From assembly GCA_030525825.1 (NCBI GenBank), contig JAUNDZ010000016.1, forward strand, positions 1-45,470: DNA of 45,470 nucleotides. Direction: 5' to 3'. Of the stretch, positions 1 through 45,470 are shown in pieces. Every line of letters begins with the position of its first letter. The first letter of the stretch is position 1. This DNA is from Moraxella sp. (GTDB lineage: Bacteria > Pseudomonadota > Gammaproteobacteria > Pseudomonadales > Moraxellaceae). The notes beneath the pieces are model-generated. The model saw only the letters and a program-made list of their open reading frames with translations, had not been told where the DNA came from and searched no databases. A program made the position numbers and the translations under genes.

Positions 1-53
1 TGTGATGAATGCACAGGGTCAAATGAGCCGCCAAGAAAAGCACGGATGGTCAT
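1..53 (-). CDS. nadD: Nicotinate-nucleotide adenylyltransferase, N-terminal fragment (cut by window edge)
   Basis: NadD adenylylates nicotinate mononucleotide to deamido-NAD in NAD synthesis. Only the first 17 codons are in the window. Read on the minus strand from the ATG at 53-51 they give MTIRAFLGGSFDPVHSS, and the next partial codon fits His or Gln. This is the GG-S/T-FDPxHxxH nucleotide-binding signature of the family, placed at the extreme N-terminus as expected. No strong ribosome site is visible upstream. The rest of the gene lies beyond the left edge. It marks a housekeeping boundary for the peptide island that begins on the other strand. The match is short but the motif is highly diagnostic. 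Confidence 0.82.
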   Translation of the reverse strand, partial: MTIRAFLGGSFDPVHSS

Positions 54-173
54 GGCTGATTGGGTAAATGGATTTGGGCTAGTGTAACAGAAGTTGGGCG
101 GGGTGGCAAATCAAAGACTGCCCATCAAAATCATTGAAATAATGTCCAAAATAATACTCGCAAAGATTAAACT

Positions 174-187
174 TATGATATATCATA
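174..187. repeat. 14-bp perfect palindrome upstream of the bacteriocin promoter
   Basis: TATGATATATCATA reads the same on both strands. It lies about 10 bases upstream of the -35 box of the peptide gene promoter, where an activator or repressor could bind. It is AT-rich, so chance is possible. No regulator is identified. Confidence 0.4.
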
Positions 188-196
188 TCTGATTAA

Positions 197-225
197 TTGA
201 TAATGATTAATGGTATCATTATATT
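197..225 (+). promoter_or_regulatory. Promoter of the double-glycine peptide gene with overlapping Fur-like operator
   Basis: A near-consensus sigma-70 promoter is visible: TTGATA at 197-202, a 17-base spacer, TATATT at 220-225. Transcription would start near 232, some 40 bases before the start codon. A perfect 7-bp inverted repeat, TAATGAT (201-207) and ATCATTA (215-221), fills the spacer. Bases 199-217 match 14 of 19 positions of the E. coli Fur box consensus. Colicin V expression is known to be Fur-regulated, so iron control is a reasonable but untested guess. Confidence 0.6.
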
Positions 226-273
226 TTATGGATACTTAAAGCATCCTTTGGCATTGATTAAATGGAGTGTATC

Positions 274-642
274 ATGCGTGAATTGTCTTTAAATGAAATT
301 GGTATGGTGAGTGGTGGCGTACACGACGATAAGGGCGGTGGTGGTTCGGGTTCGAGTCCGAGTTTGGGTATGGCTGGTTCCATGGGGGCTGGAGCGTTAG
401 GTGGTGCAGCAAACTATGGGGCTAGCACATTGGCTGGCGGCAAAGAATTTGATATGATGGATGCAGCAGTTGCTGTTAGTGGTGGTGCTTTGAGTGGCAC
501 TGTTGCCAAGTCATTGGAGAAAACGCATGGATTGGCTTTGTCTGTTGTTAGCGGTAATTTTGTTAGCGGATTTATTTCAGGAGTTCGCGAGAGATTTAAA
601 AGTCGAGAGAATAAAACAGGTGATGACTATCAGAGTCATTAA
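274..642 (+). CDS. Double-glycine leader peptide, class II microcin/bacteriocin precursor
   Basis: The 122-residue product starts MRELSLNEIGMVSGG, which closely follows the colicin V leader pattern (M-R-x-L-x-L-N-E...V-S-G-G). Such leaders are cleaved after GG by the C39 peptidase domain of a dedicated ABC exporter. The predicted mature part (about 107 residues) begins VHDD, has a Gly/Ser-rich stretch, then a hydrophobic Gly/Ala-rich region with small-xxx-small spacing, and ends in a charged tail. It has no cysteine. An ATG at 262 is in frame, but GGAG at 264-267 lies six bases before the ATG at 274, and that start gives the canonical leader. A small membrane protein gene follows almost directly. 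M. catarrhalis is known to make a GG-leader bacteriocin (McbC) with a small immunity protein (McbI). Whether this is a homologue cannot be judged by eye. Killing activity is inferred. Confidence 0.8.
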   Translation: MRELSLNEIGMVSGGVHDDKGGGGSGSSPSLGMAGSMGAGALGGAANYGASTLAGGKEFDMMDAAVAVSGGALSGTVAKSLEKTHGLALSVVSGNFVSGFISGVRERFKSRENKTGDDYQSH

Positions 643-648
643 GGAAAA

Positions 649-948
649 ATGATGCTGGGTTTCATTTGTCGTGATAGTTGGTTATGGCAGACTATCGGTT
701 TGATATTCTATGCAACAACCGCAAGTATTGTATTTATTTGCATACCTGCTTGTTTTATATTTTTGATAAGTAACTTATCATCCAATTATCGCCAAAAAAA
801 TAGATTATGGGTGGATATATTCAAGGATTTTTTTTCAACACTATTTAAAATGATAAAACTATTTTTGATTTACTATTCCATTTATGTGCTCACAACAGGA
901 GAAACAGATTTGACTTATATTGATGACTTTTTGTCTTGGTTTGAATGA
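649..948 (+). CDS. Small membrane protein, probable bacteriocin immunity protein (copy 1)
   Basis: A protein of about 99 residues with two or three hydrophobic segments (roughly 12-42 and 66-82) and a basic loop between them. It starts just past the peptide gene stop, and AAGGA at 641-645 overlaps that stop, so translation is probably coupled. The ATG at 652 is better spaced from that site than the ATG at 649. It shares an N-terminal W-x-x-x-IG and a C-terminal IYVLTTGETDLTYI motif with the next two ORFs, so the three are tandem paralogues. Small hydrophobic proteins directly 3' of a GG-leader peptide are usually immunity proteins. No named family is recognised, and the immunity role rests on context only. 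Confidence 0.62.
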   Translation: MMLGFICRDSWLWQTIGLIFYATTASIVFICIPACFIFLISNLSSNYRQKNRLWVDIFKDFFSTLFKMIKLFLIYYSIYVLTTGETDLTYIDDFLSWFE

Positions 949-1285
949 TTGTGATGTTGGACTATGATTTTTGGCTTTGGTACTATATTGGATTATTTGC
1001 TCTTGGTACTACTTTTGCCATTTTATGTGTCATATTACCTATGGCAGTATTCTTTTTTATCAAGGATGTTATTCGTTATATTATAGCAAAAGAGAAGGAT
1101 TGGTCTGGGCTTTGGAGAGAAATAAGACGAATTATTTGGATGTATACAGTCATGTTTTTGCCAGCTATGGTATTTACGCCCTGACGACTGGAAAAACCGA
1201 GCTGCCATATATACAGGTTTACTTTCTTATTTTTAAGGGAGTAATACAGATGATTGATGTGGGCAGTCGCTTGATAAACCGCTAA
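945..1285 (+). pseudogene. Second paralogue of the immunity-like membrane protein, disrupted by a frameshift
   Basis: The frame opened by the ATG at 945 overlaps the previous stop as ATGA and encodes MLDYDFWLWYYIG-type sequence like copy 3. It then ends at 1184 without the family's C-terminal motif. That motif (IYALTTGKTELPYI) is present in another frame and runs to a stop at 1285. Adding one T to the T5 run at 1155-1159 joins the halves into about 110 residues that align with both neighbours, giving MFFASYGIYALTTG across the join. It is therefore most simply one gene with a one-base deletion, or a sequencing error in a homopolymer. If real, only a truncated product lacking the last membrane segment would be made. 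Confidence 0.7.
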
Positions 1286-1324
1286 TAAGACAGGGGTAAT
1301 TATAATATCAAATACTAGGAGGTT

Positions 1325-1615
1325 GTGTTGGATTATGATTTTTGGATTGATTATATTGGAACGGTATTTTATGCAGTCAGTGTTTGCTTATTGATTGTTA
1401 TACCGTCTGTATGGATTTTTTCTTTGCTGACCAATATTATTGTAGCATACTGGAAGAAAAATTTAAATCTAAAAGCCATTTTAAAAAGTCATGTCGCCAT
1501 ACTATTTCAGAAAACAAAGCTATTTTTGATTTGTTACATTATCTATGTATTGCTGACAGGTAAATTTGAGTTGCCGCATATCAAGAATTTTTTCTTATCT
1601 TTATTGGGAGGTTGA
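1325..1615 (+). CDS. Small membrane protein, probable bacteriocin immunity protein (copy 3)
   Basis: About 95 residues with two strongly hydrophobic segments (roughly 10-40 and 66-85) separated by a lysine-rich loop. It begins LDYDFWIDYIG and carries the family C-terminal motif IYVLLTGKFELPHI. AGGAGG at 1317-1322 is only two bases before GTG 1325 and five before TTG 1328, so the true start may be TTG 1328. There is no ATG in frame nearby. The preceding 39-base gap contains TATAAT at 1301-1306 but no convincing -35. Function is inferred from paralogy and position next to two peptide genes, one intact and one decayed. Confidence 0.58.
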   Translation: MLDYDFWIDYIGTVFYAVSVCLLIVIPSVWIFSLLTNIIVAYWKKNLNLKAILKSHVAILFQKTKLFLICYIIYVLLTGKFELPHIKNFFLSLLGG

Positions 1616-1616
1616 A

Positions 1617-1918
1617 ATGACTGGCTTTGATATAAGTTTTTTGGAAATTATTTTGGCAGGTGTTCTAAAAAATTTGTAAACATGGCTGGTGCTGCCGAAG
1701 CATTATGTTGAGAAAGACGAGTTGGTATTAAGTGCCGCACTAGGTGCAGTGATGGGGTTTTTGGTGGTTCTATCAATTTTGGAAAATAAGCGGTCAATAT
1801 AATCGGCACCGATACTTTATCAGGGGCTGTGCAGGCAGGTTATCACAATCAAAAATCAGGCAATAATAAGGTTGATAAAGCTGGATTGAGTTATCAAGAT
1901 GATGGAAAAGGTAGGTAA
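1617..1918 (+). pseudogene. Degenerate second bacteriocin-like peptide gene
   Basis: An excellent ribosome site, GGGAGG at 1606-1611, leads to an ATG at 1617 that is open for only 20 codons. The short product contains ISFLEIILAG, reminiscent of the EIxxVSGG end of the leader of the intact peptide. Beyond the stop, peptide-like pieces appear in successive frames: an Ala/Gly-rich MAGAAEAL piece, a hydrophobic LSAALGAVMGF piece, and a tail with GTDTLSGAVQAGYHNQ and SGNNK that ends at 1918. The tail resembles the SGNFVSGFISG...SRENK end of the intact peptide. At least two indels would be needed to restore one frame. Good translation signals and a following immunity-like ORF support a dead paralogue. 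The assignment remains tentative. Confidence 0.42.
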
Positions 1919-1922
1919 TTTG

Positions 1923-2135
1923 ATGGATTTTTTCAGATTTTTGGAGTTGCTCTCACTATTTATTGCTAGTTTTTTGGGTGCAGCATCAGCATATTGGCTG
2001 ATTTATCGCCGATTCCCAAAAGTTAAGCAGAAGCTGGGCGATTTTGCCTATACGGCTGTTGTTGCTTGTCATATTCTTGGCTATTTTGTCATGCAAGAGC
2101 CGATTTTTAAAATACTACTTTTTATTTTTGGTTAA
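1923..2135 (+). CDS. Small two-segment membrane protein, possible immunity protein of the second peptide
   Basis: About 70 residues from the ATG at 1923, which TAGG at 1912-1915 precedes by seven bases. In-frame ATGs at 1899 and 1902 would overlap the decayed peptide gene and lack a ribosome site. There are two hydrophobic segments (roughly 8-28 and 48-70) around a basic loop, RRFPKVKQK. It shows no obvious similarity to the three upstream paralogues. It lies five bases after the end of the decayed peptide gene, repeating the peptide-then-membrane-protein layout of the first unit. An orphan immunity protein is the best contextual guess. A holin-like or other small membrane protein cannot be excluded. 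Confidence 0.5.
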   Translation: MDFFRFLELLSLFIASFLGAASAYWLIYRRFPKVKQKLGDFAYTAVVACHILGYFVMQEPIFKILLFIFG

Positions 2136-2229
2136 AAAGTTGCGTTTGCTTTTGGGTGTTTTTAAGTGATGTGTTGAGAACTTATGGAAAACCACCCAGC
2201 TTTTATCGGTAATTTTTTGAGTTTGTGTT

Positions 2230-2700
2230 ATGCTATCTAATATGCTCAATGATTTTATTGATGATTATCAAGACAAAAAACCTATTGTTGTTAAAAAATG
2301 TTTTGATACTGGTGGTTTGACTTGGGGAAAAATTAATAAAATTGTAGAAAGAAACAATATTAATTCCGATGAGTTTAAAATAGCTTATCAAGGTATTGTG
2401 GCAAAACATCATTATATTGAAACTTTCGATGAAGTAGGTACGGTTCGTCATCGCCTAATAAAGCCCGTCATCTATAATTTACTAAAAAACGGGGCAACTT
2501 TAATTGCCAATAGAATTATCAATGAACCTGCTATTGATAAGTTTGCTAGACAAATTGCTAGGTTAACAGGTAGACAAACCGTTACCAGTATGTATGTTGC
2601 TTTTGGGGACAAGGATTCTTATAAGGCTCATTGGGATACTCGTGATGTTTTTGCCATTCAGATTAAGGGGCGTAAGCGTTGGGTAATGAAGATCTATTAA
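2230..2700 (+). pseudogene. Truncated JmjC/cupin_4 2-oxoglutarate oxygenase
   Basis: The 156-residue product matches the N-terminal and central part of the bacterial JmjC/cupin_4 (YcfD-like) oxygenases. These hydroxylate amino acids using Fe(II) and 2-oxoglutarate. The order fits: an ATLIANRI strand, then the H134-W-D136 iron ligands, then DVFAIQIKGRKRW. The ORF stops five residues after the RKRW strand, so the distal histidine ligand and the C-terminal part are missing. Full-length family members are usually well over twice this size. Bases after the stop encode an unrelated membrane segment in another frame, which suggests a deletion or recombination joint. Such enzymes can modify peptides, so it may be a remnant of a tailoring gene, but that is speculation. 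No good ribosome site is seen. Confidence 0.6.
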
Positions 2701-2882
2701 AAGACATATCTTTTAGGATTGTCATCATCATTCCTGTCATGATTTTATTTTATTTATTTAAAATCTTGATGGAGAATAAGAAATATCAAAAAAATTTATT
2801 CTACATAAGCAAGAAACAAAAAAGGGAAGTATTCATTGGTTTGATTGTATTTTTAATATCTTTTTTCTACTATGTTTCTTAA
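2679..2882 (+). CDS. Small hypothetical membrane protein
   Basis: A 67-residue reading frame from TTG 2679 that overlaps the end of the truncated oxygenase. It has two hydrophobic segments (roughly 12-29 and 51-65) separated by a very basic stretch (KKYQKN...KKQKRE). AAGGGG near 2667-2672 could serve as a ribosome site. The lack of an ATG and the overlap suggest that the original 5' end was lost at the same joint that cut the oxygenase. Layout resembles the small membrane proteins upstream, but no sequence family is recognised. Confidence 0.35.
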   Translation: MGNEDLLKDISFRIVIIIPVMILFYLFKILMENKKYQKNLFYISKKQKREVFIGLIVFLISFFYYVS

Positions 2883-3007
2883 TGGCGATATCGATAATAA
2901 AGATTTTCTAAATAAAACCTAAGGGTACTTTAAAAAGCGTGCCATTTGCCCCATTATGTTTTATCATATGATTGAAACATAAAAGACGAACAATAAGGCA
3001 AAAACCC

Positions 3008-5872
3008 ATGGCACACGAGTACATCAGCATCAAAGGGGCAAAGACCCACAACCTAAAAGACATCGATGTCGATATTCCACGAGACAAATTGGTCGTGATT
3101 ACAGGCTTGTCAGGCTCTGGCAAATCATCGCTTGCCTTTGATACGCTCTATGCCGAAGGGCAACGCCGTTATGTGGAGAGCTTATCGGCTTATGCTCGCC
3201 AGTTTTTAAGCCAGATGGATAAACCAGAAGTCGATAGCATTGAGGGCTTATCCCCTGCCATCGCCATCGAACAAAAATCCACCAACCATAACCCCCGCTC
3301 CACAGTCGGCACGATTACCGAAGTGTATGACTACTTGCGTCTTTTGTTTGCTCGTGTTGGCACGCCCCACTGTCCAGAGCATGGCTTGCCGATGGTGGCT
3401 CAGACGGTGAGCGAGATGGTGGACGATGTTTTGGCTAAGCCAGAGGGAACCAAACTCATGCTTTTAGCTCCTGTGGTACGTGAACGAAAAGGTGAGCATA
3501 TTGCCCTGCTTGAAAACCTGCAAGCACAGGGCTTTACCAAAGTGCGTATCGATGGGGTGGTGTACGACATGGACGAGCTACCCACCCTTGCCAAAACACA
3601 CAAACACACCATTGAGGTGGTGGTGGATAGATTTAGGGTGCGAGCGGATTTGGGCAACCGAGTGGCAGAGAGCTTGGAGACGGCTCTTAGACTGGGAGGC
3701 GACATTGCGACATTACACGAGATGGACGAGGGGAGCGAGACGGTACTGTCTGCCAAACACGCTTGCCCTGCTTGTGATAGGGCGGTCAGCGAATTAGAGC
3801 CTCGTTTGTTTAGCTTTAATAATCCTTATGGGGCGTGTCCGTCTTGTGATGGACTGGGCAAGCGCCAGTATTTTAGTGCCGAGCGTATCGTTACCGAGCC
3901 TGCCAAATCCATCAATCAAGGGACGATACACGGCTGGGACAAACGCCATGCCTATTATTTTGGACTGCTTACGACCGTGTGTGAGCATTTTGGCATTGAT
4001 ATGGATAAGCCGTGGCAGGAGTTGCCCAAAAAAGAACAAAACATCATCCTAAACGGCTCAGGTAAAGAAAAACTCACCTTTCATTTTACTGATGAGCGAG
4101 GGCGTAAGACAGTTAAAACGACTGCCTTTGAAGGGATTTTGCCGTATTTAGAACGCCGTTATCACAGCACCACCAGTAACATTGTGAAAGATGAGCTGGC
4201 TCAATATCTGTCTGACACCACCTGTAATGTCTGTGATGGCGTACGCCTAAACGACATCGCTCGCCATGTCGAGGTGGACGGTCGTGTGATGGGCGACATC
4301 ATTACCCTGCCCATCGGTCAGGCGTGGCAGTATTATGAAAACTTGCACATCGGTGGACACAAAGGCGAGGTGGCAGATAAGATTTTTAAAGAAATCCGTG
4401 AGCGTTTGGGCTTTTTGACCAAAGTGGGGCTAGAATACTTGACCCTTGCTCGCTCGGCTGAGACCCTATCAGGTGGTGAAGCACAGCGTATCCGCCTAGC
4501 CAGCCAAATCGGAGCAGGGCTGATGGGCGTGATGTATGTACTGGACGAGCCGTCCATTGGACTTCATCAAAGAGATAACGACCGTCTGTTATCCACGCTA
4601 ACCCACCTTAGGGATTTGGGCAATACCGTCATTGTGGTGGAGCATGATGAGGACGCCATTCGCACCGCTGACCACATCATTGACATTGGTGTGGGGGCAG
4701 GGGTGCATGGGGGCAGTATCATCGCCACAGGGACGGCAGACGAGATTGCAGGTCATGAACACTCATTAACAGGGCGGTATCTGTCAGGCAAAAAACGCAT
4801 AGAAATCCCCAAAATTCGCCACACCGCCAAGATGGGCGAGATTAAAAAAGGCAAAAAGATAGTCAAAGAACCCTTATATATCCGCCTAGATGGGGCAAAG
4901 GGCAATAACCTAAAAAATGTCAATCTACAAATCCCCATCGGTGTCATGACCTGCATCACAGGCGTGTCAGGCTCTGGCAAATCCACGCTCATCAACCGCA
5001 CGCTTATGCCACTGTCTGCCACACACCTAAATGGAGCGACCACGCTTGTGGCAGAGCCCCATGATAAAATCACAGGGCTAGAACACCTAGATAAAATGGT
5101 GGACATTGACCAATCCCCCATCGGTCGTACCCCTCGCTCCAACCCTGCCACTTATACAGGGGTGTTTACGCTCATCAGAGACCTATTTACCCAGACCCCC
5201 GAAGCTCGGGCAAGGGGCTATAAGGCAGGGCGGTTTAGCTTTAATGTCAAAGGCGGTCGCTGTGAGGCGTGTCAGGGCGATGGCATGATTAAGGTGGAGA
5301 TGCACTTTTTGCCTGATATGTATGTGCCGTGTGATGTCTGTCATGGCAAACGCTACAACCGTGAGACCCTAGAAGTCCACTATAAGGGCAAATCCATCTC
5401 TGATGTGCTGGACATGACGGTGGAGGACGCACTTGCCTTTTTTGAGGCAATCCCTGCCATTCATCGCAAACTAGAAGCACTCATGCAAGTGGGCTTGGGT
5501 TATATCACGCTGGGGCAGTCTGCCACCACGCTTTCAGGGGGTGAGGCTCAACGAGTCAAACTTGCCAAAGAGCTTGCCAAGCGAGACACAGGGCAGACCT
5601 TGTATATCCTAGATGAGCCGACCACAGGACTGCATTTTCATGACATTGCCAAACTGCTTGACATTTTGCACGCCCTTAGAGACAAGGGCAACACGGTGGT
5701 GGTGATTGAGCATAATTTAGATGTGATAAAGACGGCTGACCATATCGTGGATTTGGGCTATGAGGGCGGAGATGGTGGCGGTCAGATTGTCGCTGTCGGC
5801 ACGCCTGAGGAGGTGGCACAAGACGAGCGGTCGCATACAGGACGGTTTTTAAAACCGATGCTTAGTATGTAG
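3008..5872 (+). CDS. uvrA: UvrABC excinuclease subunit A
   Basis: The damage-recognition ATPase of nucleotide excision repair. It acts as a dimer that loads UvrB at lesions. The 954-residue product has the full tandem ABC layout: Walker A GLSGSGKS at 33-40, a zinc module CPAC...CPSC, the first signature [12 protein letters not shown], a second Walker A GVSGSGKS, a second zinc module CEAC...CDVC, and the second signature [12 protein letters not shown] with a DEPTTGLH Walker B. Length is normal. ATG 3008 ([10 protein letters not shown]) was chosen because it matches family N-termini and has AAGG at 2995-2998. A longer frame from TTG 2972 has no such support. No clear SOS box was seen upstream. 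It marks the right border of the peptide island. Confidence 0.97.
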
Positions 5873-5897
5873 AATTGGGATAAAAAGTAGCGAAAAG

Positions 5898-5921
5898 ACC
5901 GCTCATCTTGGGCGGTTTTTT
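5898..5921 (+). terminator. Rho-independent terminator of uvrA
   Basis: ACCGCTC (5898-5904), a five-base loop and GGGCGGT (5910-5916) form a seven-pair stem with one G-T pair. A T run follows, 25 bases after the uvrA stop. Confidence 0.8.
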
Positions 5922-6112
5922 CGTTCGTCGGCATTCTTTATAAATTATGTTATAATATAACTATATGAATTTTATGGATTTTTTTATGAAATGCACTTGC
6001 ATTAGTGGATGATTTTTTGCATAATTGAGTTACCAGATGTGCACTTTTTGTACAACAAAACGGCAAAGGTGCTTTTGGTATGTCAATCATTGAAGAACAA
6101 TAGGAGGTTGTA

Positions 6113-7150
6113 ATGAAAATGAAAGCTGCCATCGTCAATGCAAATGCTCAATGCTGTGTTGAAGTGGTTGAAAAAGACATTCGCCCGTTGGCATATAATG
6201 AGGCATTGGTTGAGGTTGAGTATTGTGGCGTGTGTCATACCGACCTGCATGTCGCTGCTGGTGATTATGGCGATAAAGAGGGTGTTGTGCTGGGACATGA
6301 AGGCATCGGCATCGTCAAAGAAATCGCTGATGGCGTGCAGGCGTTGAAAGTTGGCGACCGTGTGAGCATCGCATGGATGTGGAAGAGCTGCGGTGCTTGT
6401 GAATACTGCAACACAGGGCGTGAGACGCTATGCCGCAATGTACTAAACGCAGGCTATACGGTCGATGGTGGTATGGCGACACATTGTATCGTCAATGCCG
6501 ACTATGCGGTCAAAGTGCCAGACGGACTAGACCCAGCCCAAGCGTCCAGCATCACCTGTGCAGGGGTTACTACCTATAAAGGCATCAAGGTGTCAGGCGT
6601 GCGTCCAGGTCAGTGGATTGCCATCTATGGTGCAGGCGGTCTGGGTAATTTGGGTGTGCAGTACGCCAAAAAAGTCTTTGGGGCTCATGTGGTCGCCATT
6701 GACATCAATGATGAAAAACTGCAATTCGCCAAAGAAGTGGGGGCGGATTTGACCATCAACCCAAATAAAGAAGACGCTGCCAAAGTCCTACAAGATAAGG
6801 TGGGCGGTGTTCATGCAGCGGTCGTAACTGCTGTCTCAAAGGCTGCCTTTAATTCAGCGGTTGATGCTGTGCGAGCAGGCGGACGAGTGGTGGCGATTGG
6901 TCTGCCGCCTGAGAGTATGGATTTGTCCATCCCACGCATCGTGCTAGACGGCATCGAAGTGGTCGGCTCGCTGGTCGGCACTCGTAAAGATTTAGAAGAA
7001 GCATTCCAATTTGGTGCTGAAGGTCTGGTTGTGCCAAAAGTACAGCTTCGAGCCTTAGACGAAGTGCAAGAGATTTTCCAAGAGATGTATGATGGCAAAA
7101 TCACAGGACGCATGGTGATTGACATGAAGCAGTGCTGTCATCATCACTAG
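6113..7150 (+). CDS. adhP: Zinc-dependent alcohol dehydrogenase, propanol-preferring (AdhP type)
   Basis: A medium-chain NAD-dependent dehydrogenase that interconverts primary alcohols and aldehydes in the cytoplasm. The 345-residue product carries the catalytic zinc motif GVCHTDLH and the GHEGIGIV zinc/proton-relay motif. It also has the structural zinc cluster [15 protein letters not shown] and a Rossmann nucleotide loop [12 protein letters not shown] 6113 was preferred over the ATG two codons later because AGGAGG at 6102-6107 is five bases away. The C-terminus ends in an unusual CCHHH. The 240-base upstream gap contains TATAAT at 5951-5956 without a clear -35. It is monocistronic, with terminators on both sides. 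Substrate preference is by family resemblance only. Confidence 0.9.
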
Positions 7151-7172
7151 ATGATGATTTGTCAATCAACAA

Positions 7173-7205
7173 AAATCGCTCGGAAAGGTCTGGGCGATTT
7201 TTTTA
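7173..7205 (+). terminator. Rho-independent terminator of adhP
   Basis: AAATCGCTC (7173-7181) pairs with GGGCGATTT (7192-7200) around a ten-base loop and is followed by T-rich sequence, shortly after the adhP stop. Confidence 0.8.
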
Positions 7206-7286
7206 TTTGGGCATCAGCAAGGCGAATATCTATAAGTTAATACAAAAAAGACTGGTATTTTTTATAAATTTTCGTTAAAGTAGGCA

Positions 7287-7320
7287 TACAGACTTAGTTG
7301 AATAACAAGAGCGGTCTGTA
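7287..7320. promoter_or_regulatory. Inverted repeat upstream of ssb
   Basis: TACAGAC (7287-7293) and GTCTGTA (7314-7320) are perfect 7-bp inverted arms separated by 20 bases, ending 43 bases before the ssb start. This could be an operator or an RNA hairpin in the 5' leader. It does not match the E. coli LexA box. No regulator is proposed. Confidence 0.35.
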
Positions 7321-7363
7321 CGAATAATCAATTTTTTTATGTTAGTTAATGATAGAGTAGCTT

Positions 7364-8149
7364 ATGAGTAGTGTAAATAAAGTCATCATCGTCGGTCGCT
7401 TGGGCAATGATCCAGAAGTGCGTGCCTTTCAAAATGGCGGCGGCGTAACCAACATTTCGGTAGCGACCAGTGAGCGTTGGACGGATAAGAACACAGGCGA
7501 GCGTAAAGAGCAGACAGAGTGGCACCGCATCAGCCTATTTAACCGCTTGGGCGAGATTGCCGCTCAATACCTACGCAAAGGCAGCATGGTCTATATCGAA
7601 GGCAGCCTACAAACTCGCAAATACACAGACGCTCAGGGCATCGAGCGATACAGCACCGAGATTCGTGCATCAGAGATGCGTATGCTTAGCTCAAACAATG
7701 AGCAGGGCGGTGGCTTTGGTAATCAAGGCGGTTTTGGCAATAACTATGGCGGTGGTAATAACTACGGCAACCAGGGCGGCTACCAAAACCAAAACAACCA
7801 ACAATGGGGCAACAACCAAAACCGCAATTTCAACAACAACTACAACCAAGACTATCAAGGCTTTAATAACCAAGGCGGCTTTAATAATCAAGGTTTTAAC
7901 AATCAAGGCAATCCAAACGCCCAATATCAAAACGGCTTTGCTAATCAAACCAACCAAACCGCCCCAATCAATCAGGGCAATCAAGGCGGTCAAGCACCAG
8001 CTCAAAGCCCAGCCGCCAGCCAAAATAACATGGCACAAAACAATTCATTTGGCACGCCAAGCATGGCAAAACCAGAATCTACGCCACCTGCCGCCAGTAA
8101 AGCAGCTCCTACTTCTTCAGCGGTTGCTGATGATGACATGCCTTTTTAA
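7364..8149 (+). CDS. ssb: Single-stranded DNA-binding protein
   Basis: Coats and protects single-stranded DNA in replication, repair and recombination, and recruits partners through its C-terminal tail. Residues 1-112 form the OB fold ([55 protein letters not shown]). The protein ends in the canonical acidic DDDMPF tip. Between them lies an unusually long linker of about 140 residues, rich in Gly, Asn and Gln with many NNQGG-like units. This makes the protein 261 residues against 178 in E. coli. A 7-bp inverted repeat lies upstream and a terminator directly follows. The gene stands alone here, with adhP between it and uvrA. Confidence 0.97.
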
Positions 8150-8170
8150 TGGGGCTTGATTGAACTTAAA

Positions 8171-8194
8171 AACAGCCGTTTTGGCTGTTTTTTT
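8171..8194 (+). terminator. Rho-independent terminator of ssb
   Basis: AACAGCC (8171-8177), a five-base loop, GGCTGTT (8183-8189) and a T tract. Confidence 0.85.
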
Positions 8195-8382
8195 GTTTTG
8201 GTTGATGTTTAGTGATTTTTTAGGTAATTAAGGTTTTTTAAGTCATTGAGAATAAGGGTGGTGGTGTAAAAAAATGCAAAAATGCCATTTTTGTGATTTG
8301 GTTGCATTAATACGACAAAAAATCTGCCAAAAGGCTTTATAATAAGAGCATTCATAGATGGTGTAGATGGGAGCTAAAAGTC

Positions 8383-8976
8383 ATGACCATTGATATTATT
8401 TTGGGTATTTGTTTGGGCATTGGGCTTGCGGCAAGTACGGGTTTTCGTGTGTTTGTGCCGCTGTTTGCGATGTCTTTGGCGGCTCATTTTGGGATTTTGC
8501 CGCTAGGTGAAAATTGGCTGTGGCTTGGCAGTATGACGGCATTGGTGATTTTGGGAGTGGCAAGCCTTGTTGAGTCGCTTAGCTATCTGGTGCCTGTGGT
8601 GGACAATCTGTTAGACACCATCGCCGTGCCTTTGGCGGGCGTGGCAGGGACGATTGTCATGGCGTCTAGCCTGACCGACCTAAGCCCTGCAATCACTTGG
8701 GCACTTGCCATTGTGGCAGGGGGTGGGGCGGCAACAGCGGTCAAAACCACGACCGCAGCGACTCGTGCAGTCTCAACTGCCACCACCGCAGGCACCGCCA
8801 ACCCTGTGATTGGACTTGCTGAGACGGGTACGGCGATTGGTCTGTCAGCCCTTGCCATCTTTGCCCCTGTGGTCGCTGCCATCGTGGCGGTGGTTGGGCT
8901 GGTTGTATTTATCTGGCTGATGATAAAACTTAAAAACAAACTATCAAACAACCCTAACACCGCTCACGAGCATTAA
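8383..8976 (+). CDS. DUF4126 family membrane protein
   Basis: A 197-residue, very hydrophobic protein with about five membrane segments. It matches the DUF4126 layout: an N-terminal LGIGLAASTGFRVFVPL segment, a central SLSYLVPVVDNLLDTIA stretch, a Thr/Ala-rich region with TTTAATRAVSTATTAG, and a C-terminal segment followed by a basic tail (KLKNKLSNN). The function of the family is unknown. GGGAG at 8369-8373 supports the ATG at 8383. It is monocistronic, between the ssb terminator and a shared bidirectional terminator. Confidence 0.75.
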   Translation: MTIDIILGICLGIGLAASTGFRVFVPLFAMSLAAHFGILPLGENWLWLGSMTALVILGVASLVESLSYLVPVVDNLLDTIAVPLAGVAGTIVMASSLTDLSPAITWALAIVAGGGAATAVKTTTAATRAVSTATTAGTANPVIGLAETGTAIGLSALAIFAPVVAAIVAVVGLVVFIWLMIKLKNKLSNNPNTAHEH

Positions 8977-8993
8977 ATTGATAAAATACGAGC

Positions 8994-9031
8994 AAAAAAT
9001 AAGCACGCAACTGATGGCGTGCTTATTTTTT
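8994..9031. terminator. Bidirectional terminator
   Basis: A perfect 15-bp inverted repeat with an eight-base loop (arms 8994-9008 and 9017-9031). A tracts on one side and T tracts on the other let it serve the DUF4126 gene and the converging YgiC-like gene. Confidence 0.9.
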
Positions 9032-9076
9032 ATCAGCTTTTACTAATATGGTCGCAATCTACCAAAAAACCACCAG

Positions 9077-10219
9077 CTAGCGGAAAATGTGCGGTACAAA
9101 CAAGCTGGTATCCTTAGTGATGGCGGTATAATCTTCTCGCACGCCAATGCCTGCCGCACCATGCCCAACCACCCAACTGCCGACCAAAGTATGCATGGTC
9201 TGCCCTCGATTGTTGGTAAAGGTGGGTAGGGCGTGTGCCTGCTGATAGACATGACCCTCTTTGCCATAAATGCCATCTGTCTGCTCGGTGGTATCGCCAC
9301 GATGTAGCGTGATGTTTGCCCCTTCACGAGAGAAAAAAGGCTTTTTGACATAATCGCCAGTAAGTTTGTTCTCATCAAGATAGGCAGGCAGTAGATTGGG
9401 GTGATTGGGGAACAGCTCCCACAAGACAGCAAGTAGGGCTTTATTGCTAAATAACAGCTTGTAGGCAGGCTCGATGAACTGTGTGCCGCTGTCTAAGATG
9501 TGCTGCCCAAAGTCTTCTGCAAGCAGCCACTCCCAAGGGTATAATTTAAACAGCTGATGAATGGGCTTGTCCTGCAAATCAACAAAAGCCTTATCATGAC
9601 TGCGATGACCGATGTCATGAATGTCAATAAACTGGGTGTCAAGCCCTGCCTGTATCGCCACATCTTGTAGGTAGCGGGTGGTGATGTAGTCTTCTTGATT
9701 GCCAGCGACAGCGGTAAAATACAGCGGATGCTCGCCTTTTAGGGCTTTAAATTCGACCAGTAGGCGTTCGTGAATGCTGTTGAACTGGTCAGCATCGGAC
9801 AGCTCGCTCCCCCGTGCTTGTAGCCAGTACCACTGAGCCACGCTGCCTTCAAACAGCGATGTGGGTGTATCGGCATTATATTCATACATCTTGGGCGGAT
9901 TGGTGCCGTCATAGCACAGATCAAAGCGACCGTAGAGCGTGGGCAGGCGAGCCTTAAAACTTTGTTCAATCAAAGCAGCGGCGGTATCATTAATGCCCAA
10001 TTTGGCATAATCGCCTGTCTGTATGATGTGATTGGTGACGGCAAAATACATCCGATGCAGCTCTTCGGTCGTGCGTTCTAGCTCATCAATCTGTGCTTCG
10101 CTAAACACATAACACGCATCTTCTTGCCAATAGTTGCCATCGATGCTGTGATAATCAAAGCCGATGCGGTGCATCTCATCTTGCCAGTTGGAGCGCGGGG
10201 TGATGCTGATGCGTTTCAC
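9077..10219 (-). CDS. Glutathionylspermidine synthase-like ATP-grasp protein (YgiC/YjfC family)
   Basis: A 380-residue protein of the glutathionylspermidine synthase C-terminal domain family. Recognisable stretches are YGRFDLCYDG and YEYNADTPTSLFEGSVAQWYW near residues 100-135, KLYPWEWLLAEDFG, WELFPNHPNLLPAY, VKKPFFSREGANI (ATP-grasp) and the near-terminal GSWVVGHGAAGIGVRED with FVPH. Family members include the bifunctional E. coli Gsp enzyme. YgiC-type stand-alone proteins are ATP-grasp ligases whose physiological substrate is not settled. Its ATG overlaps the stop of the upstream YgiB-like gene by four bases (ATGA), so the two are translationally coupled, as in the E. coli ygiB-ygiC pair. 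Confidence 0.85.
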   Translation of the reverse strand: MKRISITPRSNWQDEMHRIGFDYHSIDGNYWQEDACYVFSEAQIDELERTTEELHRMYFAVTNHIIQTGDYAKLGINDTAAALIEQSFKARLPTLYGRFDLCYDGTNPPKMYEYNADTPTSLFEGSVAQWYWLQARGSELSDADQFNSIHERLLVEFKALKGEHPLYFTAVAGNQEDYITTRYLQDVAIQAGLDTQFIDIHDIGHRSHDKAFVDLQDKPIHQLFKLYPWEWLLAEDFGQHILDSGTQFIEPAYKLLFSNKALLAVLWELFPNHPNLLPAYLDENKLTGDYVKKPFFSREGANITLHRGDTTEQTDGIYGKEGHVYQQAHALPTFTNNRGQTMHTLVGSWVVGHGAAGIGVREDYTAITKDTSLFVPHIFR

Positions 10220-10881
10220 GAAGTCGCCCCAACGCTTGAACCAGATGCACTGTTACCAAAGCCGCCGCGAGTGGTGCCGTCGCTGCTTTGACTGCCTTGA
10301 TAGTTTTGGGTGCTTTGGGCGGCACTTTGGCGAGTACCGTTTGGGTTGCTTGTGGTATTAGTATTGTTGGTATTGGCAGCATTGGTGTTGTTGGCATTAT
10401 TGCTATTGACGGGCTGCTGTGTGGTGGTCGGTGTCTGAGCGGTGCGAGATGCGTCCGCCACTCGGTTGTTGGCGGCTTTATTGGCAAGATAGCCTGCCGC
10501 TGCACCCGCTGCCGCCCCTGCCAATAGTGCCGTACCAGCACCCATGCCATTTTCAGCTTCGCCTTCGCTACCTTCGCCCACTTGCTCGCCAGCTTGCCCT
10601 TCTGGCAACGCTCCTGCCGCCTGTGCTTCTAGCTCGGCTGCGGCAGTATTGATAGCTTCGGCTTCTTGGCGTGCTTGGGCGGCAGCTAGGCGAGCTTGTG
10701 CTTCGGCAAGCTCTCGTTCGGCATCTGCCAAAGACTGCTCGCTGGTCTTTGGGGTGTCGGTCGGAGCAGGCGAGCAGGCACCAAGTCCCAATGCACCCAC
10801 GCCCAGTAGGACGAGCGAGATGTGAGAAGACTTGCGAGATTTTTTTGAAAGTTGATTTGAAGGTTGAGTGGTTTTTGACAT
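10216..10881 (-). CDS. Lipoprotein, YgiB/DUF1190-like
   Basis: A 221-residue predicted lipoprotein. A basic N-terminus and a hydrophobic stretch lead to the lipobox LGAC, with Cys36 as the lipidation site. Residues 48-90 are a Glu/Ala/Gln-rich helix likely to form a coiled coil (LADAERELAEAQARLAAAQ). A glycine/alanine-rich segment (GAGTALLAGAAAGAAAGY) follows, then a Asn/Thr/Ser-rich low-complexity region. The C-terminus contains TTRGGFGNSA, which resembles the SRGGFG end of YgiB proteins. The downstream YgiC-like gene is coupled by a four-base overlap. Function is unknown; a cell-envelope partner of the ligase is plausible from the conserved pairing. Confidence 0.65.
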   Translation of the reverse strand: MSKTTQPSNQLSKKSRKSSHISLVLLGVGALGLGACSPAPTDTPKTSEQSLADAERELAEAQARLAAAQARQEAEAINTAAAELEAQAAGALPEGQAGEQVGEGSEGEAENGMGAGTALLAGAAAGAAAGYLANKAANNRVADASRTAQTPTTTQQPVNSNNANNTNAANTNNTNTTSNPNGTRQSAAQSTQNYQGSQSSDGTTRGGFGNSASGSSVGATS

Positions 10882-10924
10882 TGAAGTATTTGCCTTGTGT
10901 TTGATTGGGTGAATGATTCGGATT

Positions 10925-10943
10925 GATAATGATTATTATGCGG
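10925..10943 (-). promoter_or_regulatory. Possible Fur box upstream of the YgiB/YgiC-like pair
   Basis: The plus strand GATAATGATTATTATGCGG matches 13 of 19 positions of the E. coli Fur consensus, with the first nine exact. It lies 44 bases upstream of the lipoprotein start. AT-rich sequence makes chance matches common, so this is weak. Confidence 0.3.
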
Positions 10944-11026
10944 ATAAATGAGTGATTTTACAAGAATTTTTTGTATCAAAAAAGTGGCTTGTTTGCCATG
11001 CATATATTCCCCAATCGGTCAAGTCG

Positions 11027-11035
11027 TGATATAAT
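11027..11035 (+). promoter_or_regulatory. Extended -10 promoter element for ccmCDE
   Basis: TGATATAAT is an extended -10 (TGnTATAAT) 57 bases before the ccmC start. The -35 position is poor, as is common for extended -10 promoters. Confidence 0.5.
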
Positions 11036-11092
11036 TTAGTCAATTTATGGTCAATATTTTGATTTCTTTATCCAGTAAAGTGGTAATGTCCC

Positions 11093-11896
11093 ATGTCCAA
11101 TAACACTCGCAATCAAGGCACGCAAACAGGGTTTTTTAATCGTTTGTGGCAAGGTTTTTTGACGACGGTTGGCACGGAGCGATTTTTTCATATTTTTTCG
11201 CCGTGGGTAAAATGGCTGTCTTTGATTGCAGCGGTGTTATTGGGTGTCGGTACGGTTTGGGGTTTGGGCTTTGCACCGCCTGACTACTTACAAGGCAACA
11301 GCTATCGCATCATCTTTATCCATGTGCCAGCAGCCAGCCTTGCCATGAGCATTTATTTTGCTTTGGCGGTGCTTGGCGTGATTTTTTTGGTATGGAAAAT
11401 TAAGACTGCCAACATCGTCGCCCAAGCCATCGCTCCCATTGGCTTCATCTTTTGTGTGCTTAGCCTATTGACAGGCTCGATTTGGGGTAAGCCGACTTGG
11501 GGAACTTATTGGGTGTGGGATGCACGCTTGACCAGTATGCTGATTTTGGCGTTTTTGTATGTGGGGGTGATGGCGTTGTTTTCTGCCTTTGAGCATAGCC
11601 AAAACCGTGGCAAGGCGGCAGCCATTTTATCCATCGTGGGGGCGGTCAATTTGCCCATCATCAAATATTCGGTGGAGTGGTGGAATACTCTACATCAAGG
11701 GGCGACTTTTACCATCACCAACGCCCCAAAGATGTCGCCAAGCATGTGGGTGCCACTCTTGGTGATGCTTTTGGGTATGTATTTTTTGGTGGCGGCACTT
11801 GCCATCTATCGCACCAACTCTTTAATTCTAGCCCGTGAATACAACAAAGCATGGGTACAAAAGCTACTCAACAAGCCAGCTAACCATTCATCATAA
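11093..11896 (+). CDS. ccmC: Heme exporter/handling protein CcmC
   Basis: CcmC is an inner-membrane protein of system I cytochrome c maturation. It presents heme to the periplasm and helps attach it to CcmE. The 267-residue product has six or so membrane segments and the diagnostic tryptophan-rich motif WGTYWVWDARLTSMLIL at about residues 140-156. It also has conserved periplasmic histidine contexts (FIHVPAA and VEWWNTLHQGAT). ccmD follows 11 bases after the stop. ccmA and ccmB, which usually precede ccmC, are absent: the upstream gene is an unrelated divergent lipoprotein. An extended -10 element at 11027-11035 probably starts the unit. Confidence 0.93.
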   Translation: MSNNTRNQGTQTGFFNRLWQGFLTTVGTERFFHIFSPWVKWLSLIAAVLLGVGTVWGLGFAPPDYLQGNSYRIIFIHVPAASLAMSIYFALAVLGVIFLVWKIKTANIVAQAIAPIGFIFCVLSLLTGSIWGKPTWGTYWVWDARLTSMLILAFLYVGVMALFSAFEHSQNRGKAAAILSIVGAVNLPIIKYSVEWWNTLHQGATFTITNAPKMSPSMWVPLLVMLLGMYFLVAALAIYRTNSLILAREYNKAWVQKLLNKPANHSS

Positions 11897-11907
11897 GGTA
11901 GCAAGCG

Positions 11908-12132
11908 ATGACTCCGTATTTCTCGACTTTTCATGATTTTTTGCACATGCAGGGGCATGGGGCGTTCGTGTGGGTGTGCTATGGCATCACATTCATATCG
12001 CTCATCGCACTCATTATCTACGCCATCGTAGAACGCAAAAACACCAAAGCTAGGCTTATGCAACACATGAGCAGCCGCCAAAAAAGCGACCGCCTGACCA
12101 ACAAACAGCGAAAGGCTTTGGGTGGGCAGTAG
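11908..12132 (+). CDS. ccmD: Heme exporter protein CcmD
   Basis: A 74-residue single-pass membrane protein with the typical CcmD start: a short hydrophilic head with F.F..MQGHGAFVW, one membrane helix (about 20-41), then a basic cytoplasmic tail rich in Lys and Arg. CcmD stabilises the CcmC-CcmE complex and is needed for release of heme-loaded CcmE. It lies between ccmC and ccmE, as in other system I operons. The protein is short and poorly conserved, so identification relies partly on position and on the HGAFVW motif. Confidence 0.85.
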   Translation: MTPYFSTFHDFLHMQGHGAFVWVCYGITFISLIALIIYAIVERKNTKARLMQHMSSRQKSDRLTNKQRKALGGQ

Positions 12133-12226
12133 TCTTTATTGTAATCTTTATCACCAATGATGACGCAGACATCAAGCCGTCAATACATTCAATAATCCAA
12201 ACACAAAACAACCAAAAGACACCATC

Positions 12227-12739
12227 ATGAACAATGTGAGACAAAAAAAACTGATGTGGGTGATCGCCATGCTCGTTGGGGCAATCATCGCTGTTGGGCT
12301 AATTTTGTACGCCATTCGTCAGCAGACGGACTATTATTTTGACCCAACCGCCATTGCCACAGGACAAGCCCCTGAACAAAAACGCATCCGTGCAGGGGGT
12401 ATGGTGGTTGCAGGCAGCGTCAAGCGTGATCCGGCTGACCAGCTTAATGTACAGTTTCAAATCACCGACTACAAAGAAGTTGTCCCCGTTACTTATCGTG
12501 GAGTCTTGCCTGACCTGTTCGCCGAAAACTCTGGCATCGTGGCGACAGGCGAGCTACAAGATGGCGTCTTTGTGGCATCAGAAGTGCTTGCCAAGCACGA
12601 TGAAAACTACATGCCGCCAGAAGTGGCAAAATCGCTCAAACAAGAACACGCAGCACGGGGTACCGATGTCAGCGGTGAGCAGTTTACGCCTGCTGTGCCG
12701 ATGAGTGAGATTGATGAGCGTCAAGGCGAGCAGAAATAA
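12227..12739 (+). CDS. ccmE: Cytochrome c-type biogenesis heme chaperone CcmE
   Basis: A periplasmic, membrane-anchored heme chaperone of 170 residues. It has an N-terminal membrane anchor (about 9-30) and a beta-barrel domain with [16 protein letters not shown] and [21 protein letters not shown]. The heme-binding histidine is His124 in [13 protein letters not shown], with the conserved tyrosine Tyr128. The C-terminal tail is acidic. A 94-base gap separates it from ccmD. No ccmF, ccmG or ccmH follows. Instead two terminators and the converging metQ gene end the unit, so the remaining maturation genes must lie elsewhere. Confidence 0.95.
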
Positions 12740-12780
12740 AGCGATTTTGATACCCAAAAAAAACCGCCAACAAATCGGTC

Positions 12781-12830
12781 ATCAAAAGATGCTAAAAATC
12801 AGTTTTGGCATCTTTTGATTTTTTTTTTTT
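12781..12830 (+). terminator. Terminator of the ccmCDE unit
   Basis: ATCAAAAGATGC (12781-12792) pairs perfectly with GCATCTTTTGAT (12808-12819) and a tract of about twelve Ts follows. Confidence 0.88.
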
Positions 12831-12858
12831 GATGTTAAGCTGATGTGAATAAAATCAT

Positions 12859-12896
12859 AAAAACCCCTTTGGGTGATAGTGCTCAAAGGGGTTTTT
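12859..12896. terminator. Bidirectional terminator, mainly for metNIQ
   Basis: A perfect 13-bp inverted repeat (12859-12871 and 12884-12896) with a 12-base loop, flanked by A5 and T5. It lies 18 bases past the metQ stop on the minus strand. Confidence 0.88.
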
Positions 12897-12914
12897 GTTG
12901 GGGTTTGGGCTTAA

Positions 12915-13745
12915 TTACCAGCCTTTCACCACACCATCTTTAAATTGTTTTTTTGCTTCGGCTTCTACTTCGTCAGTTTGGTAGGCTTTGACGAAATTTT
13001 GTACCGCTTCGGAGTCTTTGTTGTCGCTGCGAGCAACGATGATGTTGACATACGGCGAGTCTTTGGCTTCAACAAAGATGCCGTCTTGGGCGGTAAGACC
13101 GACTTGACCTGCATAGTTGTTGTTTACGACCGCTAGGGCAACATCATCCAAGGCACGAGCTGCCACAGAAGTATCGACTTCTTTGATGACCAGATTTTTT
13201 GGGTTTTCGATGATGTCTAGTGATGTTGATAGTAGATTGGTGTTGTCTTTTAGTTTGATAAGACCTTGTTTTTCAAGCAAAATCAACGCACGAGCTAGGT
13301 TTGATGGGTCGTTCGGTACAGCGATGGTCGCACCGTCTTGTAGCTCATCTAGTGATTTGATTTTCTTGGAGTAGCCAGCCAGCGGATATACAAAGGTGTT
13401 GCCCACGATTTCAAGGTTGGTCAGACCTTTTTTCTTGCTGTCTTCGTCCAGATAGGGCTTGTGCTGCATGGCGTTGGCATCTAGGTCGCCCTTAGAGACG
13501 GCTTCGTTTGGTAGGGCGTAGTCGTTGAATTCGACATACTCTACGGTCAAGCCGTATTTTTCTTTGGCAACTTTGGCAGCCACTTCTGCGACAGCGTGTT
13601 CAGGACCGCTCATCACACCCACTTTGATGGTTTGGGCGGTAGGTTCGCCAACAGCAGGCGGTTCTGCTTTTTTGTCGTTGCCACAGCCGACCATGGCGAT
13701 GCTAGATGCTAGGACACACAGTCCAAAAAACTTGTTTAATTTCAT
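12915..13745 (-). CDS. metQ: Methionine ABC transporter substrate-binding lipoprotein
   Basis: MetQ captures methionine in the periplasm for the MetNI transporter. The 276-residue product has a lipoprotein signal ending MVGC, with Cys21 as the lipidation site. It then has the NlpA/MetQ signature stretches IKVGVMSGPEHAVAEVAA, YVEFNDYALPNEAV, GDLDANAMQHKPYLD, IAVPNDPSNLARALILL and VNNNYAGQVGL. Length is normal for the family. It is the last gene of metN-metI-metQ and lies 161 bases after metI, with a strong terminator downstream. Specificity for L-methionine follows from family and gene order. Confidence 0.95.
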   Translation of the reverse strand: MKLNKFFGLCVLASSIAMVGCGNDKKAEPPAVGEPTAQTIKVGVMSGPEHAVAEVAAKVAKEKYGLTVEYVEFNDYALPNEAVSKGDLDANAMQHKPYLDEDSKKKGLTNLEIVGNTFVYPLAGYSKKIKSLDELQDGATIAVPNDPSNLARALILLEKQGLIKLKDNTNLLSTSLDIIENPKNLVIKEVDTSVAARALDDVALAVVNNNYAGQVGLTAQDGIFVEAKDSPYVNIIVARSDNKDSEAVQNFVKAYQTDEVEAEAKKQFKDGVVKGW

Positions 13746-13906
13746 GATGATTACTCTGTCTGTGATGGATTGTCATTAAAAATGCTGTAAGAAAATAACA
13801 TTTTGGCATATTAAACCACAAATCGCCAATACAATTCAATATGCAGCGGATAAAAGTTTGGCGATTTGGTTATTCTTTTTTAGAATATATGGTTTGGTTC
13901 TGCCTG

Positions 13907-14596
13907 TCAGCGGTGGTCCACTCGCTCCGCCAGCATGTCGCCCAATTTTTGGCAAATCATGACAATGGCGACGATGATGATGGTCGCTATCCATTTGACA
14001 TAGACCATGCCACGATGCTCGCCATAGCTGATGGCAAGATTGCCCAGACCGCCACCACCGACCACGCCCGCCATCGCTGAATAACCGATGAGCGTAACGA
14101 GCGTCAGGGTGACGGCGTTGATAATCATCGGTAGGCTCTCTGGCAGGTAGTATTTGCTGATGACCTGCCAATGTGTCGCTCCCATAGACTGTGCCGCTTC
14201 GGTCAGCCCTGTGGGAATCTCGGCAAGGGCGTTGGCGGTCAAGCGTGCCACAAAAGGAATGGCAGCGGCACTTAACGGTACGATGGCAGCAGTCGTGCCA
14301 AGCGTCGTCCCTACCAAAAAGCGTGTAACAGGCATCAAGACGATGAGCAAAATGATGAACGGTACCGAGCGACCGATGTTGATGACGGCATCTAATAGGC
14401 GAAATAGGCTTGGGTTTTGTAAAATGCGTCCTTTACCTGTCAAAAACGCCACAAAGCCAAACGGCACGCCTACCAGCACCGCAATCAAAGTCGCCGCCAG
14501 CCCCATGTAAATGGTCTCATAGGTGGATTGAGCGACCATCTGCCACATCTTAGGGTGTAGCTCGGTCATAAAATCGGTATAAATCTTATCCCACAT
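13907..14596 (-). CDS. metI: Methionine ABC transporter permease
   Basis: The integral membrane component of the MetNIQ importer, 229 residues with about five membrane helices. The EAA-type coupling motif that contacts the ATPase is [22 protein letters not shown]. Other family stretches are [21 protein letters not shown] and [22 protein letters not shown] 14596 (MWDKIYTDF) was chosen. It overlaps the end of metN by 11 bases and GGAG lies about ten bases upstream. A longer frame reaching into metN has no family support. Confidence 0.93.
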
Positions 14597-15647
14597 AACC
14601 CAAAATCTCCAAACTAACGCCATGTGCCGCCAGATACTCATTCGCCTGCATGACGGCGGTCGGACTGCCCATCAGCTCGGCAATGGTAAAGCCAAATTTC
14701 ACGCCACCCACATAATCCATCTGCGAAGTTAGGATGCTAAACTCCACCCCAAACTGCTTGCTCGCCTTTGAAAACAGCGGCAAATCCACCGAGCTGCCAC
14801 TAAATTCATATTTCACCACAGGATAGGCGTCATCATGGGTAGGTGTGGCGGTAAGTTTCGCCAAAAACTCATCAGGCAATCCCAGATGAAAGGTAGAATC
14901 GATGAATGCTTTGGCGACTTCGGTTGTTGGATTGGCGAAAATTTCACTTACCTTGCCTTGTTCTATCAGTACGCCCTTGTCAATCACCGCCACCTTATCG
15001 CAGATGCGTTTGACCACATCCATCTCGTGTGTGATGAGTAAGATGGTGATGCCAAGCGTCCTGTTAATATGTTTTAGTAGGGCTAAGATTGCCCCTGTGG
15101 TGGCGGGGTCTAGGGCAGAAGTTGCTTCATCACACAGCAAGACCTTGGGGTCTGATGCCAAGGCACGAGCGATGGCGACTCGCTGTTTTTGACCGCCTGA
15201 TAGATTGGCAGGATAGGTGTCGTGCTTGTCATCTAGCCCTACAAGGTGGGTCAGTTCGCCAACTTTTTGGCGAATCACGCTTTTGGGCGTGCCTGACAAT
15301 TCTAGTGGCAAGGCGATGTTCTCAAAGACCGTGCGAGAATGCAGTAGATTAAAATGCTGAAAAATCATGCCAATCTTTCGCCGTGCCTTGATAAGCTCGG
15401 ATTCGGACAAGTCGGTCAGTACCACGCCATCAACCGTAACCATGCCTGAACTTGGTCTTTCAAGCAGGTTGACGCAGCGGATGAGTGTGGATTTGCCTGC
15501 ACCAGATGAGCCGATGATGCCAAAAATCTCGCCTTGTTCTATCACAAGGTCGGTCGGCTGTACGGCAGTAAAGGTGATGGGCTGTCCGTCTTTTTGAATG
15601 TGGAATACCTTGCTGACTTGGTGCAGCTGTATCATGGGTGTGGTCAT
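14586..15647 (-). CDS. metN: Methionine ABC transporter ATP-binding protein
   Basis: The ATPase of the methionine importer, 353 residues. Walker A is GSSGAGKST (about residues 45-53), the Q-loop is in IFQHFNLL, the signature is [15 protein letters not shown], Walker B is [13 protein letters not shown] and the H-loop is ITHEMDVV. The C-terminal 100 residues form the NIL/ACT-like regulatory domain typical of MetN, which in E. coli binds methionine to inhibit transport. It is the first gene of the unit. An extended -10 (TGCTATACT on the minus strand) inside a 9-bp inverted repeat lies 47-63 bases upstream. Confidence 0.95.
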
Positions 15648-15673
15648 AAGTGTGTTATTGTATGAAAATCAAT

Positions 15674-15710
15674 AAAAACTGTACTAACCGTATAGTATAG
15701 CACAGTTTTT
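15674..15710 (-). promoter_or_regulatory. metNIQ promoter within an operator-like inverted repeat
   Basis: AAAAACTGT (15674-15682) and ACAGTTTTT (15702-15710) are perfect inverted 9-bp arms. Between them, on the minus strand, lies the extended -10 TGCTATACT (hexamer at 15694-15699). A repressor bound here would cover the promoter. The arms do not resemble the MetJ box (AGACGTCT). A weak hairpin terminator is an alternative reading. Confidence 0.5.
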
Positions 15711-15818
15711 GATGGCTTTAAATTTGACAAAGTTGGTGCGGTGTTGTTGTGCTTTATGGCTGAGTCGGTTTATCTGTTAAAAGGACTTTAAGCACCTAAA
15801 AATCAACCACGCAGCACC

Positions 15819-16769
15819 TTAACTGCTTGCATGAGCCTTAACAAACTCATCCACCTGCGTGCATAAAATCTGCCACAGTCGTGCCTGAGCATCCAGACTG
15901 CCCCACGCATTGTGTGGGGTAAAGAAGGCTCGTGGATGGTCTTTTAGGGCAAGTAGTGGGTCATCATCGGCAAAGGGTTCTGCTTCAAAGACATCAGAGC
16001 CATAGCCAAGTATCTGCCCTTGTGCCAATGCCTGTGCGACAGCATGGCTATCGACCACACCGCCACGAGCGACATTGATGATGGCAGGTCGCTTTTTCAT
16101 CAAGGCGATGGCATCTTTATTGATAAGGTGTGCCGTCTGGTCGGTCAAAGGACAATGCAGGCTAATCACATCAGCTACCGCTAATATCTCTTCAAATGTG
16201 GTGTAATTATCGTTTCTTGGTGGTTGGTTGCGGCGTTCGGCAAACAGCACATTCATGCCAAATGCCTTGGCGATGCGAGCGACATTCTGCCCGATATTGC
16301 CACCACCGACGATGCCTAAGGTCTTTCCTGACAAATCGATAATCGGCTCGCCAATCAAACAAAACCGTCCATCTGTCTGCCAAGTGCCATCGGTCGCCTG
16401 TTTGTGATAAACTTTGGCGGCTCGCATGACATTGAGCATGAGCATAAAGGTATGCTCTGGCACGCTGACGGTCGAGTAGCCTGCGACATTTCGCCATGCC
16501 ACGCCTTTGTCATCACATGCGTTGGTGTCGATGTTGTTGATGCCTGTAGCGGTTACATGGATGAGTTTGAGTTTGGGTAGGTTTTTTATGATGTCTGCGG
16601 TTAGATTGACTTTGTTGGTAATGATGATGTCGGCATCTTTGCAGCGTTCTATGATGGTGGCTGCATCGTTGGGCGTGCTGTCGTAGCGGACATACTCGCT
16701 GATGGATGCAGGTAGGGATAAGTCGGTCTGTGCTGAAAAAGTGCTGGTGTCTAAAAATACAGCTTTCAT
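15819..16769 (-). CDS. D-2-hydroxyacid dehydrogenase (glycerate dehydrogenase-like)
   Basis: A 316-residue NAD(P)-dependent D-isomer 2-hydroxyacid dehydrogenase. It has the Rossmann loop GIVGGGNIGQNVARIAKAFG (about 150-169), the HCPLTDQTAHLI motif, the catalytic arginine in NVARGGVVD, the glutamate in DVFEAEPF and the catalytic histidine in TPHNAWGS. The family includes hydroxypyruvate reductase, lactate and phosphoglycerate dehydrogenases. The overall sequence is most like glycerate/hydroxypyruvate reductases. It is flanked by divergent rapA and by metN on the same strand, with separate promoters likely. The exact substrate cannot be assigned from sequence. Confidence 0.85.
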   Translation of the reverse strand: MKAVFLDTSTFSAQTDLSLPASISEYVRYDSTPNDAATIIERCKDADIIITNKVNLTADIIKNLPKLKLIHVTATGINNIDTNACDDKGVAWRNVAGYSTVSVPEHTFMLMLNVMRAAKVYHKQATDGTWQTDGRFCLIGEPIIDLSGKTLGIVGGGNIGQNVARIAKAFGMNVLFAERRNQPPRNDNYTTFEEILAVADVISLHCPLTDQTAHLINKDAIALMKKRPAIINVARGGVVDSHAVAQALAQGQILGYGSDVFEAEPFADDDPLLALKDHPRAFFTPHNAWGSLDAQARLWQILCTQVDEFVKAHASS

Positions 16770-17030
16770 GGGCGTGCCTTAGCAATAAATATCAAATACA
16801 ATGTTCATCATAAATCAATTCTGCCATCATATCGCACAATCTGCCAAATATCAAACAAAGTAAGCCACCCTGATGATGAGCTAAGGGAAAAAGTACATCA
16901 CTTGAAATTAAGGGAGCTGCCATCATCAAAAAAACAAAGTGCCAAATGCACGATTTTTTAGTAAAATAATCTGTTTGAATAACAATAATCCAATTTAATC
17001 CAATTTTGCATTAACCTTTAAGAGTATTGT

Positions 17031-19892
17031 ATGAGTCAATTCGCCATCGGTCAGCGTTATCTGTCGGATTCTGAAAGTAATCTTGGGCTTGGGGTCGTCA
17101 TTGATGTTAATGAACGCCATGTGTCGGTGCTGTTTCCGCAGTCCGAAGAAACTCGTGTCTATGCCAAAGCGTCCGCCTTGTTGTCTCGTGTGGTGTTTTG
17201 TGCTGGCGATACGGTCAGCGACCAAGATGGCAATCAGTATGTGGTGGCACATTGCGAAGATGTCTCTGGGGTTATGCGTTATCATCTGACCTGTGGCAAA
17301 TCGCTCATGGAGACTCGTCTGGCAGCGAACATCACACTCGCCAAGCCGCTCGAGCGACTTTTGGCAGGTCGCATCGAAAATGGCGAATGGTATGACTTAC
17401 GCCAAGATGCTCTAAAACTACAAGCCATGCTGTCTCGCCACCCTTTGCGTGGTCTGATGGGGGCTCGTGTGGACATCATTCGCCATCAGCTGTACATCGC
17501 TCACGAAGTCGGCAAACGCCTAGCTCCCCGTGTGCTACTGGCGGATGAAGTGGGGCTGGGCAAGACCATCGAAGCAGGACTTATCATCCATCAGCAAATC
17601 ACCACAGCTAAGGCAAACCGTGTACTTATCTTGGTGCCTGACAGCCTGCAATACCAATGGATGATTGAGCTAAAACGCCGCTTTAATTTGGATTTTTCGA
17701 TTTTTGATTTGGTGCGTACCGCATCGATTAAAGAGCATAATCCTGACCAAAATGTCTTTACCACCGAGCAGTTCATCATCGCAGGCATTGACCTGCTATT
17801 AGACCATCATGACCTGTACGAGCAGGCATTTGCCGCAGGTTTTGATTTGCTCGTTGTGGATGAAGCACATCACTTGCAGTGGGATAATGAGCAAGGCGGC
17901 AATGATAAATATGAGCTGGTGGCAGACTTTGCTGCCCACACCAAAGGCGTACTGCTACTGACCGCCACGCCAGAGCAGCTGGGCGTAGAGAGTCATTTTG
18001 CTCGTCTAAGACTGCTTGACCCACATCGTTTTGATGACCTAGATGACTTCATCGCATCGCAAGAAGCCTTTGCCGATGTGGCGATGGTGGCGAACCTGCT
18101 CATCGAAGGCAAGGCGTTATCCGATAAACAAATTACGGCGGTTGCAGGGCTGCTTGGCTTTGAAGCTGCTCAGCTTGCCGACATCAATGATAATGACAAA
18201 CTTCGCACCCACATCATCAATGAGCTACTTGACCGTCATGGCACAGGTCGAGTGCTGTTTCGTAACACTCGTGATAGCGTGCAGGGGTTTTATGGGCGTA
18301 CTAGCATCCCTTATCCGCTGCCTTTGCCAAAAGCTTGGCAAGGCACGCATTATACACACGGTAAGTTGCGTGAGCAGCTGTGGGGCGAAGAGAATTATCC
18401 AGATGGCTCTTGGCTTGAAACCGACCCACGAGTCAGTTGGCTGATTGGTCTATTAAAAGAAAACCTTCGCCACAAAAAAGTACTGCTCATCGCCAGAAGT
18501 GGGGCGACGGTCGAGAGCTTAGAAGCGGTATTGCGACTGCACGCAGGCATTCGCACGGCGATTTTTACTGAGCAGATGAGTCTTTTGGAGCGAGACCAAG
18601 CGGCGGCGTATTTTGCCGATGCAGATGGGGCTCAGATTTTGCTGTGTTCGGAGATTGGCTCAGAAGGGCGTAATTTTCAGTTTGCTCAAGACTTGGTGCT
18701 GTTTGATTTGCCTGCCAATCCTGACACGCTAGAGCAGCGTATCGGTCGTCTTGACCGCATTGGGCAGATTGCTAAGATTAATTTGCATGTACCGTTTGTG
18801 GCAGGCACCGCCCAAGAACGCCTGTACAACTGGTATGATGGGGCGTTGAACATCTTTAATCAAATCAGCCCAACCGCTCAGACCGTACAAGAGCATTTCA
18901 TCGCCGAGCTAAAACCGCTGCTTGAAGGCGAAGACAATGAGACGAACCGTGAAGCACTTGCCCAGCTCATCGCCCAAGGTTCACTGCTGCGTAGCGAGCT
19001 AGAAGAAGAGCTGCAAGCAGGCAGAGACAGACTGCTAGAATACAACTCATGCCGTCCAAATGTCGCATCTCGCATCGCACAGGCGATGACAGAGCTGGAC
19101 GAAGCGAAGTTACTGCCGATGTTCCTTGATCGCTATTTTGAAGCGGTGAATATTGATTATAGTATCCAGCGTGATGATTCGTGGGTGGTGCATCCGATTG
19201 ACAGTCAAGAGGCGGACATCGAGGGCATTGAGTCTTTGCCATTTGGTGAAGACGGCATGACCTTGACCTTTAATCGTAAGCAAGCGTTGGCTCGTGAGGA
19301 CATGGATTATATGACTTATGAGCATCCGCTGATGATCAGCATTCTTGAGCTCATCACGACAGGCACTTTTGGTAATACGCAAGTCGCCCTGCTAAAATCT
19401 GCCGCCATGCCACAGGGCATGATTTTGGTGGAGAGTCATTTTCGTGTTGAAGCGGTCGCTCCCAAGCATCTAAATCTGTCTGCTTATCTGCCGCAGCAGG
19501 TGCTTAGAGTATTTTTGACCGAGCGGGGCGATGATTTGACTGCTGTCGCCACGCCAGAGAAAATCACACCGCTCATCGAGCGACTGGACAAATCCCGAGC
19601 CAGACAAGTCATCAAGGCACGCACTGCCGTCATCGAGACGCAGGCGAATCATGCCAAACAAATCGCCCAAAGTCAGCTTGACCGCATTGCCAAAGAGAGC
19701 GTCGCAGGCTATCAAGAATACCTAAATAAAGAAATCGGTCGCCTACAACGACTGCAACAAATCAACCCCAATGTTCGAGATGATGAGATTTTGGCATTAC
19801 AAAAGATGCTGTCTCAGGGCGTTGAAGCATTAAGCAACCTATCGCTGGTGCCTGACAGCATTCGTGTCTTGGTGTGTGTTAAGCCAAGCTAA
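17031..19892 (+). CDS. rapA: RNA polymerase-associated ATPase RapA (HepA)
   Basis: A Swi2/Snf2-family ATPase that binds RNA polymerase and recycles it after transcription. The 953-residue product opens with the Tudor-like N-terminal region (FAIGQRYLSDSESNLGLGVV). It has motif I LLADEVGLGKTIEAGL (about 169-184) and the DEAH box at about 277-280. Motif III is LLLTATPEQLG and motif VI LEQRIGRLDRIGQ lies in the second RecA lobe, followed by the long C-terminal RapA domain. Length matches E. coli RapA (968). Two genes on the same strand follow closely, suggesting an operon with comM. Confidence 0.96.
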   Translation: MSQFAIGQRYLSDSESNLGLGVVIDVNERHVSVLFPQSEETRVYAKASALLSRVVFCAGDTVSDQDGNQYVVAHCEDVSGVMRYHLTCGKSLMETRLAANITLAKPLERLLAGRIENGEWYDLRQDALKLQAMLSRHPLRGLMGARVDIIRHQLYIAHEVGKRLAPRVLLADEVGLGKTIEAGLIIHQQITTAKANRVLILVPDSLQYQWMIELKRRFNLDFSIFDLVRTASIKEHNPDQNVFTTEQFIIAGIDLLLDHHDLYEQAFAAGFDLLVVDEAHHLQWDNEQGGNDKYELVADFAAHTKGVLLLTATPEQLGVESHFARLRLLDPHRFDDLDDFIASQEAFADVAMVANLLIEGKALSDKQITAVAGLLGFEAAQLADINDNDKLRTHIINELLDRHGTGRVLFRNTRDSVQGFYGRTSIPYPLPLPKAWQGTHYTHGKLREQLWGEENYPDGSWLETDPRVSWLIGLLKENLRHKKVLLIARSGATVESLEAVLRLHAGIRTAIFTEQMSLLERDQAAAYFADADGAQILLCSEIGSEGRNFQFAQDLVLFDLPANPDTLEQRIGRLDRIGQIAKINLHVPFVAGTAQERLYNWYDGALNIFNQISPTAQTVQEHFIAELKPLLEGEDNETNREALAQLIAQGSLLRSELEEELQAGRDRLLEYNSCRPNVASRIAQAMTELDEAKLLPMFLDRYFEAVNIDYSIQRDDSWVVHPIDSQEADIEGIESLPFGEDGMTLTFNRKQALAREDMDYMTYEHPLMISILELITTGTFGNTQVALLKSAAMPQGMILVESHFRVEAVAPKHLNLSAYLPQQVLRVFLTERGDDLTAVATPEKITPLIERLDKSRARQVIKARTAVIETQANHAKQIAQSQLDRIAKESVAGYQEYLNKEIGRLQRLQQINPNVRDDEILALQKMLSQGVEALSNLSLVPDSIRVLVCVKPS

Positions 19893-19917
19893 TCACTCAT
19901 TTTAACTAGGAACTATC

Positions 19918-20271
19918 ATGCCACATTTAACCATAGAAATCAGCCAAGGCGTGCAGGTCGATGAGACCAAGTTGTTATCGTATCTCAATCAAGCATTGTT
20001 TGCCACTGGCGAGTTTAAAGAATCCAAAGACATCAAAAGTCGCATCCATCGCACCGGCACCAGCTTGATTGGGCTTGGGGCTGATGATGGTGTGCGGTTC
20101 ATCTCGGCACGCCTTGCTATCATGGCAGGACGCAGCGACAAGACCAAGCATGAGCTGGTCGCTTTGGTGCTAAAAGAACTACAAGAAGTGGTGGCTTTGG
20201 ACAACGCCCAAGTGCAATACACGGTGGATTTACAAGAGCTGTCGCCGTATTATCAAAAAACCATCGCTTAG
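19918..20271 (+). CDS. 5-carboxymethyl-2-hydroxymuconate isomerase (CHMI) family protein
   Basis: A 117-residue protein of the tautomerase superfamily. It starts MPHLTIEIS, so the catalytic Pro would be exposed as the N-terminus after methionine removal. GTSLIGLGADDGVRFISARLAIMAGRSDKTK matches the core of the CHMI family. HpaF-type enzymes act in homoprotocatechuate degradation. No other pathway gene is nearby, so the actual role here is uncertain and may be unrelated to aromatic catabolism. It lies 25 bases after rapA with an AGGA ribosome site and precedes comM. Confidence 0.82.
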   Translation: MPHLTIEISQGVQVDETKLLSYLNQALFATGEFKESKDIKSRIHRTGTSLIGLGADDGVRFISARLAIMAGRSDKTKHELVALVLKELQEVVALDNAQVQYTVDLQELSPYYQKTIA

Positions 20272-20294
20272 CCATCTACCACCCACCTGCCACG

Positions 20295-20320
20295 ACCGCC
20301 ATTGATGGATGAATGGCGGT
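20295..20320 (+). other. Intercistronic hairpin between the CHMI gene and comM
   Basis: ACCGCCAT (20295-20302) and ATGGCGGT (20313-20320) form a perfect eight-pair stem. No T tract follows, so it is more likely an mRNA-stability or partial-termination element than a full terminator. Confidence 0.5.
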
Positions 20321-20357
20321 TGCTCATCTCATACACACATCCAACTAAGGGAATCTG

Positions 20358-21866
20358 ATGTCATTTGCTCAAGTTTTTACTCGTTCGGTTGTCGGTCTGC
20401 ACGCATCATCGGTGATGGTGGAAGTGCATCTGTCGCAGGGCATGCCTGCCTTGACCATTGTGGGGCTGGCAGAAGCGGCGGTGCGTGAGAGTAAAGACCG
20501 TGTGCGTTCGGCACTCATCAACAGCGATTTTGATTTTCCCAGTCGTCGCCTGACGATTAACCTTGCCCCTGCCGATTTGCCAAAAGACGGCTCACGGCTT
20601 GATTTGCCGATTGCCATTGGCATTTTGGCAGCCAGTGGTCAGCTGGATGAGCGGATTTTGGGCGAGTTTGAATTTGTGGGGGAGCTTGCTCTAAATGGCG
20701 AACTTCGTCCCATCTCTGGGGCGTTGGCGATTGCCCTTGCCATCTCTCAGATGGATAAACCAAGAACACTCATCGTCCCAAAAGCCAATGCAGATGAAGC
20801 CGCCAGAGTGTCTGGCGTTACGGTGCTTGGGGCGGACAGCTTGCAGGCGGTGTGCCGTCATTTGGATGTTGTGAGTGGCATAAGTCGTGAGCAGGGCGAT
20901 TTAATCACGCCGACCGTCGTGCAAGCAGGCGAGAGCGAAACGATATATCCGCTGGATTTGGCGGATGTGAAAGGTCAGCACCACGCACGCAGGGCATTGG
21001 AAGTGGCGGCAGCGGGCGGACATTCGTTGATGTTTAAAGGTCCACCAGGTTCGGGCAAGACCTTGATGGCAAGCCGATTGCCCAGCATTTTACCGCCTTT
21101 GATGGACAGTGATGCCCTAGAAGTAGCGAGCGTGTATTCGGTGGCAGGCGTGGCGTGTGATTATGGCGTGCGCCCATTTCGTCAGGTGCATCACACGGTC
21201 TCGGGTGTGGCGTTGGTCGGTGGTGGCTCACGACCAAAACCGGGCGAGATTTCGCTGGCTCATAAAGGCGTGCTGTTCTTAGATGAGCTGCCAGAGTTTG
21301 ACAAAAAAGTCCTAGAAGTGCTCAGACAGCCCATCGAATCCAAAGAAATTATCATCAGTCGTGCCAACAGTCAGGTGGCGTTCCCCGCTGATTTTCAGCT
21401 CATCGCCGCCATGAACCCTTGTCCGTGTGGCTATCATGGCGATGGCACGAACCGCTGCCATTGCAAGAGCGAGCAGGTACGCCGCTATCAAGACAAGGTG
21501 TCAGGACCGCTGCTTGACCGCATAGATTTGCACATTCATGTGCCAGCTTTGCCACTAGACGACCTACAAAATGCCCCTGTGGGCGAAAGCTCGGCAGATG
21601 TCAGAGCTCGTGTGGTGGCAGCTCATCAAAGACAGCTTGACAGACAAGGCAAACTCAACAGCCAGCTGCTGCCCAGCGAGATAGACCGCTTTATCCGCTT
21701 GGGCGAGTCAGAGCAGCTCTTGATTAAGACTACCCAAGCCAGATTGAACCTATCTGCTCGCAGCTATCATCGCATACTAAAAGTGGCACGCACTTTGGCG
21801 GATTTGGCAGGTGCTGATGAGATTGGTACGGCTCATGTGGCAGAAGCGTTGAGCTATCGTGGTTGA
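20358..21866 (+). CDS. comM: Competence-related AAA+ helicase ComM (YifB/Mg-chelatase-like)
   Basis: ComM is a hexameric AAA+ helicase that drives branch migration during integration of DNA taken up by natural transformation. The 502-residue product has the N-terminal Lon-like/ChlI domain (VGLHASSVMVEVHLSQGMPALTIVGL), Walker A GPPGSGKT, Walker B GVLFLDELPEF, a zinc-like cysteine cluster NPCPCGYHG...CHC and the C-terminal ChlI helical domain with LSARSYHRILKVARTLADL. AAGGGA lies just upstream of the ATG. Its presence fits the natural competence known in Moraxellaceae. Confidence 0.95.
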   Translation: MSFAQVFTRSVVGLHASSVMVEVHLSQGMPALTIVGLAEAAVRESKDRVRSALINSDFDFPSRRLTINLAPADLPKDGSRLDLPIAIGILAASGQLDERILGEFEFVGELALNGELRPISGALAIALAISQMDKPRTLIVPKANADEAARVSGVTVLGADSLQAVCRHLDVVSGISREQGDLITPTVVQAGESETIYPLDLADVKGQHHARRALEVAAAGGHSLMFKGPPGSGKTLMASRLPSILPPLMDSDALEVASVYSVAGVACDYGVRPFRQVHHTVSGVALVGGGSRPKPGEISLAHKGVLFLDELPEFDKKVLEVLRQPIESKEIIISRANSQVAFPADFQLIAAMNPCPCGYHGDGTNRCHCKSEQVRRYQDKVSGPLLDRIDLHIHVPALPLDDLQNAPVGESSADVRARVVAAHQRQLDRQGKLNSQLLPSEIDRFIRLGESEQLLIKTTQARLNLSARSYHRILKVARTLADLAGADEIGTAHVAEALSYRG

Positions 21867-21937
21867 CAAATGAGCGTTTTTTATTATGTTGCTAGACCCT
21901 ATTGTGGTTGATGGTTATGATTGTATAGGGGAGCATT

Positions 21938-22444
21938 ATGAAAAAATTTAAACTAATCGCCTTAATCGGTACATTCGCCTTATCCATTGGCACAGCTCAT
22001 GCTGGTGCTTATGAACACACCAATGTCAAAAAACACTGCGTCATCATCAAAAATGGCAAAGTCGTCAAGCAGCAGACCTGCACAGCAGACGGCTATGAAC
22101 ACGCTGGGGCTGGCTATGGCGGTGGTTTTGGTTGGAATTTCAAGCCAATCAAAGGCTATGGGGCAATCAGCATTGAAGGAGGTGTGTCGCTAAAACAAGA
22201 TAGCAGGGGCAACCCCATCACCGATCGGGAGGGTAATAGCATCATTAATGAAGAGTGGCTTGACCTAAATGGCAAACCTGCCATCAATCGTTATCGCTTC
22301 CCCAAGACCTTCAAGGCATTCACCAAAGCAGATGAACAAAAGTGGTACAACGGCACATTAAAAGACGCCAAAGGCAACGAGATTGACCCTTATCAGTGCT
22401 ATTATCACAAGAAAAATCCAAAATACGAATTTTGCCATCGATAA
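21938..22444 (+). CDS. Secreted protein of unknown function
   Basis: A 168-residue product with a clear Sec signal peptide: a KKFK head, a hydrophobic core, and probable cleavage after AHA near residue 22. The mature part has four cysteines in two pairs (HCVIIKNGKVVKQQTC and QCYYHKKNPKYEFC), a Gly/Tyr-rich patch (AGAGYGGGFGWNF) and many Lys and Tyr residues. GGGGAG precedes the ATG closely. It lies alone between comM and a terminator. No known domain is recognised. A periplasmic or surface protein with disulfides is all that can be inferred. Confidence 0.7.
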   Translation: MKKFKLIALIGTFALSIGTAHAGAYEHTNVKKHCVIIKNGKVVKQQTCTADGYEHAGAGYGGGFGWNFKPIKGYGAISIEGGVSLKQDSRGNPITDREGNSIINEEWLDLNGKPAINRYRFPKTFKAFTKADEQKWYNGTLKDAKGNEIDPYQCYYHKKNPKYEFCHR

Positions 22445-22451
22445 TCCATCA

Positions 22452-22479
22452 AAAAACTCGCCCAAGTTGGCGAGTTTTT
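22452..22479. terminator. Terminator between the secreted protein gene and gph
   Basis: An 11-bp perfect inverted repeat (22452-22462 and 22469-22479) with a six-base loop, flanked by A5 and T5. It sits between converging genes and can serve both. Confidence 0.88.
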
Positions 22480-22519
22480 ATCGGTTGTTATGAACCATTT
22501 GAACCAATTTTTAATCATC

Positions 22520-23188
22520 TTAGTCAAGACGACTTAGGATAAAATCCACCAACGACCCAAAGTCATCAAACACCGCATCAGGCTGGCTGGTTGCTATCGG
22601 CTCGCCGTAGTTGTAGCCATAGCTTAGGGCGAGTGTCGTCATGCCTGCATTTTTACCTGCCAAGATGTCATTTTTTGAGTCGCCCACCATAACGGCATGG
22701 CAAGCATCCACGCCAAGCGTCTGGCAGATGTGGTGCAGCGGGGCAGGGTCGGGTTTTTTGGTGGGTAGGGTGTCGCCACCAACCACACAATCAAAAACAC
22801 CATCCCAACCCATGTTCGTCAATATCTGTGGCAAAAACTGGGCAGGCTTGTTGGTACAGATGGCAAGGCTTAGTCCTTGCTGTTTTAGGTGGTTTAGTCC
22901 CTGACTGACATTGGCATAAGGAGCTGTACCATCATGACAATCATGATAAGTCGTCAAAAACAGCTCATGAGCGTCATGCAACCTGTCGGCATCGATGCCT
23001 GCCCAATCGATGGCACGCTCCACCAGCTTTAAAGAGCCGTTGCCCACCCAAGTCCGCACCCGCTCGCTACCAGCAGGCGAGCCGCCTAAGGTGATTAAGG
23101 TCTTGTCGATGGCATCTGCCAAATCAGGCACGCTGTCAATGAGTGTGCCGTCTAGGTCAAAGATGATGAGTGATTTTGGGTTGGTCAT
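22520..23188 (-). CDS. gph: Phosphoglycolate phosphatase (HAD superfamily)
   Basis: A HAD hydrolase of about 222 residues that removes 2-phosphoglycolate, a product of oxidative DNA damage repair. Motif I is IIFDLDGTLIDS with the nucleophile Asp near residue 11, motif II is AICTNK, the lysine motif is GGDTLPTKKPDPAPL and motif IV is MVGDSKNDILAGKNAG. The helical cap between motifs I and II fits Gph. ATG 23188 (MTNPKSL) was chosen since motif I then lies at the usual distance from the start. The frame extends upstream without family support. Confidence 0.9.
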   Translation of the reverse strand: MTNPKSLIIFDLDGTLIDSVPDLADAIDKTLITLGGSPAGSERVRTWVGNGSLKLVERAIDWAGIDADRLHDAHELFLTTYHDCHDGTAPYANVSQGLNHLKQQGLSLAICTNKPAQFLPQILTNMGWDGVFDCVVGGDTLPTKKPDPAPLHHICQTLGVDACHAVMVGDSKNDILAGKNAGMTTLALSYGYNYGEPIATSQPDAVFDDFGSLVDFILSRLD

Positions 23189-23595
23189 GGCTGTCTCTTG
23201 GTGGTGGGCAGGTAAATCGGTCAAAAAAATCGACCAAAAACACAAAAAATCGTCATTTTGATGGTTTTGATTGCTTTTAATCATTGTAACATAAATCATT
23301 TTTTAAAAGAAAGTTGGCTTTTGCTGTAACAAATACACCCATCGATACCCAAAAACCGCCAGCCAAATGATAAACTTGACATCATCTTGGATAAATTTTA
23401 AAAAATAATCAGTAAAAACACGCTGATTTTTTCAAAAAACAAGCCAGATAAGCAAAAACGATCAAAAAATTCACCAAAATATGCGTAAATAATGTTACTC
23501 ATTTGGCTTTTTTGGATAAAAAAGGGCGATCTGATTGGAAATGCTAACAAAATATTGCAAAAACTGGGCGAATGTTGTTGAGATGGGGAAAATCT
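23189..23595. other. AT-rich intergenic stretch without a gene
   Basis: This stretch separates divergent gph and the outer membrane protein gene. Only short frames lacking ribosome sites or coding character occur. It probably holds the gph promoter, but no box stands out. No RNA gene or repeat was recognised. Confidence 0.5.
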
Positions 23596-23624
23596 TTGCA
23601 AAACTTTACATTTTACTCTATAAA
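23596..23624 (+). promoter_or_regulatory. Promoter of the outer membrane protein gene
   Basis: TTGCAA (23596-23601), a 17-base spacer and TATAAA (23619-23624). The predicted start near 23631 leaves a 5' leader of about 120 nt, as is common for highly expressed porin-like genes. Confidence 0.6.
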
Positions 23625-23750
23625 CACGCACAGTCATTAAGAAATATTTTGTTACTATAACTCCAACACCAAAGAGTACAGCTCTTAGCGGATTTTAAAC
23701 TGTAAAAACAACAAAGCAAGCGGTGCTTAACCACATTTAGGAGAAACCCT

Positions 23751-24299
23751 ATGAAAACTCTAAATAAAGCAATTCTAGCTCTAGGTGCATCATCAGTTCT
23801 AGCGATGAGTGCAAACGCTGCCATCACTTATGGTTCAGCAGCAGCAGGTCAGCCTTATGTTGGCGTAAAAGTTGGTCAAATTGATGGCGAAGTTGCTGGT
23901 ATCAGCGACAAAGCGACCGCTTACGGTGTTTATGGTGGTTATAACTTTGACCAAAATTTCGGTGTAGAAGCAGAATACATCGGTTCTGAAACCAAAGACA
24001 TCAGCGTTGGTGCTAGAAACTACGAATACGATGCCAAGACTTACGGTGCATACGGTACTTACCGCTACAACTTCAACAACACCCCAGCTTATGTCAAAGG
24101 TAAGCTAGGTGTTGCAAAAACTGAAGTTGAAGCAAAAGGCAAGAATGTTAGCCATACCGCATCAACCGATACAACTGGTCTGGCAGGTGGTGTAGCTGTT
24201 GGCTTTAATGCCACGCCAAATGTTGGTATCGAAGCAGGTTATAACTACCTAAGCTCAGATGCTAAGATGTGGGGCGTAGGTGCTCACCTAAAATTCTAA
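23751..24299 (+). CDS. Outer membrane beta-barrel protein (OmpA/Opa-like eight-stranded type)
   Basis: A 182-residue protein with a Sec signal cleaved after ANA (about residue 23). The mature part has alternating aromatic and hydrophobic beta strands: YVGVKVGQIDG, AYGVYGGYNFDQNFGVEAEYIG, YGAYGTYRYNF, AYVKGKLGVAKTEVEA, GLAGGVAVGFNATPNVGIEAGYNYL. It ends in a phenylalanine (AHLKF), the usual sorting signal for BAM-dependent insertion. This fits the OMP beta-barrel (PF13505-like) family. Specific function is unknown. AGGAG at 23739-23743 gives a strong ribosome site, and a terminator follows. Confidence 0.82.
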   Translation: MKTLNKAILALGASSVLAMSANAAITYGSAAAGQPYVGVKVGQIDGEVAGISDKATAYGVYGGYNFDQNFGVEAEYIGSETKDISVGARNYEYDAKTYGAYGTYRYNFNNTPAYVKGKLGVAKTEVEAKGKNVSHTASTDTTGLAGGVAVGFNATPNVGIEAGYNYLSSDAKMWGVGAHLKF

Positions 24300-24328
24300 T
24301 CTGATTGATAAACTGATTAGAAAAACAA

Positions 24329-24358
24329 AAAAACAGCCGTCATGCGATGGCTGTTTTT
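24329..24358 (+). terminator. Terminator of the outer membrane protein gene
   Basis: AAAAACAGCC (24329-24338) pairs with GGCTGTTTTT (24349-24358) around a ten-base loop. Confidence 0.85.
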
Positions 24359-24480
24359 GTTTGGCTTGCAGTGGGTAAATTTTCGCCCAATAAAACAAAT
24401 AGGGCGATAATTTGCGTAGTAAAAATTAAGTTCGATAAGCACTCACAAGCCATCACAACAATCGTTGATTTGATATAAAT

Positions 24481-24510
24481 AAAAGGCAGTATTGAATCAT
24501 ACTGCCTTTT
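24481..24510. terminator. Terminator of the minDE unit
   Basis: A perfect 12-bp inverted repeat (24481-24492 and 24499-24510) with a six-base loop, 25 bases past the minE stop on the minus strand, with T-rich sequence following in that direction. Confidence 0.82.
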
Positions 24511-24534
24511 ATAAAGCGTGAAATAATCATAAGA

Positions 24535-24810
24535 TTATTTGCGGTCAGGTAGGCTGATGCTCATTTCTAGCATGTCAATATCGTCTTCGTGATGATGATT
24601 GATATTGACATTGTTTAGCTGTACGCCATTGACATACTTATTCACCACTTCTAGAATCTCACGCTTCATCTGCTCGATGCGGTCGGCAGTTAGGCGAGTA
24701 TTTAGGCGGTCAGAGCTTGCTACGATGACCTTTAAGCGGTCTTTGGCGATGTCAGCACTGCTTGGCGTGTCATTGCCACCAAATAATGATGCCCAAAATC
24801 CTTTTTTCAT
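24535..24810 (-). CDS. minE: Cell division topological specificity factor MinE
   Basis: MinE stimulates the MinD ATPase and drives the pole-to-pole oscillation that keeps FtsZ rings at midcell. The 91-residue product has the family layout: an N-terminal membrane-targeting helix ([10 protein letters not shown]), the contact helix [16 protein letters not shown], and a C-terminal dimerisation domain with [13 protein letters not shown] and a terminal beta strand. It starts three bases after the minD stop, so translation is probably coupled. Confidence 0.95.
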
Positions 24811-24813
24811 GAA

Positions 24814-25629
24814 TTAACCCCCAAATAGCTTAGCAAAGAAACCTTTCTTTTTCACTTCCAGATGACGAAGTGGACGCTCTTCACCCAAGAATCGTGCGAC
24901 GATGTCGTCATAGCATTGACCTGCGGCTGATTCTGGATAGTGAATCACAGGCTGACCGTGGTTCGATGCTTCTAGTACGGCATTACTCTCAGGAATCACA
25001 CCGATGAGTGGCACACGCAGGATTTCATTAGCGATGGTGTCGATGTCCATCATCTCGCCTTGGGCAGCACGCTCTGGGTTGTAGCGAGTGATGATGAGAT
25101 GTTCACGCACCGATGAGCCTTCTTCGACTTTTTTGGTGCGAGATTGCAAGATGCCAATGATGCGGTCGGAGTCTCGTACGCTCGATACTTCTGGGTTGGT
25201 TACGATGAGTGCTTCGTCTGCATGATACATGGCAAGCTGAGCACCACGCTCGATGCCTGCTGGGCTGTCGCAGACGATGTAGTCAAAGCCTAAATCTTCT
25301 GACAGCTCTTTCATGACGGCTGCCACACCTTCATCGGTCAAGGCGTCTTTATCACGAGTCTGTGAAGCAGGTAGAATGTATAGGTTTTCTAGCTGCTTGT
25401 CTTTGACTAGGGCTTGGGTTAGCTTGGCGTTGCCGCTGATGACATCAACAAAGTCATAAACGATGCGGTTTTCACAGCCCATGATAAGGTCAAGGTTACG
25501 CAAGCCCACATCAAAGTCAATGATGACGGTCTTATAACCGCGTTTTGCCAGACCTGCACCGAATGATGCACTTGTGGTGGTTTTACCAACACCACCTTTA
25601 CCCGAAGTAACTACAATAATTTTCGCCAC
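24814..25629 (-). CDS. minD: Septum site-determining ATPase MinD
   Basis: A membrane-binding ParA-type ATPase that recruits MinC and oscillates with MinE. The 271-residue product has the deviant Walker A GKGGVGKTTT (about 10-19), IDFDVGLRNLDLIMG, the CDSPAGIERGAQ switch II motif, and the C-terminal amphipathic membrane-targeting sequence KKKGFFAKLFGG. Length is normal. minE follows directly. minC lies upstream but 259 bases away, so minDE may have its own promoter. Confidence 0.97.
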   Translation of the reverse strand: MAKIIVVTSGKGGVGKTTTSASFGAGLAKRGYKTVIIDFDVGLRNLDLIMGCENRIVYDFVDVISGNAKLTQALVKDKQLENLYILPASQTRDKDALTDEGVAAVMKELSEDLGFDYIVCDSPAGIERGAQLAMYHADEALIVTNPEVSSVRDSDRIIGILQSRTKKVEEGSSVREHLIITRYNPERAAQGEMMDIDTIANEILRVPLIGVIPESNAVLEASNHGQPVIHYPESAAGQCYDDIVARFLGEERPLRHLEVKKKGFFAKLFGG

Positions 25630-25888
25630 AATGGCACTCCTTACTATCCAAAAAATATCATACTGCCAAGAGTTGTGGTGGATAAGCCTATCATCTTGAC
25701 AAAAAATTTGTGAAATTTTATCAGCTTAGCATAACACATTTTGTGTTTTTTGGCATGAATTATCATTTAAGATTATCAATAAAAAACACAAGGCGGCAAG
25801 TCATTTGATGAGTGTGCGACTGATGCCTGTGATTAGATTGTCAATCTATACCGATGATTTACCCAAGTAAAACCCCCTAAGTAAAACC

Positions 25889-26617
25889 TTAGTCGGTCAA
25901 TCGGCTAAACACCAAGCCCAGCTTTTCATCATAGCTGACCTTGACCGCTTCGCCAATCAGCTCGCTAGGGATGTCTTCGGATAGGCAGTAAGTACCTGCA
26001 ACCGAGACCAAAGTAGGATTGAACTTTTGGCAAAAGATGTGTGCATCTTTATCGCCTGTCGCCCCTGCCACCAAGCGACCCAAACCATGACCATAGATGT
26101 GCAGGTTGCTGTCGGTGATGGCTTCTGCCCCTTGATTGACACCGCCCAAGATGGTCAAATCACCACCGAAGTGATGCACGCTTTGCCCTGAGCGTATCAG
26201 CTGCGTGTACATGCTCTGGGTGCTTGCCACATCATCGCTCATGCTTTGGGTGTCAGGGGTTGGAGTGTTGTCTGCTGGCTGTACTGGGGTTTTTGGCTTG
26301 TCGGTCGCCAGTCGTTCCAAGCGTTCTAGGCGTTTGCCGTCGGCAGGCAAGATGGCAAGGCGAAGTTTTTTGGCTTGCTCGTTCATTATGCCATCAACCA
26401 CGCCAATCGGCTGTACGCCAAGCATCCACAGCATCTCAACCAATTTCTCCAAATCCAAGACGACATCGCTGTCAATCATTACAGGGATGTTCTTGGTGCT
26501 TGGTTTGCTTTGTAGTGCGGTGGTCAATTCTGCCTGAATGTCGTCCAGATTGTTGGTGTTGATTTTGATTCGGCTAAAAGTCAGCATTTTTCCGAATAGT
26601 TGAATGGCTTTAGTCAT
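25889..26617 (-). CDS. minC: Septum site-determining protein MinC
   Basis: An inhibitor of FtsZ polymerisation recruited to the membrane by MinD. The 242-residue product has an N-terminal domain (QLFGKMLTFSRIKI...PVMIDSDVVLDLEKLVEML), a Pro/Thr-rich linker around residues 108-132, and the C-terminal beta-helix domain with GGDLTILGGVNQGAEAITDSNLHIYG and RLVAGATGDKDAHIFCQKFNPTLVSVAGTY. ATG 26617 was chosen over a TTG three codons upstream. The gap to minD is unusually long for this cluster. Confidence 0.95.
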   Translation of the reverse strand: MTKAIQLFGKMLTFSRIKINTNNLDDIQAELTTALQSKPSTKNIPVMIDSDVVLDLEKLVEMLWMLGVQPIGVVDGIMNEQAKKLRLAILPADGKRLERLERLATDKPKTPVQPADNTPTPDTQSMSDDVASTQSMYTQLIRSGQSVHHFGGDLTILGGVNQGAEAITDSNLHIYGHGLGRLVAGATGDKDAHIFCQKFNPTLVSVAGTYCLSEDIPSELIGEAVKVSYDEKLGLVFSRLTD

Positions 26618-26713
26618 GATAATCAACCGTTAATCGTTTGGTAATTCGTCCGACCGACATGGGGGTGGTCGGACTGCATAAAATACTAAGATTGTAGCAT
26701 TTTTTTGATGATG

Positions 26714-26764
26714 AAAAAACACCAACCGTGCATTATTTGCATAGATTGTTGGCACGGATGGTTG
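26714..26764 (-). terminator. Terminator of the voltage-sensor-like protein gene
   Basis: On the minus strand a stem of 11 pairs with one mismatch (core CCGTGC/GCACGG at 26726-26731 and 26752-26757) with a 20-base loop is followed by a T6 run. It lies about 28 bases after the gene. Confidence 0.65.
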
Positions 26765-26791
26765 TTTGTTGGTTTTTTGTTCAAAATCTCA

Positions 26792-27892
26792 TCAATGTTC
26801 GGATACGGCGGTTTTTAGCTGTACGCTGTGCTTCCATTGTTGGGTTTTGATTTGTTGTTCAAAGGCACTTAGACTGTCTTCGACAATACCAGAGACCAGC
26901 CGCTGTAAGGCAGGGCGGTCGGTGTCAATATTGGCGATGCCTTGGGCGATTTGCACCATCAGGGCATCTAGTGTCTGTTCGCTAAACAGATGACCATTGA
27001 CAGCGGTGGTTACATTCTCGCCGATGTGCTTGCCGATGTGGGTGATTTGATTTTCTATCAGATGTCCTGCGATGGGGATGAGTTTTAGGTATTTGCGAAA
27101 TTCAGGCGTATCGATGAGTGCCTGTTCGACCGCAAGCCCAATATCGCTTGATAGTTGTTCGCCTGTTTGATTCATAAAGGCTGCTTGAAGTCTTGGACTG
27201 AGTTCGGCTCGCAAGAGTTCAAGCAAGGCAGCCTCAAAGGCGGCTCGGTTTTTGTTGATAGTGTCTTGAATGAGCTTATCATGCGTGTTTGAGCGTCGGA
27301 TTTGCTCACGGATGTTGTCGGTGGCGGTCAAGATGACACGGTCGGACAGCTCTTCTAGTGCCACACCATAATAGAACTTGCCTGAGTTGATCCAGCGTTT
27401 TGGAATGACCTGAATGCCGACATCGTGCAGTCTTTTGATGATGACGCCAGCACGAAGCAGACGCAATGCACGCAGTGCAGGAAAACAGCCTAAGGTCTCA
27501 TACCAATGCACAAAAGGAAAGAAAAACCAGCGATGATAAGTGTGATTGACAATCGCCAGCACCCAGCGGACAGACAGCTCAATCACCCAAAAGGCGGTAA
27601 ACGCACCACCAATGACGGCAAGCTGTTCATGATGGTGGCTTTGGTAGTGTGCCAACGCCCCTTCAAGCCCTGCCCATTTGGCGACATAGCCGCTTAACGC
27701 ACTCATCAGAATGTTGTCGGTAAAAATGAGCAGCAAGTCCACCACGAGCAGCACAAGCATGATGATGTCGTAGGCGATTTTTAGGCGACTGGGTCGTCCT
27801 TCGTGTTCGCCACCATAGAGCGGCACGATATCTTGTGGGACTTCGTGTGGCTGTGGGATGCTTAGGTCGTCTAAGTCGGGTGTTTGTCGCAT
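26792..27892 (-). CDS. Membrane protein with a voltage-sensor-like N-terminal domain
   Basis: A 366-residue protein. Residues 1-35 are hydrophilic. Membrane-like segments lie at about 38-60 (with Asp52 and Asp59) and 91-115 (with Glu105 and Arg109). A third stretch at 125-155 carries arginines at 141, 144 and 147, then Lys153-Arg154, in the R-x-x-R-x-x-R rhythm of S4 segments. Residues 180-366 are soluble and helical, rich in charged residues, with no pore loop or selectivity filter. The arrangement resembles the S1-S4 module of the voltage-gated ion channel superfamily without a pore. Function is unknown, and the S4 reading rests on pattern alone. It is monocistronic, with its own terminator. 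Confidence 0.62.
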   Translation of the reverse strand: MRQTPDLDDLSIPQPHEVPQDIVPLYGGEHEGRPSRLKIAYDIIMLVLLVVDLLLIFTDNILMSALSGYVAKWAGLEGALAHYQSHHHEQLAVIGGAFTAFWVIELSVRWVLAIVNHTYHRWFFFPFVHWYETLGCFPALRALRLLRAGVIIKRLHDVGIQVIPKRWINSGKFYYGVALEELSDRVILTATDNIREQIRRSNTHDKLIQDTINKNRAAFEAALLELLRAELSPRLQAAFMNQTGEQLSSDIGLAVEQALIDTPEFRKYLKLIPIAGHLIENQITHIGKHIGENVTTAVNGHLFSEQTLDALMVQIAQGIANIDTDRPALQRLVSGIVEDSLSAFEQQIKTQQWKHSVQLKTAVSEH

Positions 27893-28006
27893 GGCGTTCT
27901 CATTTTTTGGTGGCGATTAAGTGGCGATGACAAAGGTGTGATGAATCAAAATCAATCGACTGGCAAATTCAATCAGCTTAAATAAATTAAACTTAAATAA
28001 ATTGAA

Positions 28007-28975
28007 TCAGCCAGAAAATTCATCCAGCATGGCATCGATGCGGCGGTCTTTGGCTTGCCACACTTCATCTAGCCAAGCGAATAGGCTGGCTTTGACTTCA
28101 TCATCGCTGTCGTAGCGTCCGTCTTTTAGGGCGGAGAATAACTCGTCATTCATGTCCAGATGGCGAATGTCCACGCCCAGGCGGGTGAGCTTGCCTTGCC
28201 ATAGGTCGGCATATTGTGGCGTACCGTCAGGATAGACCAAAGTCATGTCCAAGATGCCATCAATCTTATCGCCCAGACTGCTGATGGCAAGAGCCAGACC
28301 GCCTGCTTTGGGTTTTAGTAGGTGTTTGTAGGGCGATTTTTGGGCGGCGTGTTTGGCAGGGGTGAAGCGAGTACCTTCTAGGTAGTTGAGCAGGACAAAA
28401 GGCTTATCGGCAAGCAGCTCGCAAGCACGGCGAGCTTCGTTTAGGTCTCGGCTGGCAAGCCCGGGGTTTTTTTGGATTTGCTCTTTGGAGTGTCTTTTCA
28501 TCATCGGAAAATCCAAAAAATAAAAGGTCTGTCCAACGATGGGGATATAAAGCAGCTCATGCTTGGCAAAAAAGCGTGTGATGGGCAAGATGCCTTCGCT
28601 GACATATTGGATGATGCTGGTGTCCACCCATGATTGATGGTTGCATATCAGCAGGTATTTGCCGTTTGGGTTTAGGTCGTCAGGCACACTGATACGCCAA
28701 TCTTTGGCAGGCAGCACCTTATCAATCACTAGGTTGTTTGAGCGAATCCAATAATCCGCCATGCCAATGACGGCTTTGTCAGCGGTTTTGGATTTTTTGA
28801 GCATTTTGGTCAAACCTGCGGCATACAGCGGGATGGATAGACCGATGCTGTTGGCGGCGATGCTGCCTGTGCCGATGGCAAAAGAAAGTTTTTGGGCGAG
28901 TTTTGGTGATTTGTCATGCAGCTTTTGAAAAAAAGGCAGGGTGTTGCGTTGTTTTTTTTGGGTGGTGGTTGTCAT
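28007..28975 (-). CDS. 1-acyl-sn-glycerol-3-phosphate acyltransferase family protein (YihG/PlsC-like)
   Basis: A 322-residue membrane-bound acyltransferase of phospholipid synthesis. The catalytic NHQSWVD motif (HX4D) gives His113 and Asp118. A second conserved block, EGTRFTPAKH, lies near residues 200-209, followed by PKAGGLALAISSLG. The N-terminal 60 residues contain a hydrophobic membrane anchor. Length and the LEGTRFT form fit the YihG branch of the PlsC family. ATG 28975 was chosen; a TTG four codons upstream is also open. No strong ribosome site is seen. Substrate specificity cannot be read from the sequence. Confidence 0.88.
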   Translation of the reverse strand: MTTTTQKKQRNTLPFFQKLHDKSPKLAQKLSFAIGTGSIAANSIGLSIPLYAAGLTKMLKKSKTADKAVIGMADYWIRSNNLVIDKVLPAKDWRISVPDDLNPNGKYLLICNHQSWVDTSIIQYVSEGILPITRFFAKHELLYIPIVGQTFYFLDFPMMKRHSKEQIQKNPGLASRDLNEARRACELLADKPFVLLNYLEGTRFTPAKHAAQKSPYKHLLKPKAGGLALAISSLGDKIDGILDMTLVYPDGTPQYADLWQGKLTRLGVDIRHLDMNDELFSALKDGRYDSDDEVKASLFAWLDEVWQAKDRRIDAMLDEFSG

Positions 28976-29472
28976 AGCGTGGTCCAAAATTTGGCGTTTT
29001 GATGGCGTGTTTGGGGTTTGGTTACCGAGTGTTTTGCAATCATGTTACCCATGATGTAACAAAATATTAAAAAATGTGCTACCATTAGAAAATACCGCTT
29101 ATTTTAGCAAATTTTCAGCCAAAAAATGAAAAAAATGTCTTTTTGAGCGATGAAAAAAATTACTGTTGAAATTTTTTGATACAATATTACTGATAATCTG
29201 ATGAAAAATTATACAGTTTTGGCATAATTTTTGGAGAATTTAGGTGATTTTGATGAAATTTTTGCAAAAATTATCCAAAAACGCACGAAAATTGTGTACA
29301 AGTTGTAGATAAAATAATCAAAACTACACTGATGAGATACAGACTTACAACACACAAGTAAGTTTTTTCATTCATAATGCAATCAAGGCAAGCGACCGAT
29401 GCTGATTTGGATTGTTTGGATTGGCAAGGTGCTTGAATGATATTATTTTTTTAGGACTTTAAGGAGTCTATT
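28976..29472. other. Long AT-rich intergenic region upstream of the OmpA-family lipoprotein
   Basis: No credible gene is present. Visible elements are an inverted repeat TGTTAC/GTAACA (29043-29048 and 29056-29061) and an extended -10 TGATACAAT at 29177-29185. There is also a terminator-like hairpin ACTTAC/GTAAGT (29343-29348 and 29358-29363) with a T6 run to 29368. If the extended -10 is used, the lipoprotein mRNA leader would be nearly 280 nt and contain the hairpin. Attenuation or a small leader RNA is possible. Confidence 0.45.
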
Positions 29473-30126
29473 ATGAACACTAAAATGAAAGTATTGGCTA
29501 TCTCAGCATTGACATCTAGCATGGTCATCACAGGTTGTGCCAGCACAGGCGGCATTCAGGTGAATGACAATGCCAAAAAAGCAGGCATCGGTGCTTTGGC
29601 AGGTGCATTGGGCGGTGCAGCCATCTCTAAAGCCACAGGTGGCGAGAAAACTGGTCGTGATGCTGCCATCGGTGCGGTACTTGGTGCAGGCGTGGGTGCA
29701 TACATGAGCAGACAAGAAGCCCGCCTAAAACAACAAACCGCAGGCACAGGCATCGAAGTTATCCGCGACCCTGTAACCAACAACATCAACCTGTCTATCC
29801 CAGAAGCCATCACCTTTAATGTGGGTCGCTATGACATCAAGCCAGGTTCTTACAACACCCTAAACCAAGTGGCAAACACCCTAAATCAGTACAACCAAAC
29901 CAATGTGATTGTTAATGGTTATGCGTCTATCGAAGGTAATCAAAACGCCAACCGAATCCTATCACAAAACCGTGCGGCTGCGGTGGCAAATTATCTGACC
30001 AATCGTGGCGTAAGTGCAAGCCGTATCAGTGCCATCGGTCATGGTGCGACCACGCAGTTCGGTTCTAGCTACGAGCCAAACCGCCGTGTTGAGCTGACCA
30101 TCGTTGCACCACAAAGCCTAAACTAA
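29473..30126 (+). CDS. OmpA-family peptidoglycan-binding lipoprotein
   Basis: A 217-residue outer membrane lipoprotein. The signal ends VITGC, with Cys22 lipidated. Residues 36-75 form a glycine-rich, two-repeat glycine-zipper-like segment (AGIGALAGALGGAA and AAIGAVLGAGVGAY). The C-terminal OmpA domain binds peptidoglycan: ITFNVGRYDIKPGSYNTLNQVANTL, IVNGYASIEGNQNANRILSQNRAAAVANYL, and the NRRVELTI end. The layout is like YiaD of E. coli. It probably tethers the outer membrane to the cell wall. It is monocistronic, with a terminator after the stop. Confidence 0.9.
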   Translation: MNTKMKVLAISALTSSMVITGCASTGGIQVNDNAKKAGIGALAGALGGAAISKATGGEKTGRDAAIGAVLGAGVGAYMSRQEARLKQQTAGTGIEVIRDPVTNNINLSIPEAITFNVGRYDIKPGSYNTLNQVANTLNQYNQTNVIVNGYASIEGNQNANRILSQNRAAAVANYLTNRGVSASRISAIGHGATTQFGSSYEPNRRVELTIVAPQSLN

Positions 30127-30172
30127 TCGGCTAAAAAAGTTGCCATAATCCATAATAATGGCAATAAAAAAT

Positions 30173-30206
30173 AAAAAACAGGTTGGGTAATCCGACCTGT
30201 TTTTTA
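30173..30206 (+). terminator. Terminator of the OmpA-family lipoprotein gene
   Basis: An A-tract, CAGGTTGG, a short loop, CCGACCTG (one G-T pair) and a T6 run. Confidence 0.85.
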
Positions 30207-30224
30207 TGGGCTTGTAATGGGCTT

Positions 30225-30253
30225 TTGTGGATTGCTGCTTGGTTTGGTATAAT
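30225..30253 (+). promoter_or_regulatory. Promoter of the YgjP-like metallopeptidase gene
   Basis: TTGTGG (30225-30230), a 17-base spacer and a perfect TATAAT (30248-30253). Transcription would start near 30260, 30 bases before the ATG at 30290. Confidence 0.65.
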
Positions 30254-30289
30254 GGCTGTCTTTTGTCTTTGTGGACTTGCTGCAATCTT

Positions 30290-30898
30290 ATGAACTTCGA
30301 TCGTCTAACATCGCTGTATGCCGAGCATGACATTCGCCTTACCATCACCAAAAAAGCGGTCAAGAACATCAACTTTCGTATCAAAGCAGGCGAGTGCTGG
30401 GTGAGCGTGCCACATTGGGCAAGTGATAAGGTGGTAATAGCAGCGGTGCAGGCTCGTCTGGCTTGGGCGTGTCATGCCCATGACAAGCTCACACAAAGGC
30501 AAGCTGCCCCGCAGTCTCGCCTGATGACGCTGTGGGGAGAGCCTGCACGCCTGCCTGATGATAAAGATGCGGTGCTGATGCTGTATCGTCAAGCCCTAGC
30601 CGAGCAAATCCCCATCTTGATACAAAAGTGGCAACCCATCATCGGCAAAAGTGCCAAAGAAGTGCGTATCAAGACCATGACGACTCGCTGGGGCAGCTGT
30701 AATACTCGTGATGCTCGGATTTGGCTGTCCACCTATCTGGCGGCTTATCCGTATGAGTGTACCGAGTATGTCTTTGTGCATGAGCTGTGCCATCTGATTT
30801 ACGCCAATCACGGGCGGCATTTTTGGCAGGAAGTCAAAAAAGCCATGCCAGATTATGAGCGTTGGCATGGTCTTTTAAAGGGTCGTATTGATGGCTGA
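30290..30898 (+). CDS. YgjP-like zinc metallopeptidase (DUF45/M48-like)
   Basis: A 202-residue protein with the gluzincin motif HELCHLIYANHGRHFW near residues 164-179. His164 and His168 are zinc ligands, Glu165 is catalytic and His174 is the likely third ligand. The preceding IKTMTTRWGSCNTRDARIWLS block is characteristic of the YgjP/WLM-related DUF45 family. The physiological substrate is unknown. ATG 30290 was chosen because the promoter TATAAT lies at 30248-30253, leaving the 21 codons upstream partly outside the transcript. The gene converges on oxyR with only three bases between stops. Confidence 0.85.
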   Translation: MNFDRLTSLYAEHDIRLTITKKAVKNINFRIKAGECWVSVPHWASDKVVIAAVQARLAWACHAHDKLTQRQAAPQSRLMTLWGEPARLPDDKDAVLMLYRQALAEQIPILIQKWQPIIGKSAKEVRIKTMTTRWGSCNTRDARIWLSTYLAAYPYECTEYVFVHELCHLIYANHGRHFWQEVKKAMPDYERWHGLLKGRIDG

Positions 30899-30901
30899 TG
30901 A

Positions 30902-31819
30902 TTACTTGGTATCTGTTGATTTATCAGCGTCGGCAGCAAGTGCTGAGCCAAAAATCTCACTCAAAAGACGCACATCATCCACACGAGCATAGTTTAGACG
31001 AGTGATGAACGCCAATCGACGGTGTGGACCTTTCTCGGCTAGGGGTATGATGTCAATGTCGTGCGTGTTTGACAGCTGGTCGAGTGCCATTTTTGGAACA
31101 AGCGTCGTCCCCATGCCTGACAGTGCCATCTGAATGATGGTGTTGAGACTGGCATCAGAAAAGCCTGTTTTTATCTCTGCTTTATTCATCTGACACACTG
31201 ACAGCACTTGGTCGGTCAGGCAGTGTCCTTCGCCCAGCAGTAGCAGATTGGTCTTAGACAGCTCGCCGCTGGTGATGTGCTTGGTGCTGGCATTTTCCAT
31301 GTTTTTTGGGAAAATGGCAAAAAAATCTTCCGCCCAAAATTCAAACACATGCAAGCCTTCCACAGGATACGGCAGGGCGATGATGGCGGTATCAATATGC
31401 CCATATCGCACCTGCTCGATGAGTCGCTCGGTCTGCTTTTCGGTAACAGACAGCTCGAAGTTTTGATACTGCTCTTTTAAGGCGGGCAGCACTTTTGGCA
31501 AAAGATAAGGGGCGACCGTTGGAATGATGCCGATGGTCATGGGGTAGGCAAGCGGTGTTTGATGGCTGTGAGCACGAGTTACTAGGTCATTAATCTCGCT
31601 AAAAATACGCTGAGCCCTGTCCAAAATCTCTTCACCAATCGGTGTGATGAGTACCTGCTTATTATTACGCTCAAAAATCTGCGTATCCAACTGCTTTTCA
31701 AGTTCGGCAATTCCTAAACTCAATGCAGATTGAGAGATGTTGCATTCTTCGGCGGCACGCTTAAAATGCTTGTATTTGGCGACCGACAGTGCAAATTCTA
31801 ATTGGCGTAGGGTAATCAT
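30902..31819 (-). CDS. oxyR: Hydrogen peroxide-responsive regulator OxyR (LysR family)
   Basis: A 305-residue LysR-type regulator. The N-terminal winged helix-turn-helix is ITLRQLEFALSVAKYKHFKRAAEECNIS plus QSALSLGIAELEKQL (split here only for length). The regulatory domain has the redox pair Cys200 and Cys209 in GEGHCLTDQVLSVC, the spacing of E. coli OxyR Cys199/Cys208, and the downstream GMGTTLVPKMA stretch. Peroxide would form a disulfide and activate target promoters. It diverges from ahpC, a classic OxyR target, across a 202-base region with an 8-bp inverted repeat, which supports the assignment over other LysR proteins. Confidence 0.93.
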   Translation of the reverse strand: MITLRQLEFALSVAKYKHFKRAAEECNISQSALSLGIAELEKQLDTQIFERNNKQVLITPIGEEILDRAQRIFSEINDLVTRAHSHQTPLAYPMTIGIIPTVAPYLLPKVLPALKEQYQNFELSVTEKQTERLIEQVRYGHIDTAIIALPYPVEGLHVFEFWAEDFFAIFPKNMENASTKHITSGELSKTNLLLLGEGHCLTDQVLSVCQMNKAEIKTGFSDASLNTIIQMALSGMGTTLVPKMALDQLSNTHDIDIIPLAEKGPHRRLAFITRLNYARVDDVRLLSEIFGSALAADADKSTDTK

Positions 31820-31860
31820 AAAACACCTTTTGAGAGTTTAAAATACAAAGGCTATTGTAC

Positions 31861-31903
31861 ACCTAAGTTTTATAAAATAAAACCAACACTTAGGTTTTAT
31901 AAA
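31861..31903. promoter_or_regulatory. Inverted repeat and direct repeat, probable OxyR operator between oxyR and ahpC
   Basis: ACCTAAGT (31861-31868) and ACTTAGGT (31888-31895) are perfect inverted arms 19 bases apart. GTTTTATAAA occurs at 31867-31876 and again at 31894-31903, 27 bases apart. OxyR binds extended dyad sites as a tetramer, and this lies where it could control both genes. The bases do not match the E. coli ATAG...CTAT consensus exactly. Confidence 0.5.
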
Positions 31904-31956
31904 GTAAAATAAAACCATTAAAGATTTTAATGGTGGAGATACTTGACTTTTTTTGT

Positions 31957-31962
31957 TATAAT
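31957..31962 (+). promoter_or_regulatory. -10 box of the ahpC promoter
   Basis: A perfect TATAAT. The hexamer 17 bases upstream (TGGAGA at 31934-31939) is a poor -35, as expected for an activator-dependent promoter. TTGACT at 31943-31948 is too close to serve. Confidence 0.55.
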
Positions 31963-32021
31963 ATCAAAGTAGGCAGTAAATTGCTACTACATGATTCAAC
32001 CACAGCAAAAAAGGTGAAATT

Positions 32022-32588
32022 ATGACCGCAATCATCAATCAACACATTCCAGAGTTTACTACTGAAGCATTTGTTAATGGTGAGTTTAAGACCATCTCTA
32101 CCGCTGATGTGAAAGGCAAGTGGGCGATTTTCATGTTCTACCCACACGATTTTACTTTCGTATGCCCAACCGAGCTAGAAGACATGGCTGACCACTACGA
32201 AGAACTCAAAGCTCTTGGCGTAGAAGTGTACGCTGTATCTACTGATACACACTTTGTACACAAAGCATGGCATGACGCTTCTCCTGCGATTGGTAAAGTA
32301 AAATACCCAATGCTTGGCGACGGTACTGGTGCGATTACTCGTGGCTTTAATGTCATGATTGAAGGTCAGCACGCCGCTCTTCGTGGCACTTTCTTGGTTG
32401 ACCCAGAAGGTCTGATTAAAGTTGCCGAAATCCATGACCTAGGTATCGGTCGCTCTGCCAAAGACATGATTCGCAAAGTAAAAGCAGCTCAATATGTGCG
32501 TGATAATGACGGCGAAGTGTGTCCAGCAGCGTGGGAAGCAGGTCAAGAGACCTTAAAACCTAGCCTAGACTTGGTTGGTAAAATCTAA
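32022..32588 (+). CDS. ahpC: Alkyl hydroperoxide reductase peroxiredoxin subunit
   Basis: A typical 2-Cys peroxiredoxin that reduces hydrogen peroxide and organic peroxides, recycled by AhpF. The 188-residue product has the peroxidatic cysteine Cys48 in FYPHDFTFVCPTELEDM and the resolving cysteine in GEVCPAAWEAG near residue 168. It also has the conserved RGTFLVDPEG and GIGRSAKDMIRKVKAAQYV segments. Length equals that of E. coli AhpC. It diverges from oxyR. ahpF is 580 bases downstream, beyond a terminator and a converging small gene, so the two subunits are separately transcribed. Confidence 0.97.
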   Translation: MTAIINQHIPEFTTEAFVNGEFKTISTADVKGKWAIFMFYPHDFTFVCPTELEDMADHYEELKALGVEVYAVSTDTHFVHKAWHDASPAIGKVKYPMLGDGTGAITRGFNVMIEGQHAALRGTFLVDPEGLIKVAEIHDLGIGRSAKDMIRKVKAAQYVRDNDGEVCPAAWEAGQETLKPSLDLVGKI

Positions 32589-32618
32589 TCACGGACAGTG
32601 ATAAAGCATACCAACCAT

Positions 32619-32645
32619 AAATCGCTCCATATGGGGCGATTTTTT
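32619..32645 (+). terminator. Terminator of ahpC
   Basis: AAATCGCTCC (32619-32628), a four-base loop, GGGGCGATTT (32633-32642) and a T run. Confidence 0.85.
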
Positions 32646-32690
32646 ATTGATGATTTTTTGTTGGTTTGGGGAGTGGTAATTATCAATAAA

Positions 32691-32718
32691 AAAACCCAAG
32701 TCATGCAACTTGGGTTTT
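32691..32718. terminator. Terminator of the DUF465 gene
   Basis: A perfect 11-bp inverted repeat (32691-32701 and 32708-32718) with a six-base loop, 25 bases past the stop on the minus strand and flanked by A and T tracts. Confidence 0.85.
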
Positions 32719-32743
32719 ACCATAAGCGGTGGCAAATCGCCAA

Positions 32744-32965
32744 TTATGCTTTGGTTTGTAGGTATTGATACAGCTCGTCTTTTAGAGCAAGTTTTTTACG
32801 CTTAAGACCTTCGATTTCTTCGGCACGGCTAGAAGCTGCTACTGGGTCATTTTCTAGGTTGGTGATTTCTTCGTCTAGGTCGTTGTGTGCATCAAACAGC
32901 TTGATAAAGTGTAGGTCGTTGTCAGTTTTTAGTTTGGTGATAAGTTCGCGGTATTCTGGGAACAT
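32744..32965 (-). CDS. DUF465/YdcH family small coiled-coil protein
   Basis: A 73-residue, highly charged helical protein. MFPEYRELITKLKTDNDLHFIKLFDAHNDLDEEI and LKRKKLALKDELYQYL match the YdcH/DUF465 pattern of two helices that form a hairpin-like coiled coil (family stretch quoted in two parts). Family function is not established. AAGGAG lies six bases before the ATG at 32965, and the open frame upstream has no support. It sits on the minus strand between ahpC and ahpF and has its own terminator. Nothing links it to peroxide defence beyond position. Confidence 0.82.
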   Translation of the reverse strand: MFPEYRELITKLKTDNDLHFIKLFDAHNDLDEEITNLENDPVAASSRAEEIEGLKRKKLALKDELYQYLQTKA

Positions 32966-33092
32966 GGTATTCTCCTTGGTTCTCGTCAGTTTTAACACCT
33001 TGTTTTTTCGGGTGTGATGGTATCTTATCAAAAATACCCTGCTTTGGCAAGGGTTAAAAAGTGCGATAAAATGTCGGTTTTAAAATCCAAGT

Positions 33093-33121
33093 TTTACATT
33101 TTGTGCAGATGATTTTATAAT
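33093..33121 (+). promoter_or_regulatory. ahpF promoter
   Basis: TTTACA (33093-33098), a 17-base spacer and a perfect TATAAT (33116-33121). The predicted start is about 40 bases before the ahpF ATG. The strong -35 suggests basal expression independent of OxyR. Confidence 0.65.
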
Positions 33122-33168
33122 ATTTGTCAAAACCCTTGTTTTATTGTGAATTTCATTTAGGTGATACC

Positions 33169-34725
33169 ATGTTAGATAAATCATTACTTGATGCTGTTAC
33201 TGCATATAGTGTCAATATGACCCGCCCCATTACCATGATTATCGGTCAAGGCGAACACGCCAAGCGTGCTGAGCTGGTTGATTTTCTTGAACAAATTGCC
33301 AGCTGCTCGGATAAAATCGGCTTTGACAAATCAGTCGTGGATACCGATTTGTCGCCCATGAGCTTTAAAATTACCACCGAAAATAAAGATGCGGGCATCG
33401 TATTTAGTGGCATTCCTGGTGGGCATGAGTTTACTTCGCTGATTTTGGCGGTTTTGCAGGCGGGTGGATACGCCCTAAAACTTGATGAAGGCATTCAGGC
33501 GTTGGTCAAACGCATCCAAAAGCCCCTAAAATTTCAAACTTTCGTTTCACTGTCTTGCCACAACTGCCCTGATGTGGTGCAGGCGTTGAACCAATTTGCC
33601 ATCTTAAATGACGGCATCGAAAATGAGATGATTGATGGCGGTGTATTCCCTGAACTCGTTGAAGCCAACAACATTCAGGGTGTGCCCGCGGTATTCTTAA
33701 ATGGCAAGCCTTTCTTAAACGGCAAGGTAGATACCGCTCGCATCATCGATAAACTACAAACAGAATATGCTGACCTATTCGCTCCTGCTAAGGCAGAGCA
33801 GCTTGAAACCCAAGATGTTACGGTCATCGGTGGCGGTCCTGCGGGCAGTGCGGCGGCGATTTATACCGCTCGTAAGGGTCTGCGTGTGGCATTGGTTGCT
33901 GACCGCATCGGTGGGCAGGTTAAAGATACCCAAGATATTGAAAACTTGATTTCGGTGCCGCTCACCAACGGCAATACTTTGGCGGCAAATCTTGCCACGC
34001 ACATCAAAGAATATAACATCACTGTCAAAGAGCATGTGAGCGTATCATCGATTGAAGAAGTTAAAGGCGGCTATCAAGTAACCCTAAACACAGGGGCGAG
34101 CTGGACATCACGCACGCTGATTATCGCCACAGGGGCGAAGTGGCGTAAGCTGGGTGTTAAAGGCGAAGATGAAAACATCGGTAATGGCGTGGCATACTGC
34201 CCACACTGCGACGGTCCGTTCTTTAAGGGTAAGCCTGTGGCGGTCATCGGTGGTGGTAACTCTGGCGTTGAAGCGGCATTGGATTTGGCGGGCATCGTGC
34301 AGCATGTTACGGTGCTAGAATTTGGCGATAAACTGCGTGCCGACCAAGTGCTGATTGATAAAGCTGAAGCAAAAGACAATATCACCATCATCAAAAACGC
34401 CGCCACAACTGAGATTACCGCCAATGGTGGCAAGGTGGATGGTCTGATTTATCAAGACCGGGTGAGTGGTGAGAGTGTTACGCTGCCATTGAATGCGGTG
34501 TTTGTGCAAATTGGTCTGGTACCAAGCTCAGAAGTGGTGAAAGACTTAGTGAATGTAACTGCACATGGCGAGATTGAGATTGATGCCAAGTGTCGCACCA
34601 ATAAAGCAGGCGTGTTTGCTTGTGGCGATGTAACCACCGTGCCTTATAAGCAGATTAACATTGCGATGGGCGAAGGTTCAAAAGCAGGTCTGTCCGCCTT
34701 TGAATATCTGATGATGAATTCGTAA
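33169..34725 (+). CDS. ahpF: Alkyl hydroperoxide reductase flavoprotein subunit
   Basis: An NADH-dependent disulfide reductase that regenerates AhpC. The 518-residue product has the N-terminal double thioredoxin-fold domain with redox pair Cys130/Cys133 (LSCHNCPDV). The FAD-binding loop is [12 protein letters not shown] (about 219-230), the second redox pair is Cys344/Cys347 ([10 protein letters not shown]), the NADH loop is [14 protein letters not shown], and the C-terminal FACGDVT segment follows. Length matches E. coli AhpF (521). ATG 33169 ([10 protein letters not shown]) fits the family start with AGGTG upstream; a longer frame from 33124 has no support. Confidence 0.97.
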
Positions 34726-34740
34726 TTTGTGATAATATAA

Positions 34741-34770
34741 AAAACACGCTTTATCTAAAGTGTGTTTTTT
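34741..34770 (+). terminator. Terminator of ahpF
   Basis: AAAACACGCTTT pairs with AAAGTGTGTTTT (one G-T pair) around a very short loop, followed by Ts. Confidence 0.75.
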
Positions 34771-34798
34771 ATTTGTTTGTGATGATGGGCGAGGGTTT

Positions 34799-35260
34799 AT
34801 GTGGTATTTTTTGATGGCGTTTGGTATTGGTATCGGTGTTGCTACGCAAGCTGCGATTAACTCGCGACTTGCGATGGGGCTTGGTGGTCAGCCATTGGCA
34901 GCAGCATTTTTCTCGTTTGCAATCGGCACACTTTGCTTGGGGCTAGTCATGATGTGGCAGGGCGATTGGCACAGCGTGGCTCAAAATGCGGGAGGGCAGG
35001 CATGGTGGCGATGGATTGGTGGAGCGATTGGTGCGGTATTTGTGTTCGCTACCGCCTTTTTGGCACCCAAGATTGGACTGGTAAACATGGCATTTTTGAT
35101 TATTTTAGGGCAGTTGATTGCGGGTATGGCGATTGACCATTTTGGGCTTATCCAAATGCCTCTGCGTCCGTTCGGTGTACATAAATACATTGGTCTGAGT
35201 GTGATGTTGTTGGGTTTGGTGTTTTTTATGTTTGGTGATAAGGTGTTTAAATTTTCATAA
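34799..35260 (+). CDS. DMT-superfamily membrane protein (DUF606/YdcZ family)
   Basis: A 153-residue protein with five hydrophobic segments, the half-size drug/metabolite transporter layout of the YdcZ (DUF606) family. Typical stretches are GIGVATQAAINSRLAMGLGGQPLAAAFFSFAIGT and WRWIGGAIGAVFVFATAFLAPKIGL (the first is split at about residue 30 for reading). The end is a short basic tail. Such proteins probably work as dimers. The substrate is unknown. ATG 34799 (MWYFLMAFG) has GAGGG at 34791-34795. The gene lies right after the ahpF terminator. Confidence 0.8.
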   Translation: MWYFLMAFGIGIGVATQAAINSRLAMGLGGQPLAAAFFSFAIGTLCLGLVMMWQGDWHSVAQNAGGQAWWRWIGGAIGAVFVFATAFLAPKIGLVNMAFLIILGQLIAGMAIDHFGLIQMPLRPFGVHKYIGLSVMLLGLVFFMFGDKVFKFS

Positions 35261-35263
35261 GTG

Positions 35264-35457
35264 ATTTGACATGGTACCAAAGTCGTTGGTGTTGAATTTA
35301 ATGTAGGGTTAATATGACACTCTTCAATTTGCCAATCTTTTTCTATTTTGTCAAATTTATAAGGAAATTCTGCCATAAACCATTCATTATTGCTATTTTG
35401 TTTAAATAAATGGGTTAAATGGGTGTTGGCAAGGGTGATTGCATTTATTAACACCAA
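35264..35457 (-). pseudogene. Out-of-frame continuation of the next hypothetical gene, 3' end lost
   Basis: On the minus strand this frame gives protein-like sequence (INAITLANTHLTHLFKQ, NEWFMAEFPYKFDKIEKDW) and overlaps the end of the upstream ORF by ten bases. It has no ATG or ribosome site, and it runs antisense into the DUF606 gene without a credible natural end. The simplest reading is that it is the C-terminal part of the 35448-36236 gene, displaced by an indel near 35450 and missing its true end. A random open frame cannot be excluded. Confidence 0.4.
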
Positions 35458-36236
35458 TGAATGGGGTTGCCTGTGTCAATGGACGCTTTGACAACCTTGA
35501 TTAAGGGTGTAACAATATAAGTAAAATCTTCAGAAATTAAAACTTGTTCTTTGCTAACAATAAACTCACTTTTTGATTTATCAACAATACCATAATGAAA
35601 ATGAAAATTTTTGCCAGTTTTAATATCGGTAAATATAAACTGATTATCGCCCAATTTTTCTTGATAAAAATGCAAACTCTCAAAAACAAGATAATCTTGA
35701 CTATCGCCAATAAAAAACCCGCGATTACCAAGATAAAAATAATAAGTTGGTTTTGAAGTCAAAATAAAAAGTGTTTGAGTATTGATGTGCGTATGGGTGA
35801 TATAGTCATCATTTCCTACTTCTTTTAAAAAGATTTTTTCGCTGGTGTCTTTGCGGTTTTGAATGTGTGTTAATTCTTGCAATAAATTTTTTGCCAAATG
35901 AGCTGGTACTGTGCCACCATTCACCGTCGGTAAATATTGGTGTAAAATAGGGTAAATATTTGAATGATTGGCAACAAATTGGCGAAATTGAGCCATACCT
36001 GCTATATTGGTAAGATATTCAGTTGCCAAATGCATTCCTTCGTGCTTGCAACCATTTTCAAGCCAGTCATCAAAATCGTCTTCTATTTTTCTTGACTGGT
36101 TTTCATCATTTTTAATATATTCTGGCAAATATAAACTTAGACCGTCATTATCATATTTTATAAAATCGGAAAAATAAGGGCGTGGAATTTTATCGTCTTG
36201 AAAACAGCGACAATGTACACGAGCATCATAACCCAT
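35448..36236 (-). CDS. Hypothetical protein, possibly C-terminally truncated by frameshift
   Basis: A 262-residue soluble protein starting MGYDARVHCRCFQDD, rich in aromatic and charged residues, without signal peptide or membrane segment. Notable stretches are GCKHEGMHLATEYLTNIAGM (about 82-101) and FHFHYGIVDK near the C-terminus. AAGGAT lies a few bases before the ATG, just after the gatB terminator. Codon use is more AT-rich than in the neighbours. The stop falls where protein-like sequence continues in another frame, so the gene may be frameshifted. I do not recognise the family. The single-domain, cytoplasmic, accessory character would suit an immunity protein of a polymorphic toxin, but this is a guess. 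Confidence 0.6.
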   Translation of the reverse strand: MGYDARVHCRCFQDDKIPRPYFSDFIKYDNDGLSLYLPEYIKNDENQSRKIEDDFDDWLENGCKHEGMHLATEYLTNIAGMAQFRQFVANHSNIYPILHQYLPTVNGGTVPAHLAKNLLQELTHIQNRKDTSEKIFLKEVGNDDYITHTHINTQTLFILTSKPTYYFYLGNRGFFIGDSQDYLVFESLHFYQEKLGDNQFIFTDIKTGKNFHFHYGIVDKSKSEFIVSKEQVLISEDFTYIVTPLIKVVKASIDTGNPIHWC

Positions 36237-36253
36237 TTTTTTATCCTTATTTA

Positions 36254-36289
36254 AAAAAATAAACCCAAGCTCATTTTGAACTTGGGTTT
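36254..36289 (-). terminator. Terminator of the gat operon
   Basis: AAACCCAAG and CTTGGGTTT (36261-36269 and 36281-36289) form a nine-pair stem. On the minus strand a T-rich run follows, just past the gatB stop. Confidence 0.82.
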
Positions 36290-36295
36290 TTAATT

Positions 36296-37765
36296 TTACC
36301 CAATCAATTTTTTAAGTAATTCATTCACCTGTGCTGGATTTGCCTTTCCACGACTTGCTTTCATTACTTGTCCGACCAGACCATTAAAGGCTTTTTCTTT
36401 TCCGCCTTTATATTCGTCCACCATTGTTTGATTATTAGCAAGGACTTCTTTAATAATGGCTTCAATCGCCCCTGTGTCAGTTTCTTGTTTTAAGCCTTTT
36501 TCATTGATAATCTCATCGGCACTTTTATCAGATTCCCAAAGATAATTAAACACTTCTTTGGCGATTTTACCGCTGATGGTATTATCCAAAATTCTTTGAA
36601 TCAGTCCTGCTAGGCGTTCGGCATTGATGGGTGATTGACTGATGGTCAGCTCATTTTTATTTAATGAACCTAACAAATCGCCCATAATCCAGTTTGCACC
36701 GATTTTGGCATTATTTTTACCCACTTTTTCTACCACTTCCAAGAAATAATCAGAAAGCTCTCGGCTACCATTTAATACATTGGCATCATAAGCTGATAAA
36801 CCAAGTTCATTTACAAAGCGTTCTTTTCTTTGACTTGGGAGTTCGGGCATTTTTGCCTTAATCTTTGCCAAAGTTTCATCAGAAATAATGACAGGTAATA
36901 AATCAGGGCAAGGGAAATAGCGATAGTCGTTCGCCTCTTCTTTGGTTCGCATTGCCCGTGTTTCGTCTTTTTCGGGGTCGTATAGGCGAGTGGCTTGCAC
37001 GACTTGTCCGCCGTCTTCAATGAGGTCAATTTGGCGTTCAATCTCCGATTTAATCGCTCGTTCAATAAAGCGAAATGAGTTTAGGTTTTTAAGTTCACAG
37101 CGAGTGCCAAAGGGGGTGTTTGGCTTATGCACCGAGACATTGATGTCGGCACGAAACGAGCCTTCCGCCATAATCGCATCAGAGATACCAAGCCAAGTAA
37201 CCAGCTCGTGAATGGTCTTGACATAGGCGACCGCCTCGTCCGCCGAGCGAATGTCAGGCTCGGAGACGATTTCAATGAGTGGCGTGCCAGCACGGTTTAA
37301 GTCCACGCCTGTCATCTGTGGCACGGCATCGTGGACGGACTTGCCTGCGTCTTCTTCAAGGTGGGCACGGGTAATGCCAATGCGTTTGGTGTACTCGTTT
37401 TTTTGCCCTGCGTTCACCAAAATGTCAATATAGCCTTGCCCCACGATTGGGTGTGCCATCTGAGAAGTTTGGTAGCCTTTGGGTAAGTCTGGGTAGAAGT
37501 AGTTTTTGCGGTCAAAGGCGTTCATTTGACCGATTTGGGCGTTTACGCCTAAGCCAAATTTGACCGCTTTTTCAACAACATCGGCATTCAATACTGGCAA
37601 TACGCCGGGCATTGCCAAATCAATGATATTGGCTTGCGTGTTGGGTTCTTGCCCAAATTCGGTACTGGCGGGCGAGAAAATTTTGGTATTGGTATTTAAT
37701 TGGCAATGGATTTCAATGCCGATAACGACTTCATAGCCGTCAATTAAAAGGTTGGGTTGGGTCAT
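36296..37765 (-). CDS. gatB: Aspartyl/glutamyl-tRNA amidotransferase subunit B
   Basis: The GatCAB complex converts misacylated Glu-tRNA(Gln) and Asp-tRNA(Asn) to Gln- and Asn-tRNA. GatB binds the tRNA and phosphorylates the acyl group. The 489-residue product has the signature [21 protein letters not shown] at the N-terminus (one stretch per family pattern, shortened here), [33 protein letters not shown] and the Yqey-like tail domain ending [16 protein letters not shown]. It is separated from gatA by two short genes, unlike the usual gatCAB order. Length is normal. Confidence 0.97.
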
Positions 37766-37799
37766 AGTTAAGTCTCTTTTTAATTTAAATTAAAATAGG

Positions 37800-37982
37800 T
37801 TAATTGGGTTCATTGTCCGCCACGCATTTTGGTGGTGTTTTTAATTTGGCACGAATATCAGACAGTGCAATTTTATAAGGCTTTCCTTTGTTTTTGTCTT
37901 TGGCAAAAATTTCTAAGCGTTTGGACAAAATTTGTTTGTGGAGTTTATTTAATTTTTGATGATTAAAATTAATTGTCTCCAT
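37800..37982 (-). CDS. Hypothetical 60-residue basic protein in the gat operon
   Basis: A small lysine-rich protein (METINFNHQKLNKLHKQ...) with a likely helical N-terminal half and a tail KTPPKCVADNEPN. It has no signal or membrane segment. It starts two bases after the acetyltransferase stop and has AAGG upstream, and gatB follows 34 bases later. This tight placement supports a translated gene. No family is recognised. Co-transcription with an acetyltransferase might suggest an accessory pair, but it lacks obvious toxin-antitoxin features. Confidence 0.55.
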   Translation of the reverse strand: METINFNHQKLNKLHKQILSKRLEIFAKDKNKGKPYKIALSDIRAKLKTPPKCVADNEPN

Positions 37983-37984
37983 AA

Positions 37985-38485
37985 TTAAACCTTAATTCTC
38001 GCCATTGTATAAGCATTCACAAATTCGCCATTTCTAAATGCAAAAGCCTTATGTTCGCCTTCAATGACAAAGCCAAATTTTTGATATAGGGAAATGGCTT
38101 TTTCATTATCAGTATAAACGGTAAGTTCTACCCGTTTTAGATTAAGCCAATGATCCGCCAAGTCAATCACGGTCTGCATCAGCTGACTGCCAATGCCTTG
38201 CCCTTGAAAATCAGGGTGAACAGCGATGACAAATTCGCCTTTGTGTGCTTGGCGTGGACTTTTGGCGACCGTCAGAGCGATATTACCAACCACTCGATAC
38301 ATCTTATCATTATCGATGATGGCGACAAATGAGTGTACATTGTCAGGGATTTTATTAAGCAGCAGCTCCCACTCACGAAGCGAGCGGTTGGGTAGGTGCA
38401 GCGTTTGACTGGCGACCTGCGGCTCACGGTACAGCTCATAAAATCCTTGATGGTCGTAATGTTCGGCGGCTCTGATGATTGCCAT
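37985..38485 (-). CDS. GNAT-family N-acetyltransferase, YhhY (AaaT)-like
   Basis: A 166-residue acetyl-CoA-dependent acetyltransferase. The acetyl-CoA loop is VHPDFQGQGIGSQLM (about 103-117). LKRVELTVYTDNEKAISLYQKFGFVIEG and FRNGEFVNAYTMARIK closely follow E. coli YhhY, an amino-acid N-acetyltransferase, as does the N-terminal region (YREPQVASQTLHLP). The native substrate is uncertain. It lies 21 bases after gatA and two bases before the 60-residue ORF, inside the gat operon. Confidence 0.85.
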   Translation of the reverse strand: MAIIRAAEHYDHQGFYELYREPQVASQTLHLPNRSLREWELLLNKIPDNVHSFVAIIDNDKMYRVVGNIALTVAKSPRQAHKGEFVIAVHPDFQGQGIGSQLMQTVIDLADHWLNLKRVELTVYTDNEKAISLYQKFGFVIEGEHKAFAFRNGEFVNAYTMARIKV

Positions 38486-38506
38486 AATTTATCCTTAAAA
38501 TCGTCC

Positions 38507-39982
38507 TTACTTAGCAATATCCGCCACTTGTTTATGAAAATCCGTAACGCTTTGATAAGCACTCGTCGCCATCAATAGCTCGTTTTCCGCCCAATGTTTG
38601 CCAATCAGTTGCAAGCCCACAGGCAAGCCGTCCACAAAGCCAGCAGGGTGCGACAAACTTGGCAAACCTGCCAAATTCACACCGATGGTATAGACATCGC
38701 CCATATAGATTTCGGCTGGCGTGAGACTCGCCCCAATCTTATAAGCGGTGGTCGGTGCGGTCGGTGTGGCGATGATGTCGCAAGACTCAAAGGCTTTATT
38801 AAAGTCGTTTAGCACCAGACGGCGAACCTTTTGAGCCTTGACATAATAGGCATCAAAGTAGCCAGCCGATAGGGCATAAGTCCCCATCAGGATACGGCGT
38901 TGCACTTCTGCCCCAAAACCTTCTGAGCGTGAGCGAGTATATAGGTCGGCAAGGTCGGCAGGATTCTCACAGCGATAGCCATAACGCACGCCATCAAAGC
39001 GAGATAGGTTGGAGCTGGCTTCTGCTGGGGCGAGCAGATAATAAGTGGCAAGGGTGATTTTGGGGTCGGTTAAGTGAATGTCCACCAGTGTCGCCCCAAG
39101 CTCCACATAAGTTTGCAAGGATTTTTCAAGCACTGCCTTAACATCAGCGTTTAAGCCTTCGCCAAAATACTCTTGTGGCACGCCCACTTTTAGCCCTGCA
39201 AGCGGTTTGTCGCCAAGCGGCTTTTGTAGATTTTCTACCCAGTTAGGAACTTCTTTATTGACACTTGTGCTATCTTTGGGGTCATAACCTGCCATCGCTT
39301 GCAAAAGATACGCACAGTCCAGAGCCGACCGCCCAAACGACCCTGCTTGGTCAAAGCTGGACGCATAGGCGACCATACCAAAGCGAGACACTCGTCCATA
39401 AGTGGGTTTAATGCCTGTAACACCACAAAATGAAGCAGGCTGACGGATAGAACCGCCCGTATCCGAACCTGTTGCAAGAGGTACAAGCCCTGCTGACACC
39501 GCAGTCGCTGACCCGCCAGACGACCCGCCCGGTACTCGGTCTAAGTCATAAGGGTTATGCACCGCTCCAAAGTAAGAGCTTTCATTGTCCGACCCCATCG
39601 CAAATTCGTCCATATTAAGCTTGCCAAGACTGATAAAGCCAGCGTTGGCGATATTTTCCACCAAAGTGGCATTATAAGGGGCGACAAAGTTTTTTAGCAT
39701 TTTTGAGCCACAAGTGGTCAAAACCCCTTGGGTGCAAAGGTTGTCTTTATGAGCCATCGGTACGCCAAGAAGCGGACGAGTATCGCCTTTGGCACGCAAA
39801 TCATCGGCAAGGCGAGCCTGCTCTAAGGCTAGGTCAGCCGTTACGGTGATAAAGCTGTTTAGGGATTTGTCTAGGCTGTCAATACGGTTTAAAAAATGCT
39901 CTGTTAATTCAACTGAGCTAAATTGTTTGGCTTGTAAACCGTCAGCGATTTCACGGACGGATAGGGTGTGTAAGGTTGTCAT
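38507..39982 (-). CDS. gatA: Aspartyl/glutamyl-tRNA amidotransferase subunit A
   Basis: The glutaminase subunit of GatCAB, an amidase-signature enzyme of 491 residues. The Ser-cisSer-Lys triad is seen in [14 protein letters not shown] (Lys near residue 78), [36 protein letters not shown] (shown only as its motifs GGSSGG and [11 protein letters not shown]), with the nucleophile Ser in TGGSIR. It releases ammonia from glutamine, which is channelled to GatB. gatC lies 126 bases upstream beyond a compound palindromic repeat. An acetyltransferase gene follows. Confidence 0.97.
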
Positions 39983-40022
39983 AATAAAGTCGCTTTTAAT
40001 TTTAAATTTGTCAAATTAATCT

Positions 40023-40088
40023 GTAAGGTGCGTACCACGCACCATTATTGGGGATATTGCCAAAATCGGTGCGTGATATGCACCTTAC
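40023..40088. repeat. REP/BIME-like compound palindrome between gatC and gatA
   Basis: Two 21-base arms (40023-40043 and 40068-40088) are inverted copies matching at 19 of 21 positions, separated by 24 bases. The left arm is itself a hairpin: GGTGCGT, a three-base loop, ACGCACC. The right arm has a weaker one (GGTGC...GCACC). The GTAAGGTGCG-type core with ACGCACC resembles extragenic palindromic repeats found in many bacterial genomes. It lies inside an operon and may affect mRNA stability. Confidence 0.72.
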
Positions 40089-40108
40089 GATTTGTGCCAA
40101 ATGTTAAA

Positions 40109-40411
40109 TCACTCAATCACTTGTGGCACAAGATACAATCCGCCTTGTACGGCAGGGGCGATTGATTGATTAAGCTCACGATTGACCGCCAAGCCATTTA
40201 AATCCACCACATCAGGGCGTAGCACTTGCACGCCATCGTGAACATTGGTCAAAGGCTTGATGTCATCGGTATTGACATCGGATAAAATGTCCATCATGGT
40301 CAAAATCTTGTCAAGGCTGCCAGCGTAGCTTTGGGCGGTCTCGTCATCAATGGCAAGGCGAGAGAGTTTGGCGACATTTAAGATGTCATCACTGGTTAGG
40401 GCGTTGCTCAT
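40109..40411 (-). CDS. gatC: Aspartyl/glutamyl-tRNA amidotransferase subunit C
   Basis: A 100-residue subunit that wraps around GatA and GatB to stabilise the complex. The family pattern is clear: DDILNVAKLSRLAIDDE at the N-terminus, SLDKILTMMDILSDVNTDDIKPLTNV in the middle (typical L-x-x-I-L...L-x-x-V-x-T), and LRPDVV followed by PAVQGGLYLVPQVIE at the end. It is the first gene of the unit. The intergenic region with maf is divergent and AT-rich. Confidence 0.95.
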   Translation of the reverse strand: MSNALTSDDILNVAKLSRLAIDDETAQSYAGSLDKILTMMDILSDVNTDDIKPLTNVHDGVQVLRPDVVDLNGLAVNRELNQSIAPAVQGGLYLVPQVIE

Positions 40412-40646
40412 AATTTATCCTGTTTCGCTAGTTTATTTGGTTGATAAATGGTGTTTATTGTAACATAACTTGATAATTGACGACATAGTATCATTGACTT
40501 TGTCAAAAAAACTTATCATAAAAATGACAAAAAATCTGCGTTTGGCTTGTCTGTTGGGATTTTTGGGTAAAAAATGGGGTATAATTTGGTTGGTTTATTT
40601 TAATATAATTGGTGCTATTTATGATGAGAATTGTTGAATTGGGGGT

Positions 40647-41255
40647 GTGGGCGTGCGTGTGATTTTGGCATCGACTTCGCCACGCCGCCAAGAGCTGCTA
40701 CGGACGGCAGGCGTGGATTTTGACATCATGAATGCACCGATTGATGAGCATCGCCATCAACACGAGACCGCTACCGACTATATCATGCGTATGGTGCATG
40801 CTAAGGCGGATAAGGCGATGGAGCTGGTCTGTGATGACGCACTCATCATCACCGCAGACACCATTGGCGTGTTTGATGATGGGCAGGTATTGACCAAGCC
40901 TGTGGATCGGGATGATGCTTTTGCCATGTGGGATAAGCTGTCAGGACGCACGCATGAGATTTGGACGGCGGTGTGTATAAGTGGCATTAAGGGCGGTCAG
41001 TCATTAACAAGACAGGATATGATTTGTCGTACTCAGGTTCGCTTTGTGGTGCTTAGCGATGCGATGAAGCTGCGGTATTGGCAGACGGGCGAGCCTGCGG
41101 ACAAGGCGGGGGCGTATGCCATTCAAGGCGGTGCGATGGCGTGGGTCAGCGAGATTTGCGGCAGTTATACCAATGTGGTGGGGTTGCCCCTTGCCCAGAC
41201 GCTCGATTTGATGGCTCAGGTAACCAAGAAAATGCAAGACAGCCAACTCTCATAA
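40647..41255 (+). CDS. maf: Maf-family nucleotide pyrophosphatase (YhdE type)
   Basis: A house-cleaning pyrophosphatase, about 200 residues, that hydrolyses non-canonical or excess nucleoside triphosphates. It has the signature LASTSPRRQELL near the N-terminus, IITADT, LTKP, the LSGRTHEIWTAV stretch, and KAGAYAIQGGAMAW...GSYTNVVGLPL. These follow E. coli YhdE (dTTP/UTP specific) better than YceF. The start is GTG, either 40647 or 40653; no ATG is in frame. TATAAT at 40580-40585 may be its -10. rng lies 54 bases downstream, as in E. coli yhdE-rng. Confidence 0.92.
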   Translation: MGVRVILASTSPRRQELLRTAGVDFDIMNAPIDEHRHQHETATDYIMRMVHAKADKAMELVCDDALIITADTIGVFDDGQVLTKPVDRDDAFAMWDKLSGRTHEIWTAVCISGIKGGQSLTRQDMICRTQVRFVVLSDAMKLRYWQTGEPADKAGAYAIQGGAMAWVSEICGSYTNVVGLPLAQTLDLMAQVTKKMQDSQLS

Positions 41256-41309
41256 CAGAACATCAGCCATCAGCGACATTAATACAGCCAAAAAACCAAG
41301 CAGACCAAC

Positions 41310-42776
41310 ATGACCAAAGAAATTTTAATCAATCATCTGCCCATGCAGACACGCCTTGCGGTGGTACAAGATGGCGTACTTGATGAAATATACATCGAGA
41401 GTCGTCATCAGATGGGGCAGGTGGGGTGCGTCTATTTGGGGACGGTGGTGCGAGTGTTGGCAGGGATGCAGGCGGTTTTTGTGAATATTGGGCTATCACG
41501 CACCGCTTTTTTGCACATCGATGATGTCAAGCGAACTGCCCAACAGCATAGCATAAAGATAGAGCAGCTGTTCCATCAAGGCGAGCGTATCTTGGTGCAG
41601 GTCATTAAAGATGAGATTGGGGATAAGGGTGTTAGGCTGACCACGGACATCGCCTTGACGGGTCGTTATGTGGTGTATCGTCCTTTTGATTCGGGTGTGG
41701 GGTTATCATCACGCATCAAGCCACAACAAGAAAGACAGCGGCTCAAACAGCTACTGCCCACGCTTATGGCAGATAAAGGTATGTCGGGTGGGATTATCGT
41801 GCGTACGGCAGCAGCTGGAGTAGATGCAAGTAGCCTTGGTGGCGATTTGGCTTATCTGTATCAGCAATGGCAGGTGATGCGTGATGAACTGACGAGTGCA
41901 AAAACAGCCAAGAAAAAACATCAGCTCATTCATCAAGAGCCATCCTTGCCCCTGCGATACCTAAAAGAATGTTCGCTTGATGGCGTGCAAATCTGGGTGG
42001 ATGACGAGCAGATGCATCGAGCCATTCGGGCGTGGATTGAGCAGGTTTTACCGTCTCATCTGCCCCAAGTCATTCAGCACGCTCAACACAAGCCGCTGTT
42101 TGATAGACATGACATAGAAAGGCAGATTGGACAGGCATTAAGCAGTAGGGTGGATTTGCCGTCAGGGGGTTATTTGGTGATTGATCAGACCGAAGCCATG
42201 ACGACCATCGATGTCAATACAGGGGCGAATGTGGGCAAATATTCACCTAAGCAGACTATCTATCAGACCAATCTAGAAGCAGCCACAGCCATCGCCAGAC
42301 AGATTCGCCTGCGTCAGCTTGGCGGCATCATTATCCTTGATTTTATTGATATGGCGATGTCGGAGCATCAAGATGCGGTGCTAAGCACTTTAAAGCACGA
42401 GCTTAGTCAGGATAAGACACCAACGAACATCATGTCCATCAGTCCGCTGGGGCTTGTTGAAATGGCACGCAAACGCACCCAAAAAAGCCTTGCTCAGCAG
42501 CTGTGTCAGCCTTGTGCGGTGTGCTTAGGCACAGGCATGACCAAAAGCAGCCAGACCATCGCTTTTGAGATTATCCGTAAGCTCATACAGATGATGGGGC
42601 AGACACCACCTAAGCCGATGATAATTGACATACTTGCCAATCAAGCGGTGGTGGATTATTTGAACGAACATGAACGACAAACGATACAGCAGTTGGAGCA
42701 AGCACTGAACGCACGCATACAGTTGGCGGTCGCCCCCACCTATCATCAAGAACAATACGCCATCAGCAATCATTGA
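41310..42776 (+). CDS. rng: Ribonuclease G
   Basis: A 488-residue endoribonuclease that matures the 5' end of 16S rRNA and degrades mRNA. The N-terminal S1 domain is VGCVYLGTVVRVLAGMQAVFVNIG (seen around residues 38-61). The catalytic DNase I-like subdomain has aspartates in TIDVNTG and ILDFIDM. The zinc-link cysteines are in CQPCAVCLGTG. It lacks the long C-terminal scaffold of RNase E, consistent with RNase G. It probably forms an operon with maf. A 525-base gap follows before the S10 operon, with no obvious strong terminator. Confidence 0.95.
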   Translation: MTKEILINHLPMQTRLAVVQDGVLDEIYIESRHQMGQVGCVYLGTVVRVLAGMQAVFVNIGLSRTAFLHIDDVKRTAQQHSIKIEQLFHQGERILVQVIKDEIGDKGVRLTTDIALTGRYVVYRPFDSGVGLSSRIKPQQERQRLKQLLPTLMADKGMSGGIIVRTAAAGVDASSLGGDLAYLYQQWQVMRDELTSAKTAKKKHQLIHQEPSLPLRYLKECSLDGVQIWVDDEQMHRAIRAWIEQVLPSHLPQVIQHAQHKPLFDRHDIERQIGQALSSRVDLPSGGYLVIDQTEAMTTIDVNTGANVGKYSPKQTIYQTNLEAATAIARQIRLRQLGGIIILDFIDMAMSEHQDAVLSTLKHELSQDKTPTNIMSISPLGLVEMARKRTQKSLAQQLCQPCAVCLGTGMTKSSQTIAFEIIRKLIQMMGQTPPKPMIIDILANQAVVDYLNEHERQTIQQLEQALNARIQLAVAPTYHQEQYAISNH

Positions 42777-42963
42777 TTATTTTTATGAACTGTGCGATAA
42801 TAATTGAAAAAATAGATGAAAGACATTGTTTTTTTTTTGAGAAATAGACTGATAAGACAGCAGAAATTACGATGGTATTTTTGCTTAAAAATTAAGCATT
42901 GAAACATCAAAATACACCCAACAAAAAATATTGTTATTCATCTGTAAAAACTTAATAAAAGCC

Positions 42964-42991
42964 TTGCATTAAACCATTTTTGGTGTATAAT
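42964..42991 (+). promoter_or_regulatory. Promoter of the S10 ribosomal protein operon
   Basis: TTGCAT (42964-42969), a 16-base spacer and a perfect TATAAT (42986-42991). The predicted start near 42998 gives a leader of about 300 nt before rpsJ. Confidence 0.7.
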
Positions 42992-42997
42992 ATGGGC

Positions 42998-43301
42998 TCA
43001 TTGTATTTTAGCGTTGCCGCTTTTTAATCCGCTGTGTCGTGATTGAAAAGAATGAATTTGATAAAAATTGTTCTCTACAACAACGATAGAGAATTTAAAA
43101 AGGACAACGCCACAGCCGAAGCATCGTTTTTGGCACTATAACAACACCCCTGCTGTCTAGTGGTTTCTACATGACGGGCAGGGATTGGATTATTTTGTCT
43201 AAAAGCACCGCTTTTGACAAAAAATTTAAAAAATGGTATAGCTGAAGTCATCTTATGATGATGGAAGTTTTATAAAGCACTTAATTTAGGAGCTTGTTGG
43301 C
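42998..43301 (+). promoter_or_regulatory. Structured 5' leader of the S10 operon, candidate autoregulatory RNA
   Basis: No gene is present. Several paired elements are visible. GCGTTG (43011-43016) and CTTTTTAA (43020-43027) can pair with CAACGC (43105-43110) and TTAAAAAG (43095-43102), closing a domain. Inside it is the hairpin TTCTCTA/TAGAGAA (43071-43077 and 43087-43093). Further on, CCCTGC plus GTC pair with GAC plus GCAGGG (43148-43157 and 43173-43183). In E. coli the S10 leader binds L4 to repress the operon. An equivalent role is an inference. Confidence 0.55.
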
Positions 43302-43613
43302 ATGGCTAACCAGAGAATCCGTATCCGACTAAAGTCTTTTGACCATCGTCTGATTGACCAGTCGGCACAAGAGATTGTCGATACTGCAAAGCGCACAGGC
43401 GCACAAGTTTGTGGACCTGTTCCCTTGCCGACTCGTATTGAGCGGTTCAATGTATTGACATCACCACACGTCAACAAAGACGCTCGCGACCAGTATGAAA
43501 TTCGCACCCACAAACGCATGATTGACATCGTACAGCCTACTGACAAGACAGTAGATGCATTGATGAAATTGGATTTGGCTGCCGGTGTTGATGTTCAAAT
43601 CGCCCTAGGCTAA
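43302..43613 (+). CDS. rpsJ: 30S ribosomal protein S10
   Basis: A 103-residue small-subunit protein that also acts as transcription antitermination factor NusE. The sequence is classical: [66 protein letters not shown] and the [27 protein letters not shown] end (recognised in segments). AGGAG lies ahead of the ATG. It is the first gene of the operon, preceded by a long leader. Confidence 0.98.
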
Positions 43614-43663
43614 TTGAACTTAACTGGTTTAATATAAACTATTATTAAAGTAAGAGGTCTAAA

Positions 43664-44302
43664 ATGGCGATTGGTTTAGTCGGTATTAAGCGTGGTATGA
43701 CCCGAATCTTTACTGAAGCAGGTGCATCTATCCCTGTAACAGTAGTTGAGGTTGACGCAAACCGCATCTCGCAAATCAAAACAGTAGACACCGATGGCTA
43801 TAACGCAATTCAAATCACCACTGGTGTGCGTCGTGACAGCCGTGTAACTGCTGCCCAAAAAGGACACTTCGCAAAAGCTGGCGTAGCCGCTGGTCGTGGT
43901 GTTTGGGAATTCCGTGCAGACGAGAGCGAACTAGAAGGTCGTGAAGTCGGTGCAAACATTTTGGTAGATTTATTTGAAGTTGGTCAGTTGGTTGATGTTA
44001 CTGGTCAGTCTAAAGGTAAAGGCTTCCAAGGTGGTGTAAAGCGTCACAACTTCCGCACTCAAGATGCAACTCACGGTAACTCAGTATCGCACCGTGTACT
44101 TGGTTCTACTGGTCAAAACCAGACTCCAGGTAAAGTATTTAAAGGCAAAAAGATGCCAGGTCAAATGGGTAACAAGCGTGTTACCGTTCAAGGTCTTGAA
44201 ATCGTGTCTATTGATGCTGAAAAAGGCGTACTGGTTATCAAAGGCGCACTTCCAGGTGCTAATGGTGGCGATGTAATCGTCCGTCCGTCAGTCAAAGCCT
44301 AG
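43664..44302 (+). CDS. rplC: 50S ribosomal protein L3
   Basis: A 212-residue large-subunit assembly protein near the peptidyl transferase centre. Hallmarks are [13 protein letters not shown] at the start, and [19 protein letters not shown] followed by [32 protein letters not shown] in the extended loop (including the glutamine that is methylated by PrmB in E. coli). It follows rpsJ by 50 bases and rplD by 14. Confidence 0.98.
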
Positions 44303-44316
44303 TTGAGGGGATTAAC

Positions 44317-44919
44317 GTGAATTTAAAAACTGTTACAGGTGCGGCGGTTGAACTATCAGAAACGACTTTTGGTCGTGAGTTCAATGAAGCCTTGGTACAC
44401 CAAGTCGTAACTGCATACCTGGCTGGTGCTCGTCAAGGTACTCGTGCACAAAAAACTCGTGGCGAAGTTTCTGGCGGTGGCAAAAAGCCATGGCGTCAAA
44501 AAGGTACTGGCCGTGCTCGTGCTGGTTCTATCCGTAGCCCGATTTGGGTTGGTGGTGGTCGTGCATTTGCAGCAAAACCACAAGACTGGTCTCAAAAAGT
44601 AAACCGCAAAATGTACCGCGGTGCAATGCAGTGCATCCTAGCAGAGCTAGTACGCCAAGAGCGTTTGGTATTGGTTGACAGCATCACTGTTGATGCACCA
44701 AAAACCAAAGGTTTGGTTGCTAAGTTGGCTGAGCTAAATGCACCACGTGCATTGATTGTTACTCATGAAGTTGATGAGAATTTATACTTAGCTGCTCGCA
44801 ATATCCCACATGTAAATGTATTGGGTACTCGTGAAGTTGACCCTGTAAGCTTGGTCTCTTTTGATAAAGTTATCATGACTGTGGAAGCTGCCAAACAATT
44901 TGAGGAGACACTAGCATGA
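44317..44919 (+). CDS. rplD: 50S ribosomal protein L4
   Basis: A 200-residue protein that lines the exit tunnel and, in E. coli, represses its own operon through the S10 leader. The tunnel loop is recognisable as [34 protein letters not shown], read in the middle of the protein (about residues 38-71). The start is GTG 44317, six bases after GAGGGG at 44305-44310. Its stop overlaps the rplW start by four bases (ATGA). Confidence 0.98.
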
Positions 44920-45245
44920 GTAACGCAAGATTATATCAAGTGCTAAAAGCCCCTGTATTCTCTGAAAAATCTCAGCGTCTTGGCGACAGCTTGGGCGTTC
45001 AAGTTTTCAAAGTTGACAGCAATGCAACAAAACGCGACATCAAACAAGCCGTTGAGCTAATGTTTGAAGGTGTTGAAGTTGTTAAAGTAAACACGCTAAA
45101 CACCAAAGGTAAAACCAAGCGTTTTGGTCGTGTTGTGGGCAAACGCTCTGATGTTAAAAAAGCGTATGTAACCTTAAAAGCAGGTTCAGACGTACAAATC
45201 GGTGCTGGTGAGGAAGTCACTAGTGAAACAGCGACTAACGAATAA
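44916..45245 (+). CDS. rplW: 50S ribosomal protein L23
   Basis: A 109-residue protein at the tunnel exit, docking site for trigger factor and SRP. Family stretches include [36 protein letters not shown] and [15 protein letters not shown]. It is translationally coupled to rplD by an ATGA overlap. A C-terminal extension rich in Glu and Thr ([12 protein letters not shown]) goes slightly past the usual end. Confidence 0.97.
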
Positions 45246-45256
45246 GGATTAAAGAC

Positions 45257-45470
45257 ATGCCTATCGTAAAAGCAAAACCTACATCACCAGGTCGCCGCTT
45301 TGTTGAAAAAGTAGTGCATCCACACCTTTATAAAGGTCGTCCTTATGCACCGCTTGTTGAATCAAAAGCAAAAACTGGTGGCCGCAACAACAACGGCCGT
45401 ATCACCACTCGTCACATCGGTGGTGGTCATAAGCAACATTATCGTCTGATTGACTTCAAACGCAACAAAG
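45257..45470 (+). CDS. rplB: 50S ribosomal protein L2, N-terminal part (cut by window edge)
   Basis: The first 71 codons of L2, an assembly protein required for peptidyl transferase activity. The translation starts [15 protein letters not shown] and contains [19 protein letters not shown] and [14 protein letters not shown], which are highly conserved. AAGGAT lies ten bases before the ATG at 45257. The gene is the fifth of the S10 operon and continues beyond the right edge. Confidence 0.98.

What the first reader, a model, noticed from the sequence alone, without database searches (positions are those of the whole stretch)
197..2900. Microcin-like double-glycine peptide locus inserted between nadD and uvrA
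The sequence shows a 15-residue colicin V-type leader ending in GG, a Gly/Ala-rich cysteine-free mature peptide of about 107 residues, and several small membrane proteins directly downstream. Both flanks are housekeeping genes. GG leaders of this form are processed by C39-peptidase ABC exporters. The mature sequence is not one I recognise, so this may be an undescribed bacteriocin family with its own immunity proteins.
Basis: partly seen in the sequence, partly recalled or inferred. Interest (0 to 1): 0.85.

Follow-up and report, generated by a model that had tools for sequence, protein, structure and literature searches.

The report
Decayed microcin island with oxygenase remnant
The sequence holds the worn-down remains of a bacterial weapon system: a small exported killing peptide, its probable protection proteins and half of an oxygen-using enzyme; relatives elsewhere keep fuller sets, and their peptides share a short tyrosine motif that the enzyme probably acts on.

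Summary
Between nadD (N-terminal end, contig edge) and uvrA lies a 2.95-kb low-GC insert: a microcin-type precursor with a 15-residue GG leader and a 107-residue cysteine-free mature part, plus small membrane ORFs.

ORF 2230-2700 is the N-terminal part of a JmjC_2 (RoxA-like) oxygenase. Window 1620-1918 holds a decayed second GG peptide. One membrane ORF is frameshifted. The C39 exporter is gone: only its last four codons and stop remain (2908-2922), and the 88.8%-complete genome gave no C39 match.

Two relatives carry a fuller, partly broken island at nadD-uvrA with JmjC, HlyD and C39 genes; seven have a gap of only 0.1-0.9 kb. JmjC-HlyD-C39-GG-peptide loci recur in Acinetobacter, Neisseria, Pseudomonas, Marinobacter, Thiopseudomonas, Delftia and Nitrincola.

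Peptides beside this JmjC carry a terminal [S/A]G-x-x-Y motif (33 of 42 ORFs; 0 of 16 in JmjC-less C39 loci, one of which has it internally). I propose that the oxygenase binds and probably oxidises this motif. 'Cupin-like' genes in microcin loci are published (A. baumannii mcaB, E. coli mctC) with conflicting roles; my searches found no report of the motif.

The window copy is probably non-producing.

The parts
1..53 (-). 5' end of nadD (first 17 residues; contig begins here)
   Evidence: reverse complement reads MTIRAFLGGSFDPVHSS, same start as NadD of M. oculi in L007
197..225 (+). promoter-like site TTGATA-17-TATATT over a palindrome (ATAATGAT - 7 nt - ATCATTAT), possible Fur-type operator
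   Evidence: one of three best-scoring of 20 sites, 12.4 expected; match to a recalled Fur consensus only 14 of 19, shuffle p about 0.04: weak
274..642 (+). GG-leader microcin-type precursor (leader 274-318, mature 319-639)
   Evidence: homologues in L007, L009, L010, L055
616..630 (+). terminal motif TGDDY (end of protein: K-T-G-D-D-Y-Q-S-H)
   Evidence: motif statistics
649..948 (+). small membrane protein TM1, probable immunity protein
   Evidence: 36% over 83 aa to the ORF after a GG peptide in L009 (E 4e-8); 42% to TM3 (E 9e-15)
945..1285 (+). TM2, paralogue of TM1/TM3 that looks broken by a frameshift (frames 945-1184 and 971-1285)
1325..1615 (+). TM3, intact paralogue of TM1 (GTG start)
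1620..1918 (+). decayed second GG peptide gene; remnant tail DKAGLSYQDD at 1874-1903
   Evidence: three-frame reading; tail resembles KAGLDYQDTNKK of the L010 peptide; DNA 75% over 1750-2687 to L010
1923..2135 (+). TM4, probable immunity partner of the decayed peptide
   Evidence: 77% to L010 5088-5294, which follows the intact homologous peptide; dN/dS 0.37
2230..2700 (+). N-terminal part of a JmjC_2 (RoxA-like) oxygenase; homology stops at 2687; HxD present, distal His missing
   Evidence: PF08007 E 6.5e-12; 81% to L010 homologue; triad check
2679..2882 (+). TM5, small membrane ORF (TTG start, uncertain)
   Evidence: two hydrophobic segments; no homologue at E<=0.01 in the 15 loci searched
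2908..2922 (+). scar: last four codons and stop of the C39 exporter gene (LNKT*)
   Evidence: same 15 nt at the exporter end in L055; 98% match of 2908-3010 to L056, starting inside its exporter's 3' end
3008..5872 (+). uvrA, right flank

Best explanation
The locus is the decayed, mosaic remnant of a JmjC-coupled class II microcin island at the nadD-uvrA site.

How the complete system most likely works. (1) A precursor with a GG leader is made. (2) A RoxA-like Fe(II)/2-oxoglutarate JmjC oxygenase binds the short terminal [S/A]G-x-x-Y motif and oxidises a residue in it. (3) The C39 ABC exporter with HlyD cuts the leader after GG and exports the peptide. (4) Peptide bodies have their own small inner-membrane immunity proteins, and bodies and immunity genes are swapped as units.

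In this genome a deletion runs from the middle of the JmjC gene to the end of the exporter gene. That leaves an intact but probably unexported peptide, a dead second peptide and several intact membrane genes that may still give immunity against related strains.

Shown by sequence: the gene content, the deletion scar, the fuller island in two relatives, and the motif-JmjC association. Inferred from homology: export, killing, immunity. Hypothesis: that the motif is the oxygenase's substrate, and the chemistry.
For: Island: of 19 genus genomes with a nadD hit, seven have uvrA 0.1-0.9 kb away (G001, G003, G004, G013, G014, G020, G021) and two carry an island between the genes, G006 (7.6 kb) and G010 (6.5 kb). 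G006 has two JmjC genes, two GG peptides, small ORFs, HlyD and C39; G010 has one full and one truncated JmjC, one GG peptide, HlyD and C39.

Loss: window 2908-2922 is the exporter's last four codons and stop; no C39 match in the genome. In 346 genomes of the family JmjC occurs in 17 and the C39 exporter in 31, 15 with both (Fisher 5e-16). The two JmjC-only genomes, G000 and G021, have truncated or fragmented JmjC genes.

Enzyme: HxD...H invariant in the 22 homologues aligned; best solved relatives NO66, MINA53 and RoxA (E 5e-13 to 3e-10).

Motif: 33 of 42 ORFs against 12.2 expected by shuffling, in all 33 near a terminus; 1 of 16 (internal) in JmjC-less C39 loci; Fisher 5.7e-7. By locus, 27 of 32 JmjC loci against 0 of 29 (14 of those 29 gave any ORF) have a terminal-motif peptide. 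By peptide cluster 9 of 16 vs 0 of 11, p 0.003. Of 20 residues tested at the last position, Tyr gave 33 observed vs 7.5 expected; the next largest ratio was His, 4 vs 1.6.

Against: No killing, export or hydroxylation was measured. Nine of 42 JmjC-locus ORFs lack the motif. Three look like chance ORFs (L009 15678, L078 2755, L079 13919); two (L007 6483, L013 9354) have a homologous or motif-type tail in another frame; the other four are L010 6262, L010 8390, L057 7115 and McbC. Five of 32 JmjC loci have no motif peptide (L011, L013, L057, L078, L083). The more distant JmjC loci L089 and L090 (0 of 2) lack the motif, and so, by eye, does E. coli MctA, so the link holds for this JmjC subfamily only. 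PMC10333792 reports that the cupin-like gene alone protects, which favours an immunity role. Peptides are related to each other, so 5.7e-7 overstates independence, and the motif was noticed in the same loci that were then counted. The one further genome that fitted (L128) is a congener of L079 with a related peptide, so it adds little. Broken JmjC genes also occur beside exporters (G004, G005, one G009 copy). The own genome is 88.8% complete, so an exporter elsewhere is not excluded.
Confidence: 0.7

Rival explanations
1. The JmjC protein is an immunity factor: it binds or modifies the microcin (or its target) in the producer and in kin, and the Tyr motif is its docking site. The window keeps a set of immunity genes only.
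For: PMC10333792 (passages): mcaB alone protected a microcin-sensitive deletion strain. Motif and JmjC co-occur, which fits binding as well as catalysis.
Against: PMC8853679 (passages): deletion of mctC abolished the microcin's activity in culture supernatants, complementation restored it, and immunity mapped to mctDE. Several Moraxella peptides already have a small, by eye hydrophobic, ORF downstream. The iron-binding triad is conserved in the 22 homologues aligned, unexpected for a mere binder.
Confidence: 0.25
2. The motif is an uptake or receptor-binding tag that happens to travel with this lineage of microcin loci; JmjC does something else (for example modifies a host protein or another residue of the peptide).
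For: The motif is mobile: right after the leader in M. catarrhalis-type peptides, at the C-end elsewhere. One published relative uses the iron-catecholate receptor Fiu (PMC10333792) and another CirA (PMC8853679).
Against: No terminal motif in 16 ORFs of C39 loci without JmjC, among them five loci of one other genus of the family (three of these with near-identical peptides), Moraxella G016, and CvaC, although microcin V also uses CirA according to PMC8853679.
Confidence: 0.25
3. The window locus is not a remnant but an active peptide-immunity cassette that borrows an exporter encoded elsewhere, for instance on a plasmid like the M. oculi 11.5-kb contig.
For: M. oculi has an exporter on a separate 11.5-kb contig with ORFs that look, by eye, like a relaxase and a replication protein (L008). 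The peptide ORF and TM1, TM3, TM4 are intact; TM4 dN/dS 0.37.
Against: No C39 match in the own genome, JmjC truncated, second peptide decayed, TM2 frameshifted.
Confidence: 0.2
4. The GG ORF and membrane ORFs are unrelated spurious ORFs in a low-GC intergenic stretch.
For: One ORF is frameshifted and a stretch is decayed.
Against: The same order of peptide, small ORF and JmjC gene is found in four other Moraxella genomes (L007, L009, L010, L055).
Confidence: 0.02

Closest known systems
A. baumannii mcaABCD / microcin Mcc17978 (PMC10333792, passages read)
   Same: GG/GA-leader peptide, cupin-like gene, HlyD, C39 exporter in one locus; the A. baumannii plasmid pMC23.1 locus fetched here (L012) has that order and a peptide ending AGNDYCEDGGNY
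   Different: Window has no HlyD or C39 and only part of the JmjC gene; it has several small membrane genes. The Mcc17978 and McaB sequences themselves were not compared (not in the text seen)
M. catarrhalis mcbABCI bacteriocin (PMC2761928, sections 6, 7, 9 and abstract read)
   Same: Same genus, GG leader, HlyD and C39 exporter of the same kind (pLQ510 exporter 75% identical to that of M. cuniculi); pLQ510 also carries a JmjC gene upstream of mcbA, annotated as cupin domain protein and split into two ORFs
   Different: McbC has no SGxxY motif and no match to the window peptide at E<=0.01; the words cupin and JmjC do not occur in the paper's text
E. coli Mcc1229 mctABC (PMC8853679, passages read)
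   Same: JmjC_2/cupin gene in a microcin operon; deletion abolishes activity
   Different: JmjC about 24% identical over two thirds of the length; cysteine-rich precursor without the motif (read by eye); no HlyD among the nine annotated features
Ribosomal oxygenases RoxA/YcfD, NO66, MINA53
   Same: JmjC_2 domain with HxD...H; weak, below-cut-off match to the ROXA-like winged helix (E 0.006)
   Different: Encoded beside microcin genes; that these oxygenases act on ribosomal proteins is from a search listing and recall
BipG, JmjC ornithine hydroxylase of biphenomycin (PMC12707348, passages)
   Same: JmjC enzyme that hydroxylates a ribosomally made peptide
   Different: Different peptide class; no GG leader or C39 exporter in the passages read; sequence not compared

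Membership tests
Class II microcins (GG leader, C39/HlyD export) | 15-residue-type leader ending in GG/GA | tested here: met
   MRELSLNEIGMVSGG at 274-318
Class II microcins (GG leader, C39/HlyD export) | C39 ABC exporter and HlyD adaptor in the locus or genome | tested here: not met
   no C39 or HlyD match in the window locus; PF03412 0 of 1 own genome; HlyD elsewhere in the genome was not searched; scar of exporter at 2908-2922. Met in relatives
Class II microcins (GG leader, C39/HlyD export) | antibacterial activity of the mature peptide | not testable with these tools
   no assay
Class II microcins (GG leader, C39/HlyD export) | cognate immunity gene next to the peptide | tested here: inconclusive
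   small membrane genes downstream; peptide-gene pairs shared between loci; protection not tested
mcaABCD-type cupin/JmjC microcin loci | full-length JmjC/cupin gene beside the peptide | tested here: not met
   only 156 N-terminal residues remain, distal His absent; met in relatives
mcaABCD-type cupin/JmjC microcin loci | sequence relation of the JmjC gene to an A. baumannii microcin-locus cupin gene | tested here: met
   42% identity, E 8e-97 between the L010 homologue and an A. baumannii plasmid gene; window part 81% to L010. McaB of strain 17978 itself not compared
mcbABCI | peptide homologous to McbC | tested here: not met
   McbC stays alone in clustering; no hit
RoxA/NO66/MINA53 ribosomal oxygenases | JmjC_2 domain with HxD...H | tested here: met
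   invariant in the 22 homologues aligned, PF08007 E 7e-28 for the L010 protein; the window fragment itself lacks the distal His
RoxA/NO66/MINA53 ribosomal oxygenases | hydroxylates a ribosomal protein | not testable with these tools
   no assay; genome context argues for another substrate

The most novel reading that the evidence does not exclude
There is an undescribed class of ribosomally made microcins in which a RoxA-like JmjC oxygenase converts the conserved terminal SGxxY motif (one or two copies) into an oxidised, metal-binding group, such as a catechol from Tyr or a beta-hydroxy Asn/Asp next to it. This would be a gene-encoded siderophore mimic that lets the peptide enter through catecholate-type TonB receptors such as Fiu or CirA. 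It would do the job that an attached siderophore does for class IIb microcins. M. catarrhalis, where the leader plus motif is nearly constant and the bodies vary, would show it as a reusable entry module.
Probability: 0.2. Interest if true: 0.9.

Novelty: new variant of a known kind. Interest (0 to 1): 0.62.

Why it matters
Two published studies give the cupin-like gene of microcin loci opposite roles (immunity in A. baumannii, needed for activity in E. coli). The present comparison shows that this gene type is a RoxA-like JmjC oxygenase with a conserved iron site, tied in one subfamily to a specific tyrosine motif in the peptides it travels with. That turns an open question into a direct test: look for a mass shift on the motif. 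If true, it adds a class of modified microcins and a genome-mining rule (GG leader plus terminal SGxxY plus JmjC). The window itself documents how such an island decays, losing the modifier and exporter while several membrane (probable immunity) genes stay intact.

Tried and rejected
Fur box: the palindrome upstream of the peptide is attractive, but the consensus match is weak (14 of 19) and most other JmjC loci show no convincing box; kept as a suggestion only. Spurious-ORF rival: rejected on homologues. Defence-system library: no match for the six window proteins given. Rfam: none in 1-4000. Viral contigs: one distant JmjC (23% identity). Wider samples, own genome included in the first two counts: order 2 of 390, phylum 2 of 398, the genus of G892 2 of 53, the genus of G143 0 of 25: the JmjC subfamily is rare outside Moraxella at these thresholds.

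Leader regex: a first version was wrong; it was replaced and widened slightly, and the form was used for the count. It missed the L128 peptide (leader ends VGAG, found by eye) and a second L084 peptide (5226-5630, relaxed regex); neither was added to the counts. The motif was noticed in the same loci later counted, so one search is not an independent test; searches are checks on the same data. L127 is the same contig as L079 and not counted. L128 is a congener of L079.

Control set: 29 C39 loci without JmjC (L062, L095-L122); 14 of them gave at least one ORF, 16 ORFs in all, of which I judge 3 to be chance ORFs (kept). JmjC set: 32 loci after leaving out 8 duplicates (L068, L069, L080, L082, L085, L086, L087, L094); 27 of 32 have a terminal-motif peptide. 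Three of the 42 ORFs look like chance ORFs (kept). L089 and L090 were scored apart. L067 had no core hit and is in neither set. L014 (E. coli Mcc1229 plasmid), L015 (Salmonella), L123-L128 were fetched but not put into the count. A list named 'drop' in the script was defined but not used; no rows were removed. 'Terminal' means within 20 residues of the leader or 30 of the end; for the three JmjC-locus ORFs with a mature part of 50 residues or less this covers the whole peptide (one of them has the motif). dN/dS of TM1 against TM3 was saturated and gave no value.

Full report
What is there. The window is contig C16 of a 1.82-Mb draft genome of 88.8% completeness. It starts inside nadD: bases 1-53 read on the minus strand as MTIRAFLGGSFDPVHSS. 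uvrA begins at 3008. Between them GC falls to 31-36% (501-3000). It ends in KTGDDYQSH.

Downstream genes. TM1 (649-948), a copy that looks frameshifted (945-1285) and TM3 (1325-1615) are paralogues (TM1 vs TM3 42% over 80 residues, E 9e-15). The stretch 1620-1918 is a decayed second GG peptide; its tail DKAGLSYQDD resembles the tail of an intact Moraxella peptide in L010. It is followed by TM4 (1923-2135), 77% identical to the small gene that follows that L010 peptide. ORF 2230-2700 matches Pfam JmjC_2 at 6.5e-12 and is 81% identical to the first 153 residues of a 381-residue protein in L010; homology ends at 2687. A further membrane ORF lies at 2679-2882. Bases 2908-2922 are the last four codons and stop of the C39 exporter gene found at this place in G006, and 2908-3010 is 98% identical to G010. 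The own genome has no C39 match.

The enzyme. A scan of genome contigs gave 20 named loci, 16 of them with a C39 exporter in the fetched stretch, one of these (L083) distant. Genera: Moraxella, Pseudomonas, Marinobacter, Thiopseudomonas, Delftia, Nitrincola, Herbaspirillum, and without an exporter in the stretch Burkholderia. Plasmid records added A. baumannii, M. catarrhalis pLQ510 and a N. gonorrhoeae record. Of 346 genomes of the family, 17 have the JmjC gene (E<=1e-30) and 31 the exporter (E<=1e-8, a 106-residue probe); 15 have both (Fisher 5e-16). The two with JmjC but no exporter, the window and G021 (M. catarrhalis), have truncated or fragmented JmjC genes; but broken copies also occur beside exporters (G004, G005, one in G009). 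In the 22 homologues aligned the iron-binding residues H134, D136 and H200 (numbering of the L010 protein) are invariant; eight further ones checked, including the distant ones of L089, L090 and E. coli MctC, also have both parts. The nearest solved structures are NO66, MINA53 and the L16 arginine hydroxylase. That it is a 2-oxoglutarate oxygenase acting on a peptide or protein is inference from homology.

Mechanism. Shown: gene content, scar, fuller island in relatives, motif-enzyme association. Inferred from families: leader cleavage after GG by C39, export through HlyD, killing, membrane immunity. Hypothesis: JmjC acts on the motif. The literature gives two opposite roles for this gene type: mcaB alone protects in A. 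baumannii (PMC10333792), while mctC is needed for activity and immunity lies in mctDE in E. coli, whose authors say that modification is possible (PMC8853679). Passages of both were read. A motif-binding oxygenase can accommodate both. Mcc17978 enters through Fiu and Mcc1229 through CirA (same passages), which is why a siderophore-like product is worth testing; it is not shown.

Prior art. Searches, of which I saw the listings (titles and abstract starts) unless said otherwise: JmjC with microcin (3 papers; passages of PMC12707348 read); JmjC with bacteriocin and hydroxyl; microcin with cupin-like and immunity (passages of both read); class II microcin, post-translational modification, cupin (299 hold two of the terms, 12 listed); microcin with 2-oxoglutarate and hydroxylation (8 listed); class II microcin with Moraxella; ribosomal oxygenase, RiPP, JmjC (12 listed); class II microcin with tyrosine and conserved motif. 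In what I saw there is no statement of the motif or of a JmjC maturase for microcins. The library holds open-licence papers only.

Verdict. What is new is the recognition of that enzyme as the hallmark of a wider family and its link to a tyrosine motif.

Noticed in passing
L011 (pLQ510) 39-1120: The M. catarrhalis mcb plasmid carries a JmjC gene, split into two ORFs, just upstream of mcbA; the words cupin and JmjC do not occur in the 2009 paper's text.
   Followed up: partly
L007 7151-8290: The M. oculi JmjC gene looks like a hybrid: its first half is of the type next to the window peptide, its second half of the second JmjC type; the switch lies at the conserved HWDTRDVF stretch.
   Followed up: partly
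L055 8153-9562, L056 9470-9616, L088 5805-5948: Short 5' pieces of the HlyD gene lie before or are fused to JmjC genes, as if a JmjC-small gene-peptide cassette had been inserted behind the HlyD start.
   Followed up: no
L013 7971-14101: A N. gonorrhoeae record has JmjC, a GG peptide whose motif-like tail lies in another frame, HlyD and a split C39 exporter.
   Followed up: no
L117 2363-7094: On a Serratia marcescens plasmid a gene annotated as a TcdA/TcdB catalytic glycosyltransferase domain protein lies directly before HlyD and C39 exporter genes.
   Followed up: no
L089 and L090: Distant JmjC genes go with two closely similar peptides ending NNGNSSEDGDG without the Tyr motif; enzyme subtype and peptide tail may change together.
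   Followed up: no
L078 and L083: Burkholderia guangdongensis and Herbaspirillum sp. AP02 carry full-length JmjC relatives without a recognised motif-bearing GG peptide nearby.
   Followed up: partly
[not shown]
   Followed up: partly
L047 (G021) between nadD and uvrA: In the M. catarrhalis genome the nadD-uvrA gap is about 0.9 kb, longer than in the other short sites; its content was not read.
   Followed up: no
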